A stretch of 64,000 nt of DNA from Pseudidiomarina terrestris (GTDB lineage Bacteria; Pseudomonadota; Gammaproteobacteria; Enterobacterales; Alteromonadaceae): the NCBI RefSeq assembly GCF_030466405.1, contig NZ_JAGGJF010000005.1, positions 1-64,000 of the forward strand. Reading direction: 5' to 3'. Shown here in pieces: positions 1 to 64,000 of this stretch. The notes below the pieces were generated by a model. The model did no database searches and was not told where the DNA came from. It saw only the letters and a program-made list of their open reading frames with translations. The position numbers and the translations under genes were made by a program. Numbering within the stretch: the first letter of the stretch is position 1; each line of letters opens with the position of its first letter.

Positions 1-78
1 GCGTCCAAGCTCCCGTGAACTTTCATGTTGAGCACGCTTCGCTAATTCAAGCTTGAATGCTCTGTGATGTTTAGACAT
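1..78 (-). CDS. Transposase OrfA-like N-terminus (partial)
   Basis: Twenty-six codons are visible on the minus strand from the ATG at 78 to the window edge. They read MSKHHRAFKLELAKRAQHES and then SRELGR. The short basic start followed by a predicted helix with alternating basic residues is typical of the helix-turn-helix N-terminus of IS3-family OrfA proteins. The frame stays open to the edge. The identification rests on this short stretch plus the IS-like end just upstream, so it is tentative. There is no clear Shine-Dalgarno sequence, because the hairpin at 84-120 almost abuts the start, an arrangement that limits expression in some IS elements. Confidence 0.45.
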   Translation of the reverse strand, partial: MSKHHRAFKLELAKRAQHESSRELGR

Positions 79-120
79 AAAAAGACCCCCAGTAGTAGGA
101 ATGTCCAACTATTGGGGGTC
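79..120 (-). terminator. Hairpin plus T-tract downstream of tesB, inside the IS end
   Basis: Positions 84-96 (GACCCCCAGTAGT) pair with 108-120 (ACTATTGGGGGTC) with one G-T wobble. On the minus strand the stem is followed by five T residues (79-83). It has the form of an intrinsic terminator for transcripts leaving tesB. In IS terms it would shield the transposase from read-through transcription. Confidence 0.6.
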
Positions 121-175
121 ACTTCAGATAAGCTATGGGGCTTTTTTTGTTTCTCTTCACACGTCACACGAACGA

Positions 176-1039
176 TTATTTTTCGTGTTTACGCATCACG
201 CCTTCTTGTGCGGTCGAGGCAACGAGCACGCCGTCACGGGTAAAGAACTGACCGCGCACCAAGCCTCGGGCACCGCAGGCCACCGGACTGTCAATCGCGT
301 ATAAAATCCAGTCATCCAGACGAAAATCTTTGTGGAACCACATGGAATGGTCGATGGTGGCCATTTGCATGTCGGGTTGCGCGAAGCTCACTCCATGGGG
401 CTGCAGGGCCGTTGGCAAAAAGTTGAAATCAGAAGCATAAGCAAGCAGGTATTTGTGTACCCGTGAGTCATTTGGCATCTCGCCGTTGGCACGGATCCAG
501 ACATAGCGTTTAGGCTTATCAATTTTTGGTTTGAACGGATTGTTCGCCGTAACAAAACGCATCTCTATGGGCTTTTCCGAAATAAATTTATTGCGGATCT
601 TTTCTGGGATCAGCTCTGCGTGTTCACGGTAGATGTCAATATCCGAGACTAAACCTTCAGGCCCGGGAACTTCAGGCATAGTGTCCTGGTGTTCAAAGCC
701 AGGCTCATCGATCTGAAACGATGCCGTCATGTAAAAAATAGGCTTACCATTTTGTACGGCTTTTACCCGACGGGTCGAGAAACTTTTGCCATCACGAACA
801 TTTTCGACATCGTAAATGATAGGTTTTTGTGCGTCGCCGGGGCGTAAAAAATACGAATGGAGCGAGTGTACCTTGCGATCTTCAGGCAAGGACTCCTTAG
901 CTGCAGAGAGCGCCTGTCCGATCACCTGACCGCCAAATACTGCGCCAAAGCCTAGATCCTGACTCTGACCCCGATAAATTCCCTGGTCAATCGTTTCTAA
1001 GCGGAGTAAATCAAGCAAATCCTGCAATACCTGGCTCAT
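176..1039 (-). CDS. tesB: Acyl-CoA thioesterase II
   Basis: The 287-residue protein has the usual TesB length and double hotdog architecture. It hydrolyses medium- and long-chain acyl-CoA to free fatty acid and CoA in the cytoplasm. The N-terminal hotdog carries [12 protein letters not shown] at 58-69. The catalytic triad known for E. coli TesB is present at the same numbers: D204 (in YASD), T228 (in [11 protein letters not shown]) and Q278 (in STAQEG). The ATG at 1039 is preceded on the minus strand by AAGGAA at suitable spacing. It is a single gene, separated by 80 bp from the diguanylate cyclase upstream on the same strand, and is followed by the hairpin at 79-120. Confidence 0.95.
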
Positions 1040-1119
1040 CGTTATTCCTTTTCGGTTAGCTACTGCGGCTATTATAAGGCTGCGGCAGCGGACGACAACA
1101 TGTAACAGGCCAATTTATG

Positions 1120-2022
1120 TTATTGCTCTTCAACTGAAGCCATAACGACCTGCCGAACAGCTAAGCGTTTGGCCCGGTACATGGCATCATCTGCGTGCAA
1201 AAGGAGTTCTTCCAGCTGGTCGCCATGCCGCTCTGCCAGTGCGATACCTATACTGGCATCGATATTAAAGTTGCCTTCAGGCAGGTGAATAGGAGCCTCG
1301 AACGCATCGAATAATTTCGTTGCAATGGCCAGCGCATCGTTAGGGTTTTGCACGCGCTCAAACAGCACCACAAATTCATCACCGCCAATTCGTGCTAGGG
1401 TATCGCCGCTACGTACTTTTTGCTGCAGGCGCTTTGCAGCAGCGCGAATTACGCGGTCGCCGATGGCATGACCAAACTCATCGTTGACCTCCTTGAACTT
1501 ATCCAGGTCAATGTAGGCAACTGCAACATTCTTAGATTCCGCCAGAGCTTGTTTGGCGCGGGTGTAAAATAAGCTACGGTTGGGCAACCCGGTCAACCCA
1601 TCATAAAGGGCAAGTTGCTGTAATTGAGTTAGCAGAGCTTCGCGCTCCGCTTCGATCTTGCGCTGCGCCGTGACATCCCGGGCCACAGCAATGCGGATGT
1701 TATCGCCTTTTGAGTAGCGTGCTGACCAGAGAATAGAGGCACAGTCACCGTTTTTGCGAATGTAGCGATTTTCAAAATCAACTTTGCCATTACCCGCCAT
1801 AATTTCAGCTGCTGTTGCGCGGGTCTTGGCATGGTCGTCTGGATGGATGAAATCATACATGGAACGGCCCATCATTTCCTGAGGCGGGTAGCCAAACACC
1901 CGTTCGCCGCCTGCACTGATATAAACGAAGTGTCCGTGAGGATCAACCACGCAGATAGCGTCCATCAGCAAGTCCATATACTGGCCTAAGGTTTCGAATA
2001 TTTCGATCTTGTGGTGTGACAT
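1120..2022 (-). CDS. PAS-GGDEF diguanylate cyclase
   Basis: This 300-residue cytoplasmic protein has no membrane segment. A PAS domain (about 10-120, with VVDPHGHFVYIS and FGYPPQEM) ends in a PAC-like strand (VARDVTAQRK). A GGDEF domain follows, with the linker motif YDGLTGLPNR at 140-149 and the active-site loop GGDEF at 213-217. It should join two GTP into cyclic di-GMP. An RxxD motif (RSGD, 204-207) sits exactly five residues before GGDEF, which is the product-inhibition I-site, so feedback control is likely. There is no EAL domain. The signal sensed by the PAS domain is unknown. The gene is divergent from acnA across a 210-bp gap. Confidence 0.9.
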   Translation of the reverse strand: MSHHKIEIFETLGQYMDLLMDAICVVDPHGHFVYISAGGERVFGYPPQEMMGRSMYDFIHPDDHAKTRATAAEIMAGNGKVDFENRYIRKNGDCASILWSARYSKGDNIRIAVARDVTAQRKIEAEREALLTQLQQLALYDGLTGLPNRSLFYTRAKQALAESKNVAVAYIDLDKFKEVNDEFGHAIGDRVIRAAAKRLQQKVRSGDTLARIGGDEFVVLFERVQNPNDALAIATKLFDAFEAPIHLPEGNFNIDASIGIALAERHGDQLEELLLHADDAMYRAKRLAVRQVVMASVEEQ

Positions 2023-2178
2023 ACCGGGCGGTTCTTAATTTAGGGTCCTGGCTAAGCGTATACCATTATCGAAGCAAATAGCTAAAAGAAGCCAAACTAT
2101 TGTTGTATCAGCGCGTTACTGAGTTGATCTTTGTGATTATACGTCCCATAGTGAATATAAATAAGTGCTATGGCTGAA

Positions 2179-2192
2179 CCGCAATTTTGCGG
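2179..2192 (+). repeat. Short inverted repeat in the acnA leader
   Basis: CCGCAA and TTGCGG flank two T residues, giving a perfect 6-bp inverted repeat about 40 nt before the acnA start. It could be an mRNA hairpin or an operator half of acnA. No T-tract follows, so it is not a terminator. Its function is unknown. Confidence 0.35.
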
Positions 2193-2232
2193 CTAAGCTT
2201 AGAGGATGTATCGTTTTAAGAAGGAGTAAGCT

Positions 2233-4911
2233 ATGTCGAGCAACGACAGCTTGAAGACGTTAAGCACATTAGAAGTCAATGGTAAAACCTATCACTACCA
2301 CAGCCTGCCTAAGGCTGCTGAGAAGCTCTCGGGGATTGGTGATGTGGATAAATTACCAACGTCCATGAAAGTGTTATTAGAAAACCTGCTACGTAACGAA
2401 GATGGCGACACCGTCGTTCCGGACGATATTGAAGCCGTCGCGCATTGGTTGAAAGAACGCAAATCCGACCGTGAGATCCAGTACCGTCCGGCGCGCGTGT
2501 TGATGCAGGACTTTACCGGTGTACCAGCGATTGTCGATTTAGCGGCAATGCGTGATGCAGTCGCTAAAGCGGGTGAGGACCCGGAACAGATTAATCCTTT
2601 ATCTGCCGTCGATTTGGTCATTGACCACTCGGTGATGGTGGATAAATTCGCAACCCCAGAAGCCTTTAAAGAAAACGTCCGCATTGAAATGGAGCGTAAC
2701 TTTGAGCGCTATCAGTTCTTACGCTGGGGCCAGAGCGCGTTTGATAATTTCCGTGTGGTTCCGCCAGGCACCGGTATTTGCCATCAGGTCAACTTAGAGT
2801 ACCTGGCAAAAGTTGCCTGGACCAAAGAGCAAGACGACAAAACCTATGTCATGCCCGATACGCTGGTAGGTACAGATTCCCATACCACCATGATCAACGG
2901 TCTGGGCGTATTAGGCTGGGGCGTAGGTGGTATCGAAGCTGAGGCGGCCATGCTTGGTCAGCCAATTTCGATGCTGATCCCGGAAGTTATCGGTTTCCGC
3001 ATGACTGGTAAATTACCAGAGGGTGTGACCGCCACGGATTTAGTACTGACAGTAACGCAAATGCTGCGTAAACATGGCGTGGTAGGTAAATTTGTCGAAT
3101 TTTACGGTCCGGGTCTGGATAATCTGCCATTAGCGGATCGTGCAACTATTGCGAATATGGCGCCCGAGTACGGCGCGACCTGTGGTTTCTTCCCGGTGGA
3201 TCAGGAAACGCTGCGTTACCTTGAACTCTCTGGTCGCGAACAAGAAACCATCGATTTGGTTGAAGCCTACAGCAAAGCACAAGGTATGTGGCGTGAAACT
3301 GGCAAAGAGCCAATGTTCACCGACTCACTCGACCTTGATTTAGGTACCGTAAGTGCTGCATTAGCAGGACCTAAACGTCCTCAGGATCTGGTTGCTATGC
3401 CGGAACTGGGTGCGAACTTTGATTTAATACTCGAGCAATCAGGACAGACGAACGAAAAAGACAAGAAAGTACAGGTACCGGGTAAGGATTACACCTTGTC
3501 TCACGGTGATGTTGTTATTGCTGCGATCACATCCTGTACCAACACCTCGAACCCGAGTGTGTTAATGGCTGCGGGACTGGTTGCGAAGAAAGCCGTTGAG
3601 AAAGGCATGATGCGTAAACCATGGGTGAAGTCGTCGCTGGCACCCGGTTCAAAAGTGGTCACCGATTACCTCGACAAAGCTGGCTTTACCCCGGCCCTGA
3701 ACGAATTAGGGTTTCACCTGGTAGGTTACGGTTGCACCACTTGTATCGGTAACTCAGGTCCTCTGCCAGAAGAAATTAGTGAAGCCATAAAAGAAGGTAA
3801 CTTGACGGTTTCCTCAGTACTTTCCGGTAACCGTAACTTTGAAGGTCGGGTGCACTCTGAAGTGCAGGCCAACTGGCTGGCGTCACCACCTTTAGTGGTC
3901 GCCTATGCGCTGGCAGGTACGACGCGTATCGATTTAAGTAAAGATCCGCTGGGCGAAGACCAGGACGGTAACCCGGTTTACCTGAAGGATATTTGGCCAA
4001 GCAGCAAAGAGATCGCGGAAGCGGTCAGCTTTGTCGATGGTGAAATGTTCCGTCGTGAATATGGCGAAGTCTTTAAGGGTGATGAAGAATGGCGCGACAT
4101 TCCAATCGGTGAAGGTAAAACCTACAATTGGAGTGACGATTCAACCTATGTGAAGAATCCGCCGTATTTCACCGAAATTGATAAGCCGTTGCATGAAATG
4201 AGTAACATCAAGGATGCGCGGGTACTTGCGGTCTTTGCTGACTCCATTACCACGGACCATATTTCACCAGCGGGCTCAATTAAGCCTGATTCTCCGGCTG
4301 GAAAATACTTGCAGGAGAATGGCGTCGAACCCAAAGATTTTAACTCGTATGGCTCTCGCCGTGGTAACCATGAAGTGATGATGCGCGGTACCTTCGCGAA
4401 CATTCGGATCAAAAACCAGATGCTCGATGATGTCGAAGGTGGTTACACCGTTCATGTGCCTTCTGGTGAACAGATGTCTATCTATGACGCTGCTATGAAG
4501 TATCAGCAAGACGATACGCCGCTGGTGGTGCTTGCCGGTAAAGAATACGGTACAGGCTCCAGCCGAGACTGGGCGGCTAAAGGTACCACCCTGCTTGGCG
4601 TGAAAGCCGTGTTGGCCGAAAGTTTTGAGCGTATCCATCGCTCCAATCTGGTCGGCATGGGCGTACTGCCGCTGCAGTTCGACGAAAACGAAAGTGTGCA
4701 GGCGCATGGTTTAGACGGTACTGAGCAACTCTCAATTGAGGGAATCGACAGCAGCCTGAAACCGGGCCAGATGCTCAAAGTTACAGCCAAGAAAGAGGAT
4801 GGCTCTGAGGTCACGTTTGAAGTGAAATGTCGTATCGACACTAACAACGAACTGCAGTACTACAGAAACGGTGGTATTTTGCATTACGTGTTACGTCAGA
4901 TGCTGGACTAA
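2233..4911 (+). CDS. acnA: Aconitate hydratase A
   Basis: The 892-residue protein matches the AcnA/IRP1 branch of aconitases (E. coli AcnA is 891). It interconverts citrate and isocitrate through a [4Fe-4S] cluster in the TCA cycle. The cluster cysteines fall at C435 (SCTNTSNPS) and at C501 and C504 ([12 protein letters not shown]), the same numbers as in E. coli Acn[20 protein letters not shown] and the swivel-domain motif [10 protein letters not shown] are intact. The start at 2233 follows AAGGAG. It is a single-gene unit with its own terminator at 4929-4960, next to the convergent folM gene. AcnA-type enzymes are usually the stress/stationary-phase aconitase; whether an acnB exists elsewhere cannot be seen here. 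Confidence 0.97.
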
Positions 4912-4928
4912 TATCATTGTCCGCAGAC

Positions 4929-4960
4929 AAAAAAGCCAGGCATTGCGCCTGGCTTTTTTA
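4929..4960 (+). terminator. Bidirectional intrinsic terminator between acnA and folM
   Basis: AGCCAGGC (4934-4941) pairs with GCCTGGCT (4947-4954). A-run 4929-4934 and T-run 4954-4959 flank the stem, so it can stop acnA transcripts on the plus strand and folM transcripts on the minus strand. Confidence 0.9.
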
Positions 4961-4985
4961 TGTCTGGGTGTTAATGATGAACCGA

Positions 4986-5711
4986 TTAAATGAGCAATGC
5001 ACGGCCGCCATCGACTTTGATGAATTCACCCGTTACGAACTGATTATCGCGCAGGAAACGCACCGCCTGGATCATCGGATCGAGGCCACCTTCAATCTTT
5101 AATGGTGTCTCGGCAAGGACTTTGTCACGATGTTCGCTATCGTGTTCGGGCAGAAACAGAATCGGTCCCGGCTGAATGCCATTGACACGAACTTCAGGTG
5201 CGAGCTGTTTAGCAAAACTCTGGGTCAGGTTGGCGAGACCAGCTTTGGCAGCACAGTAGGCGATATAATCAGTGGAGGGACTATCGGTATAGATGTCGGT
5301 GATATTGATCACCACGCCATTACCAGTGCTGGCCAGCAAGTCACTAAGTGCGTGAATAAGCAAGTAGGGCGCCTGTACATGGACCTGGAAAACTGCCGCC
5401 AGGGCGCTGGGATCCTGGTTCACCTTTTCATTATTGAAAAAGCAGGAGGCATTGTTGACCAACAGGTCCAGACGGTCTGTGTGTGTTTTCACATTTTCGA
5501 TCAGCAGCTCAACGGCGTTCTGCTGAGTTAAATCGGCCTGCAAGCCGATTGCGCCGAGTTGCTCGAGCTCCGCAACCCCATCCCTTGAAGAGTTGTAATG
5601 GGCCAGCACCAGATAGTTTTCCGCGAGCAGCGCTTTGGCGAGTTCAAAGCCAAAGCGGCGGCCAGCGCCAGTGATCAGGGCAACAGGTTTTTGCTTTGAG
5701 GTCGTGGTCAT
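4986..5711 (-). CDS. folM: FolM-type dihydromonapterin/dihydrofolate reductase (SDR)
   Basis: This is a 241-residue short-chain dehydrogenase of the pteridine-reductase type. The cofactor motif TGAGRRFG has the paired arginines typical of FolM/PTR1 enzymes that prefer NADPH. NNAS, the YxxxK pair (YCAAK) and PGPIL follow in order. FolM reduces dihydromonapterin to tetrahydromonapterin and has weak dihydrofolate reductase activity. The ATG at 5711 is preferred over the longer frame because it overlaps the stop codon of the upstream folK-like gene as ATGA, implying translational coupling, and because the extra 15 residues are not family-like. Pairing with a pterin pyrophosphokinase supports a pterin role. 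Confidence 0.85.
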   Translation of the reverse strand: MTTTSKQKPVALITGAGRRFGFELAKALLAENYLVLAHYNSSRDGVAELEQLGAIGLQADLTQQNAVELLIENVKTHTDRLDLLVNNASCFFNNEKVNQDPSALAAVFQVHVQAPYLLIHALSDLLASTGNGVVINITDIYTDSPSTDYIAYCAAKAGLANLTQSFAKQLAPEVRVNGIQPGPILFLPEHDSEHRDKVLAETPLKIEGGLDPMIQAVRFLRDNQFVTGEFIKVDGGRALLI

Positions 5712-6118
5712 GCGGTATGCTCCAACTGTGCAGCAGCGGGTTTGAGGCTGGCGCACATGCCTTGCAGGTACTCCGGCACGTTTTCCCAGGCGGTATCCGC
5801 CTCCTGGTGACGAAGCTGTCCCAGAATATCAATGTCCATCGGGCGGTCCTTCTCACTGGAGCGCGGGTCAGAACGATCACGTCCTAAGCGCTCTTCAATT
5901 GCATTAAACTGCTCTTTCAGTTGCTCAGCGGTAAAGTCCGTTTCAATAATAAAAAGAGCATTGAGGAAGTCATGCTGAGTGTTGATATCAACAGGACGGG
6001 TGTAGTCAGCGTCTGAGAAAATGGTACGACCTAAGCAACGAATCATTGACTGGGCGGTGGAAAAATTTTCTTCAGGCGCGATATTCGCCCCCATACTGCA
6101 TAAGTAAACGTGAACCAT
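5708..6118 (-). CDS. Short HPPK (FolK-like) pterin pyrophosphokinase
   Basis: The 136-residue protein contains the HPPK signature near its middle: RLGRDR, then DRPMDIDIL, whose two aspartates bind magnesium in 6-hydroxymethyl-7,8-dihydropterin pyrophosphokinase. Typical FolK is about 160 residues. Here the region after the signature is short, and the Pro-His stretch usual near the C-terminus of FolK is not evident. It is coupled to folM by an ATGA overlap. It may be a true HPPK or a paralogue specialised for the folM (monapterin) branch, with the main folK elsewhere near panC/pcnB. The family call is good and the exact substrate is uncertain. Confidence 0.7.
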   Translation of the reverse strand: MVHVYLCSMGANIAPEENFSTAQSMIRCLGRTIFSDADYTRPVDINTQHDFLNALFIIETDFTAEQLKEQFNAIEERLGRDRSDPRSSEKDRPMDIDILGQLRHQEADTAWENVPEYLQGMCASLKPAAAQLEHTA

Positions 6119-6190
6119 GACTTCTCACCTTTCTCGAATTAGATTAAGCATACCCTGATACGCAGGCACCCGAAAGACAGATCCCTCAAG

Positions 6191-6219
6191 TTGCAATGAT
6201 TTTGTTAGCTTGCTAGCCT
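6191..6219 (+). promoter_or_regulatory. Weak candidate promoter of the carbamoyltransferase/AsnB operon
   Basis: TTGCAA (6191-6196) and TAGCCT (6214-6219) are separated by 17 bp and lie 28 bp before the GTG start of the first gene. The -10 box is a poor match to the sigma70 consensus. CTAGCCTA could also be read as a sigmaS-like -10. This is only a candidate. Confidence 0.3.
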
Positions 6220-6246
6220 AGAAACAAAGAGCTACAGGAAGGAATC

Positions 6247-6720
6247 GTGCCGAACCGTTACGGGTTTATCAGTTACATCGCTCTGTTTTTACTCTTCACG
6301 CTGTTGGCGCGGCCCGTTGCTGCGCAAGACACAATGACTCAGTTTACCTTATCTGCCCCCGAACAAAGCCGTGAAGGCTATTTTGTGCTGGCGCTCGATC
6401 AGGCGCCGCTACGGGGCATGGTGGTGCAGCAAAGCTCGCAGGCGGACTTCATTAAAATTGACGCGGAGTTCGTTTGGTTTGGGGACTTCGAGAAAATGAC
6501 TCTGACCGGCTTCAGTGACGGCAACTTTTACTTCCGGCTAAAACCGGCTGAAAACGTACAAAGCAACGTGGTCGGTGTGACAGTGACCCATTATCCCAGC
6601 TGGCAGGCCTACACCCTGTTCTTTACCGGGCTGGGATTGTTCATTCTGTTGGTCATCACTATCATCACGCTCCACCTTCGCAGTCGCGACACTAAAGTAG
6701 CGGAGGTACAGGATGACTGA
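6247..6720 (+). CDS. Exported protein with a C-terminal membrane anchor, unknown function
   Basis: This 157-residue protein is not recognised. Residues 1-26 form a signal peptide ending ARPVAA. About 95 residues of alternating hydrophobic and polar strands follow, suggesting a small periplasmic beta-sandwich. A transmembrane helix lies near 121-143 (LFFTGLGLFILLVITIITL), and a short charged tail should be cytoplasmic. It begins with GTG after AGGAAGGAA. It is the first gene of a five-gene operon and overlaps the symporter gene by 8 bp, so it probably acts with the transporter, for example as an accessory or sensing subunit. That role is inferred from position only. Confidence 0.7.
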   Translation: MPNRYGFISYIALFLLFTLLARPVAAQDTMTQFTLSAPEQSREGYFVLALDQAPLRGMVVQQSSQADFIKIDAEFVWFGDFEKMTLTGFSDGNFYFRLKPAENVQSNVVGVTVTHYPSWQAYTLFFTGLGLFILLVITIITLHLRSRDTKVAEVQDD

Positions 6721-8152
6721 AGCAAGTGGTTTCGCCCTTTCGAGCACGCTAGGGTTAACCCTGGTGGTGCTATTCGGCTTGGCGTGGGTACTGTTCGGCT
6801 GGTACCTCGGGCGGGCCAACAAGACTCATGAAGACTTTGCGCTGGCAGGGCGTAACGTTGGCTTTGCGCTGGCATCAGCGACCGCCATGGCGACCTGGGT
6901 CACCAGCAATACGACGTTAGTTGCACCGCAACTGACCTATCAGTTTGGTGTCTGGGGCATGGTCGGCTATTCCTTTGCCGCCCTGGGACTTATTCTATTT
7001 GCCCCGCTGGCCGCCCGCATCAAGCGCTTAATGCCTAACGGTTACACCTCTGGTGACTTTGTGCGGCTGCGATACGGGCAGAGTGCCTGGTGGGCCTTTA
7101 TTCTGATATCTGTGGTGTATGCCTTTGGCTGGCTTATCAGTCTGGGCATGGCCGGTGGTATTTTGCTGGAGGCATTAAGCGGCCTTGATTATCACATCGG
7201 CATGACTGCGATTTTAATCATTTGCGTCGGTTACACTCTGTTTGGCGGGCTGCGCGCCGTCATCGCCACGGATTTTATTCAGGCCTTAATTATTATTCTC
7301 GGTGTGGTACTTATCGCCTGGTTCCTGATTGATACCGTGAGTCTGGAAACCATCCATAGTGAAGTGCAGGACAACCACCCGCAGTTACTGGATTTATTGT
7401 TTCCTGCGGCAATCATGTTTTTATTCAATAATATATTTTTCGGTCTGGGTGAAATTTTCCACTCCAATGTCTGGTGGTCACGCGCCTTAGCCTTTAAAGG
7501 CTCGGTGGCCTTTAAAGCTTATTTACTTGGCGGGGTTTTGTGGTTACCGATCCCTATTGTAACTGGCTTTATCGCCCTGGCCGCGCCACAGCTGGGTATA
7601 TTCCCGCCGAGCGCCGACATGGTAGGACCTATGGTTGCGGCAGAAGTGCTTGGCAAAATTGGCGCTGTGGTGGTGTTCATCGTCGTGTTTTCAGCATTGG
7701 CTTCGAGTCTGGATTCACTGTTGGCTGCGACCTCTGATCTGGTCACCCGCGATATCTACCATAAAAAATTAAAGCCCGATGCCGGCGATAAGCATCTGTT
7801 GCGGTTCAACCGCTACAGCATTCTTGGCCTGGGCATACTGACCTGGCTGTTTTGCTTACCAAAAATTGCCACTCTGGGAGCGCTTTTAAACTTCGCGGGT
7901 GCTTTTGTCGCCAGCACTATATTCCCAATTGTGCTGGGCCTCTACAACCGCCGGTTAAGTGGCCGATACGCGGCATTGGCGATGACATTAGGTACGCTGT
8001 CAGGGTTGGCAGGTTATTTTGTTGTCGGTTTCTACGTCGCTGCGTTAGTGTCCTGTAGTGTTTCTGCCTTAATTTGTGGTTTAGGACTATTATTAAGTAA
8101 ACATAAATTCGACTGGCAGCAGCTTAATGAGCAAGAGGAGCACTCGGCATGA
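6713..8152 (+). CDS. Sodium:solute symporter (SSS family)
   Basis: A 479-residue inner-membrane protein with about 13 hydrophobic helices and the SSS hallmarks: DFALAGRNVG near residue 40, GGLRAVIATDFIQ near 180, and SALASSLDSLLAATSDLVTRD in the sodium-binding region near 340. It should import an organic solute with Na+. The N-terminal pattern (AGRN followed by TSNTTLVAPQL and YQFGVWG) faintly recalls urea/ureide-type SSS members, but substrate cannot be fixed from sequence. Translation is coupled at both ends: it overlaps the preceding gene by 8 bp and its TGA overlaps the ATG of a 40-codon gene. The neighbours are a carbamoyltransferase-like and an AsnB-like enzyme, so a carbamoylated or amidated amino acid is a reasonable guess. 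Confidence 0.85.
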   Translation: MTEASGFALSSTLGLTLVVLFGLAWVLFGWYLGRANKTHEDFALAGRNVGFALASATAMATWVTSNTTLVAPQLTYQFGVWGMVGYSFAALGLILFAPLAARIKRLMPNGYTSGDFVRLRYGQSAWWAFILISVVYAFGWLISLGMAGGILLEALSGLDYHIGMTAILIICVGYTLFGGLRAVIATDFIQALIIILGVVLIAWFLIDTVSLETIHSEVQDNHPQLLDLLFPAAIMFLFNNIFFGLGEIFHSNVWWSRALAFKGSVAFKAYLLGGVLWLPIPIVTGFIALAAPQLGIFPPSADMVGPMVAAEVLGKIGAVVVFIVVFSALASSLDSLLAATSDLVTRDIYHKKLKPDAGDKHLLRFNRYSILGLGILTWLFCLPKIATLGALLNFAGAFVASTIFPIVLGLYNRRLSGRYAALAMTLGTLSGLAGYFVVGFYVAALVSCSVSALICGLGLLLSKHKFDWQQLNEQEEHSA

Positions 8153-8271
8153 CCATGGGATTAACCGCATTCAGTACCCTGGTATTGGTCTGCTTAGTGC
8201 TGACCGCGTGCGCCCCTGTGATTTTAATTGGGCTTTGGCTAAAAGATTTCATTTCTAAACAAATATGGTAA
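8149..8271 (+). CDS. 40-residue membrane peptide, probable symporter partner
   Basis: The frame reads MTMGLTAFSTLVLVCLVLTA, then CAPVILIGLW and LKDFISKQIW, ending TAA at 8269-8271. It is one long hydrophobic helix (about 5-30) with a short amphipathic basic tail. Its ATG overlaps the symporter stop as ATGA, and the next gene starts 6 bp later, so it is embedded in the operon and very likely translated. Small single-helix subunits of this kind accompany some secondary transporters (for example MetS with MetP). By analogy it may assist the SSS protein. A lipobox-like LTAC is present, but the hydrophobic residues after the cysteine argue against a lipoprotein. Confidence 0.6.
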   Translation: MTMGLTAFSTLVLVCLVLTACAPVILIGLWLKDFISKQIW

Positions 8272-8277
8272 TTCATT

Positions 8278-9342
8278 ATGAACGTAAATGACGTTTCGTT
8301 TGAGCGAGAACGTCCTGATGTCTATGGGGATGCGCATCCAAAAGCATTACTGAGGACGATTCAGGAAGATGGTGATTTTTTAGTTAAGCTTGCCAAACAG
8401 CATATTGTTTCAGGCGACCAGTTTGATCAGGACACAATGAAACAGTTGTTCCGGTTAGCGGCGAAAATTGAGAGTAACCCGAAGCGGTTCAGTTCGCCCT
8501 TGCAGAATAAAATTCTGATCAGTGCTTTTTACGAGCCGAGTACGCGCACCCGACTCTCTTTTGAGAGTGCCTGGCACCGCCTCGGAGGCGACATTATGTC
8601 CATCACCGATCGTTCCACGACCGGAATTGCTAAAGGCGAATGCCTTGCTGATGTGGCCGAAATGTTTAACAACTATGGCGATTGTGTGGTGTTGCGCGAC
8701 AACAACGAAAGCTCGCTATTTGAAATGATGGATGCGCTACGCATTCCGATCATTAATGCGGGGAACGGAGTCGATGAACATCCGACTCAGGCATTGGCCG
8801 ATATGTATGCGATTTTCAAATGGCGGCCAACGCTCATCGACCCGGAAGCCAATGATAAAATTAAAATCGGTGTCATCGGCGTACCCAATAAAATGCGCAC
8901 CGTACGCAGCTTTTTGAAATGTCTTTCGGTGTTCCCTGCGGCGGTAGATGAACTGGTCATCATTCATGACGAAGCCAGTTCCGGTGATCTCTTTGGCGAG
9001 GGCCAACGGGAAGAGCTTGAGGAGCGGGGCATTCGTATCCGCACGGCCACCGAACTTGATGACGTGCTTCCGGAACTGGATATTGTCTATATCAACGCAA
9101 TTTCATGGGAAGGCGATACCTTCAGCACTTATGGTGATGCCTTCCACTTAACTGAAAAGTCACCACTTAAAGAAGACGCAATTATTTTACATCCTTTGGC
9201 GCGCGGAGAAGAGTTGTCGACGGCTCTCGATCACACCTCGCACAATTGGTATTTCAGCCAGGCCCGAGGCGCGGTATTTCTGCGCATGGCTTTACTCACC
9301 TGTATGGTCGAACGCGCGGAACGCGTGATGGATGTGGTGTAA
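8278..9342 (+). CDS. Aspartate-carbamoyltransferase-like enzyme with altered amino-acid site
   Basis: The 354-residue protein aligns over its length with the PyrB catalytic chain. The carbamoyl-phosphate site is intact: STRTR (88-92), K119 in GIAKGE, R140, and HPTQ (168-171). R207 in RTVRS matches E. coli R167. The aspartate-specific loop TRVQKER of E. coli (R229, Q231) is replaced by INAISWEGD (272-280), and HPLPR becomes HPLAR (305-309). It also has an N-terminal extension of about 35 residues, and no pyrI follows. These changes suggest transfer of a carbamoyl group to an amino acid other than aspartate. It sits between the symporter/peptide pair and an AsnB-like gene (21-bp gap). Automatic annotation would call it pyrB; I think a paralogue with a new acceptor is more likely. 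Confidence 0.8.
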   Translation: MNVNDVSFERERPDVYGDAHPKALLRTIQEDGDFLVKLAKQHIVSGDQFDQDTMKQLFRLAAKIESNPKRFSSPLQNKILISAFYEPSTRTRLSFESAWHRLGGDIMSITDRSTTGIAKGECLADVAEMFNNYGDCVVLRDNNESSLFEMMDALRIPIINAGNGVDEHPTQALADMYAIFKWRPTLIDPEANDKIKIGVIGVPNKMRTVRSFLKCLSVFPAAVDELVIIHDEASSGDLFGEGQREELEERGIRIRTATELDDVLPELDIVYINAISWEGDTFSTYGDAFHLTEKSPLKEDAIILHPLARGEELSTALDHTSHNWYFSQARGAVFLRMALLTCMVERAERVMDVV

Positions 9343-9363
9343 CACTTACGAGGATTAAGCAAA

Positions 9364-11379
9364 ATGTGTGGTATTGCAGGAATTTTCAATCAGAGCACCG
9401 GGCATAAACCCGACGCCCAGACACTCGTTAACATGGCCGCCATTATGCACCATCGCGGTCCTGATGGTTTTGGTTATCAGATTCTGGATGAGACGGGCGT
9501 AGGTTTTAGCCATGCCCGGCTGTCTATTATTGATTTAAACGAAGAGCGCGCGCGTCAGCCATTTATTTCTGCCGATGGCAATCTGATGCTCGCCCATAAC
9601 GGTGAGTTCTACGATTTTAAAAGGATCCGCGGCGATTTGACGGCGCAGGGTGCGCGGTTTCGCACTAAAAGTGACTCGGAAATCGTCATGCACCTTTACC
9701 AGCGTGAAGGTCTTGAGGAAACACTGACGCATTTACGCGGAGAGTTCGCGTTCAGCATGTACGATCAGGAACAAGATTGTATGTACCTGGTGCGGGACCG
9801 TTTTGGCATTAAACCACTGTATTACACCCATACGGATGATGGCGTGGTCTTTGGTTCTGAGTTAAAGGTGCTGTTTGCCCATCCGTCAGTAAAACGGGAA
9901 TTCTCTACCGAGGGTCTTTATCATCAGCTGATTCAGGTGATGGTGCCAGGGTCTACCGCGTTTGAGGGGATCTATCAGGTGCCGCCTGGTCACGTGGTAA
10001 AAGTACAGCGTAAGGATGGCAAGCTGAAGCTATCTGAGCATAAATATTGGGATGTTAACTTTCCACAGGAAAGTGAGTATCCGGGTGGCGATGTTGATGA
10101 GCAACCTTACATCGATGGTGTGCGTAAACATCTTCTGGAAGCCGTGCAGCATCGTTTAACTGCCGATGTACCAGTAGGCTGTTATTTGTCTGGCGGGATC
10201 GACTCCTGTGCCATTCTTGGTCTCTCTGCGGCATCAACACAAACTTCGGTGAAGGCCTTTACCATCGGGTTCGATTCAAGTGAATATGATGAAACCCCGA
10301 TTGCTCAGGAGATGGCCGAGGCAACGGGCGCCGATCACCATATTATGCGGCTCAATGCCGATGATTTGTACGATCACTTTGTGAAAACCATCTGGCATAC
10401 CGAGCGTACCATCTACAACACGCTGGGTGTTGCCAAATACCTGATGAGCCAGCAAGTCAATCAGGTCAATTATAAAGTGGTGTTGACGGGCGAAGGCTCT
10501 GACGAACTCTTTGCCGGTTATCCAGCGTTTCGTAAGGACATGTTCTTACATGGTCTGGATCACCTGCCCGATAGTGAGCGTAAAGCCTGGCAGGAGTTGC
10601 TGGAGAAGAACAACAAGCTGTTTAAAGGTGCGATGCTGGCCCGGGAGGAATATGTTAGTCCGGCCTTTAATACCAAGATGGGCTTTACCCCAAGCTGCGT
10701 GCAGCCCTGGTTGTCGGTTTCAAGTGTAGCGTTACCCCTGATAGCCAAGCATCGTCGCGCAGAAGTGGAAGAATATGATCCTGGTAAGGCCATTGCCGAT
10801 ACTCTTGATGAAGAGATGTTGAAAGGGCGTCATCCGTTGGATCGTGCCCAGTATGTATGGATAAAAACCATGCTGGAAGGGCAGATCCTGACCTGGGGTG
10901 GTGATCGGGTGGATATGGCCAACTCAATGGAAGCGCGGCCAGCGTTTCTTGATCATCATCTTGCCGAGTATGCGTTTACCGTGCCACCGCACCTGCGCAT
11001 CAAAGGCAATAAAGAGAAGTATGTTTTACGTGAGGCGATGAAAGGGCTGCTGCCAGAAACACTGTATAAGCGTGAAAAGTTTGCGTTTATGGCACCACCA
11101 GCGCATACCGACCCCAAAAAATGGCGAGCGGTGGAGAAACTGGCGGAGCAGTTTTTAACCCAGGATGCGGTTGAAGAAGCCGGTCTGCTTGATTTTGAAG
11201 AGGTGCAGCGCACCTTCGAGAAACATGAGTCGGACGAAGTGAGTATTGATGAAAAAGTGCAGCTTGATGCGGTCATTAACCACATGCTGGGTGTACAAAT
11301 TCTGCATCATCATTTTGTTAAGAGCGACGTACCAATGCTCGCCGCTCAACGTGCTCAGGAACTGGGTTGGCAGGCCTGA
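9364..11379 (+). CDS. AsnB-type glutamine-dependent amidotransferase, long form
   Basis: The 671-residue protein has an N-terminal glutaminase domain starting MCGIAGIF, so Cys2 is the nucleophile after Met removal. HHRGPDG (29-35) and AHNGEFYDF (77-85) line its active site. The ATP-pyrophosphatase domain follows, with the PP-loop SGGIDS at 276-281 and LTGEGSDELFAGY further on. Such enzymes activate a carboxylate with ATP and amidate it with glutamine nitrogen. At 671 residues it is over 100 longer than E. coli AsnB (554), with a C-terminal extension after the core. The long AsnB branch includes enzymes that amidate peptides and osmolytes, not only aspartate. It is the last gene of the operon, so its substrate may be the product of the carbamoyltransferase-like enzyme. 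Confidence 0.85.
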   Translation: MCGIAGIFNQSTGHKPDAQTLVNMAAIMHHRGPDGFGYQILDETGVGFSHARLSIIDLNEERARQPFISADGNLMLAHNGEFYDFKRIRGDLTAQGARFRTKSDSEIVMHLYQREGLEETLTHLRGEFAFSMYDQEQDCMYLVRDRFGIKPLYYTHTDDGVVFGSELKVLFAHPSVKREFSTEGLYHQLIQVMVPGSTAFEGIYQVPPGHVVKVQRKDGKLKLSEHKYWDVNFPQESEYPGGDVDEQPYIDGVRKHLLEAVQHRLTADVPVGCYLSGGIDSCAILGLSAASTQTSVKAFTIGFDSSEYDETPIAQEMAEATGADHHIMRLNADDLYDHFVKTIWHTERTIYNTLGVAKYLMSQQVNQVNYKVVLTGEGSDELFAGYPAFRKDMFLHGLDHLPDSERKAWQELLEKNNKLFKGAMLAREEYVSPAFNTKMGFTPSCVQPWLSVSSVALPLIAKHRRAEVEEYDPGKAIADTLDEEMLKGRHPLDRAQYVWIKTMLEGQILTWGGDRVDMANSMEARPAFLDHHLAEYAFTVPPHLRIKGNKEKYVLREAMKGLLPETLYKREKFAFMAPPAHTDPKKWRAVEKLAEQFLTQDAVEEAGLLDFEEVQRTFEKHESDEVSIDEKVQLDAVINHMLGVQILHHHFVKSDVPMLAAQRAQELGWQA

Positions 11380-11404
11380 TTTACTGACCTCCCGATCGAA
11401 GACA

Positions 11405-11434
11405 CTGCAAATCGTGTTAGCGCACGATTTGCAG
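11405..11434. repeat. Perfect 12-bp hairpin spanning the alkaline phosphatase stop codon
   Basis: CTGCAAATCGTG (11405-11416) and CACGATTTGCAG (11423-11434) are perfect inverted copies around a 6-base loop that contains the phosphatase stop codon. It lies between convergent genes (the AsnB-like gene and the phosphatase). No T-tract follows on either strand, so it is not a classical intrinsic terminator. It may stabilise the 3' ends of mRNAs. Confidence 0.6.
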
Positions 11435-12772
11435 CAATAACTTGCCAATCTCAGTGTTATCCCGGTAACCGCGAAGTTTTTCCGCGTGCGGTCCCATTGC
11501 CATAATCGGTACATCGACGGCGGTGTGACCACTCGTTGTCCAACCGGTGCGGGTGACTTCACCAATGATAGCTGTCAGCGTTTTACCTACAAGTTTAGCC
11601 TGCTCGCCTGATGTTCCTGTTTCCAGTTCAAGTGCAGTTAATTGCTGCCAGTGAGCTTCGCTTAACGGTAGGTTAAGGCGCGGGGTTAAATACTCACGCC
11701 ATTCACTTTGCGGACGGTCGAGAAGTTCGGGGACCATAACCTCCAGAGTCGCGCGGATGGCCATCACCCGCTCTGAATACCATTCGTACTCGCCGCCTTG
11801 TCCTAAGGTAAGGCCGCCGGTCGAGTGGTCAGCCGTAACTACGATTAAGGTATTTGGGTGGGCCTGCTGAAATTCTTTGACTACCTCCAGCGCTTGCGCA
11901 AAATCACCCATTTCGCCGATGACACAAGCGATGTCATTGGCATGTCCGCACCAATCGATTTTACTGCCTTCGATCATGAGTGAGAAAGGCTTGCCGCTTT
12001 GCTCCTGAGCGTCACCAAGTAACCGTAACGCATTGCGAGTCAGTTGTGCCAGACGTGGCTGATCGTCCAGCGCATAGGGCAGTGCGATGGGCGCAAATAA
12101 GCCAAGCACCGGCAGTTGCTCGGTAGCTTCGAGCTGTTGGTAATCCTCGACGACGGTTAAGCCCTGCTCTCTGAGTTCAGGTAACCAGTTTTTGTCGTCG
12201 CGGTTAAAGTAACTCATGCCACCGCCAAGCAACACATCAAAACTCCATTGATCGCCGTATTTGGTACTGGCCAGTGAATCAGCAATGGCGTTGTACATTT
12301 TGCGGGAAGGGTGGTGAGTAAAAAATGATGCTGGCGTGGCATGCGTTACCTGTGAGGTTGACACCGCACCGGTATGCCAGCCAAGTTCCCGTGCCTTCTC
12401 CATGACCGTTTGTTGCGGGTGCTTATCGGCATCGACACCGATAGCGCCATTATAGCTTTTTACCCCGGTCGATAGTGCCGTAGCGCTCGCTGCCGAATCC
12501 GTGACCCAGGTGCTGTCATCCGGATAGGTGGTTGCAGCACCGATGAGCATCTCATCGAACGGCGTGCTTGCCAGGGGTTGACCGCGCTCGCTCATGGCAT
12601 AGCGGTAGGCAGAAATATATTCAAAGCCCATCCCATCGCCGATAAGAAAGATAATATTAGGTGGCGAGCTCTCAGCTTGTGCCGCGCTTGTGGTTGTGGT
12701 TTCCGGGGCGCCTTGCGTGCAAGCGCTCAATAACATGCCTATGCTGGCCATCAAAACGGTTTTGCGAAACAC
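11417..12772 (-). CDS. Alkaline phosphatase, lipoprotein
   Basis: The protein belongs to the PhoA-type alkaline phosphatase superfamily. The core motifs are IGDGMG (metal), TDSAASATAL holding the phosphorylated serine, IEGSKIDWCGHAND (metal), VTADHSTGG and SGHTAVDVP. It hydrolyses phosphomonoesters outside the cytoplasm. I place the start at the GTG at 12772, giving 451 residues, because AGGAG precedes it by 8 bases and the N-terminus then reads as a lipoprotein signal, fMet-FRKTV then LMASIGMLLSAC, with lipobox LSAC. The longer frame upstream lacks these properties. It is divergent from the ibpA-like gene and convergent with the AsnB-like gene. No Pho box was identified. E. coli PhoA is not a lipoprotein, so this is a membrane-anchored variant. 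Confidence 0.88.
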   Translation of the reverse strand: MFRKTVLMASIGMLLSACTQGAPETTTTSAAQAESSPPNIIFLIGDGMGFEYISAYRYAMSERGQPLASTPFDEMLIGAATTYPDDSTWVTDSAASATALSTGVKSYNGAIGVDADKHPQQTVMEKARELGWHTGAVSTSQVTHATPASFFTHHPSRKMYNAIADSLASTKYGDQWSFDVLLGGGMSYFNRDDKNWLPELREQGLTVVEDYQQLEATEQLPVLGLFAPIALPYALDDQPRLAQLTRNALRLLGDAQEQSGKPFSLMIEGSKIDWCGHANDIACVIGEMGDFAQALEVVKEFQQAHPNTLIVVTADHSTGGLTLGQGGEYEWYSERVMAIRATLEVMVPELLDRPQSEWREYLTPRLNLPLSEAHWQQLTALELETGTSGEQAKLVGKTLTAIIGEVTRTGWTTSGHTAVDVPIMAMGPHAEKLRGYRDNTEIGKLLLQIVR

Positions 12773-12885
12773 GGTATGAACTCTCCTACTTAAATTAGCA
12801 ATTGCGATACCAAGCGTGAATATTATCACAGAGCAAGTGACAGCGGCATGACAAAAGGCAGATGCAAATTGTTTTGCGGTGAGCT

Positions 12886-12913
12886 CTTGAAAAGTTAAGG
12901 GCTGCCCCTATTT
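12886..12913 (+). promoter_or_regulatory. Sigma32 heat-shock promoter of the ibpA-like gene
   Basis: CTTGAAA (12886-12892) is followed after 12 bp by CCCCTATTT (12905-12913). Both boxes and the spacing fit the RpoH consensus (CTTGAAA / CCCCATNT). The leader to the start codon would be about 60 nt. Confidence 0.85.
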
Positions 12914-12918
12914 AAGAG

Positions 12919-12985
12919 ATATCGGAGATGTCTCAGAGAGAGTCCCGATAACACTAAACATTGCTTCCAAAGGAGAATGATTATG
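12919..12985 (+). promoter_or_regulatory. Candidate ROSE-like RNA thermometer in the ibpA leader
   Basis: The transcribed leader ends with TTGCT (12961-12965), TCCAA, and the Shine-Dalgarno AGGAG (12971-12975). UUGCU facing AGGAG across a tiny loop is the hallmark of ROSE elements, which hide the ribosome site of small heat-shock genes at low temperature. An upstream hairpin (GAGATAT/ATGTCTC) and a second ATCGG/CCGAT pairing give the multi-hairpin form. Melting behaviour is not shown by the sequence. Confidence 0.5.
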
Positions 12986-13438
12986 GCAACAATTGATTTG
13001 TCACCACTTTACCGTAGTAGTATTGGTTTTGATCGTATGGCGCGTTTATTAGATTCCGCAATGCGCGCGGAAGGCAACGGCGCCGGCGGCTATCCTCCAT
13101 ACAATATTGAAGTAATCGGTGAAAACCGTTACGCCATTACCGTGGCGGTAGCAGGGTTCAGCGATAATGAGCTTAGTATTGAGGTCGAAAATGGCATCCT
13201 CAAGATCCAGGGCCGCAAAGAAGAGCAAGCTGAAGAACCTCAGTACCTGCATAAAGGAATTGGCTTCCGCAGCTTTGAGCGCAAATTCAACCTGGCGGAC
13301 CACGTTGAAGTGAAAGGCGCCAAAATGGAAAATGGTTTGCTGACCATTGGCCTGGAGAAGATTATTCCAGAGGCCATGAAGCCGAGGAAAATTGAAATCG
13401 GCACGTCGCTGAACTTATTAGAAGACTCAGCAAAGTAA
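12983..13438 (+). CDS. ibpA: Small heat-shock protein (Hsp20/IbpA family)
   Basis: The 151-residue protein holds aggregating proteins in a refoldable state during heat stress. The N-terminus MATIDLSPLYRSSIGFDRM matches the IbpA/IbpB type. The alpha-crystallin domain spans about 35-130 (YNIEVIGENRYAITVAVAGF to MENGLLTIGLEK), and the C-terminal tail carries a KIEIG-type segment. The ATG at 12983 is chosen because AGGAG ends 7 bases before it. An ATG 6 bases further upstream touches the Shine-Dalgarno sequence and is unlikely. A sigma32 promoter and a probable RNA thermometer precede it, and a terminator follows at 13457. It is a single-gene unit. Confidence 0.93.
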   Translation: MATIDLSPLYRSSIGFDRMARLLDSAMRAEGNGAGGYPPYNIEVIGENRYAITVAVAGFSDNELSIEVENGILKIQGRKEEQAEEPQYLHKGIGFRSFERKFNLADHVEVKGAKMENGLLTIGLEKIIPEAMKPRKIEIGTSLNLLEDSAK

Positions 13439-13456
13439 GCCAGTACAGATGAGCAA

Positions 13457-13484
13457 AAGGGCAGCCCGAGGACTGCCCTTTTTT
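13457..13484 (+). terminator. Intrinsic terminator after ibpA
   Basis: AAGGGCAG (13457-13464) pairs with CTGCCCTT (13473-13480) and is followed by TTTT. It lies between ibpA and the convergent PDZ gene. Four T residues also follow on the opposite strand, so it may act both ways. Confidence 0.85.
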
Positions 13485-13509
13485 GTGCGTTAATGCGATG
13501 TGGGGGAGA

Positions 13510-14346
13510 TTAATCGCTGTCGCATTGCTGCTTGACTTCGCGCCATACCACAGGCTCCCAATATTCTTCACGAACGCTACTCAGGCGTTTTTCGCGAATG
13601 AAACGCGCCGCGATGTAGTAGGTGGTATCCGGTTCGACATTAAGCTCCAGCTGCTTGGGCTGATTGATACTGCGCGAGCGGCGCACCCAGGGGTCACTAA
13701 TTAACTCATGCACTTCAATGCTGTGCTTGCCCGGTGATAATTTAAAGATAGGCTTGCGGGTCAGCACATTGTCACCATCGATACTGACAAAGTAGGCCGG
13801 GTATAAATCGCGGGCTTCAGGTGGAGTGACAAATACACTGACCCGACCGCAGTTGGCCTCATTGGCTTTATCCACGACCGTTTGCTCAACATCAACCTCT
13901 AATCGCCAGCCAGGAATGACGGTGGCTTTCACTCGTCCCGACAACGTTTCGGTCTGACCCTGACGTTGCACAGTGACTGCAAATGAATTGCCATGGTCTA
14001 AGGTTTCCAGGTAGCTCACAATGTCCTGTAACGACTGTTCTGCAAGTTGCTGACCGTCGACACTCAGAATACGATCGCCAACCTCAATACCCATCTCCTG
14101 AGCGACCGAGTCATCGCGTACGGACATTACCCGACCTGACGGGTTGAGTACTGCGCCCCAATCGAAGTAACTGCGGGTAGGTTCCTCCAGCGTCACTGAC
14201 GTTGCTTTACCATCTGCTTTTGCCGCAGCAACCGCCGCTGCGCGGGCATGTTCGCGGGCATCTTGCTCTTGCGCTGAGCTGGTTGCGATACTGACCAATG
14301 CGAGCAGGGAAACTGCACTTAATTTAAAAAACTGCCGATTCATCAT
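13510..14346 (-). CDS. Periplasmic PDZ-domain protein in an ECF sigma operon
   Basis: The 278-residue product has a signal peptide (about 1-25, ending SSAQ) and an alanine-rich helical stretch. A PDZ domain follows at about 60-135, with VMSVRDDSVAQEMGIEVGDRI then LSVDGQQL. The C-terminal half is predicted beta-rich with two cysteines (NCGRVSV and QQCDSD), possibly a disulfide. No protease domain or catalytic triad is visible, so it is probably a binding or scaffolding protein in the envelope. The start ATG follows GGAG by 8 bases. It is the last gene of a three-gene operon with an ECF sigma factor and a membrane protein, so it may be a target or a sensor of that system. Its precise role is unknown. 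Confidence 0.75.
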   Translation of the reverse strand: MMNRQFFKLSAVSLLALVSIATSSAQEQDAREHARAAAVAAAKADGKATSVTLEEPTRSYFDWGAVLNPSGRVMSVRDDSVAQEMGIEVGDRILSVDGQQLAEQSLQDIVSYLETLDHGNSFAVTVQRQGQTETLSGRVKATVIPGWRLEVDVEQTVVDKANEANCGRVSVFVTPPEARDLYPAYFVSIDGDNVLTRKPIFKLSPGKHSIEVHELISDPWVRRSRSINQPKQLELNVEPDTTYYIAARFIREKRLSSVREEYWEPVVWREVKQQCDSD

Positions 14347-14348
14347 TA

Positions 14349-14741
14349 TTAAATCTCCTGCGTCGTGAGCTGCTCACGCCGTTGCCATAAGGCGTTAATT
14401 TTTGCTTCATCTGCGCCCTGAATGTAGGCCTGCTGCAACTGCCGATCGATGGCGTCCAGACTGTAGTTACTGGCAAGTAACATCGGTGTATCGGACACTG
14501 GCACTGGCAACAGTTGCTGGGGCTGTACCACCCAGAACCAGGCAACTGCAGCTGCAGCAGCCAGAGGCGTCAGCCAAAGCGGCCAGCGACGTGGGCGGGG
14601 AGTCGTGCCGGACCGAGCCGTCTGGCGGGCACTAAGCTCTTGCCAGGTGACGGGACGAGCGGGTTCTGCGTAATGCTCAAGGCGTTGTTGCAGGGCTCGT
14701 TCAGCAGCGGTCAGTTCGGGCGCTTGCTTGTCAGCTTTCAT
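14349..14741 (-). CDS. Single-span membrane protein, probable anti-sigma factor
   Basis: The 130-residue protein has a cytoplasmic N-terminal region (1-52, ending in a basic patch PRPRRW) and one transmembrane helix (about 55-71, LTPLAAAAAVAWFWVV). The periplasmic C-terminal helix is rich in Gln. This topology and its position, starting inside the stop of the ECF sigma gene (ATGA overlap), fit an anti-sigma factor. The zinc-binding HxxxCxxC motif of classical ZAS anti-sigma factors is absent, so it is either another anti-sigma class or a different regulator. No homologue was recognised by sequence. Confidence 0.6.
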   Translation of the reverse strand: MKADKQAPELTAAERALQQRLEHYAEPARPVTWQELSARQTARSGTTPRPRRWPLWLTPLAAAAAVAWFWVVQPQQLLPVPVSDTPMLLASNYSLDAIDRQLQQAYIQGADEAKINALWQRREQLTTQEI

Positions 14742-15283
14742 TGTTGACTCCTCTCACGTAATTTCTTTAAAGCGCGATGATAACGTTGACGAATAGTGGC
14801 AGCGTTTACCGCGAACAATTCAGCCAACTCATCATGGCTATAGCCTTCAACTAAATACAACCAGACCAGCTGGTGCTCATGTTCATCAAGAGCCGCAAGC
14901 AGATGCTCAATGCTGTCGAGTTGTTGTAGCCAGTCACTTTGACTGTGCCAGTCCTGAGCATCAAGGCTGTCTTGGTCATGTTCTGCAACGGACAGATGTT
15001 GTGGCTTGCGAAAATGTGACAGTGCTGTGTTCACTGTTAATTGCTTCAGCCAGCCTCCCAGAGCACTGGTATCGCGCAGTTGCGACAGTTTAGCGAAGGT
15101 TTGGATGAATACATCCTGAGTGAGATCACGGGCTAGCTCTGAATCCCGGCACATGCCGGTCAGTAAGCGCTGCACAGCACTTTGATAGGTTTCAAAGATC
15201 ACCCGCTGACAATCACGCCGGCCGCGTTGCGCGCCTTTGAGCGTGCCTGTTGGGATTGCTTGAGCGAAACCTGTATTAGCCAT
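14738..15283 (-). CDS. ECF-family RNA polymerase sigma factor
   Basis: The 181-residue protein has sigma region 2 (about 25-95, including DLTQDVFIQTFAKLSQL and GGWLKQL) and region 4 (about 120-178, with YLVEGYSHDELAELF then AVNAATIRQRYHRALKKLRE, a helix-turn-helix). It directs RNA polymerase to promoters of an envelope or stress regulon. The ATG at 15283 is preferred to the frame start 60 bases upstream because AGGA precedes it at proper spacing and the extra 20 residues are not sigma-like. Its stop overlaps the anti-sigma-like gene. A 14-bp inverted repeat covers the region just upstream of its ribosome site. Confidence 0.85.
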   Translation of the reverse strand: MANTGFAQAIPTGTLKGAQRGRRDCQRVIFETYQSAVQRLLTGMCRDSELARDLTQDVFIQTFAKLSQLRDTSALGGWLKQLTVNTALSHFRKPQHLSVAEHDQDSLDAQDWHSQSDWLQQLDSIEHLLAALDEHEHQLVWLYLVEGYSHDELAELFAVNAATIRQRYHRALKKLRERSQQ

Positions 15284-15290
15284 GTGCGTC

Positions 15291-15325
15291 CTGTTGCAAC
15301 TTATCTGCCTTATAAGATGCAACAG
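15291..15325. promoter_or_regulatory. Long inverted repeat upstream of the ECF sigma gene
   Basis: CTGTTGCAACTTAT (15291-15304) and ATAAGATGCAACAG (15312-15325) are inverted copies with one mismatch around a 7-base centre. On the minus strand the repeat ends within the ribosome-binding site of the sigma gene, so it may be an operator for an unidentified regulator or a hairpin that limits translation. Confidence 0.5.
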
Positions 15326-15352
15326 GTACCATGGATGTGACAAGTCCGCTGA

Positions 15353-17158
15353 TTAAAATTGAATATCGGCAACAATGGGGTCGTGATCCGATGAGCGGTA
15401 AGGCGTTGGTGCATACCAGTCAGGATTTTGGGAATAGCCTTGGTAACTAAGCGCGGGCGGCTCATCGGCATTAATCAGCCAATGGTGTTGCTGCAAGACA
15501 CGACCATGCAGCGCGGCTGAAACTAACAAATGGTCGAGGCTACCGGCCTGGGCATCGTAAACATAAGAATAACCCAATGGTTCGAAGTGTTCGGCGCGGT
15601 TATGAAAACCGGCCTGACTCATCAGGGTCATCGGATCTTCTTTTGCATAGGCATTAAAATCGCCGAGTAAAATCTGCGCCGGGGTACTGGCCAAGATCGG
15701 TTGGCTTTGCATGAACTCGACCAATAACTCGGCGGACTGCACCCGGGCTGCATTCCAGCAGGCCTGCCCATCGTGTTGATTGGCATTGGGATCAGTTTCA
15801 TCGCGCGGGCAGGAACCTTTCGATTTGAAGTGATTGACGGCAACCACGAAAGCTTCCTCAGTACCTTTGGGCTGCATGCGCTGGATCAGCGGGTAACGAC
15901 TGCGGTTACTGAACGGGCCCTCGGTAATCGTCATGGTCTCGCCCAGCAGATCGACACGGTCAGTTCTGTAGATCAGCCCGTTGGTAATGGAAGCGCCACC
16001 AAACTGACCATCTGCCGCGTGAACGAACTGCCAGGGCGCGCCGGTGGCAGCGGCAAGCTGCCGGGTAAGTCTGACGATGGCGCTGTGTGACGCATAACCA
16101 TCATTTTCAATTTCCATTAATCCCACCACATCGGCATCAAGCGCAGCCAGCGCGGCAATGATTTTGGCTTCCTGTCGCGCAAAGTCTGCGGCGGTGGGGG
16201 CCCCGCGCTCGGTGGGGAACTCGTGTGTGGCGCCGTCACCGTTGAAGTAATTTAAAACGTTAAAGGTTGCGATACGCAACACACTGCGGTCGTCATTACG
16301 TGGCGGCGCCGCAGGACGGGGATTGCTGGCCACGAAGTTAAGCTCCGTCGTGGGCTGAATTCGGTAGCTACCATTAAACTCACTGAGAATGCCGGTGACA
16401 CTGCTGACCGTATCGCCGCTGCGCAAGGTGTTGCTGGCGTTAAGTTGCGGGCTTGGGTAAGGAATCTCGGTGGCAGCTGGCGCCTGATTATCGTCAATCA
16501 CTAAGCGCTTTAATTCATTTGCCTGAGCGTATGCCCGCGCGGCCGGACCCGGCTCGACCCTTTGTGTCGGTGTGTAGAGCCGCTCAGAGGCCACATCAAA
16601 ACTGCCGTGGCGACCTAACAAATAGGTGCCATTGACCACCAGTGCCTGTGGCAGACTGACGAAACGGCCTTCGAGTTGTTCCAGTTCAGCTTTGGTCGTC
16701 ACTGGCAGACGTAACGCATAAGGTTGCGGTAACTCAGCCTTGCCACAGAGCTGCAGCTGACTGACCTCATCCAGCTGCGTTAGTTGTTGATGTTCCCGCA
16801 CGATTCCTGTTACTGCGACGCGGTCGCCGATTTCCACCCGCGGCGTCTCAGTTTGCACGAACAGCGCTGCGGCTTGTCCGTCAGCGTGCTGCTCGATAAA
16901 GAAGCCACCCAGCTGTCCGGACTGTTGCCAGCTCGCGGTGACGGTACCGGTGACGACCACCTGCTGATCGGCCAGAGGAGAAACAGGGCCAGAGCCTTGC
17001 ACCGTGGCCAGACTGGTGCTGGCCTCGCACTGCGGTGCGTTGGCGGTGCCAGTGGGACTGTCCGGTGGTGGTGCAGAACAGGCGGTTAAACCTAGTGCAA
17101 AAAATACGGCCAAGGGCCAGAGTCGGTTAGTCATTTTGGCTAAAGTGGTGTTTTGCAT
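15353..17158 (-). CDS. Extracellular endonuclease/exonuclease/phosphatase-family nuclease (ExeM/NucH type), lipoprotein
   Basis: A 601-residue exported enzyme. A lipoprotein signal ends at LGLTAC (about residue 27). An OB-fold-like region (about 40-280, with VVVTGTVTASW and VAVTGIVREHQ) precedes the EEP nuclease domain from about 290. That domain contains IATFNVLNYF, VGLMEIEND, NHFKSKGSC, LLGDFNAYAKEDP, SLDHLL and SSDHDPI, giving the metal-binding and catalytic His/Asp set. Relatives such as ExeM of Shewanella and Xds of Vibrio degrade extracellular DNA in biofilms. The ATG at 17158 has AGGA 5 bases upstream and overlaps the end of marR by 32 bp, suggesting co-transcription with the regulator. 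Confidence 0.85.
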   Translation of the reverse strand: MQNTTLAKMTNRLWPLAVFFALGLTACSAPPPDSPTGTANAPQCEASTSLATVQGSGPVSPLADQQVVVTGTVTASWQQSGQLGGFFIEQHADGQAAALFVQTETPRVEIGDRVAVTGIVREHQQLTQLDEVSQLQLCGKAELPQPYALRLPVTTKAELEQLEGRFVSLPQALVVNGTYLLGRHGSFDVASERLYTPTQRVEPGPAARAYAQANELKRLVIDDNQAPAATEIPYPSPQLNASNTLRSGDTVSSVTGILSEFNGSYRIQPTTELNFVASNPRPAAPPRNDDRSVLRIATFNVLNYFNGDGATHEFPTERGAPTAADFARQEAKIIAALAALDADVVGLMEIENDGYASHSAIVRLTRQLAAATGAPWQFVHAADGQFGGASITNGLIYRTDRVDLLGETMTITEGPFSNRSRYPLIQRMQPKGTEEAFVVAVNHFKSKGSCPRDETDPNANQHDGQACWNAARVQSAELLVEFMQSQPILASTPAQILLGDFNAYAKEDPMTLMSQAGFHNRAEHFEPLGYSYVYDAQAGSLDHLLVSAALHGRVLQQHHWLINADEPPALSYQGYSQNPDWYAPTPYRSSDHDPIVADIQF

Positions 17159-17621
17159 AGGTTCCTACTTCTAAAACGTCGGCAGCATCAAGGCGTTCGG
17201 CATCCATCATGGCAGCAATGCGCTGCATGGCGGCGAGCAGCTGGGATTGTTCCCAATCCGCGAGGCCCTGAAATTTATTGATAAAGTCTTCTTGTAGCGG
17301 GCGCGGTGCGGCTTTAAGACGCTCGGCCCCTTGCCTGGTCAGTGATAACACCACGCGGCGTCGATCCTGAGTACTGCGCTCACGGTGAATCAATTCACGG
17401 TGCTCAAGACGGTCGATAACGTTACTGACGGTAGCGGGGCTGAGGGTTATATTTTGCGCCACCGCACTGGCGGTAATGCCTGCCGGAGCAGCAGCAACCT
17501 CACGTAAGATCAGTAACTGCGGAGCGGTCAAGCCAGTAAGTTTATGGAGTTGTTTGGAATAAAGATCGGTCGCGCGAATCACCTTACGCAAGGCAAGCAG
17601 CAACTCGTCATATTTTTCCAT
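17127..17621 (-). CDS. MarR-family transcriptional regulator
   Basis: The 164-residue protein has the winged-helix fold of MarR regulators: TAPQLLILREVAA, the recognition segment NITLSPATVSNVIDRLEHREL (about 60-80), and the wing RSTQDRRRVVLSLT. Such proteins usually act as dimeric repressors released by small ligands. The start at 17621 follows AGAAGGAA. The gene overlaps the nuclease gene downstream by 32 bp, so the nuclease is a likely target. The gap to csiV upstream is 59 bp. The ligand is unknown. Confidence 0.9.
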   Translation of the reverse strand: MEKYDELLLALRKVIRATDLYSKQLHKLTGLTAPQLLILREVAAAPAGITASAVAQNITLSPATVSNVIDRLEHRELIHRERSTQDRRRVVLSLTRQGAERLKAAPRPLQEDFINKFQGLADWEQSQLLAAMQRIAAMMDAERLDAADVLEVGTYAKHHFSQND

Positions 17622-17680
17622 GTTAGCGTTCCTTCTAGCCTTAATCTTTTCCCTGCTTTTAACCCTGACCTGTCAGCAAC

Positions 17681-18805
17681 TCAATAGCGACGTGCGGAGA
17701 GGTCGGTGCGCCGAATTTGCACCACAAGTCCGAGTTTAGGATGGTCAAAATAGTGCGTTTCGTGGCTAATGACCCGGCGTAACTGGTCCAGCTTAAAGCT
17801 ACGCAAAAACTGACTGGTGCCTTCATCCTGCACCATCTGTTCAGCCTGCTCATCAAGTGCAGCGGGTTGCCAGCGGACCAGGTGCGGTTCCCGCAGCTCC
17901 AGATCGCTGTCGATATGCAGGTAATTACCCACCAGATAAACATGCACAGTGCCGTCGAGCTCCCACACGGGTTCGGGTTGCTCCGGGCGCTCAACGCGTT
18001 GCTTTGGAAGCGGCTGATCTGTGGCACGGGCAGTGAACTGTAAGCCGCCTTCCTGTTGCAGTTGCAGCAGTTGTTGCAAGCGTTCTGTTAAGCTTTGCTG
18101 CGCGCTTTCCTGCGCTGCTTCAGCTTGGGTAAACTCATCTTGTTCAGACGCATAGGGGTAACCACTTGGTGCAAAAGTCGCACCATAGTTTTTGCCGCCA
18201 AAGAGTCTTACCCGATAGTCCTGTTGCAGGCTGAAAACAGGCTGATACCAGCTCATATGTAAGAGTGGCTCGCCCACGCCGCGGCGAATAATTTGTTGCC
18301 GCATTTCGTTGAGTTCCAACTGCTGTGCTGGTGCAAGATAAGGACCGGTCGCCTGTTGTACCGGCCCGCCGGGCCCATCAATCACTTGTGCCGGAAGCTG
18401 CGCGAGTTGGGCAAGAGCTTGCTGCGGCGCAGGCCAGTTCATCGGCAGCCAGGGGTTCGCTTCCCAGGGTCTGCGGCACCAGATCGAGTCTTGCGACAGC
18501 GTGGGAATGACGGTGGGCAGGTTACAGGCCGGTAAATCCATTAATGCAGCACGAATATCGGGCGCGAAATAGCGTGGCAGCGGATCAAACTGACTTGCTG
18601 CGGGAGTGGCTGGTCCGGTCCAGGCAAAAGACTCTGCGACGGCTTCACTGGCGCTGTGTTTAAACACCAGAACTTCAATCTCAAACCAGCGCCATGTATC
18701 CCGCTCAGCCTGCGCAATAGCAGTCTGTCCGCCGAGTACGGCTGCGAGCAGCACGACACTTTTGCTTAACCGAATGAGGCGCTGCCGGAGCGTTGCTGTT
18801 GGCAT
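17681..18805 (-). CDS. csiV: CsiV-like periplasmic peptidoglycan-binding protein
   Basis: A 374-residue exported protein with a signal peptide ending near TAIAQA. The mature part opens with WRWFEIEVLVFKH, the characteristic start of the CsiV family, and ends with LGLVVQIRRTDL. CsiV in Vibrio supports septal peptidoglycan synthesis through the LpoA/PBP1a pair. The ATG at 18805 is chosen because AAGGA lies 7 bases before it and it gives a clean signal peptide. It starts only 10 bp after mfd, so the two are probably co-transcribed. The family assignment rests on the opening motif and on the neighbourhood. Confidence 0.75.
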   Translation of the reverse strand: MPTATLRQRLIRLSKSVVLLAAVLGGQTAIAQAERDTWRWFEIEVLVFKHSASEAVAESFAWTGPATPAASQFDPLPRYFAPDIRAALMDLPACNLPTVIPTLSQDSIWCRRPWEANPWLPMNWPAPQQALAQLAQLPAQVIDGPGGPVQQATGPYLAPAQQLELNEMRQQIIRRGVGEPLLHMSWYQPVFSLQQDYRVRLFGGKNYGATFAPSGYPYASEQDEFTQAEAAQESAQQSLTERLQQLLQLQQEGGLQFTARATDQPLPKQRVERPEQPEPVWELDGTVHVYLVGNYLHIDSDLELREPHLVRWQPAALDEQAEQMVQDEGTSQFLRSFKLDQLRRVISHETHYFDHPKLGLVVQIRRTDLSARRY

Positions 18806-18815
18806 TTCCATATCC

Positions 18816-21800
18816 TTACCGCTGCATGTGTTCTGCAAAATCTGTTAACAGCGACTCTACCAGTTTAAGCCGCGCTTGAGTATCTTCTATTTTACCAAGA
18901 ATACGTAAACGTGCAGGCCCTTCGAGCTTGTAATCCTGCGGCGCAGTCTGGATCAACTCAATCAGGTAGTCAGGGCTGACTTTGGTCTCGGCGCCAAATT
19001 CGATGCTGATGCCGAGCGGTCCGCCATCAATTTTTCGAATGCCAAGTTTACCGGCATAATTACGCAATTCAGTAATGCGGATTAAATTTTTGGCGGCATC
19101 AGGCAACAACCCGAAGCGGTCGATCATCTCCACCTGTAAAGCACGTAAGTCGTCGGCAGATTCCGCGCTGGCGATGCGTTTGTACATACTCAAACGCAGC
19201 GTAACATCGGCAATATAATGCTCGGGAAGCAACGCGGGAACGCGCAAATCGACTTCGCTTTGTGCCTGCAGCAGGGTATCCAGAGCGGGTTCCTTGCCAT
19301 CGCGCAGTGCTTGAACCGCTTGTTCCAGCATTTCCATGTACAGGGTGAAACCAATGGATTCGATTTGACCGCTTTGATCATCACCCAGGAGCTCACCGGC
19401 GCCACGGATTTCAAGATCATGGGTGGCCAGCATGAAGCCGGCGCCCAGATCTTCAAGTTGCGAAATGGCTTCGAGACGCTTTAAGGCGTCTTTGGTCATG
19501 CGCTTCGGATGTGGCGTCAGCAAATAAGCATAGGCCTGATGGTGAGATCGACCGACCCGGCCACGCAACTGGTGCATTTGTGCCAGGCCCAGATGATCAG
19601 CGCGATCCATGATAATGGTATTTGCTGTGGGAACATCGATGCCGGTCTCAATGATCGTCGTGCAGACCAGCACGTTATAGCGCTGATGGTAAAAGTCAGA
19701 CATGATGCGTTCGAGCTCGCGCTCGCGCATTTGCCCATGGGCGATCGTCACCCGCGCTTCGGGAACCAGTTCAACCAGGTCACGCGCGGTCTTCTCTATC
19801 GTATCGACATTATTGTGCAAAAAGTACACCTGGCCGCCACGGAGAATTTCGCGCAATACCGCCTCACGAATGGTCGGAGCGTCGTATTCGCGCACAAAGG
19901 TTTTCACCGCGAGGCGTTTCGCCGGTGGCGTGGCGATGATGGACAGATCACGGACGCCGTTCATGGCCATATTCAAGGTACGCGGAATTGGTGTCGCGGT
20001 CAGTGTCAGGATATCCACGTCAGCGCGTAAGCGTTTGATCGCTTCTTTTTGGCGGACGCCGAAGCGATGCTCTTCGTCGACAATAAGCAAACCAAGATCG
20101 CGGAATTTAATACTCCCCTGCAGAAGCTTGTGGGTACCGATAACGATATCTACTTTGCCGGCCTCAGTGTCGGCAAGGATTTGCTGGGTCTGCTTGGCTG
20201 TTTTAAAACGCGACAGTACTTCAATCCTGACCGGCCAGTCCGCAAATCTGTCTTTAAAGTTCTCAAAGTGCTGCTGCGCCAGCAGCGTGGTCGGTACCAG
20301 AACCGCGACCTGCTTGCCATCATTAACGGCGACAAAAGCCGCCCGCATGGCCACTTCAGTCTTACCAAAGCCGACGTCGCCACAGACCAGCCGATCCATT
20401 GCCCGGTCAGACTGCATATCCGTGAGCACCGCCGCGATTGCTTGTTGCTGGTCGTCGGTTTCTTCAAACGGGAAACTGGTCGCGAAACGCTGGTAGTCAG
20501 TTTGCTCCATGCGGTAGTGATAGCCTGGTTTCGCTTCGCGACGGGCATAAACATCCAGCAGTTCCGCGGCGACATCGCGGATCTTTTCGGCGGCTTTGCG
20601 TTTGGCTTTTTCCCAGGTGTCATTGCCGAGCTTGTGCAGCGGTGCGCTGGCTTCTTCACCGCCACTGTAGCGCGAGAGCACATGCAAAGATGCAACGGGA
20701 ACGTAGAGTTTACTGTTGCTGGCGTATTCGATGGTGACAAATTCGGTGGTCATGCCACCGGTTTCAATGGTCTGCAGCCCCTGATAACGGCCCACGCCAT
20801 GATCGATATGAACCAGCGGCTGACCGACGCGCAGCTCCGCCAGATTGCGCACCATTTGTTCACTGGTCACTGTCGCTTTTTGATCACGACGGCGCCGCTG
20901 AGCGATACGATTACCGAGCAATTCTGTTTCGGTAATCACTGCCACTTTGGCGTCGTCAAGCACGAACGAATGAACTAACGGGCCAACCGTAATAGCGGTG
21001 ATGGCATCATGCGCATGGATGTCCGACAAGTGCGCAAGTTCGTTCAATTCAAGCTGCAATGGTGCCAGTAATTCCCGCAAAGATTCGCGGCGTCCTGCGG
21101 TTTCCGCTACAAACACTACTTTGAAATCGGCTTGATGCAATTCGGCTAATTTTTTACGTAGCGCCTGCAGCGGATCCTTCAGCTGGTGATTTAACGCCAC
21201 TTCACCGATGGTGGTGGTCGCGAAGTCCTGCCGGCCGGGCTGCGGTTTATCATCGGGCACAAAAGCGCGGATCCGCGGCAATTGTTTAAAGCGTTGATGC
21301 ACCTGATCGACCGGCATGAACAATTGCTGCGGCGGAATTAACGGCCGCAGACGGTCGTAGCGGCGCTGTTCGTAGCGCTGATTGATATCGTGCCAGAGGT
21401 GATCAAGGCTTCCTTGTAGATCGCCAAAGGTGACCAACAGCGTATCGTCAGGTAAATAGTCAAAGAGTGTCGCTGTGCTATCGAAAAATAGCGGCAGGTA
21501 ATACTCTACGCCACCGGGGAACTGGTTTTGCGACACTTGGTAGTAGATGGAATCGCGTTCGTTGGAGGCGTCGAATAACTCCCGGTAACGCGCCCGAAAG
21601 CCTTCAATCGCTGTGGGCGTGGTCGGAAACTCATGGGCGGGCAACAAATCGATGGCTTCAACCTCGCCAGCGGATAACTGAGAGTCGGGGTCGAAGGTGC
21701 GAATTGAATCAATTTCGTCATCAAAAAAATCGATCCGATAAGGAGCAACGCTGCCCATCGGGAACAGATCGAGTAACGAGCCGCGAGCACAAAATTCGCC

Positions 21801-22289
21801 ATGTTCCATTACCTGATTCACATGCCGGTAACCGGCCCGTTCCAGACGCTGACGCAAGCGATGCCCATCCAGCTGTTGCCCTTTAGCCACTTGTAGCGCT
21901 TGGCCACTGACATAATCGGTTGGAGCAATCCGGTGCAACAGGGTGTTTAGGGATACGATTAAAGCCCCGTCATGCATTTCAGGTAGTTTCGCTAACACAC
22001 TTAAGCGTTCGGAAATAATATCCTGATGCGGCGAAAAACTATCGTAGGGCAGGGTTTCCCAGTCCGGGAAGACCAGTACCTGATCGCCTTTCTTACTGAG
22101 ATAGCTTATTTCATGTTCCAGCCGATGGGCCTGTGGAGCATCTGGTGTGACGATAAGGATCGGTTTGTCATGCTGGTCGATCAATTGCGCCAAAGCGTAG
22201 GCAATACTGCTGCCTGCCAAGCCTTGCCAGGTGATGTCAGTAAGCGCCGAAGGTGGTCTTGGTGGGGTTAGGATCGATGCCTTGCTCAT
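18816..22289 (-). CDS. mfd: Transcription-repair coupling factor
   Basis: The 1157-residue protein is close to E. coli Mfd (1148). It removes stalled RNA polymerase and recruits UvrA. In order: a UvrB-like module (about 1-340); the polymerase-interaction domain around 490-560 (LVHIDHGVGRYQGL); then helicase and translocase motifs with Walker A GDVGFGKT (about 640), DEEHRFG, TATPIPRTL and the RGRVGRS arginine motif; and a C-terminal regulatory domain. The ATG at 22289 follows AGGA. It is divergent from lolC across 142 bp and is the first gene of the mfd-csiV pair. Confidence 0.97.
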   Translation of the reverse strand: MSKASILTPPRPPSALTDITWQGLAGSSIAYALAQLIDQHDKPILIVTPDAPQAHRLEHEISYLSKKGDQVLVFPDWETLPYDSFSPHQDIISERLSVLAKLPEMHDGALIVSLNTLLHRIAPTDYVSGQALQVAKGQQLDGHRLRQRLERAGYRHVNQVMEHGEFCARGSLLDLFPMGSVAPYRIDFFDDEIDSIRTFDPDSQLSAGEVEAIDLLPAHEFPTTPTAIEGFRARYRELFDASNERDSIYYQVSQNQFPGGVEYYLPLFFDSTATLFDYLPDDTLLVTFGDLQGSLDHLWHDINQRYEQRRYDRLRPLIPPQQLFMPVDQVHQRFKQLPRIRAFVPDDKPQPGRQDFATTTIGEVALNHQLKDPLQALRKKLAELHQADFKVVFVAETAGRRESLRELLAPLQLELNELAHLSDIHAHDAITAITVGPLVHSFVLDDAKVAVITETELLGNRIAQRRRRDQKATVTSEQMVRNLAELRVGQPLVHIDHGVGRYQGLQTIETGGMTTEFVTIEYASNSKLYVPVASLHVLSRYSGGEEASAPLHKLGNDTWEKAKRKAAEKIRDVAAELLDVYARREAKPGYHYRMEQTDYQRFATSFPFEETDDQQQAIAAVLTDMQSDRAMDRLVCGDVGFGKTEVAMRAAFVAVNDGKQVAVLVPTTLLAQQHFENFKDRFADWPVRIEVLSRFKTAKQTQQILADTEAGKVDIVIGTHKLLQGSIKFRDLGLLIVDEEHRFGVRQKEAIKRLRADVDILTLTATPIPRTLNMAMNGVRDLSIIATPPAKRLAVKTFVREYDAPTIREAVLREILRGGQVYFLHNNVDTIEKTARDLVELVPEARVTIAHGQMRERELERIMSDFYHQRYNVLVCTTIIETGIDVPTANTIIMDRADHLGLAQMHQLRGRVGRSHHQAYAYLLTPHPKRMTKDALKRLEAISQLEDLGAGFMLATHDLEIRGAGELLGDDQSGQIESIGFTLYMEMLEQAVQALRDGKEPALDTLLQAQSEVDLRVPALLPEHYIADVTLRLSMYKRIASAESADDLRALQVEMIDRFGLLPDAAKNLIRITELRNYAGKLGIRKIDGGPLGISIEFGAETKVSPDYLIELIQTAPQDYKLEGPARLRILGKIEDTQARLKLVESLLTDFAEHMQR

Positions 22290-22431
22290 GGGTCCTGCTT
22301 CGTTAACTTCTCAAGTAGCTGAAAGTATACCTGAAACTCTCACTTGGATCAGTGCGCAGATTTCATTATGCTTGCAGCGCAACCCTGCACTCAGGCAGGG
22401 CCGACTGACAGCAGAGACGCATCGCACTATT

Positions 22432-23676
22432 ATGTTTCAACCCTTATCGCTTTTTTTAGGATTGCGCTACACCCGCGCGCGCCACGGCCAGGGCTTTACT
22501 CGCTTTATTCAGCGAGTCTCTCTGGTGGGCTTGATTTTAGGTGTGGCGGCATTGATTCTGGTGGGGTCGGTGATGAACGGCTTTGAAGCCGAATTAAAAA
22601 ATCGAATTTTAAGTGTGGTGCCGCAACTGGAAGTCACTAACGAGGATAGTCAGCAGGACACGCTTGCGGACTGGCAAGAACTGATTGAAGGTCTGCCAGA
22701 GTTCGCCGGACAGCGGGCGGTGGTGCCGGAAGTGACCACCGCTGGTTTAGTGCAGGGCAAGCAACAGCTGCATGCCGTGTCCGTTCAAGGTGTGTTTCCA
22801 CAACATGCAGACAGCACGATTCAACTGCAGCCTTTGCGGGAACATTTGAGTGCCGGGCAGCTCGACCTTAGTGAAGGCAGTTACCATGTCATACTTGGCT
22901 ACAGTCTGGCACAACAGTTGAACGTCTGGCCCGGTGAGCAGGTGCGTCTGGTCGCTGCCGGTGGCGGCATCTATACGCCCCTCGGCTTAGTACCGGCGCA
23001 GCGACTGGTTACGGTGGCAGGTGTGGTACGCATGCAGTCCGAAGCGGATCAGCACCTGGTGGTGATGAATGGCGCAGATCTCGCACGATTATTGCGGATG
23101 GCAAAGGATCGGGTAACTGGGGTACGCTATTATTTTGCTGACCCGTTTCAGGCACTTCCTGCAGCTGAGCAGCTGCAGCGGCAGGTTGCAGCACCCTTGC
23201 AGGTGAAAAGCTGGCGCGAAAATTACGGCCATTTGTTTGACGCGGTGAGCATGGAAAAACGCATGATTAACCTTATGCTAGGGCTCATCATCGCGGTGGC
23301 AGCTTTTAATATTGTTTCGTCGTTAATGATGGTGGTGCAGGATAAGCGCAGTGACATCGCAATTCTTAATACCATGGGCTTAGCACCACATAAACTGCGA
23401 CGCATGATCATCATGCAGGGATTAACTACAGGTGTTATCGGCAGCTCACTGGGACTGGCATCAGGGTTACTTATCAGCGCCTATGTCAATGAGATTTTAC
23501 GGGCGTTTGGGGTCGATCTGAGTTTTGCCGGGCCGGCCGGTTTGCCGGTGGTGATTGACGCCTGGCAAGTGAGCGCCACCGTCATCGCGGCATTATCACT
23601 CACTTTTTTAGCGACCTTGTTCCCGGCGTGGCAAGCCAGCCGCGTTCTGCCAGCCCACGCACTTCGATATGAGTAA
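22432..23676 (+). CDS. lolC: Lipoprotein-releasing system permease LolC
   Basis: The 414-residue inner-membrane protein belongs to the LolC/E family. There is one N-terminal helix (about 25-45, VSLVGLILGVAALILVGSVM), a large periplasmic domain (about 50-270), and three C-terminal helices starting near IAVAAFNIVSSLMM, ending in FLATLFPAWQASRVLPAHALRYE. With LolD and LolE it extracts mature lipoproteins from the inner membrane and hands them to LolA. The ATG at 22432 gives the family N-terminus MFQPLSLFLGLRY; the longer frame upstream overlaps mfd and is not family-like. The ribosome site is weak. lolD starts 6 bp after it. Confidence 0.92.
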   Translation: MFQPLSLFLGLRYTRARHGQGFTRFIQRVSLVGLILGVAALILVGSVMNGFEAELKNRILSVVPQLEVTNEDSQQDTLADWQELIEGLPEFAGQRAVVPEVTTAGLVQGKQQLHAVSVQGVFPQHADSTIQLQPLREHLSAGQLDLSEGSYHVILGYSLAQQLNVWPGEQVRLVAAGGGIYTPLGLVPAQRLVTVAGVVRMQSEADQHLVVMNGADLARLLRMAKDRVTGVRYYFADPFQALPAAEQLQRQVAAPLQVKSWRENYGHLFDAVSMEKRMINLMLGLIIAVAAFNIVSSLMMVVQDKRSDIAILNTMGLAPHKLRRMIIMQGLTTGVIGSSLGLASGLLISAYVNEILRAFGVDLSFAGPAGLPVVIDAWQVSATVIAALSLTFLATLFPAWQASRVLPAHALRYE

Positions 23677-23682
23677 GGACCT

Positions 23683-24381
23683 ATGACAACAGAGTTATTA
23701 GCTTGTGAACAGGTAGGTAAATGTTATTGGGACGGTAATCACGATCTCGATGTGCTGCAGGGCGTAAATTTTTCCGTCAACGATGGCGAGCTGCTGGCGA
23801 TCGTAGGCAGCTCCGGCTCGGGTAAAAGTACTTTATTGCATTGCATGGGGGGGCTGGACACCCCAAGCACCGGCAGAATTTTGTTCCGTGGCAACGACAT
23901 CGCTAAATGGTCGCCACGCAAACTGGCTGAATGGCGTAATCAACAGCTGGGTTTTATTTATCAGTTCCATCATCTGTTACCCGAGTTCACGGCGCTGGAG
24001 AATATTGCCATGCCGCTGTTGATTCAGGGTCAAAGCGCGAAGCAAGCCCGCCTGCGCGCCACCGAGTTGTTGCAACGGGTAGGCCTGGCGCAACGCGGTG
24101 AACATCGGCCCGCCGAGCTTTCAGGCGGTGAACGCCAACGGGTCGCTATTGCCAGAGCATTAGCCAACCAACCGGCACTGGTACTCGCCGATGAACCTAC
24201 AGGTAATCTTGATGATGACACCGCGCAGCAAGTGATGGCATTGATGCATGAGCTGAATCAGGAATTAGCAACAGCCTTTGTGATTGTTACTCATGACCTG
24301 AAGCTGGCGCAGAGTCTGCCGGCACAGGTGCGTCTGCAGCATGGTAAAATTGTGGCCTCGCTGGGCGAGGCCTCGCAATGA
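23683..24381 (+). CDS. lolD: Lipoprotein-releasing system ATPase LolD
   Basis: The 232-residue ABC ATPase has Walker A GSSGSGKST near residue 45, signature LSGGERQRVAIARAL near 145, Walker B VLADEPTGNLD near 167 and an H-loop THD. It also has the LolD-type insert FIYQFHHLLPEFTALEN. It powers the LolCE permease. It starts 6 bp after lolC, and its stop overlaps the lolE start (ATGA), so the three genes form a coupled operon. Confidence 0.96.
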   Translation: MTTELLACEQVGKCYWDGNHDLDVLQGVNFSVNDGELLAIVGSSGSGKSTLLHCMGGLDTPSTGRILFRGNDIAKWSPRKLAEWRNQQLGFIYQFHHLLPEFTALENIAMPLLIQGQSAKQARLRATELLQRVGLAQRGEHRPAELSGGERQRVAIARALANQPALVLADEPTGNLDDDTAQQVMALMHELNQELATAFVIVTHDLKLAQSLPAQVRLQHGKIVASLGEASQ

Positions 24382-25604
24382 TGCGTTCCTGGGCACTCGC
24401 CTGGCAATTGGCACGGCGATTCCGGCGTGGCCGTGAACGCAGTGGCTTCTTGTCTTTTATTTCGGCGTCTTCAACCATTGGTATTGCGCTGGGTTGCACC
24501 GTCTTCATTGCCGGACTCAGTGTCATGAATGGTTTTGCGGACGTGCTGGAAGAGCGCTTTTTAAAACTGGTGCCACATATCCAGTTCACTGCAGTTGAAG
24601 GTGCGCTGCAGTATCCCGAAACCATTTTCCAGTTAGCTGAGCAGCATCCCGAAGTGGTTGCCGCGCGCCCGGTCATTCGTACCCAGGGATTGGTGCAAAA
24701 AGGTCGTGAGTTTGTTGGGGTACAGGTGACCGGACTGGATCCGTCAGCGCCGCACGCCATCAGTGAGTATATGAGCGCAAGCAGCTGGCAAGCTTTGCAT
24801 GAGCCGGGTGCCATGGTGCTGGGTGCAGACCTGGCGGCTAAGCTCAACCTGACAGTGGGCGATAAATTCACTCTGGTTGTGGCCTCAGAGCGTGGCTTCC
24901 AGGCGCCCAAACGGCAAGCACTTACCCTTGCCGGAACCTTCAGATTCGGTGGTCAGGTGGATCACCAACTCGGCTATGTGAGCCTTGCAACCGCGCGGCA
25001 GTTGGTAGGAATGGAGCAGGGGATTACGGGCGTTGAGCTGGAACTCAGTGCGTTATTTGCCGCCGAACGCGTGGCCAATGAAATTGGTTACCAGTTACAG
25101 GATTATGTCTTCCTGGAACATTGGATGCGAGCGCAGGGGCATTTGTACCGTGACATCCAGATGGTGCGTACTGTGATGTATCTGGTGCTGGTGCTGGTGT
25201 TGGCGGTCGCGTGTTTTAATATTGTCTCGACGCTGGTGATGACGGTTCAGGAAAAACGGCGGCACATTGGTATCTTGCGCACCATGGGTATGCGCGCCGG
25301 TGGTCTGGTGAAGATTTTTGTATTACAGGGCCTGCAAAACGGTATGTTGGGAATTGCTGTGGGTGTTGTTGCCGGCAGTTTGTTAAGTCTTAACTTACCG
25401 GCTCTGCTCACCCTGCTGGAGTCCTTTACGGGCAGCTCGCTGCTGGCAAGCGATGTTTATTTCGTTGATCGCATTCCGGTGCGTTTACAGGCCATGGACA
25501 TCTTGTGGGTGGCCACAGTCGCACTGCTGTTAAGTTTGTTGGCGACTCTCTATCCGGCCTGGCAGGCCACGCGTATTTCGGTGGTCAAAGCGATTAGCGC
25601 TTAA
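24378..25604 (+). CDS. lolE: Lipoprotein-releasing system permease LolE
   Basis: A 408-residue paralogue of LolC with the same plan: an N-terminal helix (SSTIGIALGCTVFIAGLSVM), a periplasmic domain, then three helices with VACFNIVSTLVMTVQEKRR and the tail TLYPAWQATRISVVKAISA. It completes the LolCDE exporter. Its ATG overlaps the lolD stop. The 3' end overlaps the convergent DUF2062 gene by 11 bp, leaving no room for a separate terminator. Confidence 0.94.
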   Translation: MMRSWALAWQLARRFRRGRERSGFLSFISASSTIGIALGCTVFIAGLSVMNGFADVLEERFLKLVPHIQFTAVEGALQYPETIFQLAEQHPEVVAARPVIRTQGLVQKGREFVGVQVTGLDPSAPHAISEYMSASSWQALHEPGAMVLGADLAAKLNLTVGDKFTLVVASERGFQAPKRQALTLAGTFRFGGQVDHQLGYVSLATARQLVGMEQGITGVELELSALFAAERVANEIGYQLQDYVFLEHWMRAQGHLYRDIQMVRTVMYLVLVLVLAVACFNIVSTLVMTVQEKRRHIGILRTMGMRAGGLVKIFVLQGLQNGMLGIAVGVVAGSLLSLNLPALLTLLESFTGSSLLASDVYFVDRIPVRLQAMDILWVATVALLLSLLATLYPAWQATRISVVKAISA

Positions 25605-26112
25605 TCCTGTGGGCACGAGCGCGCCAGGCACTGACCACAGACTGGCGCCAGAGTAGACGGATCACGAAATAACCAAGGATACTGGTCAGAGTGCCGAGCA
25701 CCAGACAGCCAAGCAAAAATGCCGGCCCTATCGTGGTGATGCTATGGCCGAGCCACTCCCAGGAGAGTTCAAAGTTAAAGGGCTGTGCTGGTGCACCAAT
25801 CAGCCAGGTACCGACAAGATAAGAGAAGTAGAATAACGGTGGCATAGTAATAGGGTTGGAAACCCAGACTAAAGCGATGGAAAGCGGCAAGTTCACCCGA
25901 AATGGAATGGCAGCAGCCGCCGCGAGTACCATCTGAAACGGCACCGGAATAAAAGCACAGAATAAGCCGATAGCGAATGCCCCTGAAGCCGATCGGCGAT
26001 TCAGGTGCCAAAGGTTCGCATCGTGCAGTAATTTACCAAACACTTTAAGACTGCGACTGTTTCTGATCGCATCATGATCGGGCATGATACGCTGAAAAAA
26101 CTTTCTCGGCAT
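25594..26112 (-). CDS. DUF2062 family membrane protein
   Basis: The 172-residue protein opens with MPRKFFQRIMPDHDAIRNSR and contains GAFAIGLFCAFIPVPFQM and WVSNPITMPPLFYFSYLVG, which identify the DUF2062 family. Three to four hydrophobic helices lie at about 47-75, 82-105 and 128-155. Its function is unknown. A TTG-initiated frame would add three residues, but the ATG at 26112 is preferred. The gene is divergent from comEC (40-bp gap) and overlaps the lolE 3' end. Confidence 0.85.
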   Translation of the reverse strand: MPRKFFQRIMPDHDAIRNSRSLKVFGKLLHDANLWHLNRRSASGAFAIGLFCAFIPVPFQMVLAAAAAIPFRVNLPLSIALVWVSNPITMPPLFYFSYLVGTWLIGAPAQPFNFELSWEWLGHSITTIGPAFLLGCLVLGTLTSILGYFVIRLLWRQSVVSAWRARAHRIKR

Positions 26113-26152
26113 GCTTACCAACTCGTCACTCTAGCTTATAGGTACAACGTCC

Positions 26153-28456
26153 ATGGACCGGTGGTTGTGCGCATTTCTTCTGGGCTACGCGCTGAGCTTT
26201 TTCTTCTCAGCTGGCGCCGATGTCTGGCTCTATTTGCCTGGCGCGGGGTTAGCTTTATGCTGTTTTCTGTTGAGCTATTTTCAACATATTCGGACCCATC
26301 TCATAGGCTGCGTATTGTGCGGTATTCTATGGGGCACTGGCAACGCCTATTTCGTCCAGCGCACACTTATAAGTGACCAATGGACACAAACGACGATGAC
26401 CACCGTTATGCAGGTCACCTCGGTGAGTCATCACCACCCCGGATTATGGCGCATAACCGGGGTTCTTACCAAACTTGACGAACAAAGTCTGTTATCCCGG
26501 CCCATCGCGCGGCTGCAATGGTATCAAGCCCACGCGCAAGCACCACAGCGGCTGCCCCGCCAGGGTGAGACCTGGCAGTTCAGCGTACGACTACGTCACC
26601 CGCAGGGAACCCGTAACGAAGGCGGGATGCGCTATCACCGTTATTTACTAGGTCAGGGCGTTAATGCTTTGGGTTCCATCCGTAGTGGGCAGTATTTGTC
26701 CGGTGCGGTGAGCTGGCGACAAAATCTGGTCAGCGCGGTGGAAGCCGCGCTGGGCAAAGTTGAACTCAAAGGGCCGTTGCTGGCGTTGTTGGTGGGAGAA
26801 CGTTACCAGATGTCTGATGCGGACTGGACCCTGGTACAGCGCACCGGGCTGGCACACTTGATTGCCATTTCCGGTTTACATCTGTCGCTGGTGGCAGGTT
26901 TTGCTCTGGCACTTACCTGGCATGCTTTTGGGCTGCTGGTGCGGCGCCGAAGTCGGCGTGATCAGCTCAACCTATGGGCGTATACGCCTTGGCTGGCGCT
27001 GGTCTTGGCAATGGCCTATGCAGCTTTGTCTGGTTTTGCAATTACCACGTTGCGCGCTGCACTGATGCTTGGCGTCGTGGTTCTGCACAAACAACTGGGT
27101 TGGCGTGTCAGCGCACCGCGTATTTTATTGCGTGCGGTAGTGGTGGTGATCCTGGTGGAACCGCTGGCGCCTTTGACCACAGGGTTTTGGCTTTCGGTGA
27201 TGGCTGTCGCTGCGATTGTTTTTATGAACTGGCGCTGGCAAAGGTATCAGGGGCGCTGGAGCAGATTTCGTGAGTGGTGGCGCTTTGAGTGGTTGATAAC
27301 AATTTTGTTCTGGCCGCTCATGGCGCTTTGGTTTGGTGGGGTTTCACTCGCCGCTGCGCTGATTAATATCCTGGTGGTACCGCTGGTCAGTTTCTGGGTA
27401 CTGCCTGTTGGCCTGCTCGGGGTGATGGCGGCCGGTCTCGGAGCGCTGGCAGCTGCGGAACAGCTGTTCGTGTTGGCGGCCTGGCCGCTACAGCAACTCT
27501 GGCCGCAGCTCGGTTGGCTGGCAGAACAGCCATGGCAATGGTTATCGGCTGCTGACTTGCCCGCCTGGTCCTGGTTGTTGAGTTTCACCCTGATCCTACT
27601 ATTGCCAATACGCTGGCTGCAACGGGGCGTGGCAGTGGCGGTGCTGGTGATGTGCCAGTTGGTGTACGAAGCCATCCCTGAACGTCGTCAGTTGTTTCTG
27701 CATGTTCTTGATGTCGGCCAGGGCAGTGCTTTGGTGTTGCAACGGCAGCAGCAGGCGTTACTCATCGATACCGGCGCCAGCTGGGATGGCTCGGTTGCTA
27801 TGGCGGAACGGGTCATTATGCCGTTTCTTGAGAGCAAACGGTTGCGCCCTGAGCTGGCCTTTATTACCCATACGGATCGTGATCACCAAGGCGGTTACAC
27901 CGCGTTGCAGCAGCGTTTTCCTGCAGTTCGCTGGCTCGGTGGTGCCAGTACCACACCGTGCGTTGCCGGACAAAGTGGCAGCTGGCGTGAGGTACAGTGG
28001 CAGGTGCTGCATCCCACGCAGGAGTCGGGCATTGGTAACCAAAGTAATAACAGCTCCTGTGTCGTGCTACTGCAGTTTGATAATGTACGGATTTTGGTCA
28101 CCGGCGATATCGAAAAAACAGCGGAGCGCCAGTTGCTGGCGCGGCTGGCACCGGTCAGCGCGGAAATTCTGGTGGTGCCCCATCATGGCAGTAAAAGCTC
28201 CTCGGAAGACTACTTTATCCGTCATGTGCAACCTTCACTGGCGTTAGTGAGCCGGGGGCGCAATAACCCTTACGGACAGGCCCATCCGGAGGTGGTCGCG
28301 CGCTATGCCGGACACCGCATCACTATGCTCGACACTGCCCGCGGTGGGCAAATCACCTTATGGACCGATGGCCGGCGTTGGCAAGCCTGGCAGCCACTGG
28401 CGCAGCACTTTGGCAGCTGGTTTGATGTCGACCCTCATGACCCGTCAGCGCGCTGA
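26153..28456 (+). CDS. comEC: DNA internalisation-related competence protein ComEC/Rec2
   Basis: The 767-residue inner-membrane protein forms the channel that passes single-stranded DNA into the cytoplasm during natural transformation. In order: N-terminal helices and a soluble OB-like region; the competence core (about 220-500) with LIAISGLHLSLVAGF and SGFAITTLRAALM; and a C-terminal metallo-beta-lactamase-like domain with LDVGQGSALVLQ, THTDRDHQGGY, LVTGDIEK and VPHHGSKSSS. The full length suggests a functional gene. It starts on the short gap shared with the divergent DUF2062 gene and ends 73 bp before msbA, a common neighbourhood in gammaproteobacteria. Confidence 0.93.
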   Translation: MDRWLCAFLLGYALSFFFSAGADVWLYLPGAGLALCCFLLSYFQHIRTHLIGCVLCGILWGTGNAYFVQRTLISDQWTQTTMTTVMQVTSVSHHHPGLWRITGVLTKLDEQSLLSRPIARLQWYQAHAQAPQRLPRQGETWQFSVRLRHPQGTRNEGGMRYHRYLLGQGVNALGSIRSGQYLSGAVSWRQNLVSAVEAALGKVELKGPLLALLVGERYQMSDADWTLVQRTGLAHLIAISGLHLSLVAGFALALTWHAFGLLVRRRSRRDQLNLWAYTPWLALVLAMAYAALSGFAITTLRAALMLGVVVLHKQLGWRVSAPRILLRAVVVVILVEPLAPLTTGFWLSVMAVAAIVFMNWRWQRYQGRWSRFREWWRFEWLITILFWPLMALWFGGVSLAAALINILVVPLVSFWVLPVGLLGVMAAGLGALAAAEQLFVLAAWPLQQLWPQLGWLAEQPWQWLSAADLPAWSWLLSFTLILLLPIRWLQRGVAVAVLVMCQLVYEAIPERRQLFLHVLDVGQGSALVLQRQQQALLIDTGASWDGSVAMAERVIMPFLESKRLRPELAFITHTDRDHQGGYTALQQRFPAVRWLGGASTTPCVAGQSGSWREVQWQVLHPTQESGIGNQSNNSSCVVLLQFDNVRILVTGDIEKTAERQLLARLAPVSAEILVVPHHGSKSSSEDYFIRHVQPSLALVSRGRNNPYGQAHPEVVARYAGHRITMLDTARGGQITLWTDGRRWQAWQPLAQHFGSWFDVDPHDPSAR

Positions 28457-28529
28457 ATTCGCAGAAACTAGCCAGTGGGCCGGGAAAACGGTTAGAATGA
28501 TGTCATTATTTGCTATTAGAAACCGATGC

Positions 28530-30281
28530 ATGAATGCAGAGACTGTAAAACAAAAGACATTTCGCCGCCTGATGGGCTACATCAAACCCTATCGCGCTGC
28601 CTTTTTGTTCTCGATAGTGGGGATGCTCGGCTACGCAGCCGTTGATACCTTCTTCTTTTCTCAGATTGAAACTCTGATTGATGACGGCCTTACCAGCAGT
28701 AATCCAAAGATACTGTTGTACGGTGCGATTTTTGTTCCTGTGATCTTCATCTTGCGTGGCCTGTTTAACTTTATTTCGACCTACTTCCTGAATTGGGTCG
28801 GTTTTCGTGTGGTGACGACACTGCGACAGCAGTTATTTGATCACATGATGAAACTTCCCGTTTCCTTTCACGATCGGCATTCAACCGGCGATTTAATTTC
28901 TAAAATTACCTACACCACGCAGCAGGTTGCAGAAGCAAGTAGCAGGGCAGTGCTGATCCTGATCCGTGAAGGTGCCTTTGTTATCGGTCTGTTGTCATTG
29001 ATGTTTTACCATAGCTGGCAGCTGTCACTGGTATTTTTGATTGTTGGCCCCTTAATTGCCAAGATCGTGGCGGTCGTATCAAAGCGCTTTCGCAAAGTAT
29101 CGACGCGTATTCAGACCGCGATGGGTGATGTCACCACCACGGCTGAGCAGATGATTAATGGCCATAAAGTCGTGGTCATGTACGAAGGACAAAAGCGTGA
29201 ATCAAAGCGCTTCTCAACCATTAATAACATCACCCGCAACCAGAACATGAAGTTGATTAATGCGCAAAGCCTGAGCACCTCTCTGATTCAGCTGATTGCA
29301 TCCTTTAGTTTGTCGATGGTACTGGTGCTGGCTAGCTTTCCGGATATGCTGGCGCAACTGTCCGCGGGTGCCTTCACGACGTTGCTGACGGCCATGATCA
29401 TGCTGCTGCGTCCGTTGAAACAGCTCACTACTGTTAACAGTGACTTTCAGCGTGGTATCGCCGCGGCACAAAGTATTTTCAGTGTGCTGGATGAGAATGC
29501 CGAAGCAGATACGGGTAAGCGGAATATCGAACGTACCCGCGGTGATATTAAATTTGAGCACGTCAATTTCACTTATAATGAGACTGAAAGCCCGGCACTG
29601 GCTGATGTAAGTTTCCATGTCGAGCCAGGTAAGACGTTGGCACTTGTGGGACGCTCGGGCAGCGGCAAATCGACCATCTCAAATTTGCTGACACGGTTTT
29701 ATACCCCGCAAGAGGGTCTTATCAAACTTGATGATGTCGATATTTATGACTATCGGCTGAAATCTTTACGCCGCCAGTTTGCGCTGGTGTCACAGCATGT
29801 GACCTTGTTTAATGACAGTATTGCCAACAATATTGCCTACGGTGCACAAGGTAAGCCAAGCCCTGAGGCTGTTCGGCGTGCTGCCGAACAAGCTTACGTG
29901 ACGGAGTTCACCGACAATATGCCCAATGGCCTGGATACTACCGTGGGCGAGAACGGCGTGATGTTATCCGGCGGTCAGCGTCAGCGTATTGCTATCGCAA
30001 GGGCACTACTGCGCGATGCGCCTATCCTGATCCTGGATGAGGCGACCTCAGCCCTGGATACAGAATCTGAACGTCATATCCAAAGTGCTCTGCAGGCATT
30101 GCAGCAGAATCGTACTTCCATTGTTATCGCACACCGCTTATCGACCATTGAAAAAGCCGATGAAATCCTGGTGCTGGAAGATGGCGCCGTGATTGAGCGC
30201 GGCAGTCATCAGGAATTACTGGAGCGCGAGGGCGCCTACTATCAGCTGTACAGTCTGCAGTTCAGTGGTGAGCTCGGCTAA
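28530..30281 (+). CDS. msbA: Lipid A export ATP-binding/permease protein MsbA
   Basis: The ATG at 28530 gives 583 residues, matching E. coli MsbA (582). The longer frame upstream lies within comEC and is rejected. Six helices span about 20-310 (starting FLFSIVGMLGYAAVDTFFFS). The nucleotide-binding domain follows with Walker A GRSGSGKST (about 375), signature LSGGQRQRIAIARALL and Walker B ILILDEATSALD. It flips lipid A-core across the inner membrane. It is the first of four overlapping genes: its stop shares one base with the lpxK start. Confidence 0.95.
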   Translation: MNAETVKQKTFRRLMGYIKPYRAAFLFSIVGMLGYAAVDTFFFSQIETLIDDGLTSSNPKILLYGAIFVPVIFILRGLFNFISTYFLNWVGFRVVTTLRQQLFDHMMKLPVSFHDRHSTGDLISKITYTTQQVAEASSRAVLILIREGAFVIGLLSLMFYHSWQLSLVFLIVGPLIAKIVAVVSKRFRKVSTRIQTAMGDVTTTAEQMINGHKVVVMYEGQKRESKRFSTINNITRNQNMKLINAQSLSTSLIQLIASFSLSMVLVLASFPDMLAQLSAGAFTTLLTAMIMLLRPLKQLTTVNSDFQRGIAAAQSIFSVLDENAEADTGKRNIERTRGDIKFEHVNFTYNETESPALADVSFHVEPGKTLALVGRSGSGKSTISNLLTRFYTPQEGLIKLDDVDIYDYRLKSLRRQFALVSQHVTLFNDSIANNIAYGAQGKPSPEAVRRAAEQAYVTEFTDNMPNGLDTTVGENGVMLSGGQRQRIAIARALLRDAPILILDEATSALDTESERHIQSALQALQQNRTSIVIAHRLSTIEKADEILVLEDGAVIERGSHQELLEREGAYYQLYSLQFSGELG

Positions 30282-31297
30282 TGGCGTTAGAGCGCGCGTG
30301 GTACAACACTAAAGTTGCCCCTTACCTTTGGCTGTTACTGCCGCTGCATGCGCTGTTTGTCGTGCTCAGTACCTTGCGGCGCTGGCGTTACCGGTTGATA
30401 CCGGCAAAGGCATTGCCGGTGCCGGTCATCGTGGTCGGCAATATCAGTGTCGGCGGCACCGGTAAAACTCCCGTCACGCTGGCGCTGGTGGAGCACCTGA
30501 AAGCGCGTGGCGAGCAGCCCGCTATTATTTCTCGTGGCTATGGCGGCAAAGGCCCGTTTCCGCTGACAGTGTCAGCAAGTAGCGCTGCTGCTGCTTGTGG
30601 CGATGAACCGTTATTGCTCGCTCAGCGTGCGAAGGTTCCGGTGGTGGTCGCCCCGGACCGCCGCGCAGCCGCCATGCAGGCGTTGCGCGATGCGCCCGGA
30701 ACGACGGTGCTTATCAGTGACGATGGGCTGCAACATTACGCCTTGCCACGCCAGTTTGAAATTGCTGTTATTGACGGTCGGCGTGGACTGGGAAATGGCT
30801 GGCGCTTACCTATCGGACCCTTGCGTGAACCAACGCGACGCTTAGGCGACGTCGACGCGGTGATCATTAACGGTGATCTCGCCGAATCCCCCAGCCTGGC
30901 CGATCAGTTGCGAGCGCTGAATCACTGTTACAGTATGAGCTTACAGCCATCACACTGGCGCCGGGTCAGCGATGATGATGAGGTGACTGCGTTGCCGCAG
31001 GGGAGCACCCTGGCACTGGCCGGGATTGGTCACCCGCAACGGTTTTTTGATACCGTCCGTGCGCTCGAGTCGCGCGAATTTGCGACGCGCAGCTACGCCG
31101 ACCATCAGTCCTTCGATGCTCATGATGCTGAGCAACTGAAAAGTTATGATGTCCTGCTGATGACCGAAAAAGACGCGATGAAATGGCGTGGTATTGCGCA
31201 TCAGGATTGCTATTATTTACCGGTTACAGCAGATTTGCCGGAAACCTTCTGGCGACACCTTGACGCAACCTTAAAGAGATTTAAACATGGCGCTTGA
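30281..31297 (+). CDS. lpxK: Tetraacyldisaccharide 4'-kinase
   Basis: The 338-residue inner-membrane-associated kinase phosphorylates the lipid A precursor at the 4' position. The P-loop lies in VGNISVGGTGKTPV (about 51-64), followed by ISRGYGGKGPF, ISDDGLQHYALPR and LLMTEKDAMKW. A hydrophobic N-terminal segment (LWLLLPLHALFVVLS) anchors it. It overlaps msbA by 1 bp and the Trm112-like gene by 11 bp, so the operon is translationally linked. Confidence 0.95.
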   Translation: MALERAWYNTKVAPYLWLLLPLHALFVVLSTLRRWRYRLIPAKALPVPVIVVGNISVGGTGKTPVTLALVEHLKARGEQPAIISRGYGGKGPFPLTVSASSAAAACGDEPLLLAQRAKVPVVVAPDRRAAAMQALRDAPGTTVLISDDGLQHYALPRQFEIAVIDGRRGLGNGWRLPIGPLREPTRRLGDVDAVIINGDLAESPSLADQLRALNHCYSMSLQPSHWRRVSDDDEVTALPQGSTLALAGIGHPQRFFDTVRALESREFATRSYADHQSFDAHDAEQLKSYDVLLMTEKDAMKWRGIAHQDCYYLPVTADLPETFWRHLDATLKRFKHGA

Positions 31298-31484
31298 TGA
31301 ACGGACCTTAGCTTTACTTGTCTGCCCTGTTTGCAAAGGGCGGTTGGTTTGGTTAGCGCAGAGTAAAGAGCTTGTTTGCCGGGGCGATCGTATGGCTTTT
31401 CCGGTACGTGACGAGATCCCCATACTTATGACCAGTGCCGCGCGAACATTGAGCACACAGGATTTGGAGCAGATGCCGAAATGA
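31287..31484 (+). CDS. Trm112/YcaR-family small protein
   Basis: The 65-residue protein reads [15 protein letters not shown] early, then [20 protein letters not shown], the usual pattern of the bacterial YcaR/Trm112-like family. The CPVC pair and a further Cys could bind zinc, although one cysteine of a classical four-Cys site is missing, as is common in this family. Its cellular function is not firmly known. It is conserved between lpxK and kdsB and overlaps both, which fits a role coupled to envelope biosynthesis or methyltransferase activation. Confidence 0.88.
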
Positions 31485-32233
31485 GCTTTACGGTGATTAT
31501 ACCGGCGCGTTATGCGTCAACACGTTTACCTGGCAAGCCACTGGCCATGATTGGTGGCAAATCGATGATTCAGCGCGTGTACGAGCGTGCTGCTGCAGCG
31601 GGCGCTGCCGAGGTGATTGTAGCAACCGACGATCAGCGTATTGTTGATGCTGTCGAAGACTTCGGTGGGCGGGCGATGTTGACCGCTAACCACCATCAGT
31701 CGGGCACGGAACGAATTGCTGAAGTCATTGATTACCTGGCGATTGCCGATGACCATGTGGTGGTGAATGTGCAGGGCGATGAGCCCTTTATTCCCCCGGA
31801 AATTATTCGTCAGGTAGCGGATAATCTAATGAATCAGCGGGCCGCGCACATGGCCACACTGGCGGTGCCGATCCATAATCTGGAGGAAGTACTGAATCCA
31901 AATGCTGTGAAAGTGGTCACGGATGCCAACGGCTATGCGCTTTATTTTTCGCGCGCACCTATCCCTTATGAGCGCGATGCACTGAATCACGATCGTCTGG
32001 GGGAGCGCGCCGCCTATAAACGTCATATCGGTATCTACGCCTATCGCGCTGGCTTTGTGTGGCGTTACATTGAGTGGGAACCCAGCCCATTAGAAGCCAT
32101 TGAGTCGCTCGAGCAGCTACGGGTGCTCTGGTACGGTGAACGCATCCATGTTGCCGAGGCCATCGTTAATCCGCCGGCTGGCATAGATACGCCAGCCGAC
32201 TTAGAACGAGCTAACCAGCAATTACTCGACTAA
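31481..32233 (+). CDS. kdsB: 3-deoxy-manno-octulosonate cytidylyltransferase
   Basis: The 250-residue enzyme activates KDO as CMP-KDO for LPS inner-core synthesis. The nucleotide-binding start [17 protein letters not shown] (5-21) is diagnostic. [13 protein letters not shown] and [14 protein letters not shown] follow, along with [15 protein letters not shown]. It overlaps the Trm112-like gene by 4 bp (ATGA). Its 3' end overlaps the convergent RND permease gene by 23 bp. Confidence 0.96.
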
Positions 32234-35200
32234 CCATAGTGCTGGCACGTTGTTTCAAGGCGTGCCAGCGTTCCCGCCACCAGAGTAACCGCGCGTAGAC
32301 ATAAGGCACCAGGAACAGACTGGTCAGCGTGGAAAGCAATAGTCCGCCAATAATAGAGATAGCCATAGGCGCATACGGCGGGCCATCACCGCCAATCTGG
32401 GTGGTGCCAAAGGCCAGCGGTACCAGACCAAGTACAGTGGTGGCTACGGTCATCAGGATTGGGCGTAAACGACTTACGCTGCCATCGATGATCGCATCTT
32501 TAAGTTCATAGCCATCGGCCAGTAGCTGGTTAATACGATCGACAAGCACGATGCCATTGTTCACCACTATTCCCATTAGAATCAGAATGCCGATCATGGC
32601 CATGATGGTGATCGACTGGCCGGTGATAAAGAGCGCCCAGAACACCCCGACGATGGAGAATAACAACGAGGTAATGACCGCGGTTGGCAATAATACCGAC
32701 TCAAATAATGCCGCCATCACGATGTAAATCAGTGCCACAGCGAGCAGCGTATTGACCAGCATGACATTCTCAGCTTCCTGCTGGCGCTGGAAGCTGCCGT
32801 CCAGGCTCCAGCTGTAGCCATCTGGCAGGCTTAACTGGCTCAGTGCGGCGGTGAGCTTGTCGCGCGCCTCATTAAGTGGCAGTTCATCATCCAGGTTGGC
32901 TTGAATCGCCAGCGAAGTGCGGCGGTCGAGACGTCGGATTTCGCCTAAGCGCGGCTGCACTTCGAAGCTGGCAACGGCATGCAAGGGGATGACGCGGCCT
33001 TCATGCTGCAGTACCGGTAAATTTTGCAAAGCTTCGAGGGAATACTCGAGTTCTTTGTCAAAGGCAACGCGCATTGGGATCTCGCCATTGGGGTCACCAC
33101 GGAAGGAGCGTAAACGCTGGCCGCGGAGGGCGGTTGCTACTTGTCGGGCGACGTCAGCACTACTGAGGCCGAGACGGTGGACACGTTCGCGATCAATGCG
33201 TACCAGATACTCAAATTGACCCGCTTCGCTCTCGCTGCGCACGTCATTTAAGCCCTCGATGTCTGCGATGGCAGGCACAAACCGCTGTGCTATGTCTTCG
33301 AGTACATCGGTCGACTGACCCGTCAGCGTCACCCGCACACCTTCACCACCGCCGCCAAAACCAAATTGCGGTTCACTGCGCAGCATTTTCGGGAACTGCT
33401 CACGCATCTGTTCCATCAGCACGCTGAGCTTCACCGGACGATCCGGCTTGAGCAGCAAGGTTGAGATTGCGTAGCTGGGGGTGTAATAGCTGTACACCGC
33501 ATCGATGTAAAACGCTTCCTGATTCTGGTAGAGGAAATCCTCGAAACGGGCAACTTCATCCTCCACCTCAGCAAGGCTGTAGTGTTGGTGCAAATTGTAA
33601 TTGAGGAACAGGCGGTCATTAAAACCTTGCGGTTCCTGGTCACCGCTTACCCCGGCAAAGGGCACAGCGATACTGGCCAGAATGGCGATTGCGAACACCC
33701 CGGTCCAGCGCGGGTGACGCCAGCTCCACTCCAGCAGCCGGCGATAGCGAGAGGGTTTAGCATTGACAGGTTTTGCACGCGGCTTCATGGCCCGGTTGAG
33801 CTTGCTGGCAAGCAGCGGAATCAGGGTCTGGGCAACCAGTAACGATGCCAGCAATGACAAACAGATCGCAACTGCTGTGTGTTCGAGAAAGATGGTCAGG
33901 TCGATTTTTTTACCAAAAATATTAGGCAAAAATACGATAGCCGTGGTCAGCGTACCGGCGATAACTGCCATAGAGACGTTGCCAACCCCGCGCAGTGTGG
34001 CAGCTTCGGCGTCATAGCCGGCTTCGCGCTCGTGCTGAATACTTTCGGTGATGACGACGGCATTGTCGACCAACATTCCCACGGCCAGCATTAACCCCAT
34101 CAAAGACAGTACGTTTAGCGAATAGCCGAGGAAATACATGCCGCCAAGGGCAATACAAATGGCAATCGGCACTGACAGTACTACCACCAGCGTGATGACG
34201 ATATTGCGTAAAAACAGGTACAGCACAATAAAGGACAACAGCGCACCCAGCAGACCCGCCATCAACAAATCATTCAATGAGGTGGTCACCCCGTCCGCAG
34301 TATCATTCATAACGAACAGATTGATACCGTTAAACTGCGGGTCGTCGCGTATGTCGTTGATAACTTGCATGACGCGCTGCGACACATCCACCAGGTTGGC
34401 ACTTGATTCCTTAAAAATATCCATGCCGATCGCATAGGTTTGATCGAGGTGACGACCGTCAACTCGACGTGGCATCTCGCGAGTAACCGTAGCAATATCG
34501 CCCAGCTTTAAGCGCGCGGTGATCGGCAGGTTGCGGATTTCATATTCCGACTGAAATTCTCCCTTTGGATTGATCAGAATGCGCTCGTTGGGATTCTCAA
34601 TATAGCCTGCGGTCAGCGCAAAGTTAGCTTGTTGTAAGCGCGCTGTGATGTCGGCCGCGCTTAGATTGTGTTGCAGCAGTTTCTCTTGTGCCAAACGAAT
34701 CACTATGTTCTGTTTCTCGACCCCATACAAGGTCACCTGGGAAACGCCATCAACCCTTGCAATCGGTCGGCGCAGACTGCGATCCAGCAAGTCGTAGGCA
34801 TTACTTAAATCGCGCTGGCTTGAGATCCGCAATTGAAACACTGGCATGTCTTCAGTGTTAAACTGCAACACCTGCACTCGCTCAATATCGTCGGGCAGTA
34901 AATGCAGCATGCCATCCACTTTCTCCCGCGCTTCAATGCCTTTGGCATTGACGTCCTCGCCCCACTCAAATTGCAGCGACAGCTGCGCATTGTCGCTGCT
35001 GGAGAACGAACGCATGCGCTTGACGTTGCTGAGAGTGGCAAGGGCTTCCTCCAGCGGCCGGGTGATGAGTCGCTCGACCTCTTGCGGGGTGGAGTTTGGA
35101 TAGGGCACTGTGACCATGATTTCGGGAATTTCGATACCCGGAAATTTCTCCAGTGGCAGTAACCGAGAGCTGATCGCTCCCAGCAGCAGCATCGACAGGA

Positions 35201-35273
35201 AAATCATGCAAATGGTTACGGGACGGCGCAGTGCGAACTGCGCCAGGGCTGCACCTAGCTTTGCTGCAGTCAT
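32211..35273 (-). CDS. RND-family efflux permease (second of two)
   Basis: A 1020-residue inner-membrane permease of the AcrB-like (HAE) RND superfamily. Twelve helices and two large periplasmic loops are evident: a first helix at about 15-35, a helix group from about 335 and a second group from about 850. Helix 4 reads [15 protein letters not shown], with one acidic residue where AcrB has an Asp pair. It probably exports drugs, lipids or metabolites using proton motive force. Its start shares one base with the end of the upstream permease gene, so two permeases and one adaptor make one operon and may form a mixed trimer, as MdtB/MdtC do. Substrate unknown. Confidence 0.88.
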
Positions 35274-38200
35274 TATGCGCCCTCCGTTAAGGTCTTACTG
35301 CGCACCTGCTTGCGATCCACCAGCAGGTACAGGCAAGGGATGAAGAATAAGGTCAATAAAGTCGAGAACAATAGTCCCGCGATAACACTGATTGCCATAG
35401 GTGCGCGGATTTCTGCGCCTTCACCCAGACCAATGGCCAGGGGCATGAGGCCAAGCACTGTGGTAAACATGGTCATAAGAATTGGGCGTAAGCGCTGCTG
35501 AGCAGCCTGGAAAACGGCGTTATAACGCGTTTCTCCCTCGCTGCGGAGCTGATTAATTCGATCGACCAGCACAATGGCATTGTTGACCACAATCCCGGCC
35601 AGCATAATTAAGCCGATGAAAACGATGACACTGAGTTCGGTGCCCATCAGATACAGCCCAAGTACGGACCCTGCGCCTGCCAGCGGCACACTGAATAAGA
35701 TAAAAAATGGATGCAAGAGCGACTCAAATTGCGAAGCCATGATGAGGTAAACCAGGAATATCGCGAGTACGAGCGCAAATTGTAACGACTGAAACGAGCG
35801 CTGCATTTCTTCACTCTGCCCTGCAACATTGGCTTTAATGGTAAGCGGTAATTGAGTGTCAGCGACCACTTGTTGTGCTGTACTGACGGCGCTGCCGAGG
35901 TCGCCAAAGGCCAGGTTCGCCTGGACCATGGCGGTCCGTTGCTGATCAATACGGGTAATTTCACTGGGGCCCATCACTTGTTCGATCTCGGCCACGGCCT
36001 GCAATGGAATTTCGCGCGCCGCACCAGGATTGATGACCAGTTGTTGCAGGTCGCGTAAGGAGTCCCGATCACTGGCCTGACTGCGCACCAGAATATCAAT
36101 TTTGCGATCGTCCAGGCTAAACTGTGTTGCCACCCGGCCGCCAATTTTGGTGGCGAGGAGTTCGGACACATCAGCACTGGTCAAGCCATATTGAGCGAGT
36201 CGGGAATGATCAAAATAAATAGCAATTTCGGGCTGTCCATCACTCATATTGGTACGAATATCGGTGAACTGCTGGTGTTCTTCTAAATTCTTTGCCAAGG
36301 TTTGCGCCGCCTGTTGCAGTAGTTCGATGTCATAGCCAATGACTTCAATAGCGATGGGACTACTGAAACTAAAAAGCTCCGGCCGGCCAAACTTAATTTG
36401 GACGCCTGGTAACTGCTGTGCGTAGTGGCGTAACTCGTTTTGCACACGCTCTTCGGCAAGGGTATCACTGTCGCTTGCCATCACCACGTTGAAGCGACCC
36501 CACTGATTGCCATTTTGCCCGGGAGCGGCGTTTAACAGGCTGCCTGTGCCGGCGATACTAAAGGAGCGCTCGACCTGACTCACAAGCTCCGGCTGATTGG
36601 CCAGGTGGCGGGCAAAGCCTGCTAAAACTGCATCGGTTTCATAAATAGTTGCTCCGGGCTGCAGTTCAACTTCCACATAAAATTCGCCTTGTGCCATGCT
36701 GGGCAACAAACTTACCGGCAGCAAGGGCACCAGCGCATAGCAGGCTGCTGCAACCAGCACGATAGCACCGAGGGTAAGTTTTGCTTGTTGCAGCGCAAAG
36801 CTCAGTACGCGTTGATAAGTTATTGCCAGACGTTGATAACCCCAGTCAAAGCCTCTTAATACCGGAGTTACCAGCCAGCCCAAGCCTTTTGCCAGGCTGC
36901 GCCAGAGCAAGGTAATGAGTGCCACAATGGCCAGCGGTAACCAGCGAAACACTAGCAGTAAAGGTGTCATCAACCAGAAACGCCAGCCGCTGCGCTTGGC
37001 CGCAGCAGGGAAGTGCTGGCGGTCAGTTATGGTGGCATCCGCGCTACGTTGCTTGGCAGAGAGCATTGGGATCAGTGTTAGAGCGACAAATAATGACGCA
37101 AGTAAGGAGAAGGTCACCGTCAGCGCTTGATCGGCAAACAATTGTCCTGCCAGGCCCTCGACAAACACCAGCGGAAAGAACACCGCCATGGTGGTTAAGG
37201 TGGAGGCGATAATTGCACCTGTCACTTCACTGGCACCGGTTTCAGCTGCCTCTGCTTCCCCTTTGTGTTCACGGTGACGGGCAATATTTTCCAGCACCAC
37301 AATGGCATTATCAACTAACATACCGACGGCGAGAGCGATCCCCCCAAGGGACATCATATTTAACGAGATCTGATAGCCATGCATGAGGTTAAAGGTGGCG
37401 ATAATCGAGACCGGAATTGCCAGTGAGATAATCACCGTCGGCCATAGCCGCTGCAGGAACAGATAGATAATGATCATCGCCAGCAAGCCACCAATGATGG
37501 CTGCGTCACGAACTTCGGCAATCGCAGCTTCAATAAAGACAGCCTGATCCGCGATCGGCTCAACTTGATAAACGTCAGGGATGAGTTTGCTAGTTTGCAG
37601 GTGTCGCAGATGCGCCTGGATAGCTTTTGAGACCTGTACGGTATTGGCGTCACCTTCTTTATAAAGGGACACTTCCACGGCCTCACGACCGCCAATACGA
37701 CTGATGGAATCACGCTCTTTGTAACTGTTTTCAACGCTGGCAAGATCGCGCAGCAGAATTGGGCGGTCATTACGGGTGGCGATGTAAATCGAACGGATGT
37801 CGTCCAGGTTCTGAAACTGGTTCAGCGTCCGTACCAGGTATTCAGCGCGTTGCGCCTCAAGGCGGCCGCCGGATAAATTAATATTTTCCTCGCGCAGGCG
37901 CTGCATGATTAAGCTCATTGGAACTTGCAGCTGCGTCGCTTGTTGCTCATCGACCAACACCTGAATTTCATCTTCCAGGCCGCCGCCAAGACGCACTGAG
38001 GCAACGCCTTCCACGCTCTCCAGATGACGCTTGAGCTCTTCTTCAGCAAAGGTGCGCAAGCGTTTCAATTCAGCGACATTCGGTTCAGTTGTACCATCAA
38101 ACCCTAAGGTGAGCCGGTAAATCGGTTCTTCTGCCGGGTTAAACCGTAACAAGGTTGGTTTTTCAATATCCAGCGGCAGATTGACCAGATCCATTTTTTC

Positions 38201-38527
38201 GCGGACATCAAGACTTGCCATGTCCATATTGGTGCCCCAGGCAAACTCAAGCAGCACATCGCTCTGGCCTGCGCGCGAGATGGATTCAATCCGCTGTACA
38301 CCTTTGACGGTGCCCAGAGCTTCCTCAACAGGCTTACTGACCAGTTGTTCAACTTCGCCCGGGGCGCCGCCAGGATAGTCGGTCCGGACGGTAAGGGTAG
38401 GGTAGGCAAGATCCGGTAACAGGGTGACCGGAATCCGGCCTAATGACACCATCCCAAACAATAAAACAGCCAAGGTAAACATGGCGACCGTTACTGGACG
38501 CCGAACTGCCAGACGCGCCAGACTCAT
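35273..38527 (-). CDS. RND-family efflux permease (first of two)
   Basis: A 1084-residue RND permease with the same plan as its neighbour. It begins MSLARLAVRRPVTVAMFTLAV and carries [18 protein letters not shown] in helix 4 and VGMLVDN-like [20 protein letters not shown] in helix 10. It is about 60 residues longer than the other, mainly through a hydrophobic insert around residues 500-560 after helix 6. Translation is coupled to the adaptor gene upstream (4-bp ATGA overlap) and to the second permease downstream. Helix 4 has Asp-Asn rather than the AcrB Asp-Asp pair. Substrate unknown. Confidence 0.88.
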   Translation of the reverse strand: MSLARLAVRRPVTVAMFTLAVLLFGMVSLGRIPVTLLPDLAYPTLTVRTDYPGGAPGEVEQLVSKPVEEALGTVKGVQRIESISRAGQSDVLLEFAWGTNMDMASLDVREKMDLVNLPLDIEKPTLLRFNPAEEPIYRLTLGFDGTTEPNVAELKRLRTFAEEELKRHLESVEGVASVRLGGGLEDEIQVLVDEQQATQLQVPMSLIMQRLREENINLSGGRLEAQRAEYLVRTLNQFQNLDDIRSIYIATRNDRPILLRDLASVENSYKERDSISRIGGREAVEVSLYKEGDANTVQVSKAIQAHLRHLQTSKLIPDVYQVEPIADQAVFIEAAIAEVRDAAIIGGLLAMIIIYLFLQRLWPTVIISLAIPVSIIATFNLMHGYQISLNMMSLGGIALAVGMLVDNAIVVLENIARHREHKGEAEAAETGASEVTGAIIASTLTTMAVFFPLVFVEGLAGQLFADQALTVTFSLLASLFVALTLIPMLSAKQRSADATITDRQHFPAAAKRSGWRFWLMTPLLLVFRWLPLAIVALITLLWRSLAKGLGWLVTPVLRGFDWGYQRLAITYQRVLSFALQQAKLTLGAIVLVAAACYALVPLLPVSLLPSMAQGEFYVEVELQPGATIYETDAVLAGFARHLANQPELVSQVERSFSIAGTGSLLNAAPGQNGNQWGRFNVVMASDSDTLAEERVQNELRHYAQQLPGVQIKFGRPELFSFSSPIAIEVIGYDIELLQQAAQTLAKNLEEHQQFTDIRTNMSDGQPEIAIYFDHSRLAQYGLTSADVSELLATKIGGRVATQFSLDDRKIDILVRSQASDRDSLRDLQQLVINPGAAREIPLQAVAEIEQVMGPSEITRIDQQRTAMVQANLAFGDLGSAVSTAQQVVADTQLPLTIKANVAGQSEEMQRSFQSLQFALVLAIFLVYLIMASQFESLLHPFFILFSVPLAGAGSVLGLYLMGTELSVIVFIGLIMLAGIVVNNAIVLVDRINQLRSEGETRYNAVFQAAQQRLRPILMTMFTTVLGLMPLAIGLGEGAEIRAPMAISVIAGLLFSTLLTLFFIPCLYLLVDRKQVRSKTLTEGA

Positions 38528-39624
38528 GATTGTTGCTCGCTCTTGATGACCTCAACTAAAGCGGCATCTTTCAGATTGGCCTGACCACTTACCACCAGAC
38601 GGTCACCTGCCTCAACGCCGGCGAGAATCTCAACATGGGTTTCATCTTCAAATCCCAGTTGCACATCTTTTTTATGTGCGACACCGTCACTGTCGACGAT
38701 GAAGACAGAGTGTTGCCCGTCAAGACTCTGCACGGCATAACGCGGTACCGTAACAGTGTCATCGTGGGTAGCATAATGCAGGCTGACATGAGCAAACATG
38801 CCGGCTTTAAGCTGCTGCTCTGGGTTGCTGACGCTCAACACCACTTTAAAGGTACCGCTCTGGGTATCGACCATCGGACTGATACGCGCTACCCGGGCAT
38901 CGACGACCTGGTTGGGCAGCGCACTCAGCCGCAGCTGGGCGGTTTGGCCGACAGCGACGAACTGCAATTCACGCTCAGGCAGATACAGATTCCCTTCCAG
39001 CTCATCCAGGGCGATGATGTGGAATAGCTTTTGTGCCTGATACTGGCTAATCATATTGCCTGTTTTGGCATAACGAGTGGCGACCACGCCCGAAATAGGC
39101 GCTCGGATCTCAGTTTCGGCCAGGTTCAATTTGGCCATGTCAAAACGTGCCTGTAACAGGTCCGCCTGATAACGCAGTTTGTCGTACGCGTCGGCGCTGA
39201 TCATGTCGCGTTCTGCCATATCCTTGACCCGGCGTAATTCCTGCTGGATGCTGTTGAGCTCTGCCTGAGCCTGGGCCAACTGAATGCGATATTCTTCATC
39301 GCGCAGTTTTGCTAACAGCTGCCCTTGCTCAACATGCTGGCCTTCCTCGACATAAATGTCTTCAACGATGCCATTGGCTTTGCTAATGACGTCGGTCTCG
39401 TCGCGCGCTTCAAGCGTTGCTGTAGTTTTGAAGCTTGAAGTAATGGCACTACGAGCAACATCCTGAGTCGCCACTGGAATGCGGACGACCACTTCCTCTT
39501 CTTGCGTGGCCGTTTGATTAGAGGCGTCGGCCTGACCGCAACCGTTTAGCAACAGACTTGAAGTCAGAATTAAAGCGGTCAAGCCGACAAAACTTGAGTT
39601 GATTCGTACAGATTTAGTTTTCAT
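38524..39624 (-). CDS. RND efflux periplasmic adaptor (membrane fusion protein), lipoprotein
   Basis: The 366-residue adaptor links an RND pump to an outer-membrane channel. The signal ends at LLLNGC (about residue 29), a lipobox. A barrel-sandwich half (ANGIVEDIYVEEGQHVEQGQ, then LLAKL), a helical hairpin (about 110-160, with QAQAELNSIQQELRRVKDMA), the second half of the sandwich (APISGVVATRYAKTGNMISQ) and beta-barrel domains follow. It is the first gene of the operon with two permeases. No TolC-like gene is adjacent, so a shared outer-membrane channel is expected. Confidence 0.9.
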   Translation of the reverse strand: MKTKSVRINSSFVGLTALILTSSLLLNGCGQADASNQTATQEEEVVVRIPVATQDVARSAITSSFKTTATLEARDETDVISKANGIVEDIYVEEGQHVEQGQLLAKLRDEEYRIQLAQAQAELNSIQQELRRVKDMAERDMISADAYDKLRYQADLLQARFDMAKLNLAETEIRAPISGVVATRYAKTGNMISQYQAQKLFHIIALDELEGNLYLPERELQFVAVGQTAQLRLSALPNQVVDARVARISPMVDTQSGTFKVVLSVSNPEQQLKAGMFAHVSLHYATHDDTVTVPRYAVQSLDGQHSVFIVDSDGVAHKKDVQLGFEDETHVEILAGVEAGDRLVVSGQANLKDAALVEVIKSEQQS

Positions 39625-39832
39625 TGTTTGGTCCCTGTTTTACTCATTCATTGCTCGTCATGACGGATTAGAGATTAAGACGATGACGATGATGATTAAG
39701 TTTATGCAGGTAGCGTGCCAAGATTGAAGGCGTTGACGGGGAATTTAAGCAAATGCATTTAAAAACAGTATCTTAGGGTATATCGGAGAGTGGTTCTGGT
39801 TACACTTGGTTACATTTACCGACGCCAGAAAT

Positions 39833-39861
39833 AAAAAAAGCACGCCGGAGCGTGCTTTTTT
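39833..39861 (-). terminator. Intrinsic terminator of gltA (bidirectional form)
   Basis: GCACGC (39840-39845) pairs with GCGTGC (39850-39855) around CGGA, extended by A-T pairs. Seven A residues (39833-39839) give the T-tract for gltA on the minus strand, and six T residues follow on the plus strand. Confidence 0.9.
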
Positions 39862-39886
39862 ACTAATTAATGGCGAAAACTGCGAA

Positions 39887-41167
39887 CTAACGCTTGATAG
39901 GCGTAAAGTCGCGTTGTGCTTCACCAGTATAAAGCTGACGAGGGCGACCGATTTTCTGATTCGCTTCGCCCATCATCTCATGCCAGTGTGAAATCCAGCC
40001 GACCGTGCGCGATAGCGCGAAAATCACGGTAAACATGTTGGTCGGAATGCCAATGGCTTTCAAAATGATGCCGGAGTAGAAATCAACGTTCGGGTACAAT
40101 TTCTTCTCAACAAAGTAGGGGTCTTCAAGCGCAATACGCTCAAGCTCCATGGCGACGTCCAGTAGTGGATCGCTGATATTCAGTTCTTTAAGTACTTCGT
40201 GCGCACTGTCGCGCATCACGGTTGCCCGCGGATCAAAGTTCTTATAGACGCGGTGACCGAAGCCCATCAGGCGGAACGGGTCATCTTTGTCTTTTGCTTT
40301 GTCAATGTACTTCGGAATGTTATCGACGCTGCCGATTTCTTTCAGCATACGCAAGCAGGCTTCGTTAGCGCCACCGTGCGCAGGGCCCCATAGCGATGCG
40401 ACACCGGCTGCGATACACGCGTACGGGTTCGCACCTGATGAGCCTGCCAGGCGGACGGTCGAGGTGGACGCGTTTTGCTCGTGGTCAGCATGCAAGGTGA
40501 AAATACGGTCCATTGCCTTGGCAATCACCGGGTTCACTTTGTAGTCTTCAGCTGGTACCGAGAACATCATGTTGAGGAAGTTCTCAGAGTAGGACAGCTC
40601 ATTTTTCGGATAAACGAAAGGCTGGCCAATGCTGAATTTATACGCCATGGCTGCGATGGTAGGCATCTTCGCGATCAGGCGGTATGCGCTACGCAGGCGC
40701 TGCTTCTCGTCGTGGATATCAAGGTCATCGTGATAGAACGAAGACAACGCACCAGTGACGGCACAAAGCATGGCCATCGGATGCGCATCGCGACGGAAGC
40801 CGTTAAAGAAGTTATGCAGACCTTGATGCACCATGGTGTGATTGGTGATGGTCTGTTGGAATTTAGTGTACTCTTGCGCGTTCGGCGCTTCACCGTGGAG
40901 CAGCATGTAACATACTTCGAGATAGTCCGCTTGGGTCGCGAGCTGATCAATCGGGTATCCGCGGTGCAGAAGAATGCCTTTCTCACCATCGATATAGGTG
41001 ATCTTTGATTCGCATGAACCCGTGGCAAGGAAGCCTGGGTCAAACGTGAAGTACCCGTGTTTGCCTAAAGTACGCACGTCAATTACATCATAGCCGGCTG
41101 TACCAGATAACACTGGTAGTTCAATGGATTGGCCGTCAATCTGCAGGGTGGCTTTACGATCAGCCAT
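39887..41167 (-). CDS. gltA: Citrate synthase (type II)
   Basis: The 426-residue protein condenses oxaloacetate and acetyl-CoA into citrate. The active-site blocks are intact: [34 protein letters not shown] with the catalytic His, and [14 protein letters not shown]. Length and N-terminal domain match the hexameric, NADH-inhibited type II enzymes of Gram-negative bacteria. The start at 41167 follows AAGGAGA. A near-consensus promoter lies at 41217-41246, and the gene is divergent from the sdh operon. Confidence 0.97.
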
Positions 41168-41216
41168 AAGGAAATCTCCTTGTTTGAGTCTGCTTCATCA
41201 CTAAAAAGGGCGATAG

Positions 41217-41246
41217 AATTTACTTGATCTTAACCACTCCTGTCAA
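41217..41246 (-). promoter_or_regulatory. Candidate gltA promoter
   Basis: On the minus strand a perfect -35 box TTGACA (41246-41241) is followed after 18 bp by TAAATT (41222-41217). The start codon is about 50 bp downstream. Confidence 0.6.
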
Positions 41247-41492
41247 TTCAAACAGCTGTTTAATTCGCAGTCAAAGGTTGAGAGCCGTCAAGTAAAACTG
41301 CCATTATTACGCATCCATGTGGCAATTGGATGACACTGTTTTACAGTCTATCGCGTATACCATTAGGTTTATACTTCCTTCTGTAAGGTCTGTGTATACG
41401 ACTAAGGTAGTGTTGCATCAAGAGCGAGTTTACAGTCTGTTGATCTAAACCGAAAAAATTAACGTTTTTCATGGAAAGTCGGCGCTAGAGAA

Positions 41493-41521
41493 TTGTAATT
41501 CAAGGCTATGGCTTATATACT
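41493..41521 (+). promoter_or_regulatory. Candidate sdhC promoter
   Basis: TTGTAA (41493-41498) and TATACT (41516-41521) are separated by the optimal 17 bp. Transcription would begin near 41528 and include the small leader frame before sdhC. Confidence 0.6.
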
Positions 41522-41590
41522 TTGGCGGCGATCTCACAGGGTTCTCTGTTCCCTTGCTTATCTGAATTTGGTGTAAGTGGAGGAACGAGG

Positions 41591-41629
41591 ATGTTTGAAG
41601 TTCCGAGCATGTTAACAATGCTTTTCTGA
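41591..41629 (+). CDS. Putative 12-residue leader peptide before sdhC
   Basis: ATG at 41591 is preceded by GGAGG and opens a frame reading MFEVPSMLTMLF, with TGA at 41627-41629. sdhC starts 14 bases later. The ribosome site here is stronger than that of sdhC, so translation of this peptide could feed ribosomes to sdhC. No codon run or terminator typical of amino-acid attenuation is present. It may also be chance. Confidence 0.3.
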   Translation: MFEVPSMLTMLF

Positions 41630-41643
41630 AAGGCACAACAATC

Positions 41644-42018
41644 GTGAAAAAACAAAGACCTGTAAATTTAGAACTTACAACTATCAGCTTCCCGGCAGCT
41701 GCAATCAGCTCAATCCTACATCGAATTTCCGGCGTTATTATGTTGGTTTCCGTAGGTTTGTTAGTCTGGGCTTTAGCGACTTCACTGCAATCAGCCGAAG
41801 GCTTTGCAATGGTGCATGAATTATTCACCGGCTTCATTGCTAAGTTTATCGCCTGGGGCATTCTTACTGCACTTGGTTACCACCTGCTTGCTGGCATACG
41901 GCACATGATTATGGATATGGGTTATTTCGAAGGGCTCGAGTCCGGTCGAATCACAGCTCAGATCTCATTCGTACTGGGTGTCGTACTCTCTGTTTTAGCT
42001 GGGGTTTGGTTATGGTAA
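41644..42018 (+). CDS. sdhC: Succinate dehydrogenase cytochrome b556 subunit
   Basis: The 124-residue subunit has three membrane helices. The conserved motif SSILHRISGVIM contains the quinone-site Ser/Arg region, and YHLLAGIRHMIMDMGY carries the heme-ligand His. With SdhD it anchors the SdhAB catalytic pair and passes electrons to ubiquinone. Translation begins at GTG (41644), with AAAGG about 9 bases upstream. sdhD overlaps its end by 7 bp. Confidence 0.93.
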   Translation: MKKQRPVNLELTTISFPAAAISSILHRISGVIMLVSVGLLVWALATSLQSAEGFAMVHELFTGFIAKFIAWGILTALGYHLLAGIRHMIMDMGYFEGLESGRITAQISFVLGVVLSVLAGVWLW

Positions 42019-42368
42019 AAGTAGCATCAACATTTGGCCGTAGCGGTACGCATGACTTTATCCTGCTACGTGCGTCAGCAATTATCATGGCGTTGTATAC
42101 CATCTTTATGGTCAGCTTCTTAGTGTCAGCAGACACTCTGAACTACGCCGTCTGGACCAATTTATTTGGTCACCTTGGCATGAAAATCTTTACCATGCTG
42201 GCATTAACCTCAGTGTTAGTGCATGGCTGGATCGGTATCTGGCAGGTACTGACTGATTACGTCAAAATCTCTGGCTTACGAGCTTTCATTCAATTCGTAG
42301 TAAGCGTCGCGCTCATCGTGTACTGGCTCGCCGGTTTACTCGTAGTGTGGCCTGTGGAGGGTGTGTAA
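42012..42368 (+). CDS. sdhD: Succinate dehydrogenase membrane anchor subunit
   Basis: A 118-residue subunit with three helices. DFILLRASAIIMALY starts the first, and VHGWIGIWQVLTDYVK carries the heme-proximal His and the quinone-site Asp-Tyr. The ATG at 42012 overlaps the sdhC stop by 7 bp; a TTG two codons earlier is less likely. Its TAA directly abuts the GTG of sdhA. Confidence 0.92.
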   Translation: MVKVASTFGRSGTHDFILLRASAIIMALYTIFMVSFLVSADTLNYAVWTNLFGHLGMKIFTMLALTSVLVHGWIGIWQVLTDYVKISGLRAFIQFVVSVALIVYWLAGLLVVWPVEGV

Positions 42369-44135
42369 GTGAGCGTACAAACTTTAGAATTTGATGCAGT
42401 AGTCATCGGTGCTGGCGGCGCAGGTATGCGCGCAGCATTACAGATTTCAGAATCAGGCATGACCTGTGCGCTGATGTCAAAAGTCTTCCCCACCCGTTCC
42501 CATACGGTTTCTGCGCAAGGTGGTATCACCGTTGCTCTGGGTAACGCCCATGAAGATAACTGGGAATGGCACATGTTCGATACCGTGAAAGGTTCGGACT
42601 ATATTGGCGACCAGGATGCCATCGAGTACATGTGTAAAACCGGTCCGGAAGCAATTCTGGAACTGGAAAACATGGGCTTGCCGTTTTCACGTTTTGAAAG
42701 CGGTAAAGTTTATCAGCGTCCGTTCGGTGGTCAGTCAAAATCATTCGGCGGCGAACAGGCCGCGCGTACTGCCGCTGCAGCTGACCGTACCGGTCATGCC
42801 TTATTGCACTTGCTGTATCAGCAGAACGTCAAAAACAAAACCACTGTATTTTCAGAGTGGTATGCCCTTGACCTGGTCAAAAACCAGGATGGTGCAGTGG
42901 TGGGTGTAACCACACTGAACATCGAAACGGGTGAGATCTTTTACGTTAAAGCCAAAGCCGTTGTATTAGCAACGGGTGGTGCAGGGCGCATCTACGCCTC
43001 GACCACCAATGCACACATCAACACCGGTGACGGCGTTGGTATGGCATTGCGTGCCGGCGTACCTTTACAGGACATGGAAATGTGGCAGTTCCACCCAACC
43101 GGTATTGCCGGTGCGGGGACATTGGTCACCGAGGGTTGCCGTGGTGAAGGTGGTTACCTCCTGAATAAAGACGGTGAGCGCTTCATGGAGCGCTATGCGC
43201 CGAACGCTAAAGACTTAGCCTCACGTGACGTTGTCGCTCGGTCGATGATGACAGAAATTCGTGAAGGTCGTGGTTGTGAAGGGCCGTTGGGTACACACCT
43301 GAAATTGAAGCTTGACCATCTTGGTCGTGACGTGTTGGAAAGCCGTCTGCCAGGCGTCTGTGATCTGGCCAAGACCTTCGCGCACGTTGATCCGGCAGAA
43401 GAACCGATTCCGGTTATCCCAACTTGTCACTACATGATGGGCGGTATCCCAACGGATGTGAACGGTCAGGCATTGCAGATTGATAGCCAAGGCAAAGCTA
43501 CACCGATTCAAGGTCTGTTTGCCTGTGGCGAAATCGCTTGTGTCTCTGTACACGGCGCAAACCGCCTTGGTGGTAACTCACTGCTTGATTTGGTGGTCTT
43601 CGGCCGTGCGACTGGTCTGCACCTTGGTGAAGCTCTGGCTGCGAACACTGAAGCACGTGAAGCCAGTCAGGACGACATTGATGCAGCTTTGGCGCGCACG
43701 CAACGTTGGGAAAACACCCAACAGGGCGAAGACCCAGTGCAAATTAAGAAAGATTTGCAGAAGTGCATGCAGCTGAACTTCTCGGTGTTCCGTGAAGGCG
43801 AAGCGATGAAAGAAGGTCTGGCGGAACTGAATGATATCCGCGAGCGCCTGAAAAACGCGCGTCTTGATGACACCAGTAAAGAATTTAACACGCAGCGTAT
43901 CGAGTGCCTTGAGCTTGATAACTTGATGGAAACTGCGTATTCGACTGCGGTGGCAGCAAACTTCCGTACCGAAAGCCGTGGCGCGCACAGCCGTGCAGAC
44001 TTTCCGGACCGTGATGACGACAACTGGTTAGTACACTCAGTGTACCGTCCGGAAGCCGAAGAAATGGTGAAACGTGAAGTAAATATGCAGCCTACGCTGC
44101 GTGAGGCATTCCCGCCAAAAGCGCGGACTTACTAA
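42369..44135 (+). CDS. sdhA: Succinate dehydrogenase flavoprotein subunit
   Basis: The 588-residue flavoprotein oxidises succinate to fumarate. The dinucleotide fold [13 protein letters not shown] starts near residue 12, and His45 in [10 protein letters not shown] is the FAD attachment residue, at the E. coli position. HPTGIAGAG and [11 protein letters not shown] are intact. Translation starts at GTG immediately after the sdhD stop, with GGAGG eight bases upstream. Confidence 0.97.
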
Positions 44136-44150
44136 GGTTAGGTGACAACG

Positions 44151-44864
44151 ATGAAGAAGTTGAGTATTTCAGTTTATCGTTACAACCCGGATGTTGATAA
44201 CGCACCCTACATGAAGGATTACGCCCTGGAAATCGAAGAGGGGCAGGACATGATGGTGCTGGATCTGCTGTTGAAATTGAAAGAGCAGGATCCATCGTTA
44301 GCATTCCGTCGCTCGTGCCGTGAAGGCGTGTGCGGTTCAGATGGTTTGAACATGAATGGTAAGAATGGTCTGGCGTGTATCACTCCTTTGTCTGCCTTAA
44401 AAGGTAGCAAAATCGTGGTCCGTCCACTACCAGGTTTACCGGTCATTCGCGACCTTATTGTCGACATGACTCAGTTCTATAAACAGTACGAGAAAATCAA
44501 ACCTTATCTGATTAACGACGACAAAACGCCACCTGCGCGTGAGCGTCTGCAATCACCGGAAGAGCGCGCGAAATTGGATGGCCTGTACGAGTGTATTCTC
44601 TGTGCTTGCTGTTCAACCTCGTGCCCGTCATTCTGGTGGAACCCAGATAAGTTTGTTGGCCCTGCGGGTCTGTTGCACGCCTACCGGTTCTTGATCGATA
44701 GTCGTGACACTGCCACGGAGCAGCGCCTCGACGAGTTAGACGATGCGTTCAGCGTGTTCCGTTGCCACGGAATCATGAATTGCGTTAATGTCTGCCCGAA
44801 AGGTCTGAATCCGACCAAGGCTATTGGACACATCAAATCCATGCTATTGAATCGCGCGATTTAG
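44151..44864 (+). CDS. sdhB: Succinate dehydrogenase iron-sulfur subunit
   Basis: The 237-residue protein carries three clusters: [2Fe-2S] in SCREGVCGSDGLNMNGKNG, [4Fe-4S] in CILCACCSTSCPSFWW, and [3Fe-4S] in CHGIMNCVNVCPKGLNP. The ATG at 44151 gives MKKLSISVYRYNPD, matching E. coli SdhB in length (238). An in-frame GTG nine bases earlier is less likely. It is followed by a promoter-like box and a terminator before sucA. Confidence 0.96.
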   Translation: MKKLSISVYRYNPDVDNAPYMKDYALEIEEGQDMMVLDLLLKLKEQDPSLAFRRSCREGVCGSDGLNMNGKNGLACITPLSALKGSKIVVRPLPGLPVIRDLIVDMTQFYKQYEKIKPYLINDDKTPPARERLQSPEERAKLDGLYECILCACCSTSCPSFWWNPDKFVGPAGLLHAYRFLIDSRDTATEQRLDELDDAFSVFRCHGIMNCVNVCPKGLNPTKAIGHIKSMLLNRAI

Positions 44865-44881
44865 TCTAATCGCGTTGTTTT

Positions 44882-44890
44882 TGCTATAGT
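44882..44890 (+). promoter_or_regulatory. Extended -10 element between sdhB and sucA
   Basis: TGCTATAGT (44882-44890) is a good extended -10 box (TGnTATAAT). No clear -35 was found. A transcript from it would start near 44897, just before the terminator hairpin at 44909, so it may feed an attenuated sucA transcript. Confidence 0.4.
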
Positions 44891-44908
44891 AGTGGCCGAG
44901 CTGTATCG

Positions 44909-44941
44909 AAATAGCCATCCAGCTTGGATGGCTATTTTTTT
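44909..44941 (+). terminator. Terminator/attenuator hairpin between sdhB and sucA
   Basis: AAATAGCCATCC (44909-44920) pairs perfectly with GGATGGCTATTT (44926-44937), and T residues continue to 44941. It should end or reduce sdh transcripts before sucA, setting different levels for the two halves of the block. Confidence 0.85.
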
Positions 44942-44965
44942 ATAAACGAGTGTGAAGGAACAGCG

Positions 44966-47773
44966 ATGCAAGATGGCGTAATGCAAGCCTGGCTAGAATC
45001 CTCCCACCTTGCTGGTGGTAACATGGCTTACGTTGAGGAGCTTTTTGAAGTTTACCTCGACGACCCTAATGCAGTTGGTGATGAGTGGCGTGAGTTTTTC
45101 GACCAGTTGCCGCGTGAAGGCAGCAGCCGTGACACCAAGCACAGTGAAATTCGCGAGCAATTCCGTGCTCTGGCGAAGAATAAGCTTAAACAAGCGGGTA
45201 CTGTTGTATCAGGTACACCTGATTTAAAACAGGTGCGGGTGCTGCAGTTGATTAATGCGTATCGCTTCCGCGGTCATCAGCACGCTAATCTTGACCCGCT
45301 TGATTTATGGAAGCAGGAAGAAGTTCCTGACCTTTCTTTAGAGCACCACGAACTTTCCAAAGACGATTACGATAGTGAGTTTAATGTTGGCTCACTCGCG
45401 GTCGGTCAGGAAAACATGAAACTTGGCGAAATCCATCAGCTGCTGGAGCAAATCTACTGCGGCTCGATTGGTGCTGAGTACATGCATATTGTCTCGACGG
45501 AAGAGAAACGCTGGATTCAGGAACGCCTGGAAGGGGTTCGTGGTAAGCCAGAGTTTAAGTCTGAACATCAGCAGAAAATTCTGAAAGAGATGATCGCTGC
45601 CGATGGTCTGGAGAAGTACCTCGGTTCTAAATTCCCGGGCGCGAAACGCTTTTCATTGGAAGGCGGCGACAGCCTGATCCCAATGCTCAAAGCGCTGCTT
45701 AGCCGTGCGGGTGAGCAAGGAACCAAGGAAGCTGTTATTGGTATGGCGCACCGTGGCCGTTTGAACGTGCTGGTGAACGTGCTTGGTAAGAAACCGCAGG
45801 ACTTGTTTGACGAGTTTGCTGGTAAGCACAGCACCAATAAAGGCTCCGGTGACGTGAAGTACCACATGGGCTTTTCTTCCGACTTTGCTACTCCAGGTGG
45901 TGATGTTCACTTAGCGCTGGCCTTCAACCCTTCGCATCTTGAAATCGTAAACCCGGTTGTTATGGGTTCTGTGCGTGCGCGTATGGACCGTCTGGGTGAT
46001 AAAGAGGGCGCTAAAGTTCTTCCGATCACTATCCACGGTGACTCAGCCATTGCCGGGCAAGGGATCGTGCAGGAAACCTTTAATATGTCCAAGACCCGGG
46101 CCTTTCAGGTAGGCGGGTCGATTCGTATCGTCATTAACAACCAGGTCGGCTTCACTACTTCGAAGCGCGAAGATACGCGTTCGACACAGTACTGTACCGA
46201 CATTGCAAAGATGGTTCAGGCGCCGATCTTCCACGTTAATGCAGATGATCCTGAAGCCGTTGTTTTTGTCACGCAATTGGCTATCGATTATCGCAACACC
46301 TTTAAGCGTGATGTGATGATCGATCTGGTCTGCTATCGTCGTCACGGTCATAATGAAGCCGATGAGCCAAGTGCAACCCAGCCGGTGATGTATACAAAAG
46401 TTAAAAAGCATCCAGTGGCACGCAGCATTTATGCGAAAAAGTTAGTTGAAGCCGGTGTGGTTGATGAGGACACCGAAGACGCTTTAGTCGATAAATATCG
46501 TGACTTGCTGGATGACGGCGAGATCGTAGTCGATGAATTCCGCGAAATGAAAGCTCACTCCAGTGACTGGTCGGAATATCTCGGTAATGAATGGGACGTC
46601 GAATACGACGCGAAAATCAGCAAAACCCAGCTGGAAGAACTTGGCGTAAAAATGAGTTCTTATCCAGAGGATCATAAGTTGCATTCGCGCGTCAAAAAAG
46701 TCTATGACGAACGCATGAAAATGGCAAAAGGTGAGAAGAAAGCCGATTGGGGCTTTGCCGAAACTTTGGCCTATGCCTCCTTAGTTGATCAGGGCGTCCA
46801 CATTCGCTTAACCGGACAAGACAGTGGCCGTGGAACCTTCTTCCATCGCCATGCGGTGTTGCACAACCAAAATGACGCATCGACCTACATGCCGCTGAAT
46901 AATATTCGCGACGGTCAGGGGGTGATTGAACTCTATGATTCCGTGCTCTCTGAAGCAGGTGTCGTTGCGTTTGAATATGGCTATGCGACGGCCGAACCGA
47001 ACGCGTTGGTGATGTGGGAAGCACAATTTGGTGACTTCGTGAACGGTGCCCAGGTGGTCATTGACCAGTTCCTGAGTTCCGGCGAGCAAAAGTGGGGTCG
47101 CTTATGCGGTCTGACGTTGCTGTTACCACACGGTTACGAAGGTCAGGGTCCGGAGCACAGCTCGGCGCGCTTAGAGCGCTTCCTGCAGCTGTCTGCGGAT
47201 CACAACTGGTCGGTGTGCGTGCCGACAACGCCAGCTCAGGTGTTTCATATGCTGCGTCGGCAACATCTACGTCCGGTACGCCGGCCTCTTATCGTGATGA
47301 CGCCGAAATCTCTGCTGCGTCACCCGCTGGCGGTATCTGAGCTAGATGAGATGAGCGATGGCGTCTTCCAAAACGCGATTGCTGAAATCGATTCTTTGGA
47401 CGCGAAGAAAGTAAAACGCGTGGTATTCTGCTCCGGTAAAGTGTACTACGACCTCCTTAAAGAGCGTCGTGAGCGTGAAACTAAAGACGTTGCTCTGATT
47501 CGTATCGAGCAGTTGTACCCGTTCCCGGCAGACGAAGTTGCTGAGATTTTGAAAGCATACAAACACGTTAAAGATTTTGTTTGGTGTCAGGAAGAGCCGC
47601 AGAACCAGGGCGCTTGGTATAGCAGCCAGCATCACTTCCGCGCGGCAATTCCTAAAGGTGCAGATTTAACCTATGCGGGCCGCGAAGCATCTGCTGCGCC
47701 AGCCGTTGGGTATTTGTCTGAGCACAACAAACAACAACAGAAATTAGTCGATGACGCGCTAACCATTAAATAG
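44966..47773 (+). CDS. sucA: 2-oxoglutarate dehydrogenase E1 component
   Basis: The 935-residue thiamine-diphosphate enzyme decarboxylates 2-oxoglutarate and passes the succinyl group to SucB lipoyl arms. The N-terminal segment (SSHLAGGNMAYVEELFEVYL) binds E2. The TPP region contains GMAHRGRLNVLVNVLGK and IHGDSAIAGQGIVQET. The C-terminal part has LPHGYEGQGPEHSSARLERF. The ATG at 44966 follows GAAGGAA; a longer frame would start inside the terminator. sucB starts 13 bp after its stop. Confidence 0.97.
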   Translation: MQDGVMQAWLESSHLAGGNMAYVEELFEVYLDDPNAVGDEWREFFDQLPREGSSRDTKHSEIREQFRALAKNKLKQAGTVVSGTPDLKQVRVLQLINAYRFRGHQHANLDPLDLWKQEEVPDLSLEHHELSKDDYDSEFNVGSLAVGQENMKLGEIHQLLEQIYCGSIGAEYMHIVSTEEKRWIQERLEGVRGKPEFKSEHQQKILKEMIAADGLEKYLGSKFPGAKRFSLEGGDSLIPMLKALLSRAGEQGTKEAVIGMAHRGRLNVLVNVLGKKPQDLFDEFAGKHSTNKGSGDVKYHMGFSSDFATPGGDVHLALAFNPSHLEIVNPVVMGSVRARMDRLGDKEGAKVLPITIHGDSAIAGQGIVQETFNMSKTRAFQVGGSIRIVINNQVGFTTSKREDTRSTQYCTDIAKMVQAPIFHVNADDPEAVVFVTQLAIDYRNTFKRDVMIDLVCYRRHGHNEADEPSATQPVMYTKVKKHPVARSIYAKKLVEAGVVDEDTEDALVDKYRDLLDDGEIVVDEFREMKAHSSDWSEYLGNEWDVEYDAKISKTQLEELGVKMSSYPEDHKLHSRVKKVYDERMKMAKGEKKADWGFAETLAYASLVDQGVHIRLTGQDSGRGTFFHRHAVLHNQNDASTYMPLNNIRDGQGVIELYDSVLSEAGVVAFEYGYATAEPNALVMWEAQFGDFVNGAQVVIDQFLSSGEQKWGRLCGLTLLLPHGYEGQGPEHSSARLERFLQLSADHNWSVCVPTTPAQVFHMLRRQHLRPVRRPLIVMTPKSLLRHPLAVSELDEMSDGVFQNAIAEIDSLDAKKVKRVVFCSGKVYYDLLKERRERETKDVALIRIEQLYPFPADEVAEILKAYKHVKDFVWCQEEPQNQGAWYSSQHHFRAAIPKGADLTYAGREASAAPAVGYLSEHNKQQQKLVDDALTIK

Positions 47774-47786
47774 GTGATAATTGACC

Positions 47787-49409
47787 ATGGCTATTGATAT
47801 TAAAGTTCCACAACTACCTGAATCTGTCGCTGACGCGACAGTCGCTACTTGGCACGTTAAGCCAGGAGACAAAGTCTCACGCGATCAAAATCTGGTCGAT
47901 ATTGAAACCGACAAAGTGGTGCTTGAAGTTGTCGCACCTGAAGATGGCGTACTCGGCGAGATCATTGCCGATGAAGGCGCGACCGTTGGCGCTGACGAAG
48001 TTATCGGAAAGCTTGAAAAAGGCGACGGTGCTGACTCCTCAGACGATAAATCTGATGACAACGGCGACGATGAGAGCGACAAAAAAGATAAGAAAGATAA
48101 GAAAGAAGACAAAAAAGAAGATAAGAAAGCAGACGAAAAATCATCATCGAAAAGCGATGATAAGTCTGAGAAGAAATCTTCCAAGTCAGGTTCGGGCGAA
48201 AAGCACGAAGTTAAAGTCCCGCAGCTGCCAGAGTCTGTTGCTGATGCGACAATTTCGGCATGGCACGTGAAAGCTGGCGATAAAGTGTCGCGCGACCAGA
48301 ATCTGGTCGATATCGAAACTGACAAAGTGGTGCTTGAAGTCGTTGCTCCTGCGGATGGCGTTTTGGCCGAAATTAAGCAGGAAGAAGGCGCGACTGTGGG
48401 TGCCGACGATGTGATTGGCATCGTTGAAGCCGGCGGTGAAGGCGCAGCAAGCTCGAGCTCTTCGAAGAGCGATGCTGATACGTCCGACCAAGATAAAGAC
48501 GACAGCAGCGACGACAGCGATAGCGAAGTTGCCGGTCCTGCAGTGCGTCGTTTATTAGCCGAACACAACCTCAAAGCGGGTGATGTAAAAGGCACTGGTA
48601 AAGGCGGTCGGGTCACCAAAGAAGACGTTGAGAAACACGTCAAAGAAGGCGGCAAGAAAGAAGCTCCAGCAGCTGCGAAAAGTGAAAGCAGTGCGCCAGC
48701 AGCCGGTGATCGTGATCAGAAGCGTGTGCCAATGACGCGTTTGCGTAAAACTATTGCTAAGCGTCTGTTGGAAGCGAAGAACGCGACGGCAATGTTGACC
48801 ACCTTCAATGAAGTCAACATGAAGCCGATTATGGACTTGCGCAAGAAGTACAAAGACGAGTTCGAGAAGCGTCATGATACCCGGTTAGGTTTCATGGGCT
48901 TCTACGTAAAAGCAGTTACTGAAGCGCTAAAACGTTTCCCTGAAGTCAATGCATCCATTGATGGCGACGACATCGTTTATCATAACTATTTCGATATCAG
49001 CATCGCTGTATCAACACCGCGTGGCTTGGTGACCCCAGTTCTGCGTGACAGCGATAAGATGAGCATTGCTGATATTGAAAATGGCATCCGTGACCTGGCG
49101 TTGAAAGGTCGTGACGGTAAGTTGACCATGGACGATATGCAAGGTGGCAACTTTACCATCACCAACGGCGGTGTCTTTGGTTCACTGTTATCGACGCCAA
49201 TCCTTAACCCGCCACAAAGCGCAATCCTGGGTATGCATAAGATCCAGGACCGTCCAATGGCAGTGGATGGCAAAGTTGAGATTTTGCCGATGATGTATCT
49301 GGCATTGTCCTACGATCACCGCATCGTTGATGGTAAAGAATCCGTCGGCTTCCTGGTGACCATTAAAGAATTGTTAGAAGATCCGCAGCGTCTGTTGCTG
49401 GACATTTAA
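47787..49409 (+). CDS. sucB: Dihydrolipoamide succinyltransferase (E2) with two lipoyl domains
   Basis: The 540-residue protein carries two lipoyl domains (about 2-79 and 141-216) instead of the single one of E. coli SucB (405 residues). Both have [12 protein letters not shown], with lipoyl lysines K43 and K180. A highly charged Lys/Asp/Ser linker (80-140) separates them. The subunit-binding domain lies at about 248-285 ([14 protein letters not shown]), and the catalytic core starts near 310, with H511 and D515 in [11 protein letters not shown]. It forms the core of the 2-oxoglutarate dehydrogenase complex. The ATG at 47787 is used; a TTG six bases earlier is unlikely. The lpd (E3) gene is not in the window. 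Confidence 0.95.
47790..48434 (+). repeat. Tandem duplicated lipoyl-domain coding sequence in sucB
   Basis: Two copies of about 230 bp (near 47790-48023 and 48207-48434) encode closely similar lipoyl domains. They share long near-identical stretches, for example around 47886-47950 and 48296-48350. The DNA between them encodes the low-complexity Lys/Asp/Ser linker. Confidence 0.85.
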
Positions 49410-49420
49410 CATTGAGTACG

Positions 49421-49469
49421 GCCGCAGCGTTGTAATCTTATTACATTTACGCTTGCGGCTGTCTTTTTT
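49421..49469 (+). terminator. Candidate terminator between sucB and sucC
   Basis: GCCGCAGCG (49421-49429) pairs with CGCTTGCGGC (49450-49459, one bulge), with an inner TGTAAT/ATTACA stem. The T-run TTTTTT ends at 49469. The bulged stem is weaker than others in this window. It would separate sucAB from sucCD. Confidence 0.55.
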
Positions 49470-49554
49470 GCGCGCAAAACTGTAAAATACGCGCGAATTT
49501 TCGGGTAAGCAGCATGACGCTGCTTTTGTTGTTCAAACGAATCGGAAGATCATC

Positions 49555-50721
49555 ATGAATTTGCATGAGTATCAGGCTAAACAACTCTTTAAAGAGTTCG
49601 GTTTGCCAGTATCTGAAGGCCACGCAGTTGACACTGCGGATGAGGCCGTTGAAGCTGCCAAGAAAATTGGCGGTGATCGTTGGGTTGTCAAAACCCAGGT
49701 ACACGCCGGTGGCCGCGGTAAAGCGGGCGGTGTAAAACTAGTCTCCAGCCTTGACGACGTGCACGCGTTTGCGAGCAACTGGTTAGGTAAAAACTTAGTT
49801 ACTTACCAGACAGACGCTAACGGTCAGCCAGTATCGAAGATCTTGGTTGAAAGTCTGACCGATATCGCTTCTGAACTTTACCTGGGCGCAGTTGTTGACC
49901 GTGCAACACGTAAAATCGTGTTTATGGCGTCAACTGAAGGCGGCGTTGAAATCGAGAAAGTCGCTGAAGAAACCCCTGAAAAAATCCTCAAAGCCATCAT
50001 CGACCCAACCGTAGGTGCACAGCCATACCAAGGCCGTGAGCTTGGCTTCAAGTTAGGCTTGAATCCGGATCAGGTTAAACAGTTCACCAAAATCTTCTTA
50101 GGTTTGGCGAAAATGTTCGAACAGTACGACTTCGCGCTGCTGGAAATCAACCCGTTGGTCATCACTGAGCAAGGTAATCTGCATTGCTTAGATGGCAAAA
50201 TCAACATTGATAGCAACGCAATGTATCGCCAGCCGAAAATCAAAGAAATGCACGATCCGTCACAAGAAGACGAACGTGAAGCTCAAGCTGCTAGCTGGGA
50301 ACTGAACTATGTCGCGCTAGATGGCAACATCGGCTGCATGGTTAACGGTGCCGGCTTAGCTATGGGTACCATGGACATCGTCAAGCTTGCTGGTGGTGAA
50401 CCGGCGAACTTCCTGGACGTTGGTGGCGGTGCGACCAAAGAGCGTGTGACTGAAGCATTCAAAATCATCCTGTCTGACAGTGCCGTGAAAGCTGTTCTGG
50501 TGAACATCTTCGGCGGTATCGTCCGTTGCGACATGATCGCAGAAGGCATCATGGGTGCAGTAGAAGAAGTTGGCGTTAAAGTGCCAGTTGTTGTGCGCCT
50601 TGAAGGTAATAACGCAGAACTTGGTCGTCAGAAATTAGCAGAAAGTGGCCTGAACATTATCGCAGCAGAGAGCTTATCTGACGCTGCTGATAAAGTGGTT
50701 GCTGCGGCAGGAGGTCAATAA
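49555..50721 (+). CDS. sucC: Succinyl-CoA synthetase beta subunit
   Basis: The 388-residue subunit (same as E. coli) binds nucleotide through an ATP-grasp domain: [16 protein letters not shown] at the start and EINPLVIT near 200. The C-terminal part contains [14 protein letters not shown] and [16 protein letters not shown]. With SucD it makes ATP (or GTP) from succinyl-CoA. Its stop shares one base with the sucD start. A separate promoter after the hairpin at 49421-49469 is possible. Confidence 0.97.
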
Positions 50722-51593
50722 TGTCTATCTTGATCGATAAAAATACCAAAGTTATCTGCCAGGGTTTTACTGGTGGTCAGGGAACTTTCCACTCTGAGCA
50801 AGCCATTGATTATGGTACGCAAATGGTCGGCGGTGTGACTCCAGGTAAAGGCGGTCAAACGCACCTTGGTCTACCGGTATTCAACACTGTTCGTGAAGCT
50901 GTTGAAGCAACGGGTGCGACAGCATCTGTTATCTACGTGCCAGCACCATTCTGTAAAGATTCTATCATCGAAGCAGCTGATGCAGGCATCGAACTGATCG
51001 TTTGTATCACCGAAGGCATCCCTACGCTGGACATGCTGTATGTGAAAGAATACCTGACGCACAAAGGTGTGCGCATGATCGGTCCAAACTGCCCGGGTGT
51101 TATTACTCCTGATGAGTGCAAGATTGGTATCATGCCTGGCCATATCCACAAGAAAGGTAAAGTGGGTATCGTGTCACGTTCAGGGACTTTGACCTACGAA
51201 GCAGTGAAGCAAACCACTGACGAAGGTTTTGGCCAGTCGAGCTGTGTTGGTATCGGCGGCGACCCAATCCCTGGTTCAAACTTCATCGATATTCTCGAGT
51301 TGTTTGAGAAAGATCCAGAAACCGAAGCCATTGTCATGATCGGCGAAATCGGCGGTACCGCAGAAGAAGAAGCTGCAGAGTACATCAAGGATCACGTCAG
51401 CAAGCCGGTGGTTTCTTACATCGCTGGTGTTACCGCTCCTCCAGGGAAACGTATGGGCCACGCAGGCGCTATCATCTCTGGTGGTAAAGGTACTGCTGAT
51501 GAGAAGTTTGCCGCGCTTGAAGCCGCCGGTGTTAAAACCGTGCGCAGCTTAGCCGAAATCGGTAAAGCATTACGCGAAAAGACAGGTTGGTAA
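50721..51593 (+). CDS. sucD: Succinyl-CoA synthetase alpha subunit
   Basis: The 290-residue subunit has the CoA-binding fold near the start ([16 protein letters not shown]), GPNCPGVI in the middle, and the phosphorylated His in the segment [18 protein letters not shown]. It overlaps sucC by 1 bp and is followed by a strong terminator. It completes the sdh-suc block. Confidence 0.97.
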
Positions 51594-51625
51594 GTCGGTA
51601 ACGACACCACCATGTTAAGCACTCT

Positions 51626-51660
51626 AAAAAGGCATTGTCGTATTCGGCAATGCCTTTTTT
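51626..51660 (+). terminator. Intrinsic terminator after sucD
   Basis: AAAAAGGCATTG (51626-51637) pairs with CAATGCC followed by TTTTTT (51648-51660). An inner CG/CG pair extends the stem. It closes the TCA operon. Confidence 0.9.
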
Positions 51661-51678
51661 AATGACTGGAATGACGCC

Positions 51679-52560
51679 GTGCATCTCTTCGAAAAGTTCG
51701 TGTTGACGGTACTCGCTCTGATTGCTTTTGCTGGTAACTCTGTACTTTGCCGCTGGGCGTTAGCTGAATACCAACTTGATCCTGCCACTTTTACCCTGTT
51801 GCGCCTGGTCAGTGGAGCTCTGACACTGGCTGTTATTCTGTGGTTAAGTCAGCGCCGCCAGCAACCTGCTCAGACAAGAGCTGGGCAACAGCACCCAGTA
51901 TCATGGTGGGGCGCGCTGTGGCTGGTCTGTTACGCCGCAGCTTTTGCTTACGCGTACGTCGAACTGGCGACAGGCATAGGTGCACTGGTTTTATTTAGTG
52001 CTGTGCAATTTAGCATGCTGTTGATTTCTGCGGTCCGTGGCGAGCGCTTCTCGCTGTTGCAGATTCTTGGCATTGCCACAGCTCTTATCGGTTTTTGTTA
52101 TCTGGTCTGGCCGCAATGGTCGCAGCCGGTATCGCTGACAGCCTTAATGATGATGTTACTCGCCGGTGCCGCGTGGGGCGCTTATAGTACCATCGGTCGC
52201 GGCTCCCGTACGCCGCTGGCGGATACGCTGATACATTTTCGCCGCGCGTCGATGCTGGCATTGCCACTACTTTTCTGGGTGAACTGGCAAGTGCAACCCG
52301 CCTACGAAGCTGTAATGCTGGCATTGATGTCAGGTGCACTGACGTCTGCGGTGGGCTATGCCATTTGGTTTAAGGTGCTGCCGCAACTGCAGGTAACGAG
52401 TGCTGCGGTCGGGCAGCTAAGTGTGCCAATTATCGCTGCCATTGGCGGTATCATTTTTGTGGGCGAACCTTTGGAGCAGCGTTTTGTGATTGCCAGTAGT
52501 GTGATCTTAGTGAGTATTTTTGTAGTCACTCGTAGCAGGATTAACAAAAATAAGACATAA
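51679..52560 (+). CDS. EamA/DMT-superfamily transporter
   Basis: The 293-residue protein has about ten hydrophobic helices arranged as two EamA repeats. The first begins AGNSVLCRWALAEYQLDPATF with RLVSGALTLAV. The second contains LLAGAAWGAYSTIGRGSR and SVPIIAAIGGIIFVGEPLEQR. Such proteins export or import small metabolites (amino acids, purines and others); the substrate cannot be told. It starts with GTG, and the ribosome site is weak (TGGAATGA), so the exact start is uncertain by a few codons. Transcription is likely separate from sucD because of the terminator between them. Confidence 0.85.
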   Translation: MHLFEKFVLTVLALIAFAGNSVLCRWALAEYQLDPATFTLLRLVSGALTLAVILWLSQRRQQPAQTRAGQQHPVSWWGALWLVCYAAAFAYAYVELATGIGALVLFSAVQFSMLLISAVRGERFSLLQILGIATALIGFCYLVWPQWSQPVSLTALMMMLLAGAAWGAYSTIGRGSRTPLADTLIHFRRASMLALPLLFWVNWQVQPAYEAVMLALMSGALTSAVGYAIWFKVLPQLQVTSAAVGQLSVPIIAAIGGIIFVGEPLEQRFVIASSVILVSIFVVTRSRINKNKT

Positions 52561-52674
52561 AAACCTACCTTTTTAAATAGTTTCGCTGTTTGTTAGAATA
52601 AGCTAGTCTAGAAATCAACTTGAATAAAACGACAACGGTGCCACAACAGCAAGCTGTTCGGTGGAGAAATAAAC

Positions 52675-52965
52675 ATGAAAAAGTTGATTTTGGTCGCCAT
52701 TCTGGCGCTGGTGGCCTGGAATTATCATCTCAACCGAAAGGCGGCTGAAAGCGGCGAAGATCGCGGCTTTGTGAAAGAAATCGTGCAGGGCGTGCAAGGC
52801 GCAGTCTTTAAACGTGACCCACAGTTTCGCTGTGACGGCCGGAAGTATTGCAGTGAGATGCGCTCTGCCGATGAAGCCCTGTTTTTTCTAAGTAACTGCC
52901 CTGAGACTCAGCTCGACGATAATGATAATGGTATTCCGTGCGAGCAAAAATTTCCGAATCAGTAA
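52675..52965 (+). CDS. Small exported protein with an Excalibur calcium-binding domain
   Basis: The 96-residue protein has an N-terminal hydrophobic segment (LILVAILALVAWNYHL), a signal or anchor. The C-terminal half reads RCDGRKYCSEMRSADEAL, then NCPETQLDDNDNGIPCEQ, which is the Excalibur pattern. The DxDxDG-like loop DDNDNG would bind calcium, and four cysteines probably form two disulfides in the periplasm. The ATG follows GGAG at about 8 bases. No nuclease domain accompanies it, unlike many Excalibur proteins. Its role is unknown. Confidence 0.82.
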   Translation: MKKLILVAILALVAWNYHLNRKAAESGEDRGFVKEIVQGVQGAVFKRDPQFRCDGRKYCSEMRSADEALFFLSNCPETQLDDNDNGIPCEQKFPNQ

Positions 52966-53055
52966 TTGTCTCAATTAAGAATTAACATTTTTATGCTGGG
53001 CAGAGCCCTGTGTTCGACCTATGATTAAGTTGCACACTTTGCTGAGTTATCACCT

Positions 53056-54363
53056 ATGCATAAAAAAGTTGTTCTCCTCATACTGTTGGGCTGCGCCGTG
53101 GCGATTTGGCTGGTTGCGGCGTGGATGAAAGCAAATTCAGTCGCAGTAGTTGACGTCGCAGTCAGTAAAACTGAGCAGGATGAATGGTTCGTTGCCTATC
53201 ACTTCGAGGAGGTTGTCGAGCGTGTCTACTTTGTGCGTAATCCGGACAGCTCGCGGTTGCAGCGTTGGGATCCCCTTGAGTCCGGATACTATCTGGCAGT
53301 CGACAGTGAGTCTGGCGATGAATATGTCGCCCGTACCGATGGTGCAGGCTTTAATAGTGTAGCCTTCCAGCTCGACCCCACCTATATTGCTCTGCGCAAG
53401 GATTACGCGCCGTTTTCGACCTTTAGCGATGGTGGCGTTTCCTGGTTTACCGGGCGCTTTAAAGTCTGTCCGAAAAGCTGTTCCAGCGCCTTGGCCTTTT
53501 CCTATAACTTCAGTATGCAAGCCCCTTTGCGTGAGCATATTCGGCTGCCTGAGCAGTCCGAACATGGCGAGCTTAACTGGCGTGAGTCAGCAAGTGACGG
53601 GCAAGTCGTTTATGTCGGGCCACAGGCTTTAGATACCTCGCGCCAGGATGGCTTTGAGACGATTATCGATCCCATCTTACCCAGGTCTTTACAACAGCGG
53701 CTAAGGCAAGATGTGCCACCGCTTACGGCTTACTTTAACCAGCGCATGCCACCTTTGAGTGAGCGGCCCATGTTACTGGCATCCTTTAGTCCAACGACCG
53801 ATGGTCGTTTTGGCTATCAGGGCGGCGTGGTCGGGAATCAGATGTTGCTGCACTGGTACGGGCATAGCATGGCGGAGCGTGTGACCGCGCCTTATTTTGT
53901 GGAGGACACGCTCTGGTTTATTGCGCACGAGTTTGCCCACCTCTACCAGGCCGGACAATTTAGTAATGAGCAGGCCTGGATCCACGAAGGTGCTGCGGAG
54001 TTTATGGCGCTCAGTTATCTACGCTCGATTCGTACCAATAGTAGTTATCTGAATCACCGTCTGCAGGGTGCTCAAGCGAAGTGCAATACCAGTCAGGACA
54101 GCTTTGAAGTTCATTATGCCTGTGGTTTGTTATGGGCGGCCGATATCGATGCGCAGATCCAGGCAACTTACCCTCATGGGTTATTTTTCCTCTGGTACAT
54201 GTATGTTCAGGCGCTCGCTGACGATCCTTACGCGGACGCAACGCAGCTCTATTTCGAACTGCTGGCTCAGTTAACCAGCGAGACGTTTGCGCAACAGATG
54301 CGTACTCGGGTAGCACTTCGTTACGAGCAACTCCCGCAGCAGGCACAAGTCCCTGCGCCATAG
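53056..54363 (+). CDS. Membrane-anchored zinc-metallopeptidase-like protein
   Basis: A 435-residue protein with an N-terminal anchor (VVLLILLGCAVAIWLVAAWM). A beta-rich region follows (about 35-165, with SGYYLAVDSESGDEYV), and then a helical domain. The motif FIAHEFAHLYQ (HExxH) is followed by WIHEGAAEF, giving a zinc site like the gluzincin families M1/M61, although the spacing between HExxH and the Glu is a few residues shorter than in M1. The beta domain before it resembles the N-terminal domain of M61 proteins. It should act in the periplasm. The substrate is unknown and no partner gene is evident. It could also be an inactive peptidase relative. Confidence 0.7.
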   Translation: MHKKVVLLILLGCAVAIWLVAAWMKANSVAVVDVAVSKTEQDEWFVAYHFEEVVERVYFVRNPDSSRLQRWDPLESGYYLAVDSESGDEYVARTDGAGFNSVAFQLDPTYIALRKDYAPFSTFSDGGVSWFTGRFKVCPKSCSSALAFSYNFSMQAPLREHIRLPEQSEHGELNWRESASDGQVVYVGPQALDTSRQDGFETIIDPILPRSLQQRLRQDVPPLTAYFNQRMPPLSERPMLLASFSPTTDGRFGYQGGVVGNQMLLHWYGHSMAERVTAPYFVEDTLWFIAHEFAHLYQAGQFSNEQAWIHEGAAEFMALSYLRSIRTNSSYLNHRLQGAQAKCNTSQDSFEVHYACGLLWAADIDAQIQATYPHGLFFLWYMYVQALADDPYADATQLYFELLAQLTSETFAQQMRTRVALRYEQLPQQAQVPAP

Positions 54364-54471
54364 TCGCCGGCGGGTTATTGAGTGTCTGAATGAACTATTT
54401 AGCGGCGTTTGTCATAACTAACAGAAGCTAAAGAGCTATTCACAAGTTTTTGCAATAAGGAAACTAAAGAT

Positions 54472-55428
54472 ATGGGATACATCAATAAAGGCACTAAGCT
54501 GCTTGCTGTGGCAAGTTGTGCGCTCATGGCCAATGTTACCGCAGCAGATGATCATAGCGTCAGTCAGGCTCCCGGTTATTACCATATGAATGTCGGTGAG
54601 TTTTTGGTTACCGCGCTCAATGATGGCACCAGCGATATGGCGGCGCACCGTTTGCTGCACTGGGATGAAGATAAGATCCAGGCGGCGCTGGCGAAGGAGT
54701 ATTTAAGCTCGCCGGTGGAAGGTTCGATAAATGGCTTTTTGATCGATACGGGCGACCAGCAAATTCTGGTCGATACCGGCATAGGTAATGGCGTGCGTGA
54801 CAGTCTCGGGCAGCTGGATGACCATCTTCAGGCGGCAGGCTACAGCACTAGTGATATTGACGTGATCTACATTACGCATATGCATGGCGACCACATTGGT
54901 GGCCTGCTGGACGGCGACCAACGCGCCTTTCCGAACGCGACTGTCTACGTGCATGAGCGGGATGCCAATTACTGGTTAAGTGAAGAAGAAATGGCCAAAG
55001 CAGCGGAGGGCCGCAAGGGCAGCTTTGCAAATGCTATGCGCCGTTTTGCGCCCTATCAGGCGGACGATGCTTTTGTGACCTTCACCGATGGCCAGCAACT
55101 GCATGAGGGCATTGTGGTAAATCCAACTCCCGGGCATACGCCGGGGCACAGCGTTTATCGTGTCGAAAGTAACGGTGAGACCATGGTGATTTGGGGGGAC
55201 ACCCTGCATGTTGCCGCGGTTCAGTTCCCTTATCCCGAAGTCACCATTGCCTATGACAGTAACCCCGAGCAAGCCCGCGCGCAGCGCTTAGCACTCTTCA
55301 AAACAGTTGCCGAAGAAGGTCACTGGATTGCCGGGGCACATATTTCGTTCCCCGGCATAGGGCGTATGAAAGCGGAAGGCAATGGTTACCGTTGGGTGCC
55401 GGCCAATTATACGACCCGCGTAGAGTAA
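54472..55428 (+). CDS. Secreted metallo-beta-lactamase-fold hydrolase
   Basis: A 318-residue protein with a signal peptide (about 1-24, ending VTAADD). The metal-binding motif is THMHGDHIGG near 137-146, followed by PTPGHTPGHS and GDTLH, with a final His in AGAHISFPG, so a dinuclear zinc site is complete. The layout matches the AHL-lactonase/YtnP/MBL-fold branch, in which a lactone or ester is opened, but the signal peptide points to a periplasmic or secreted role. AAGGAA precedes the start by about 10 bases. Substrate unknown. Confidence 0.82.
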   Translation: MGYINKGTKLLAVASCALMANVTAADDHSVSQAPGYYHMNVGEFLVTALNDGTSDMAAHRLLHWDEDKIQAALAKEYLSSPVEGSINGFLIDTGDQQILVDTGIGNGVRDSLGQLDDHLQAAGYSTSDIDVIYITHMHGDHIGGLLDGDQRAFPNATVYVHERDANYWLSEEEMAKAAEGRKGSFANAMRRFAPYQADDAFVTFTDGQQLHEGIVVNPTPGHTPGHSVYRVESNGETMVIWGDTLHVAAVQFPYPEVTIAYDSNPEQARAQRLALFKTVAEEGHWIAGAHISFPGIGRMKAEGNGYRWVPANYTTRVE

Positions 55429-55446
55429 CACGCGGAGCTGCTAGCC

Positions 55447-56007
55447 TCAGGCCAGCGCCGCGATGGCCTCGTCAGCAGCTTGTAATGCTTGCTGGCGGGG
55501 TTCATCCCCCATATTTACACCTTCAGCGCGAATCACCTGAACATCGGTAATACCGATAAAGCCTAGCGCCTGGCGCAGATAACTTTCCTGATGATCCATT
55601 GCGGCGGCGTCACCCGTGCTATAGATGCCGCCACGACCCGAGGCAATGTAAACTTTCTTGCCTTGCAACAGACCGACTGGACCTTTTTCTGTGTAATTGA
55701 AAGTGACGCCCGCTTTCAGCACCCGATCCAACCAGGCTTTTAACTGAGTCGGAATAGTAAAATTGTACATGGGTGCGCCGATAACAATGACATCTGCAGC
55801 AAACAACTCATCGAGCAGGGTTTGCGTTAATGGCTGCTGCTCTGCTAATAAGGTTTCCGCATCCAGATGCGGAATGGCATCGGTGACCAGATCCCGGTAG
55901 ACCACTTGATCCTGCTCAGCGGTAATACGGGAGACGATCTGCTGGCTTAGTTTACGGCTAACGGATTGCTCAAGAAATAAACCCGAATCCAAATGCAAAA
56001 TATTCAT
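55447..56007 (-). CDS. azoR: FMN-dependent NADH-azoreductase
   Basis: The 186-residue flavodoxin-fold enzyme reduces quinones and azo compounds with NADH. MNILHLDSGLF starts the FMN-binding loop. GAPMYNFTIPTQLKAWLDRV and KKVYIASGRGGIYSTGDA are family motifs. The ATG at 56007 follows GGAG and gives the typical short N-terminus; the frame start 51 bases upstream is not family-like. It is divergent from a lysR gene with an inverted-repeat operator between them, so the LysR protein probably controls it. Confidence 0.9.
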   Translation of the reverse strand: MNILHLDSGLFLEQSVSRKLSQQIVSRITAEQDQVVYRDLVTDAIPHLDAETLLAEQQPLTQTLLDELFAADVIVIGAPMYNFTIPTQLKAWLDRVLKAGVTFNYTEKGPVGLLQGKKVYIASGRGGIYSTGDAAAMDHQESYLRQALGFIGITDVQVIRAEGVNMGDEPRQQALQAADEAIAALA

Positions 56008-56058
56008 ATCTAGCTCCAAATTTGTACGCGATGTGATAACTTGAGGGCAGTGTAACAA

Positions 56059-56116
56059 GTTCCAAAAATGGTGGTAGACGGCTATACTGGAAACTTACGT
56101 TCCAATAATGGAACGT
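56059..56116. promoter_or_regulatory. Operator repeats between azoR and lysR
   Basis: ACGTTCCA (56097-56104) and TGGAACGT (56109-56116) form a perfect inverted repeat with a 4-base centre. A related partial copy, GTTCCA-AAAA-TGG, is at 56059-56071, and a TATACT -10-like box lies between (56083-56088). Two such sites in a divergent gap are typical of LysR-type or quinone-responsive regulators. Confidence 0.65.
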
Positions 56117-56150
56117 TATTTATCCTTACCTGGTCTCTTGAGGGGCACCC

Positions 56151-57074
56151 ATGTCATTACCGGATCTGACCAATTACTTTATCTTTGCCCGAGTCGTCGC
56201 CGCCGGCAGTATTAGTGCGGGTGCCCGCGAACTGAATATGCCGAAATCTACCGTAAGCCGCCGCCTGACAGAACTGGAGGAGGAGCAGGGCATCCGGCTG
56301 GTGCATCGGACCCGCAAAGGACTCAAGCTGACTGACATTGGGCAGGCTTTTCTGATTCATTGCGAAACGCTGGTCAGCGCCGCCGAAGCCGCGCAGCAGG
56401 TCACCCAGCTCATGCTGGCAGCGCCGCGCGGAAAAGTTCATGTCAGTGCCCCTTATGCCTTGAGCCAAAGTCTGTTGACTGAGTTATTACCGCCTTTTAT
56501 GAAAGCTTACCCCGAAATTAATGTGGAACTTACGGTGACCAATCGGCCCATCAATCTGGTAGACGAAGGAGTGGATGTGGCCTTGCGAGTGCGCGCCAGT
56601 ATCGAAGATTCCAGTCTTATCGCGCGGCCCTTGGCGGATTCACCGGGTACGCTCTACGGCGCGCCGGCATTGCTTGCGGAACATGGGGTGCCGAAGCACC
56701 CTTTGGACTTATTACACTTTCCACATTTGTCTTTGCACTACACCAGTGGCCGCTATACTTATCAGCTCAGCGCCGAAGATGGTGAGCAGCTGACGTTGAG
56801 CTTCAACCCTCGCTTGGTCACAGATGATATGCTGGTGTTGCGGGAAGCGGCGGTGCAGGGGGAAGGCCTGGTGGCGCTACCCAATTACTTGTGCGCCGAT
56901 GCCGTGGCCAGTGGTCAGTTACAACGCGTATTGCCGAACTGGCACCTGCCGGTGGGAATCATGCATCTGGTTTATCCACATCGGCGCGGGTTACTGCCTG
57001 CCGTCAGAGTGTTTATTGATTACATGGTTGCACATATTCCTGTGCTTGCTCAACGTTCCTTATTGATCGGATAA
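56151..57074 (+). CDS. LysR-family transcriptional regulator
   Basis: The 307-residue protein has the winged helix at about 1-60 (ISAGARELNMPKSTVSRRLTE then LEEEQGIRLVHRTRKGLKLT) and the effector-binding domain after residue 90 (GKVHVSAPYALSQSLL, then VDVALRVRASIEDSSLIARP). It is divergent from azoR across about 140 bp containing inverted repeats, so it probably regulates azoR and itself in response to quinones or similar electrophiles. The ATG at 56151 has GAGG upstream. Confidence 0.92.
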   Translation: MSLPDLTNYFIFARVVAAGSISAGARELNMPKSTVSRRLTELEEEQGIRLVHRTRKGLKLTDIGQAFLIHCETLVSAAEAAQQVTQLMLAAPRGKVHVSAPYALSQSLLTELLPPFMKAYPEINVELTVTNRPINLVDEGVDVALRVRASIEDSSLIARPLADSPGTLYGAPALLAEHGVPKHPLDLLHFPHLSLHYTSGRYTYQLSAEDGEQLTLSFNPRLVTDDMLVLREAAVQGEGLVALPNYLCADAVASGQLQRVLPNWHLPVGIMHLVYPHRRGLLPAVRVFIDYMVAHIPVLAQRSLLIG

Positions 57075-57125
57075 GCAATGCTCTCTACAATCATTTAAAC
57101 GACTGTTTGAAAAGGCCTTAAAAAC

Positions 57126-58352
57126 ATGGATTTTAGCCCTAGTGAGAAAACGCTCGATTATCGCAAGCGTCTGATTAAATTTATCAAAGAGCATATCGAA
57201 CCGATTGAAGCGGATTATCATAAAGAGATTCGACGTGTGAATGCCGATGGCAACTGGCGTGAGTGGCAGGTGCCACCTATGGTTGCCGATCTCAAAGAAA
57301 AAGCGCGCGAGCAGGGCTTATGGAATTTATTTTTGCCGGATCCTGAGCTTGGCGCCGGGCTCAGTACGCTGGAATATGCGCCTTTAGCTGAAGTCATGGG
57401 ACATAGCCTGTTAGCTCCGGAGATTTTTAACTGCAATGCGCCAGATACCGGTAACATGGAAGTGCTCTACCACTTTGGCAGTAAGGCACAGCAAGAGCAA
57501 TGGCTGCAGCCGTTACTGGCCGGTGAAATCCGATCGGTGTTTTGTATGACCGAACCTGATGTCGCTTCTTCAGATGCAACCAATATGCAAACCTCTATTG
57601 TTGCTGATGGTGACGATGTCGTGATTAATGGCCGCAAATGGTGGTCGACCGGCTTAGGTCATCCAGAAGCGCAGTTCGCGATTGTTATGGGCCTTACTGA
57701 TGCAGATGCAGCGAAACATCAACGCCACTCCATGGTCATCGTGCCGTTAACCACTGAAGGTGTGACCATTGAACGTATGTTACCCGCGTTTGGTGAGTAC
57801 GATGCACCCTACGGGCATGGTGAGGTACGCTTTGATAACGTCCGGGTGCCAAAAGAAAATTTAATTGCCGGCTTAGGTGAGGGCTTTAAAATTGCTCAGG
57901 GTCGCTTAGGGCCCGGTCGCATTCACCATTGCATGCGAGCTCTCGGTGCAGCTGAAAAAGCCTTACAGCTGTTTATGCTGCGCGGGCAGGAGCGCATTGC
58001 CTTTGGTCGTCCATTGTTGCAGCTCGGTGGCAATATGGAGCGGGTTGCAGACATGCGCATTGCCATTGATCAGGCGCGTCTGCTGACCTTTTTTGCCGCC
58101 TGGAAAATTGATGAGGTGGGTGCAATGAAGGCGCTTGCGGAGATTTCTGCAATAAAAGTTGCTGCGCCCAATGTTCTGCAGCAGGTCGTCGATGAAGCCA
58201 TTCAACTCTACGGTGGTGCTGGCATGAGCCACGATACGCCACTGACCCAGCTGTTTGCCGTCGCGCGGGCGCTGCGTATCGCCGACGGCCCTGATGCTGT
58301 GCATCGCGCCACCATCGCCAAAGTCGAACTGAACAAGTACCGGGAGCGCTAG
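57126..58352 (+). CDS. Acyl-CoA dehydrogenase, ACAD11-like
   Basis: A 408-residue flavoprotein of the acyl-CoA dehydrogenase family. MTEPDVASSDATNMQT and GRKWWSTGLGHPEAQ form the FAD/substrate core. The end of the protein has QLYGGAGMSHDTPLTQLF and RIADGPDAVH. At the usual catalytic glutamate position of this loop there is Asp (SHDTP), which I recall as typical of the ACAD10/11 branch. The next gene is an APH-like kinase 1 bp downstream, which makes a coupled pair: phosphorylation of a hydroxyacyl-CoA, then elimination by the dehydrogenase, as for LvaA/LvaC in levulinate breakdown. The exact substrate length is unknown. Confidence 0.88.
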   Translation: MDFSPSEKTLDYRKRLIKFIKEHIEPIEADYHKEIRRVNADGNWREWQVPPMVADLKEKAREQGLWNLFLPDPELGAGLSTLEYAPLAEVMGHSLLAPEIFNCNAPDTGNMEVLYHFGSKAQQEQWLQPLLAGEIRSVFCMTEPDVASSDATNMQTSIVADGDDVVINGRKWWSTGLGHPEAQFAIVMGLTDADAAKHQRHSMVIVPLTTEGVTIERMLPAFGEYDAPYGHGEVRFDNVRVPKENLIAGLGEGFKIAQGRLGPGRIHHCMRALGAAEKALQLFMLRGQERIAFGRPLLQLGGNMERVADMRIAIDQARLLTFFAAWKIDEVGAMKALAEISAIKVAAPNVLQQVVDEAIQLYGGAGMSHDTPLTQLFAVARALRIADGPDAVHRATIAKVELNKYRER

Positions 58353-58353
58353 T

Positions 58354-59430
58354 ATGACAGACCAGCGGTTTGAAGACCGGGGCGGCGATGTACGAGCGGG
58401 CGAGGAATTACCGGTCACTAAATTGGCGGACTACCTGCGCGAGCAATTTCCTCAGCTTGAGGGCGACTTAAAGGTGACTCAGTTTGCCGGTGGTGCGTCG
58501 AACTGGACCTATCGTCTGCAGTTCGCCAACGCCGACTGGATTTTAAGGCGTCCACCGGCGGGCACGAAAGCTGCTTCCGCCCACGACATGGGGCGCGAAT
58601 ACCGCATTCAGAAGGCACTGCAGCCGGTCTATCCTTATGTTCCGAAAATGCTCCATTTCACCGATGATGAAAGCATTATTGGTGCCGAGTTTTACCTTAT
58701 GGAGCGCGTGGCCGGAATTATCCCACGCAAGAATCTTCCGCGTGAACTTGAGCTGAGTGAAGACCAGACCCGACAACTCTGTAAAAATGCTCTCGATGCG
58801 CTGATTGAACTGCATAGTATTGATATCTATGAGCATGGTCTTGATGAGCTGGCCAAAGGTGAAGGCTATACGGAGCGCCAGGTTTTGGGTTGGAATAAGC
58901 GCTACCGTCAGGCGAAGACCTGGAACGTGCCCAAAAGCACTAAAATTATGCAGTGGCTGGAGCAAAACCGCCCGGCCCAAGAACGCCTGTGCATGACCCA
59001 TAATGATTTTCGCTTTGATAATCTGGTTCTCGACAGCTCGGAGCCCACCCGTATTATCGGTGTGCTGGACTGGGAGCTGGCGACCCTGGGTAACCCATTA
59101 ATGGATCTGGGGAACAGTCTCGCCTATTGGATTCAGGCCGATGATGACAGGATCGCACGCTCAACCCGCCGGCAACCAACCCATCTGCAAGGTATGCTCA
59201 CCCGCCGCGAGGTGATCGAGTATTACTGTAATCGCATGGACGTGGATGTTGCAGATTTCACCTTCTATGAAGTTTTTGGGCTGTTCCGCCTAAGCGTGAT
59301 TGCTCAGCAAATTTATTATCGTTATCACCACAAACAAACGCGCAATCCCGCGTTTAAACATTTTTGGTTTTTAGTGCACTACCTTCACTGGCGTTGTCGC
59401 CGGCTGATCAAACAACAGAGGAAAGCATGA
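58354..59430 (+). CDS. APH/ChoK-family kinase (ACAD10/11 kinase-type)
   Basis: A 358-residue cytoplasmic protein with the aminoglycoside-phosphotransferase fold. FAGGASNWTYRL is the nucleotide-binding loop. THNDFRFDNLVLD is the catalytic loop with Asp and Asn. GVLDWELATLGNPLMDLG is the metal-binding DFG-like segment. In this context it most likely phosphorylates a 4-hydroxyacyl-CoA (or a similar hydroxyl) rather than an antibiotic. It follows the ACAD gene by 1 bp and overlaps the SDR gene downstream (ATGA). Confidence 0.85.
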   Translation: MTDQRFEDRGGDVRAGEELPVTKLADYLREQFPQLEGDLKVTQFAGGASNWTYRLQFANADWILRRPPAGTKAASAHDMGREYRIQKALQPVYPYVPKMLHFTDDESIIGAEFYLMERVAGIIPRKNLPRELELSEDQTRQLCKNALDALIELHSIDIYEHGLDELAKGEGYTERQVLGWNKRYRQAKTWNVPKSTKIMQWLEQNRPAQERLCMTHNDFRFDNLVLDSSEPTRIIGVLDWELATLGNPLMDLGNSLAYWIQADDDRIARSTRRQPTHLQGMLTRREVIEYYCNRMDVDVADFTFYEVFGLFRLSVIAQQIYYRYHHKQTRNPAFKHFWFLVHYLHWRCRRLIKQQRKA

Positions 59431-60191
59431 GTCACGTCGAACGTAAGACTATTTTAATTACTGGAGCGAGCTCTGGGTTAGGTGAGGGAATGGCACGTGA
59501 GTTTGCCAAGCAGGGTCGCAATCTGGCGCTGTGCGCCCGCCGCACAGAACGTCTTGAGCAACTGCAGGATGAACTGACCAAAGCTTACCCGGCCTGTAAA
59601 GTCAGCGTGAAGGCTTTGGATGTTAATGACCATGATGCTGTATTTAGGGTCTTCAAAGAGTTTAAAGCAGAGTTCGGGGAGCTCGATCGGGTCATTGTGA
59701 ATGCCGGTATGGGTAAGGGAGCCTCGTTAGGCACCGGTTACTTCTATGCCAACGTGCAGACAGCACAAACCAATTTCGTTGCCGCGCTGGCGCAGTGCGA
59801 AGCCGCGCTGGAGATCTTTCGTGAGCAAAACAGTGGTCATCTGGTCACCATCAGCTCCATTAGTGCCTTACGCGGTATGCCCCGGGCCATGACTGTGTAT
59901 GCGGCGACCAAAGCCGGTCTGCTGGCACTTACTGAAGGCATTCGAGCGGACCTCATTAAGTCGCGTTCGCCGATTAAAACCAGCTGTATCCTGCCGGGCT
60001 ACATTCGCTCTGAGATCAATGAAAAAGTTAAGAACACGCCGTTTATGATCGACAACGCCACCGGCTGCCGGCTGTTGGTAAAAGCTATCGAGAAAGAGCC
60101 GGTGCAATCCTTTGTACCGACCTGGCCATGGGCAGTGATTGGCTTTTTAATGAAGCGACTGCCGCTGAAAATGGTCATGAAGCTGGGCTAA
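59427..60191 (+). CDS. Short-chain dehydrogenase/reductase
   Basis: The 254-residue NAD(P)-binding protein has TGASSGLGEGMAREFAKQG at the start, NAGMGKG, the catalytic Ser (TISSIS) and YAATK, and ends with a region of hydrophobic and basic residues (FVPTWPWAVIGFLMKRLPLK) that may associate with membrane. The ATG at 59427 overlaps the kinase gene stop; the longer frame lies inside that gene and is rejected. As third gene of the operon it could oxidise or reduce an intermediate of the same pathway. Substrate unknown. Confidence 0.85.
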   Translation: MSHVERKTILITGASSGLGEGMAREFAKQGRNLALCARRTERLEQLQDELTKAYPACKVSVKALDVNDHDAVFRVFKEFKAEFGELDRVIVNAGMGKGASLGTGYFYANVQTAQTNFVAALAQCEAALEIFREQNSGHLVTISSISALRGMPRAMTVYAATKAGLLALTEGIRADLIKSRSPIKTSCILPGYIRSEINEKVKNTPFMIDNATGCRLLVKAIEKEPVQSFVPTWPWAVIGFLMKRLPLKMVMKLG

Positions 60192-60685
60192 TCCGGTAGC
60201 TCTTCCTGATCGCTTAACAGGCACTTGTCGACACGCTCAGTGGCAATGCTGAGTGTGTTGGCGCCGCCACCTCTTCGTTCGTAAACAAAGGACGTTGCAG
60301 CAATACTCAAATCCCCGCGCGAATTACGGTGTCTGATGGTCAGTTGCCGTTCATCAATGGCCAGCTCGATACAACCCGCAGCCAGAGGCGATGTGGCGAT
60401 GCGCTGCCACTCATCAGTGACCAGCTTGTGAACCCAGACCTCGTAGCCTTCCCAGCCTAGATCATTGCCGCGCTGGCACTGATAAAGAAACAGCTGTGCC
60501 TCGCTATCGGTCGTGGTCTGCACTTGCAATGGCTGGCAATTTGACGCCGAGGGTGGCTCGGGTTCGAACACCGATAACTTGTAAATCAGTACCGCGATGA
60601 AAAGTACAGTCAGCGTAATAGCTGCTGCCAGAAACCAAAGGCCAAGTCGCTTGGTAAAATCACTTAGGCTACGTAAGAGTCCCAT
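60188..60685 (-). CDS. Membrane-anchored protein of unknown function
   Basis: The 165-residue protein has one N-terminal helix (about 14-37, LGLWFLAAAITLTVLFIAVLIY). The periplasmic domain of about 120 residues has four cysteines (SNCQPL, YQCQRG, AGCIEL, DKCLLS) that could form two disulfides. It has no recognised family. It starts 8 bp after the pirin gene on the same strand and overlaps the end of the convergent SDR gene by 4 bp, so it is probably expressed with pirin. No function is proposed. Confidence 0.7.
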   Translation of the reverse strand: MGLLRSLSDFTKRLGLWFLAAAITLTVLFIAVLIYKLSVFEPEPPSASNCQPLQVQTTTDSEAQLFLYQCQRGNDLGWEGYEVWVHKLVTDEWQRIATSPLAAGCIELAIDERQLTIRHRNSRGDLSIAATSFVYERRGGGANTLSIATERVDKCLLSDQEELPD

Positions 60686-60693
60686 GGGCTGTC

Positions 60694-61653
60694 CTATTCT
60701 TTTATTTTTGCGGTAAGTTCAGGTGCCAACAGGCGCTCGCCACGATAATTGGCGACTTGCCCAAAGCGCTCATGGCCGACATTCCACTCCTGTTGTGCGC
60801 GTTCAATCCGCTCGGGCTGACTGCTGACAAAATTCCACCAGATATGTACTGGATTGGCAAAAGGTTCGCCGCCGAGCACGAGCAGCAAGGTATCAGCGGC
60901 CAGCTCAACGGTGAGGCGGTCGCGACCGCTGCCAAGAAAGAGTAGCTGATGAGATTGAATGGTTTTGCCCAAACAGTCCAGACGCCCCGACACCACATAG
61001 AGCCCATACTCGAACTGCTTCTCCAGATGCAACTGGCTAACAGCAACGCGCGGCGTTTGCAGTTGCAGGGCCAGTAACGGATGAAACTGTAGTGCGGGGG
61101 AGTGGTAGCGGCGGTCGCCATTCTCATAATCACCCACTATAAGTGTCGCCTGCGCATCGCCAATCGCAAACTGTGGTAGCTCTTTGTAGTGGTCAAAACG
61201 TGGCGTGGTCTGCTCGTTACTTTCCGGCAACGCCGCCCACAGTTGCAGGCCATGAAGTGGGTCGCTGACATGAGGCGCCGCCACTTCAGCGTGCGAGATG
61301 CCGCGCCCTGCGGTCATAAGATTGAGCTCTTTGGCAATGAGTGGTTGCTCATAGCCCAGACTGTCCTGATGCAGTAACTGGCCGGAAATTAACCAGGTGA
61401 TTGTCTGCAAGCCAATGTGCGGGTGCGGCGCGACGTCAAACTGCTGATAATCCGCCACGGGTACGGGACCAAAGTGATCAACAAAACACCAGGGACCAAT
61501 CATGCGTAAGTTGCGTTGGGGCAGACTCCGGAAAACCCGCATCTTGGGTGTCAGTTGGCGGGGTAAAGCCGGGACAACACTTGCTTCATTGCGTAAGTGT
61601 TCGGATTCGCAGGGCGTCGGTTGCGCCTCAGCATCATTTTTTGTTCGCGTCAT
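60694..61653 (-). CDS. Pirin-family protein
   Basis: The 319-residue protein has two cupin domains. PHPHIGLQTITWLISGQLLH holds the N-terminal metal His residues. LMTAGRGISHAEVAAPH and the LQLWAALPESNEQ segment are pirin-specific. YGLYVVSGRLDCLGK marks the second cupin. Bacterial pirins bind iron and some have quercetin 2,3-dioxygenase activity; the physiological role here is unknown. The ATG at 61653 follows GGAG by 7 bases; a longer frame would add a short nonconserved start. It probably shares a transcript with the gene at 60188. Confidence 0.9.
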   Translation of the reverse strand: MTRTKNDAEAQPTPCESEHLRNEASVVPALPRQLTPKMRVFRSLPQRNLRMIGPWCFVDHFGPVPVADYQQFDVAPHPHIGLQTITWLISGQLLHQDSLGYEQPLIAKELNLMTAGRGISHAEVAAPHVSDPLHGLQLWAALPESNEQTTPRFDHYKELPQFAIGDAQATLIVGDYENGDRRYHSPALQFHPLLALQLQTPRVAVSQLHLEKQFEYGLYVVSGRLDCLGKTIQSHQLLFLGSGRDRLTVELAADTLLLVLGGEPFANPVHIWWNFVSSQPERIERAQQEWNVGHERFGQVANYRGERLLAPELTAKIKE

Positions 61654-61782
61654 GGGAGTACTCCATCGCTGCTCTTTCCTGCAGTATGCCATTAGAAGTT
61701 GAGTCGGTCGATATGCGACGATCTGCTGACTTCCTTATTAAGCTAAGATTAGTTAAGGTGAAGGTAAGAACAAGGAGTCATT

Positions 61783-61959
61783 ATGATTTATGGCATTATT
61801 ATTGTTGTGGTGGGTATCGCGCTGTTCTTAAGCGGTATCTGGGAACAGAATCTCGTCACGATCATCCTTGGTGCGTTATTGGGAGTAGCAGGGTGGATCG
61901 GCTTTACCTTCAAATGGCATGCTGCCAAAAAACAAGGACAACAAAAAAAAGATGAATAG
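61783..61959 (+). CDS. 58-residue membrane protein of unknown function
   Basis: The frame reads MIYGIIIVVVGIALFLSGIW, then EQNLVTIILGALLGVAGWIG, and ends in a Lys/Gln-rich tail (AAKKQGQQKKDE), TAG at 61957-61959. Two hydrophobic helices with a basic cytoplasmic tail. AAGGAG lies 5 bases before the ATG. Its end overlaps the next small gene by 8 bp, and both lead into a run of co-directional genes. No family is recognised. Confidence 0.65.
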   Translation: MIYGIIIVVVGIALFLSGIWEQNLVTIILGALLGVAGWIGFTFKWHAAKKQGQQKKDE

Positions 61960-62245
61960 TACTATCGCTAAACGTATTGGTTCGCTGGCGGTGATTGTCG
62001 CTGGTTTATTGTCTGCAGTTCTGGCTCCGGCAGGTGGCAATACTGCTAGCTGGCGCTGGTTCGGATTGTTTTTGATTGTTTTAGGCGTCTACTTTTTGCT
62101 GGGGCAGAAAGCTTCGCCGGAGCAACGCACAGCTGAGGCACAAAAACGCAAGGACAATCCACCACTGCGCTGGTATCAATCGCCCATTTTATGGGTTCCT
62201 GTGGTTGCTGCAATTCTGGCAATTTTGTCGATGTTGGTAGTTTAG
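61952..62245 (+). CDS. 97-residue membrane protein of unknown function
   Basis: This protein of 97 residues has a helix at about 9-26 (LAVIVAGLLSAVLAPAGG), a second at about 30-48 (FGLFLIVLGVYFLLG) and a third at the C-terminus (VPVVAAILAILSMLVV), with a charged region (SPEQRTAEAQKRKDNPP) between. The ATG at 61952 sits inside the end of the preceding small gene. It is not recognised and is probably co-translated with that gene. Confidence 0.65.
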   Translation: MNSTIAKRIGSLAVIVAGLLSAVLAPAGGNTASWRWFGLFLIVLGVYFLLGQKASPEQRTAEAQKRKDNPPLRWYQSPILWVPVVAAILAILSMLVV

Positions 62246-62254
62246 GAAGCAGGC

Positions 62255-62662
62255 ATGTCGCTCACCAAACGGTTAATTATATTGGCTGGCTTAGTCGGTC
62301 TGATGTTTTATAATGCGAGCGCCGAACAGCTTTGGGCTGCTGTGGTTGATTATCAGCTTAGCTGGTATAAGCTCGGCGTGCCCCTTGCGTGGGGCTTGAT
62401 TCTGGGGGCATTGGTTAACTTGATCGGCCTGCAGCAGTTGCAGAAATGGCTCGAACCTCTTACTTTTATTGCTGCTTCGCTGATCACTTTGGGGCTAACG
62501 GGTGCTGCTGCTGTGTATGCAGCCCATCAACAGGGCGGCCTGCTATTGCCACCGCTGATGATCACCGCCGTAGGCCTTGGACTGTATTTATTTGTTTATA
62601 GCTATGCCCGGTTTGCTGCGCATAAGCAAAGTGAACCTGGCGACGAGAAAAAAGAACCCTGA
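62255..62662 (+). CDS. 135-residue membrane protein of unknown function
   Basis: Four hydrophobic segments are seen: about 6-20 (LIILAGLVGLMFYN), 40-58 (LAWGLILGALVNLIGL), 68-88 (LTFIAASLITLGLTGAAAVYA) and 96-115 (PPLMITAVGLGLYLFVY), with a charged tail (HKQSEPGDEKKEP). The ATG follows AGGAAGCAGGC by a few bases and lies 9 bp after the previous gene. No family is recognised. It directly precedes pxpA (2-bp gap). Confidence 0.65.
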   Translation: MSLTKRLIILAGLVGLMFYNASAEQLWAAVVDYQLSWYKLGVPLAWGLILGALVNLIGLQQLQKWLEPLTFIAASLITLGLTGAAAVYAAHQQGGLLLPPLMITAVGLGLYLFVYSYARFAAHKQSEPGDEKKEP

Positions 62663-62664
62663 GT

Positions 62665-63402
62665 ATGGATCTCAATTGTGATTTAGGTGAAGGCTACGGC
62701 GTCTGGCGCATGGGTGATGACGCCGCGGTAATGCCTTTCATTGATCGGGCCAATATTGCCTGTGGTTTTCATGCGGGCGACTACGCCATTATGCAAAATA
62801 CCGTGCGGCTGGCGAAGCAACATCAGGTGTTGATTGGCGCGCATCCGAGCTACCCGGACAGACATGGTTTCGGTCGTCGTGCGATGAGTTTCAGTGACGA
62901 TGAGCTGCAGGCCATGCTGTTGTATCAGCTGGGCTCACTCGACGCTATCTGTCGTGCGGAGCAGGTTCCGCTAAGTTACGTGAAACCTCATGGCGCGCTT
63001 TATAATGCCATGCAGGTGGACAGCAAGTTATTCGAAGCTGTGGTGTGCACGCTGCAGGCGTTCAATCGCGGACGTGCTGAGCCATTGGCGCTCATGACGC
63101 TGGCGAAAATCCATCGTGAGACGGAAACAGATATTGCTGCCAAATACGAAGTTCCGCTGTTATTTGAAGCCTTCGCTGATCGGCGTTATGAGGCTAACGG
63201 TGAGTTGCGGGCGCGTAATTTTGAAGGCGCAGTGTTGCTTGATCATGAGTCGATTGTCAGCCAGGCACTGGCGTTTGCCACCGGCCAATCCATTCAATCT
63301 CATGACGGCACTGAACTGTGGTTAGCGGCGGATACGCTATGCGTACACGGCGATAATCCGCAAGCTTTAGCCGCAGTAAAAGCTATCCGCGAAAACCTAT
63401 GA
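62665..63402 (+). CDS. pxpA: 5-oxoprolinase subunit A
   Basis: The 245-residue protein of the LamB/YcsF family begins MDLNCDLGEGYGVWRMGDD and contains NIACGFHAGDYAIM, IGAHPSYPDRHGFGRR and YVKPHGALYN. With PxpB and PxpC it hydrolyses 5-oxoproline to glutamate using ATP, removing this damage product. It starts 2 bp after a small membrane protein gene and overlaps pxpB (ATGA). Confidence 0.95.
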   Translation: MDLNCDLGEGYGVWRMGDDAAVMPFIDRANIACGFHAGDYAIMQNTVRLAKQHQVLIGAHPSYPDRHGFGRRAMSFSDDELQAMLLYQLGSLDAICRAEQVPLSYVKPHGALYNAMQVDSKLFEAVVCTLQAFNRGRAEPLALMTLAKIHRETETDIAAKYEVPLLFEAFADRRYEANGELRARNFEGAVLLDHESIVSQALAFATGQSIQSHDGTELWLAADTLCVHGDNPQALAAVKAIRENL

Positions 63403-64000
63403 CGATGAACTGGCAATTTCAAACCGCTGCTGTGGATGCGCTGATGATTCAGTTTGCCCCGCACATCGATCTACAGATCAACGCGAAGGTGCATCAACTT
63501 GCCACGCGTTTGCGCCAGCAGCAGCCTGACTGGCTCAGAGAAGTGGTGCCAAGTTACCGTAGTTTGCTGCTCTATTACGATGTGCTGGAGTGCAATGAAG
63601 CGCAGGTCAAGCGGGCGTTGAAGCCGGTGATTGACGAGCTCATGAAAACCGATGAAACAACGCAGCTGGATGCTCAGCATCATGTTATCGAGGTGTGCTA
63701 CGACCCTGAGCTTGCTGCTGATTTAGAGACCGTAGCAGAGCATCTGAAGGGTTCGGTCGACGACGTTGTGCGCTTGCATACAGCGCCCACCTACCACGTC
63801 TATACACTTGGTTTTGCGCCGGGCTTTGCTTACCTTGGCGATGTTGATGAGCGGCTGCGGCTGCCGCGCCATGCGACTCCCCGACAGAAGGTGCCGCGTG
63901 GCAGCGTGGCTATTGCCGAACAGCAAACTGCGATTTACCCGCGTACCTCACCAGGTGGTTGGCAACTGATAGGCCGTGCGGCAGCCTGGCCCGAGCTGCA
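63399..64000 (+). CDS. pxpB: 5-oxoprolinase subunit B (partial, cut by window end)
   Basis: The frame opens at ATG 63399 inside the pxpA stop and runs 200 codons to the window edge. It carries the PxpB (KipI-like) signature YTLGFAPGFAYLGDVDERLR and RQKVPRGSVAIAEQQTAIYP, and TSPGGWQLIGR follows. It works with PxpA and PxpC (expected just downstream). Only the C-terminal end is missing, since the family is about 220-240 residues. Confidence 0.93.
   Translation, partial: MTMNWQFQTAAVDALMIQFAPHIDLQINAKVHQLATRLRQQQPDWLREVVPSYRSLLLYYDVLECNEAQVKRALKPVIDELMKTDETTQLDAQHHVIEVCYDPELAADLETVAEHLKGSVDDVVRLHTAPTYHVYTLGFAPGFAYLGDVDERLRLPRHATPRQKVPRGSVAIAEQQTAIYPRTSPGGWQLIGRAAAWPEL

Follow-up and report, generated by a model that had tools for sequence, protein, structure and literature searches.

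A five-gene operon of Pseudidiomarina terrestris, real in its sequence and conserved as a unit in other bacteria, is the subject of this paper, and the evidence tilts toward its making and retrieving an uncharged N-carbamoyl-amino-acid amide that is used as a compatible solute. A broader reading, in which the operon brings a new carbamoyltransferase specificity together with a symporter micropeptide in every symporter-bearing locus fetched, is tentative and falls somewhat short of probable.

How might such an operon work? In the pathway we propose, the PyrB-like enzyme (gene 4) would use carbamoyl phosphate to carbamoylate an amino acid on its alpha-amino group; its residues suggest that this acceptor is not aspartate, and glutamine is the most likely one. 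The AsnB-like enzyme (gene 5), with ATP and glutamine, would then convert the carboxylate that is still free in the carbamoyl amino acid into an amide, a step proposed from its family and its neighbourhood, so that both charges of the amino acid would be masked. The symporter of the SSS family, together with the 40-residue peptide of gene 3 and the anchored protein of gene 1 in the periplasm, would recover leaked solute or import solute; in many relatives, an isochorismatase-family enzyme would remove the amide and an M20 enzyme the carbamoyl group, giving back the amino acid, CO2 and ammonia.

What is new here is that M20 and isochorismatase-family genes are linked to the loci of these relatives. 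If the module makes carbamoyl-glutamine amide, then that compound is widespread and marker genes for it are available. If the proposal is true, Pseudidiomarina also gains a testable route of osmoadaptation, and there is a carbamoyltransferase with a new acceptor.

The operon and its conservation

By the window we mean the whole stretch of DNA analysed, 64,000 nucleotides long. All five open reading frames are present on its plus strand at 6247-11379 (Table 1), and their coordinates bear out what the initial annotation had described as five plus-strand genes with overlaps or gaps of 21 bp or less: the overlaps are of 8 and 4 bp and the gaps of 6 and 21 bp. A promoter scan gave no promoter-like sites except two on the minus strand, and the counts from the promoter and terminator scan were not clearly above those for shuffles.

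Table 1. Genes of the operon and a nearby gene in the window.
Feature	Coordinates	Strand	Basis
Gene 1: 157-aa membrane-anchored periplasmic beta-sandwich protein (predicted), no family	6247..6720	+	ORF and AlphaFold model
Gene 2: SSS-family sodium:solute symporter, 479 aa	6713..8152	+	PF00474
Gene 3: 40-residue peptide, single hydrophobic stretch, D-x6-W at end	8149..8271	+	ORF and homologues
Gene 4: PyrB-like carbamoyltransferase, changed acceptor site, 354 aa	8278..9342	+	Pfam OTCace_N/OTCace, residue tables
Gene 5: AsnB-like glutamine-dependent amidotransferase, 671 aa	9364..11379	+	Pfam GATase and Asn_synthase
MarR-type gene	17127..17621	-	ORF; homologues in flanks of relatives' loci

We compared 105 loci chosen by their PyrB-like gene, 103 of them distinct (L010 repeats L035, and L012 repeats L064); for the class sample, 20 of the 21 other carriers were taken and G394 was left out. 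The co-occurrence that the initial annotation had suggested seeking, of this PyrB-like clade with AsnB-like and SSS genes, is there: alongside the PyrB-like gene, present by selection in all 103 distinct loci, the AsnB-like gene is found in 102 (with a partial match in three) and the symporter in 98. The sole distinct locus without an AsnB-like gene, L159, is cut off by a contig end. In each of the 102 distinct loci that have both genes, the AsnB-like one comes directly after the PyrB-like one in order and shares its strand. Carriers include Idiomarina, Kangiella, Alteromonas, Pseudoalteromonas, Nitrosomonas halophila, Kordiimonas, Cyanobium and others; a search of 72,556 plasmid records gave no match at E<=1e-60.

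Gene 2 belongs to the SSF family (PF00474, 107.1 bits against a cut-off of 22.8, E 1.3e-30), lies below the cut-off of TIGR00813 (141.3 against 184 bits) and passes no named NCBIfam model. Gene 3 is over the cut-off of no Pfam or NCBIfam family, and a small hydrophobic ORF stands in the same place, between the symporter and the PyrB-like gene, in all 98 distinct symporter-bearing loci. Among its homologues (100 rows, including 2 repeats), 96 are of 39-40 aa, all 100 end in W and 99 have D eight residues from the end; we propose that it is a small subunit of the symporter. Gene 1, with no Pfam or NCBIfam match, is modelled by AlphaFold (mean pLDDT 91.7) as an N-terminal helix, a beta-sandwich and a long C-terminal helix, for which Foldseek returned weak matches only, of the SoxY and FN3 types. 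Its homologues were found by tblastn in 64 of the 103 distinct loci, and, by a motif look, 9 of the 20 class loci have a gene 1-like gene on the upstream side of M20. It is proposed to be a symporter accessory or a solute sensor.

The two enzymes

Judged by its residues, gene 4 is not an ordinary aspartate carbamoyltransferase. It lies below the cut-off of every NCBIfam model listed, among them the PyrB equivalog TIGR00670 (202.2 bits against 236.95), which the genome's other pyrB passes with 310.5 bits. That second gene, a true pyrB (645.4 bits against a cut-off of 512), stands elsewhere in the genome, as does an argF-like gene among arginine genes, and the concern raised with the initial annotation, that gene 4 might be the only pyrB of the genome, can be put aside. 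The altered acceptor loop described there is real, too: at the positions of A274 and S276 in gene 4, the PyrB of this genome carries R and Q, and the two proteins also differ at M206, R210, N273 and W277 and share R207. These features are not peculiar to one genome. In 104 of 104 distinct PyrB-like sequences, the Arg position is A, S or T and the Gln position is A, S, V or T, while S88-T-R-T91, K119, R140, H168, Q171 and R207 are all present. We take these conserved residues to be the carbamoyl-phosphate contacts and the Arg for the acceptor alpha-carboxylate, and the replaced Arg and Gln to be the holders of the aspartate side chain in PyrB. An AlphaFold model of gene 4 (pLDDT 84.2) has as its best Foldseek match the PALA-bound ATCase 1ml4 (TM 0.86 by target length).

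Gene 5 passes TIGR01536 (glutamine-hydrolysing asparagine synthase; 449.3 bits against 267.1) and falls short of both PRK09431, the E. coli-type AsnB (291.4 against 499 bits), and TIGR03104, the NAGGN amidotransferase (312.7 against 570.1 bits); it reads DRVDMANSM in place of the E. coli-type D-C-x-R-A-N-K motif. Cys2, SGGIDS, GEGSDEL and WGGDRVDMANSMEARP are conserved, gaps aside, across 105 aligned AsnB-like rows, two of them repeats (the tree was a quick tree); Cys2 is found in 104 of the 105, with one gap, and the SGG[IV]DS motif is found as well.

Hydrolases, hosts and other explanations

Neither an M20 nor an isochorismatase-type hydrolase gene occurs in the 64-kb window, and the flanks fetched for the idiomarinid-type loci likewise show neither (36 of 36 loci); the host genome does hold an M20 homologue, unlinked to the operon. 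In all 20 class-sample loci, an M20 gene of the N-carbamoyl-L-amino-acid hydrolase type and an isochorismatase-family gene stand alongside the module, and the linked M20 gene is found as well in 38 of 44 non-idiomarinid named loci and in 3 of 3 further family loci. Together, the two linked enzymes could undo carbamoylation and amidation. Four M20 proteins that were scanned pass TIGR01879 (hydantoinase/carbamoylase amidase; 346-367 bits against 204), have the metal motifs and reach the cut-off of none of the allantoate equivalog models listed; M20 proteins here also pass NF006771, a subfamily model that bears the name allantoate amidohydrolase, and their best solved match is the N-carbamoyl-L-amino acid hydrolase 3n5f. 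The isochorismatase-family gene passes PF00857 (102.2 against 27 bits); its nearest NCBIfam models, under cut-off, are biuret amidohydrolase (BiuH; NF050097, 61.4 against 370 bits) and RutB, and N-carbamoylsarcosine amidohydrolase 1nba is among its solved matches. The M20 alignment is without row L070, and the isochorismatase alignment is without L157 and L170 (stop in the translated stretch). One phototroph (pufLM) locus has the order M20, isochorismatase, PyrB-like, AsnB-like, MscS-type channel, and an MscS-type gene more than 60% identical lies near the module in 2 of the 20 class loci. MarR-type homologues occur in the flanks of 33 of 80 named loci, adjoining the module in some, and the MarR-type gene of the window, 5.7 kb away, might conceivably be a regulator of the module.

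Do the hosts need such a solute? For Pseudidiomarina terrestris, published work states that no ectoine or betaine synthesis was found and that osmoadaptation could not be deduced from the genome (PMC10893183). The need for another solute is not general, because betABT is reported for Idiomarina aminovorans (PMC12279604), itself a carrier of the operon. As a proxy for salinity we took proteome acidity, counted as net acidic residues over the ORFs that lie within the first 20 kb of contig 1; by this measure, carriers and non-carriers did not differ significantly (p 0.12; 16 and 17 genomes, 4 and 3 of the initial 20 and 20 having been dropped as masked or too short). Among six class-sample phototrophs, the PyrB-like gene was missing in four at E<=1e-100, and in the families of two phototrophs it was found in 0 of 48 and 0 of 4 genomes.

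Might gene 5 simply be the asparagine synthetase of its lineage, with the PyrB-like gene a drifted ATCase paralogue travelling along? Because it is the only full-size PF00733 protein found in the genome (a second match has 21 bits over a short stretch), and because AsnA and GatB were looked for in the host genome and not found, it may have a plain asparagine role there, in keeping with its TIGR01536 score. However, an E. coli-like AsnB is present besides in 7 of the 13 carrier genomes that were searched (three by motif, four by match pattern only), and the congener G026 lacks both the PyrB-like gene and any PF00733 match at E<=1e-20; therefore, the pair can be missing together. The identical manner of acceptor-site change in every PyrB-like sequence is unlike drift, the linkage to ureido/amide hydrolases would go unexplained, and we regard this explanation as distinctly unlikely. 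The carbamoylate-then-amidate logic of the initial annotation, with recovery by the symporter, has come through in part: the kept carbamoyl-transfer residues and lost aspartate contacts, the true pyrB and argF-like genes elsewhere and the hydrolases linked in relatives speak for it, and the standing of gene 5 as the sole full-size asparagine synthase found speaks against it.

One could also read the locus as ureide salvage: a ureide brought in by the symporter would be broken down by the hydrolases, and the PyrB-like enzyme would work in reverse to yield carbamoyl phosphate. The SSS importer, the M20 enzymes that pass a model named for allantoate amidohydrolase and the nearness of the isochorismatase-family hydrolase to BiuH and RutB would all fit, but in every distinct locus with both enzymes the PyrB-like gene is followed by that of an amidotransferase that uses ATP, and it is not clear what amidation would do in a salvage pathway. 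The unmet allantoate equivalog cut-offs of the four M20 proteins and the 36 idiomarinid-type loci that keep both synthetic genes with no linked hydrolase make salvage more doubtful still, and we consider it most improbable. Less easily set aside, if unlikely, is the same chemistry put to another use (storing nitrogen, signalling or supplying a metabolite for secretion) or done on another amino acid, such as Asn or Ala; sequence fixes no acceptor and reveals no salt control, and the acidity proxy was not significant. Against this stand the many named carriers from genera that we take, from general knowledge, to be marine or halophilic (Cyanobium is perhaps an exception) and the MscS-type genes of the two class loci. 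A MarR-type gene near part of the loci, as for NAGGN (PMC8070244), also argues for the solute reading.

Comparison with known systems

Gene 4 has the fold of PyrB (1ml4) and its carbamoyl-phosphate residues; it differs in being without the Arg and Gln for the aspartate side chain and in scoring below each of the NCBIfam cut-offs listed. SSS symporters with small subunits are known in PanF-YhdT and ActP-YjcH, where, as here, the gene of a small membrane protein adjoins the SSS gene, although the gene 3 peptide is mostly of 39-40 residues and fits no family over cut-off. The M20 enzymes of relatives share family and metal-site motifs with 3n5f and with ErtE, an N-carbamyl-L-glutamate amidohydrolase of the ergothioneine pathway, but they score 347-385 bits against the ErtE cut-off of 520, and in one M20 group His takes the place of the Asn seen in the 3n5f alignment. 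This His/Asn split may reflect function or clade.

The nearest likeness in logic is to the NAGGN operon asnO-ngg (PA3459-PA3461), in which AsnO amidates the osmolyte NAGGN. There, too, the osmolyte arises when an amidotransferase of AsnB type caps the carboxylate on a glutamine derivative that is already N-blocked, and genes for a peptidase and a MarR regulator lie close by (PMC8070244), which may be compared with the hydrolase and MarR-type genes near our module. The two differ in that the N-block here would come from a carbamoyltransferase and not from Ngg (Pfam finds no Ngg-like gene among the five operon genes), in that gene 5 is under the TIGR03104 cut-off and in that a symporter belongs to the operon. 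Carbamoyl-glutamine amide is itself a known compound (PMC1224877, PMC3857566, PMC7824335), described in 1991 and, according to PMC3857566, from one organism only, with Ectothiorhodospira as its known producer; we found no paper in the open-licence PMC literature that names genes for it. It is the product that genes 4 and 5 would give from glutamine.

Gene order and distribution

The five ORFs lie at the positions given by the initial annotation, two junctions overlapping by 8 and 4 bp and the other two being 6 and 21 bp wide. As we read the flanking ORFs, folate-type genes stand to the left, and an alkaline-phosphatase-like gene stands to the right on the opposite strand. Family searches identify gene 2 as an SSS symporter, gene 4 as a protein of the aspartate/ornithine carbamoyltransferase fold (PyrB-like) and gene 5 as a glutamine-dependent asparagine-synthase-type protein (AsnB-like); genes 1 and 3 had no match over the cut-off among the family models searched.

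How widely is this arrangement held? The PyrB-like gene occurs in 6 of 59 family-sample genomes at E<=1e-60 and in 22 of 369 class-sample genomes at E<=1e-100 (both counts including the window's own), is absent at E<=1e-60 from the sole congener in the family sample, and has 219 relatives in a scan of named genomes. The fetched set of 105 loci comprises the best 80 of the 219 named, 20 of the 21 other class-sample carriers and 5 family-sample loci; two family loci duplicate named ones, leaving 103 distinct. Among the best 80 named, 36 are idiomarinid-type (L017-L052, some from MAGs), and the other carriers include Kangiella, Pleionea, Aliikangiella, Alteromonas, Bowmanella, Pseudoalteromonas, Shewanella, Nitrosomonas halophila, Kordiimonas, a Hyphomicrobiaceae MAG and Cyanobium. 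In the PyrB-like tree, N. halophila falls inside Alteromonadaceae (100/98) and Cyanobium adjoins a Pseudoalteromonas (93/79), placements that suggest sideways transfer; a quick AsnB tree likewise puts Nitrosomonas inside Alteromonadaceae.

By tblastn, the distinct loci hold the PyrB-like gene in 103/103, the AsnB-like gene in 102/103, the symporter in 98/103, gene 1 in 64/103, an M20 gene of the N-carbamoyl-L-amino-acid-hydrolase type in 61/103, an isochorismatase-family gene in 21/103 and MscS in 3/103 (more than 60% identical in L158 and L164, just 30% in L074). In every locus with both enzymes (102 of 102), the AsnB-like gene comes after the PyrB-like one, in the same orientation and no more than 1.5 kb away. 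The 16 of 20 class loci with a symporter run M20, isochorismatase, symporter, peptide, PyrB, AsnB; a gene-1-like ORF precedes the M20 gene in 9 of the 20. An ORF cluster with a UvrD/Rep-type helicase (a name read from sequence) appears in 12 of the 20 class loci (L157-L176) and may be a long-standing companion of the module.

Features of the window and of fetched loci (L numbers) of relatives
Feature	Position	Reading
40-residue peptide (gene 3)	8149-8271	Asp eight from the end, terminal Trp
MarR-type gene	17127-17621	ORF reading
Gene row of phototroph G164	L164:5048-11105	M20, isochorismatase, PyrB-like, AsnB-like, then MscS-type channel gene
UvrD/Rep-type helicase cluster (example)	L161:12332-14350	

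Carbamoyltransferase and amidotransferase

In the NCBIfam scan, gene 4 lies under the cut-off of every model listed and a separate gene of the same genome passes as aspartate carbamoyltransferase. Gene 4 is not the only pyrB of the genome; had it been, the proposal would have been refuted by the initial annotation's own criterion. A third carbamoyltransferase gene sits among arginine genes. The structure model of gene 4 (mean pLDDT 84.2) best matches solved ATCases, the PALA-bound 1ml4 at their head. Across 104 distinct aligned PyrB-like sequences, S88, T89, R90, T91, K119, R140, H168, Q171, R207, H305, P306, L307 and R309 are invariant, as are M206, R210, N273 and W277, which differ from the genome's own PyrB. 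The altered acceptor loop claimed earlier is present in all 104: position 274 is A in 86, S in 17 and T in 1 (Arg in the genome's own PyrB), and position 276 is A in 64, S in 38, V in 1 and T in 1 (Gln there). By comparison with ATCase structures, we take R207 to be the alpha-carboxylate-binding Arg, and 274 and 276 presumably correspond to the Arg and Gln contacting the side chain of aspartate. With the former kept and the latter changed, the enzyme would be expected to accept an alpha-amino acid whose side chain is not acidic; judging from the known compound, this could be glutamine.

The AsnB-like alignment conserves Cys2, SGGIDS, GEGSDEL and WGGDRVDMANSMEARP; the operon enzyme lacks the E. 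coli-type motif that was seen in all three separate AsnB proteins examined for it. Asparagine synthases were searched in 14 genomes, 13 PyrB-like carriers and the non-carrier congener. Seven of the 13 also have an E. coli-like AsnB (checked by motif in three), which makes the operon enzyme a supplementary one in those genomes; the remaining carriers show no further AsnB or other types, and in the congener no PyrB-like gene and no asparagine synthase turned up at the thresholds applied. In the whole genome of the window, the operon enzyme is the sole full-size asparagine-synthase-type protein and AsnA and GatB were not found (among the 14 control genomes AsnA matched in 2 and GatB in 12), an observation that bears on the organism's asparagine supply.

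Linked hydrolases and transport parts

The M20 gene is present in 3/3 family and 20/20 class loci and, within the best 80 of 219 named, in 38 of 44 other loci (Cyanobium's just 37% identical) and in the fetched flanks of 0/36 idiomarinid-type ones; in those other loci it can lie on either side of the unit and is often divergently oriented. The isochorismatase-family gene is in 20/20 class and 1/44 other named loci of the same set. Neither lies within the window; the matches listed for its genome include an M20 homologue that is not linked to the operon and shares 58-64% identity with the M20 proteins compared. The scanned M20 enzymes pass TIGR01879 and NF006771, score 347-385 against a cut-off of 520 for the ErtE N-carbamyl-L-glutamate model, and find their best solved match in an N-carbamoyl-L-amino acid hydrolase (3n5f). 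In the isochorismatase-family enzyme, D47, K152 and C185, presumably its triad, are invariant (19 aligned rows of 21 loci), and ureido or amide bonds are the targets of its named relatives. A pair of makers opposed by a pair of possible breakers points to a product that carries a carbamoyl as well as an amide group.

At the 3n5f Asn position, M20 enzymes with an adjacent isochorismatase gene have Asn (21/21), and those without have His in 39 of 40 distinct rows, the window's genome included and Cyanobium the exception (rows L011-L014, L053-L096, L157-L176 and L099). The two groups may differ in substrate, one taking the free acid and the other the amide itself; the split may also be clade history. 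The Hyphomicrobiaceae locus L094 combines an Asn-type M20 with an isochorismatase gene, and its PyrB stands next in the tree to the Kordiimonas one, whose locus has a His-type M20 and lacks an isochorismatase gene.

Between symporter and PyrB, a small hydrophobic ORF occurs in 98/98 distinct symporter-bearing loci (5 without symporter excluded), a presence that is weak by itself because the search chose whichever ORF of 25-70 codons was highest in hydrophobicity. The peptide rows (n=100) are 39-40 residues long in 96, end in Trp in 100 and have Asp eight from the end in 99. The window's peptide is a candidate for a class of very small SSS subunits, and together with gene 1, modelled as a signal-like helix, beta-sandwich and membrane helix, is probably a symporter partner. 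In the phototroph's fetched locus no symporter was found; its row would be one of make, break and, perhaps, release genes.

Proposed product and comparison with known solutes

The five-gene operon stands as observed, and its conservation and order, the residue changes in gene 4, the extra hydrolases and the separate pyrB are all shown. A ureido-amide solute module is the best supported reading and one we somewhat favour; all of its reactions, its product and its osmotic role are inferred. Carbamoylglutamine amide as the specific product is a more tentative suggestion, to which we give rather less than even weight.

Would the hosts need such a solute? In Pseudidiomarina terrestris, KEGG identifiers for the synthesis of ectoine or betaine are reported to be absent (PMC10893183). 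For Idiomarina aminovorans ATCH4, betABT is listed (PMC12279604), and the record of Idiomarina sp. ATCH4 (L040) holds the operon, which counts against a general need.

NAGGN (N-acetylglutaminylglutamine amide) synthesis is described as controlled by a MarR regulator (PMC8070244). MarR-type homologues lie in the fetched flanks of 33/80 named loci (best 80 of 219), 2/5 family loci (one a repeat) and 5/20 class loci, adjoining the module in L053, L057, L060, L088 and L090; the link to our operon is weak because the window's gene is 5.7 kb off. We found no paper in the open-licence PMC literature that names genes for carbamoylglutamine amide. Published accounts assign the compound itself, as a solute, to Ectothiorhodospira marismortui or to purple sulfur bacteria (PMC7824335, PMC1224877, PMC3857566), and one of them terms it a minor solute there (PMC3857566).
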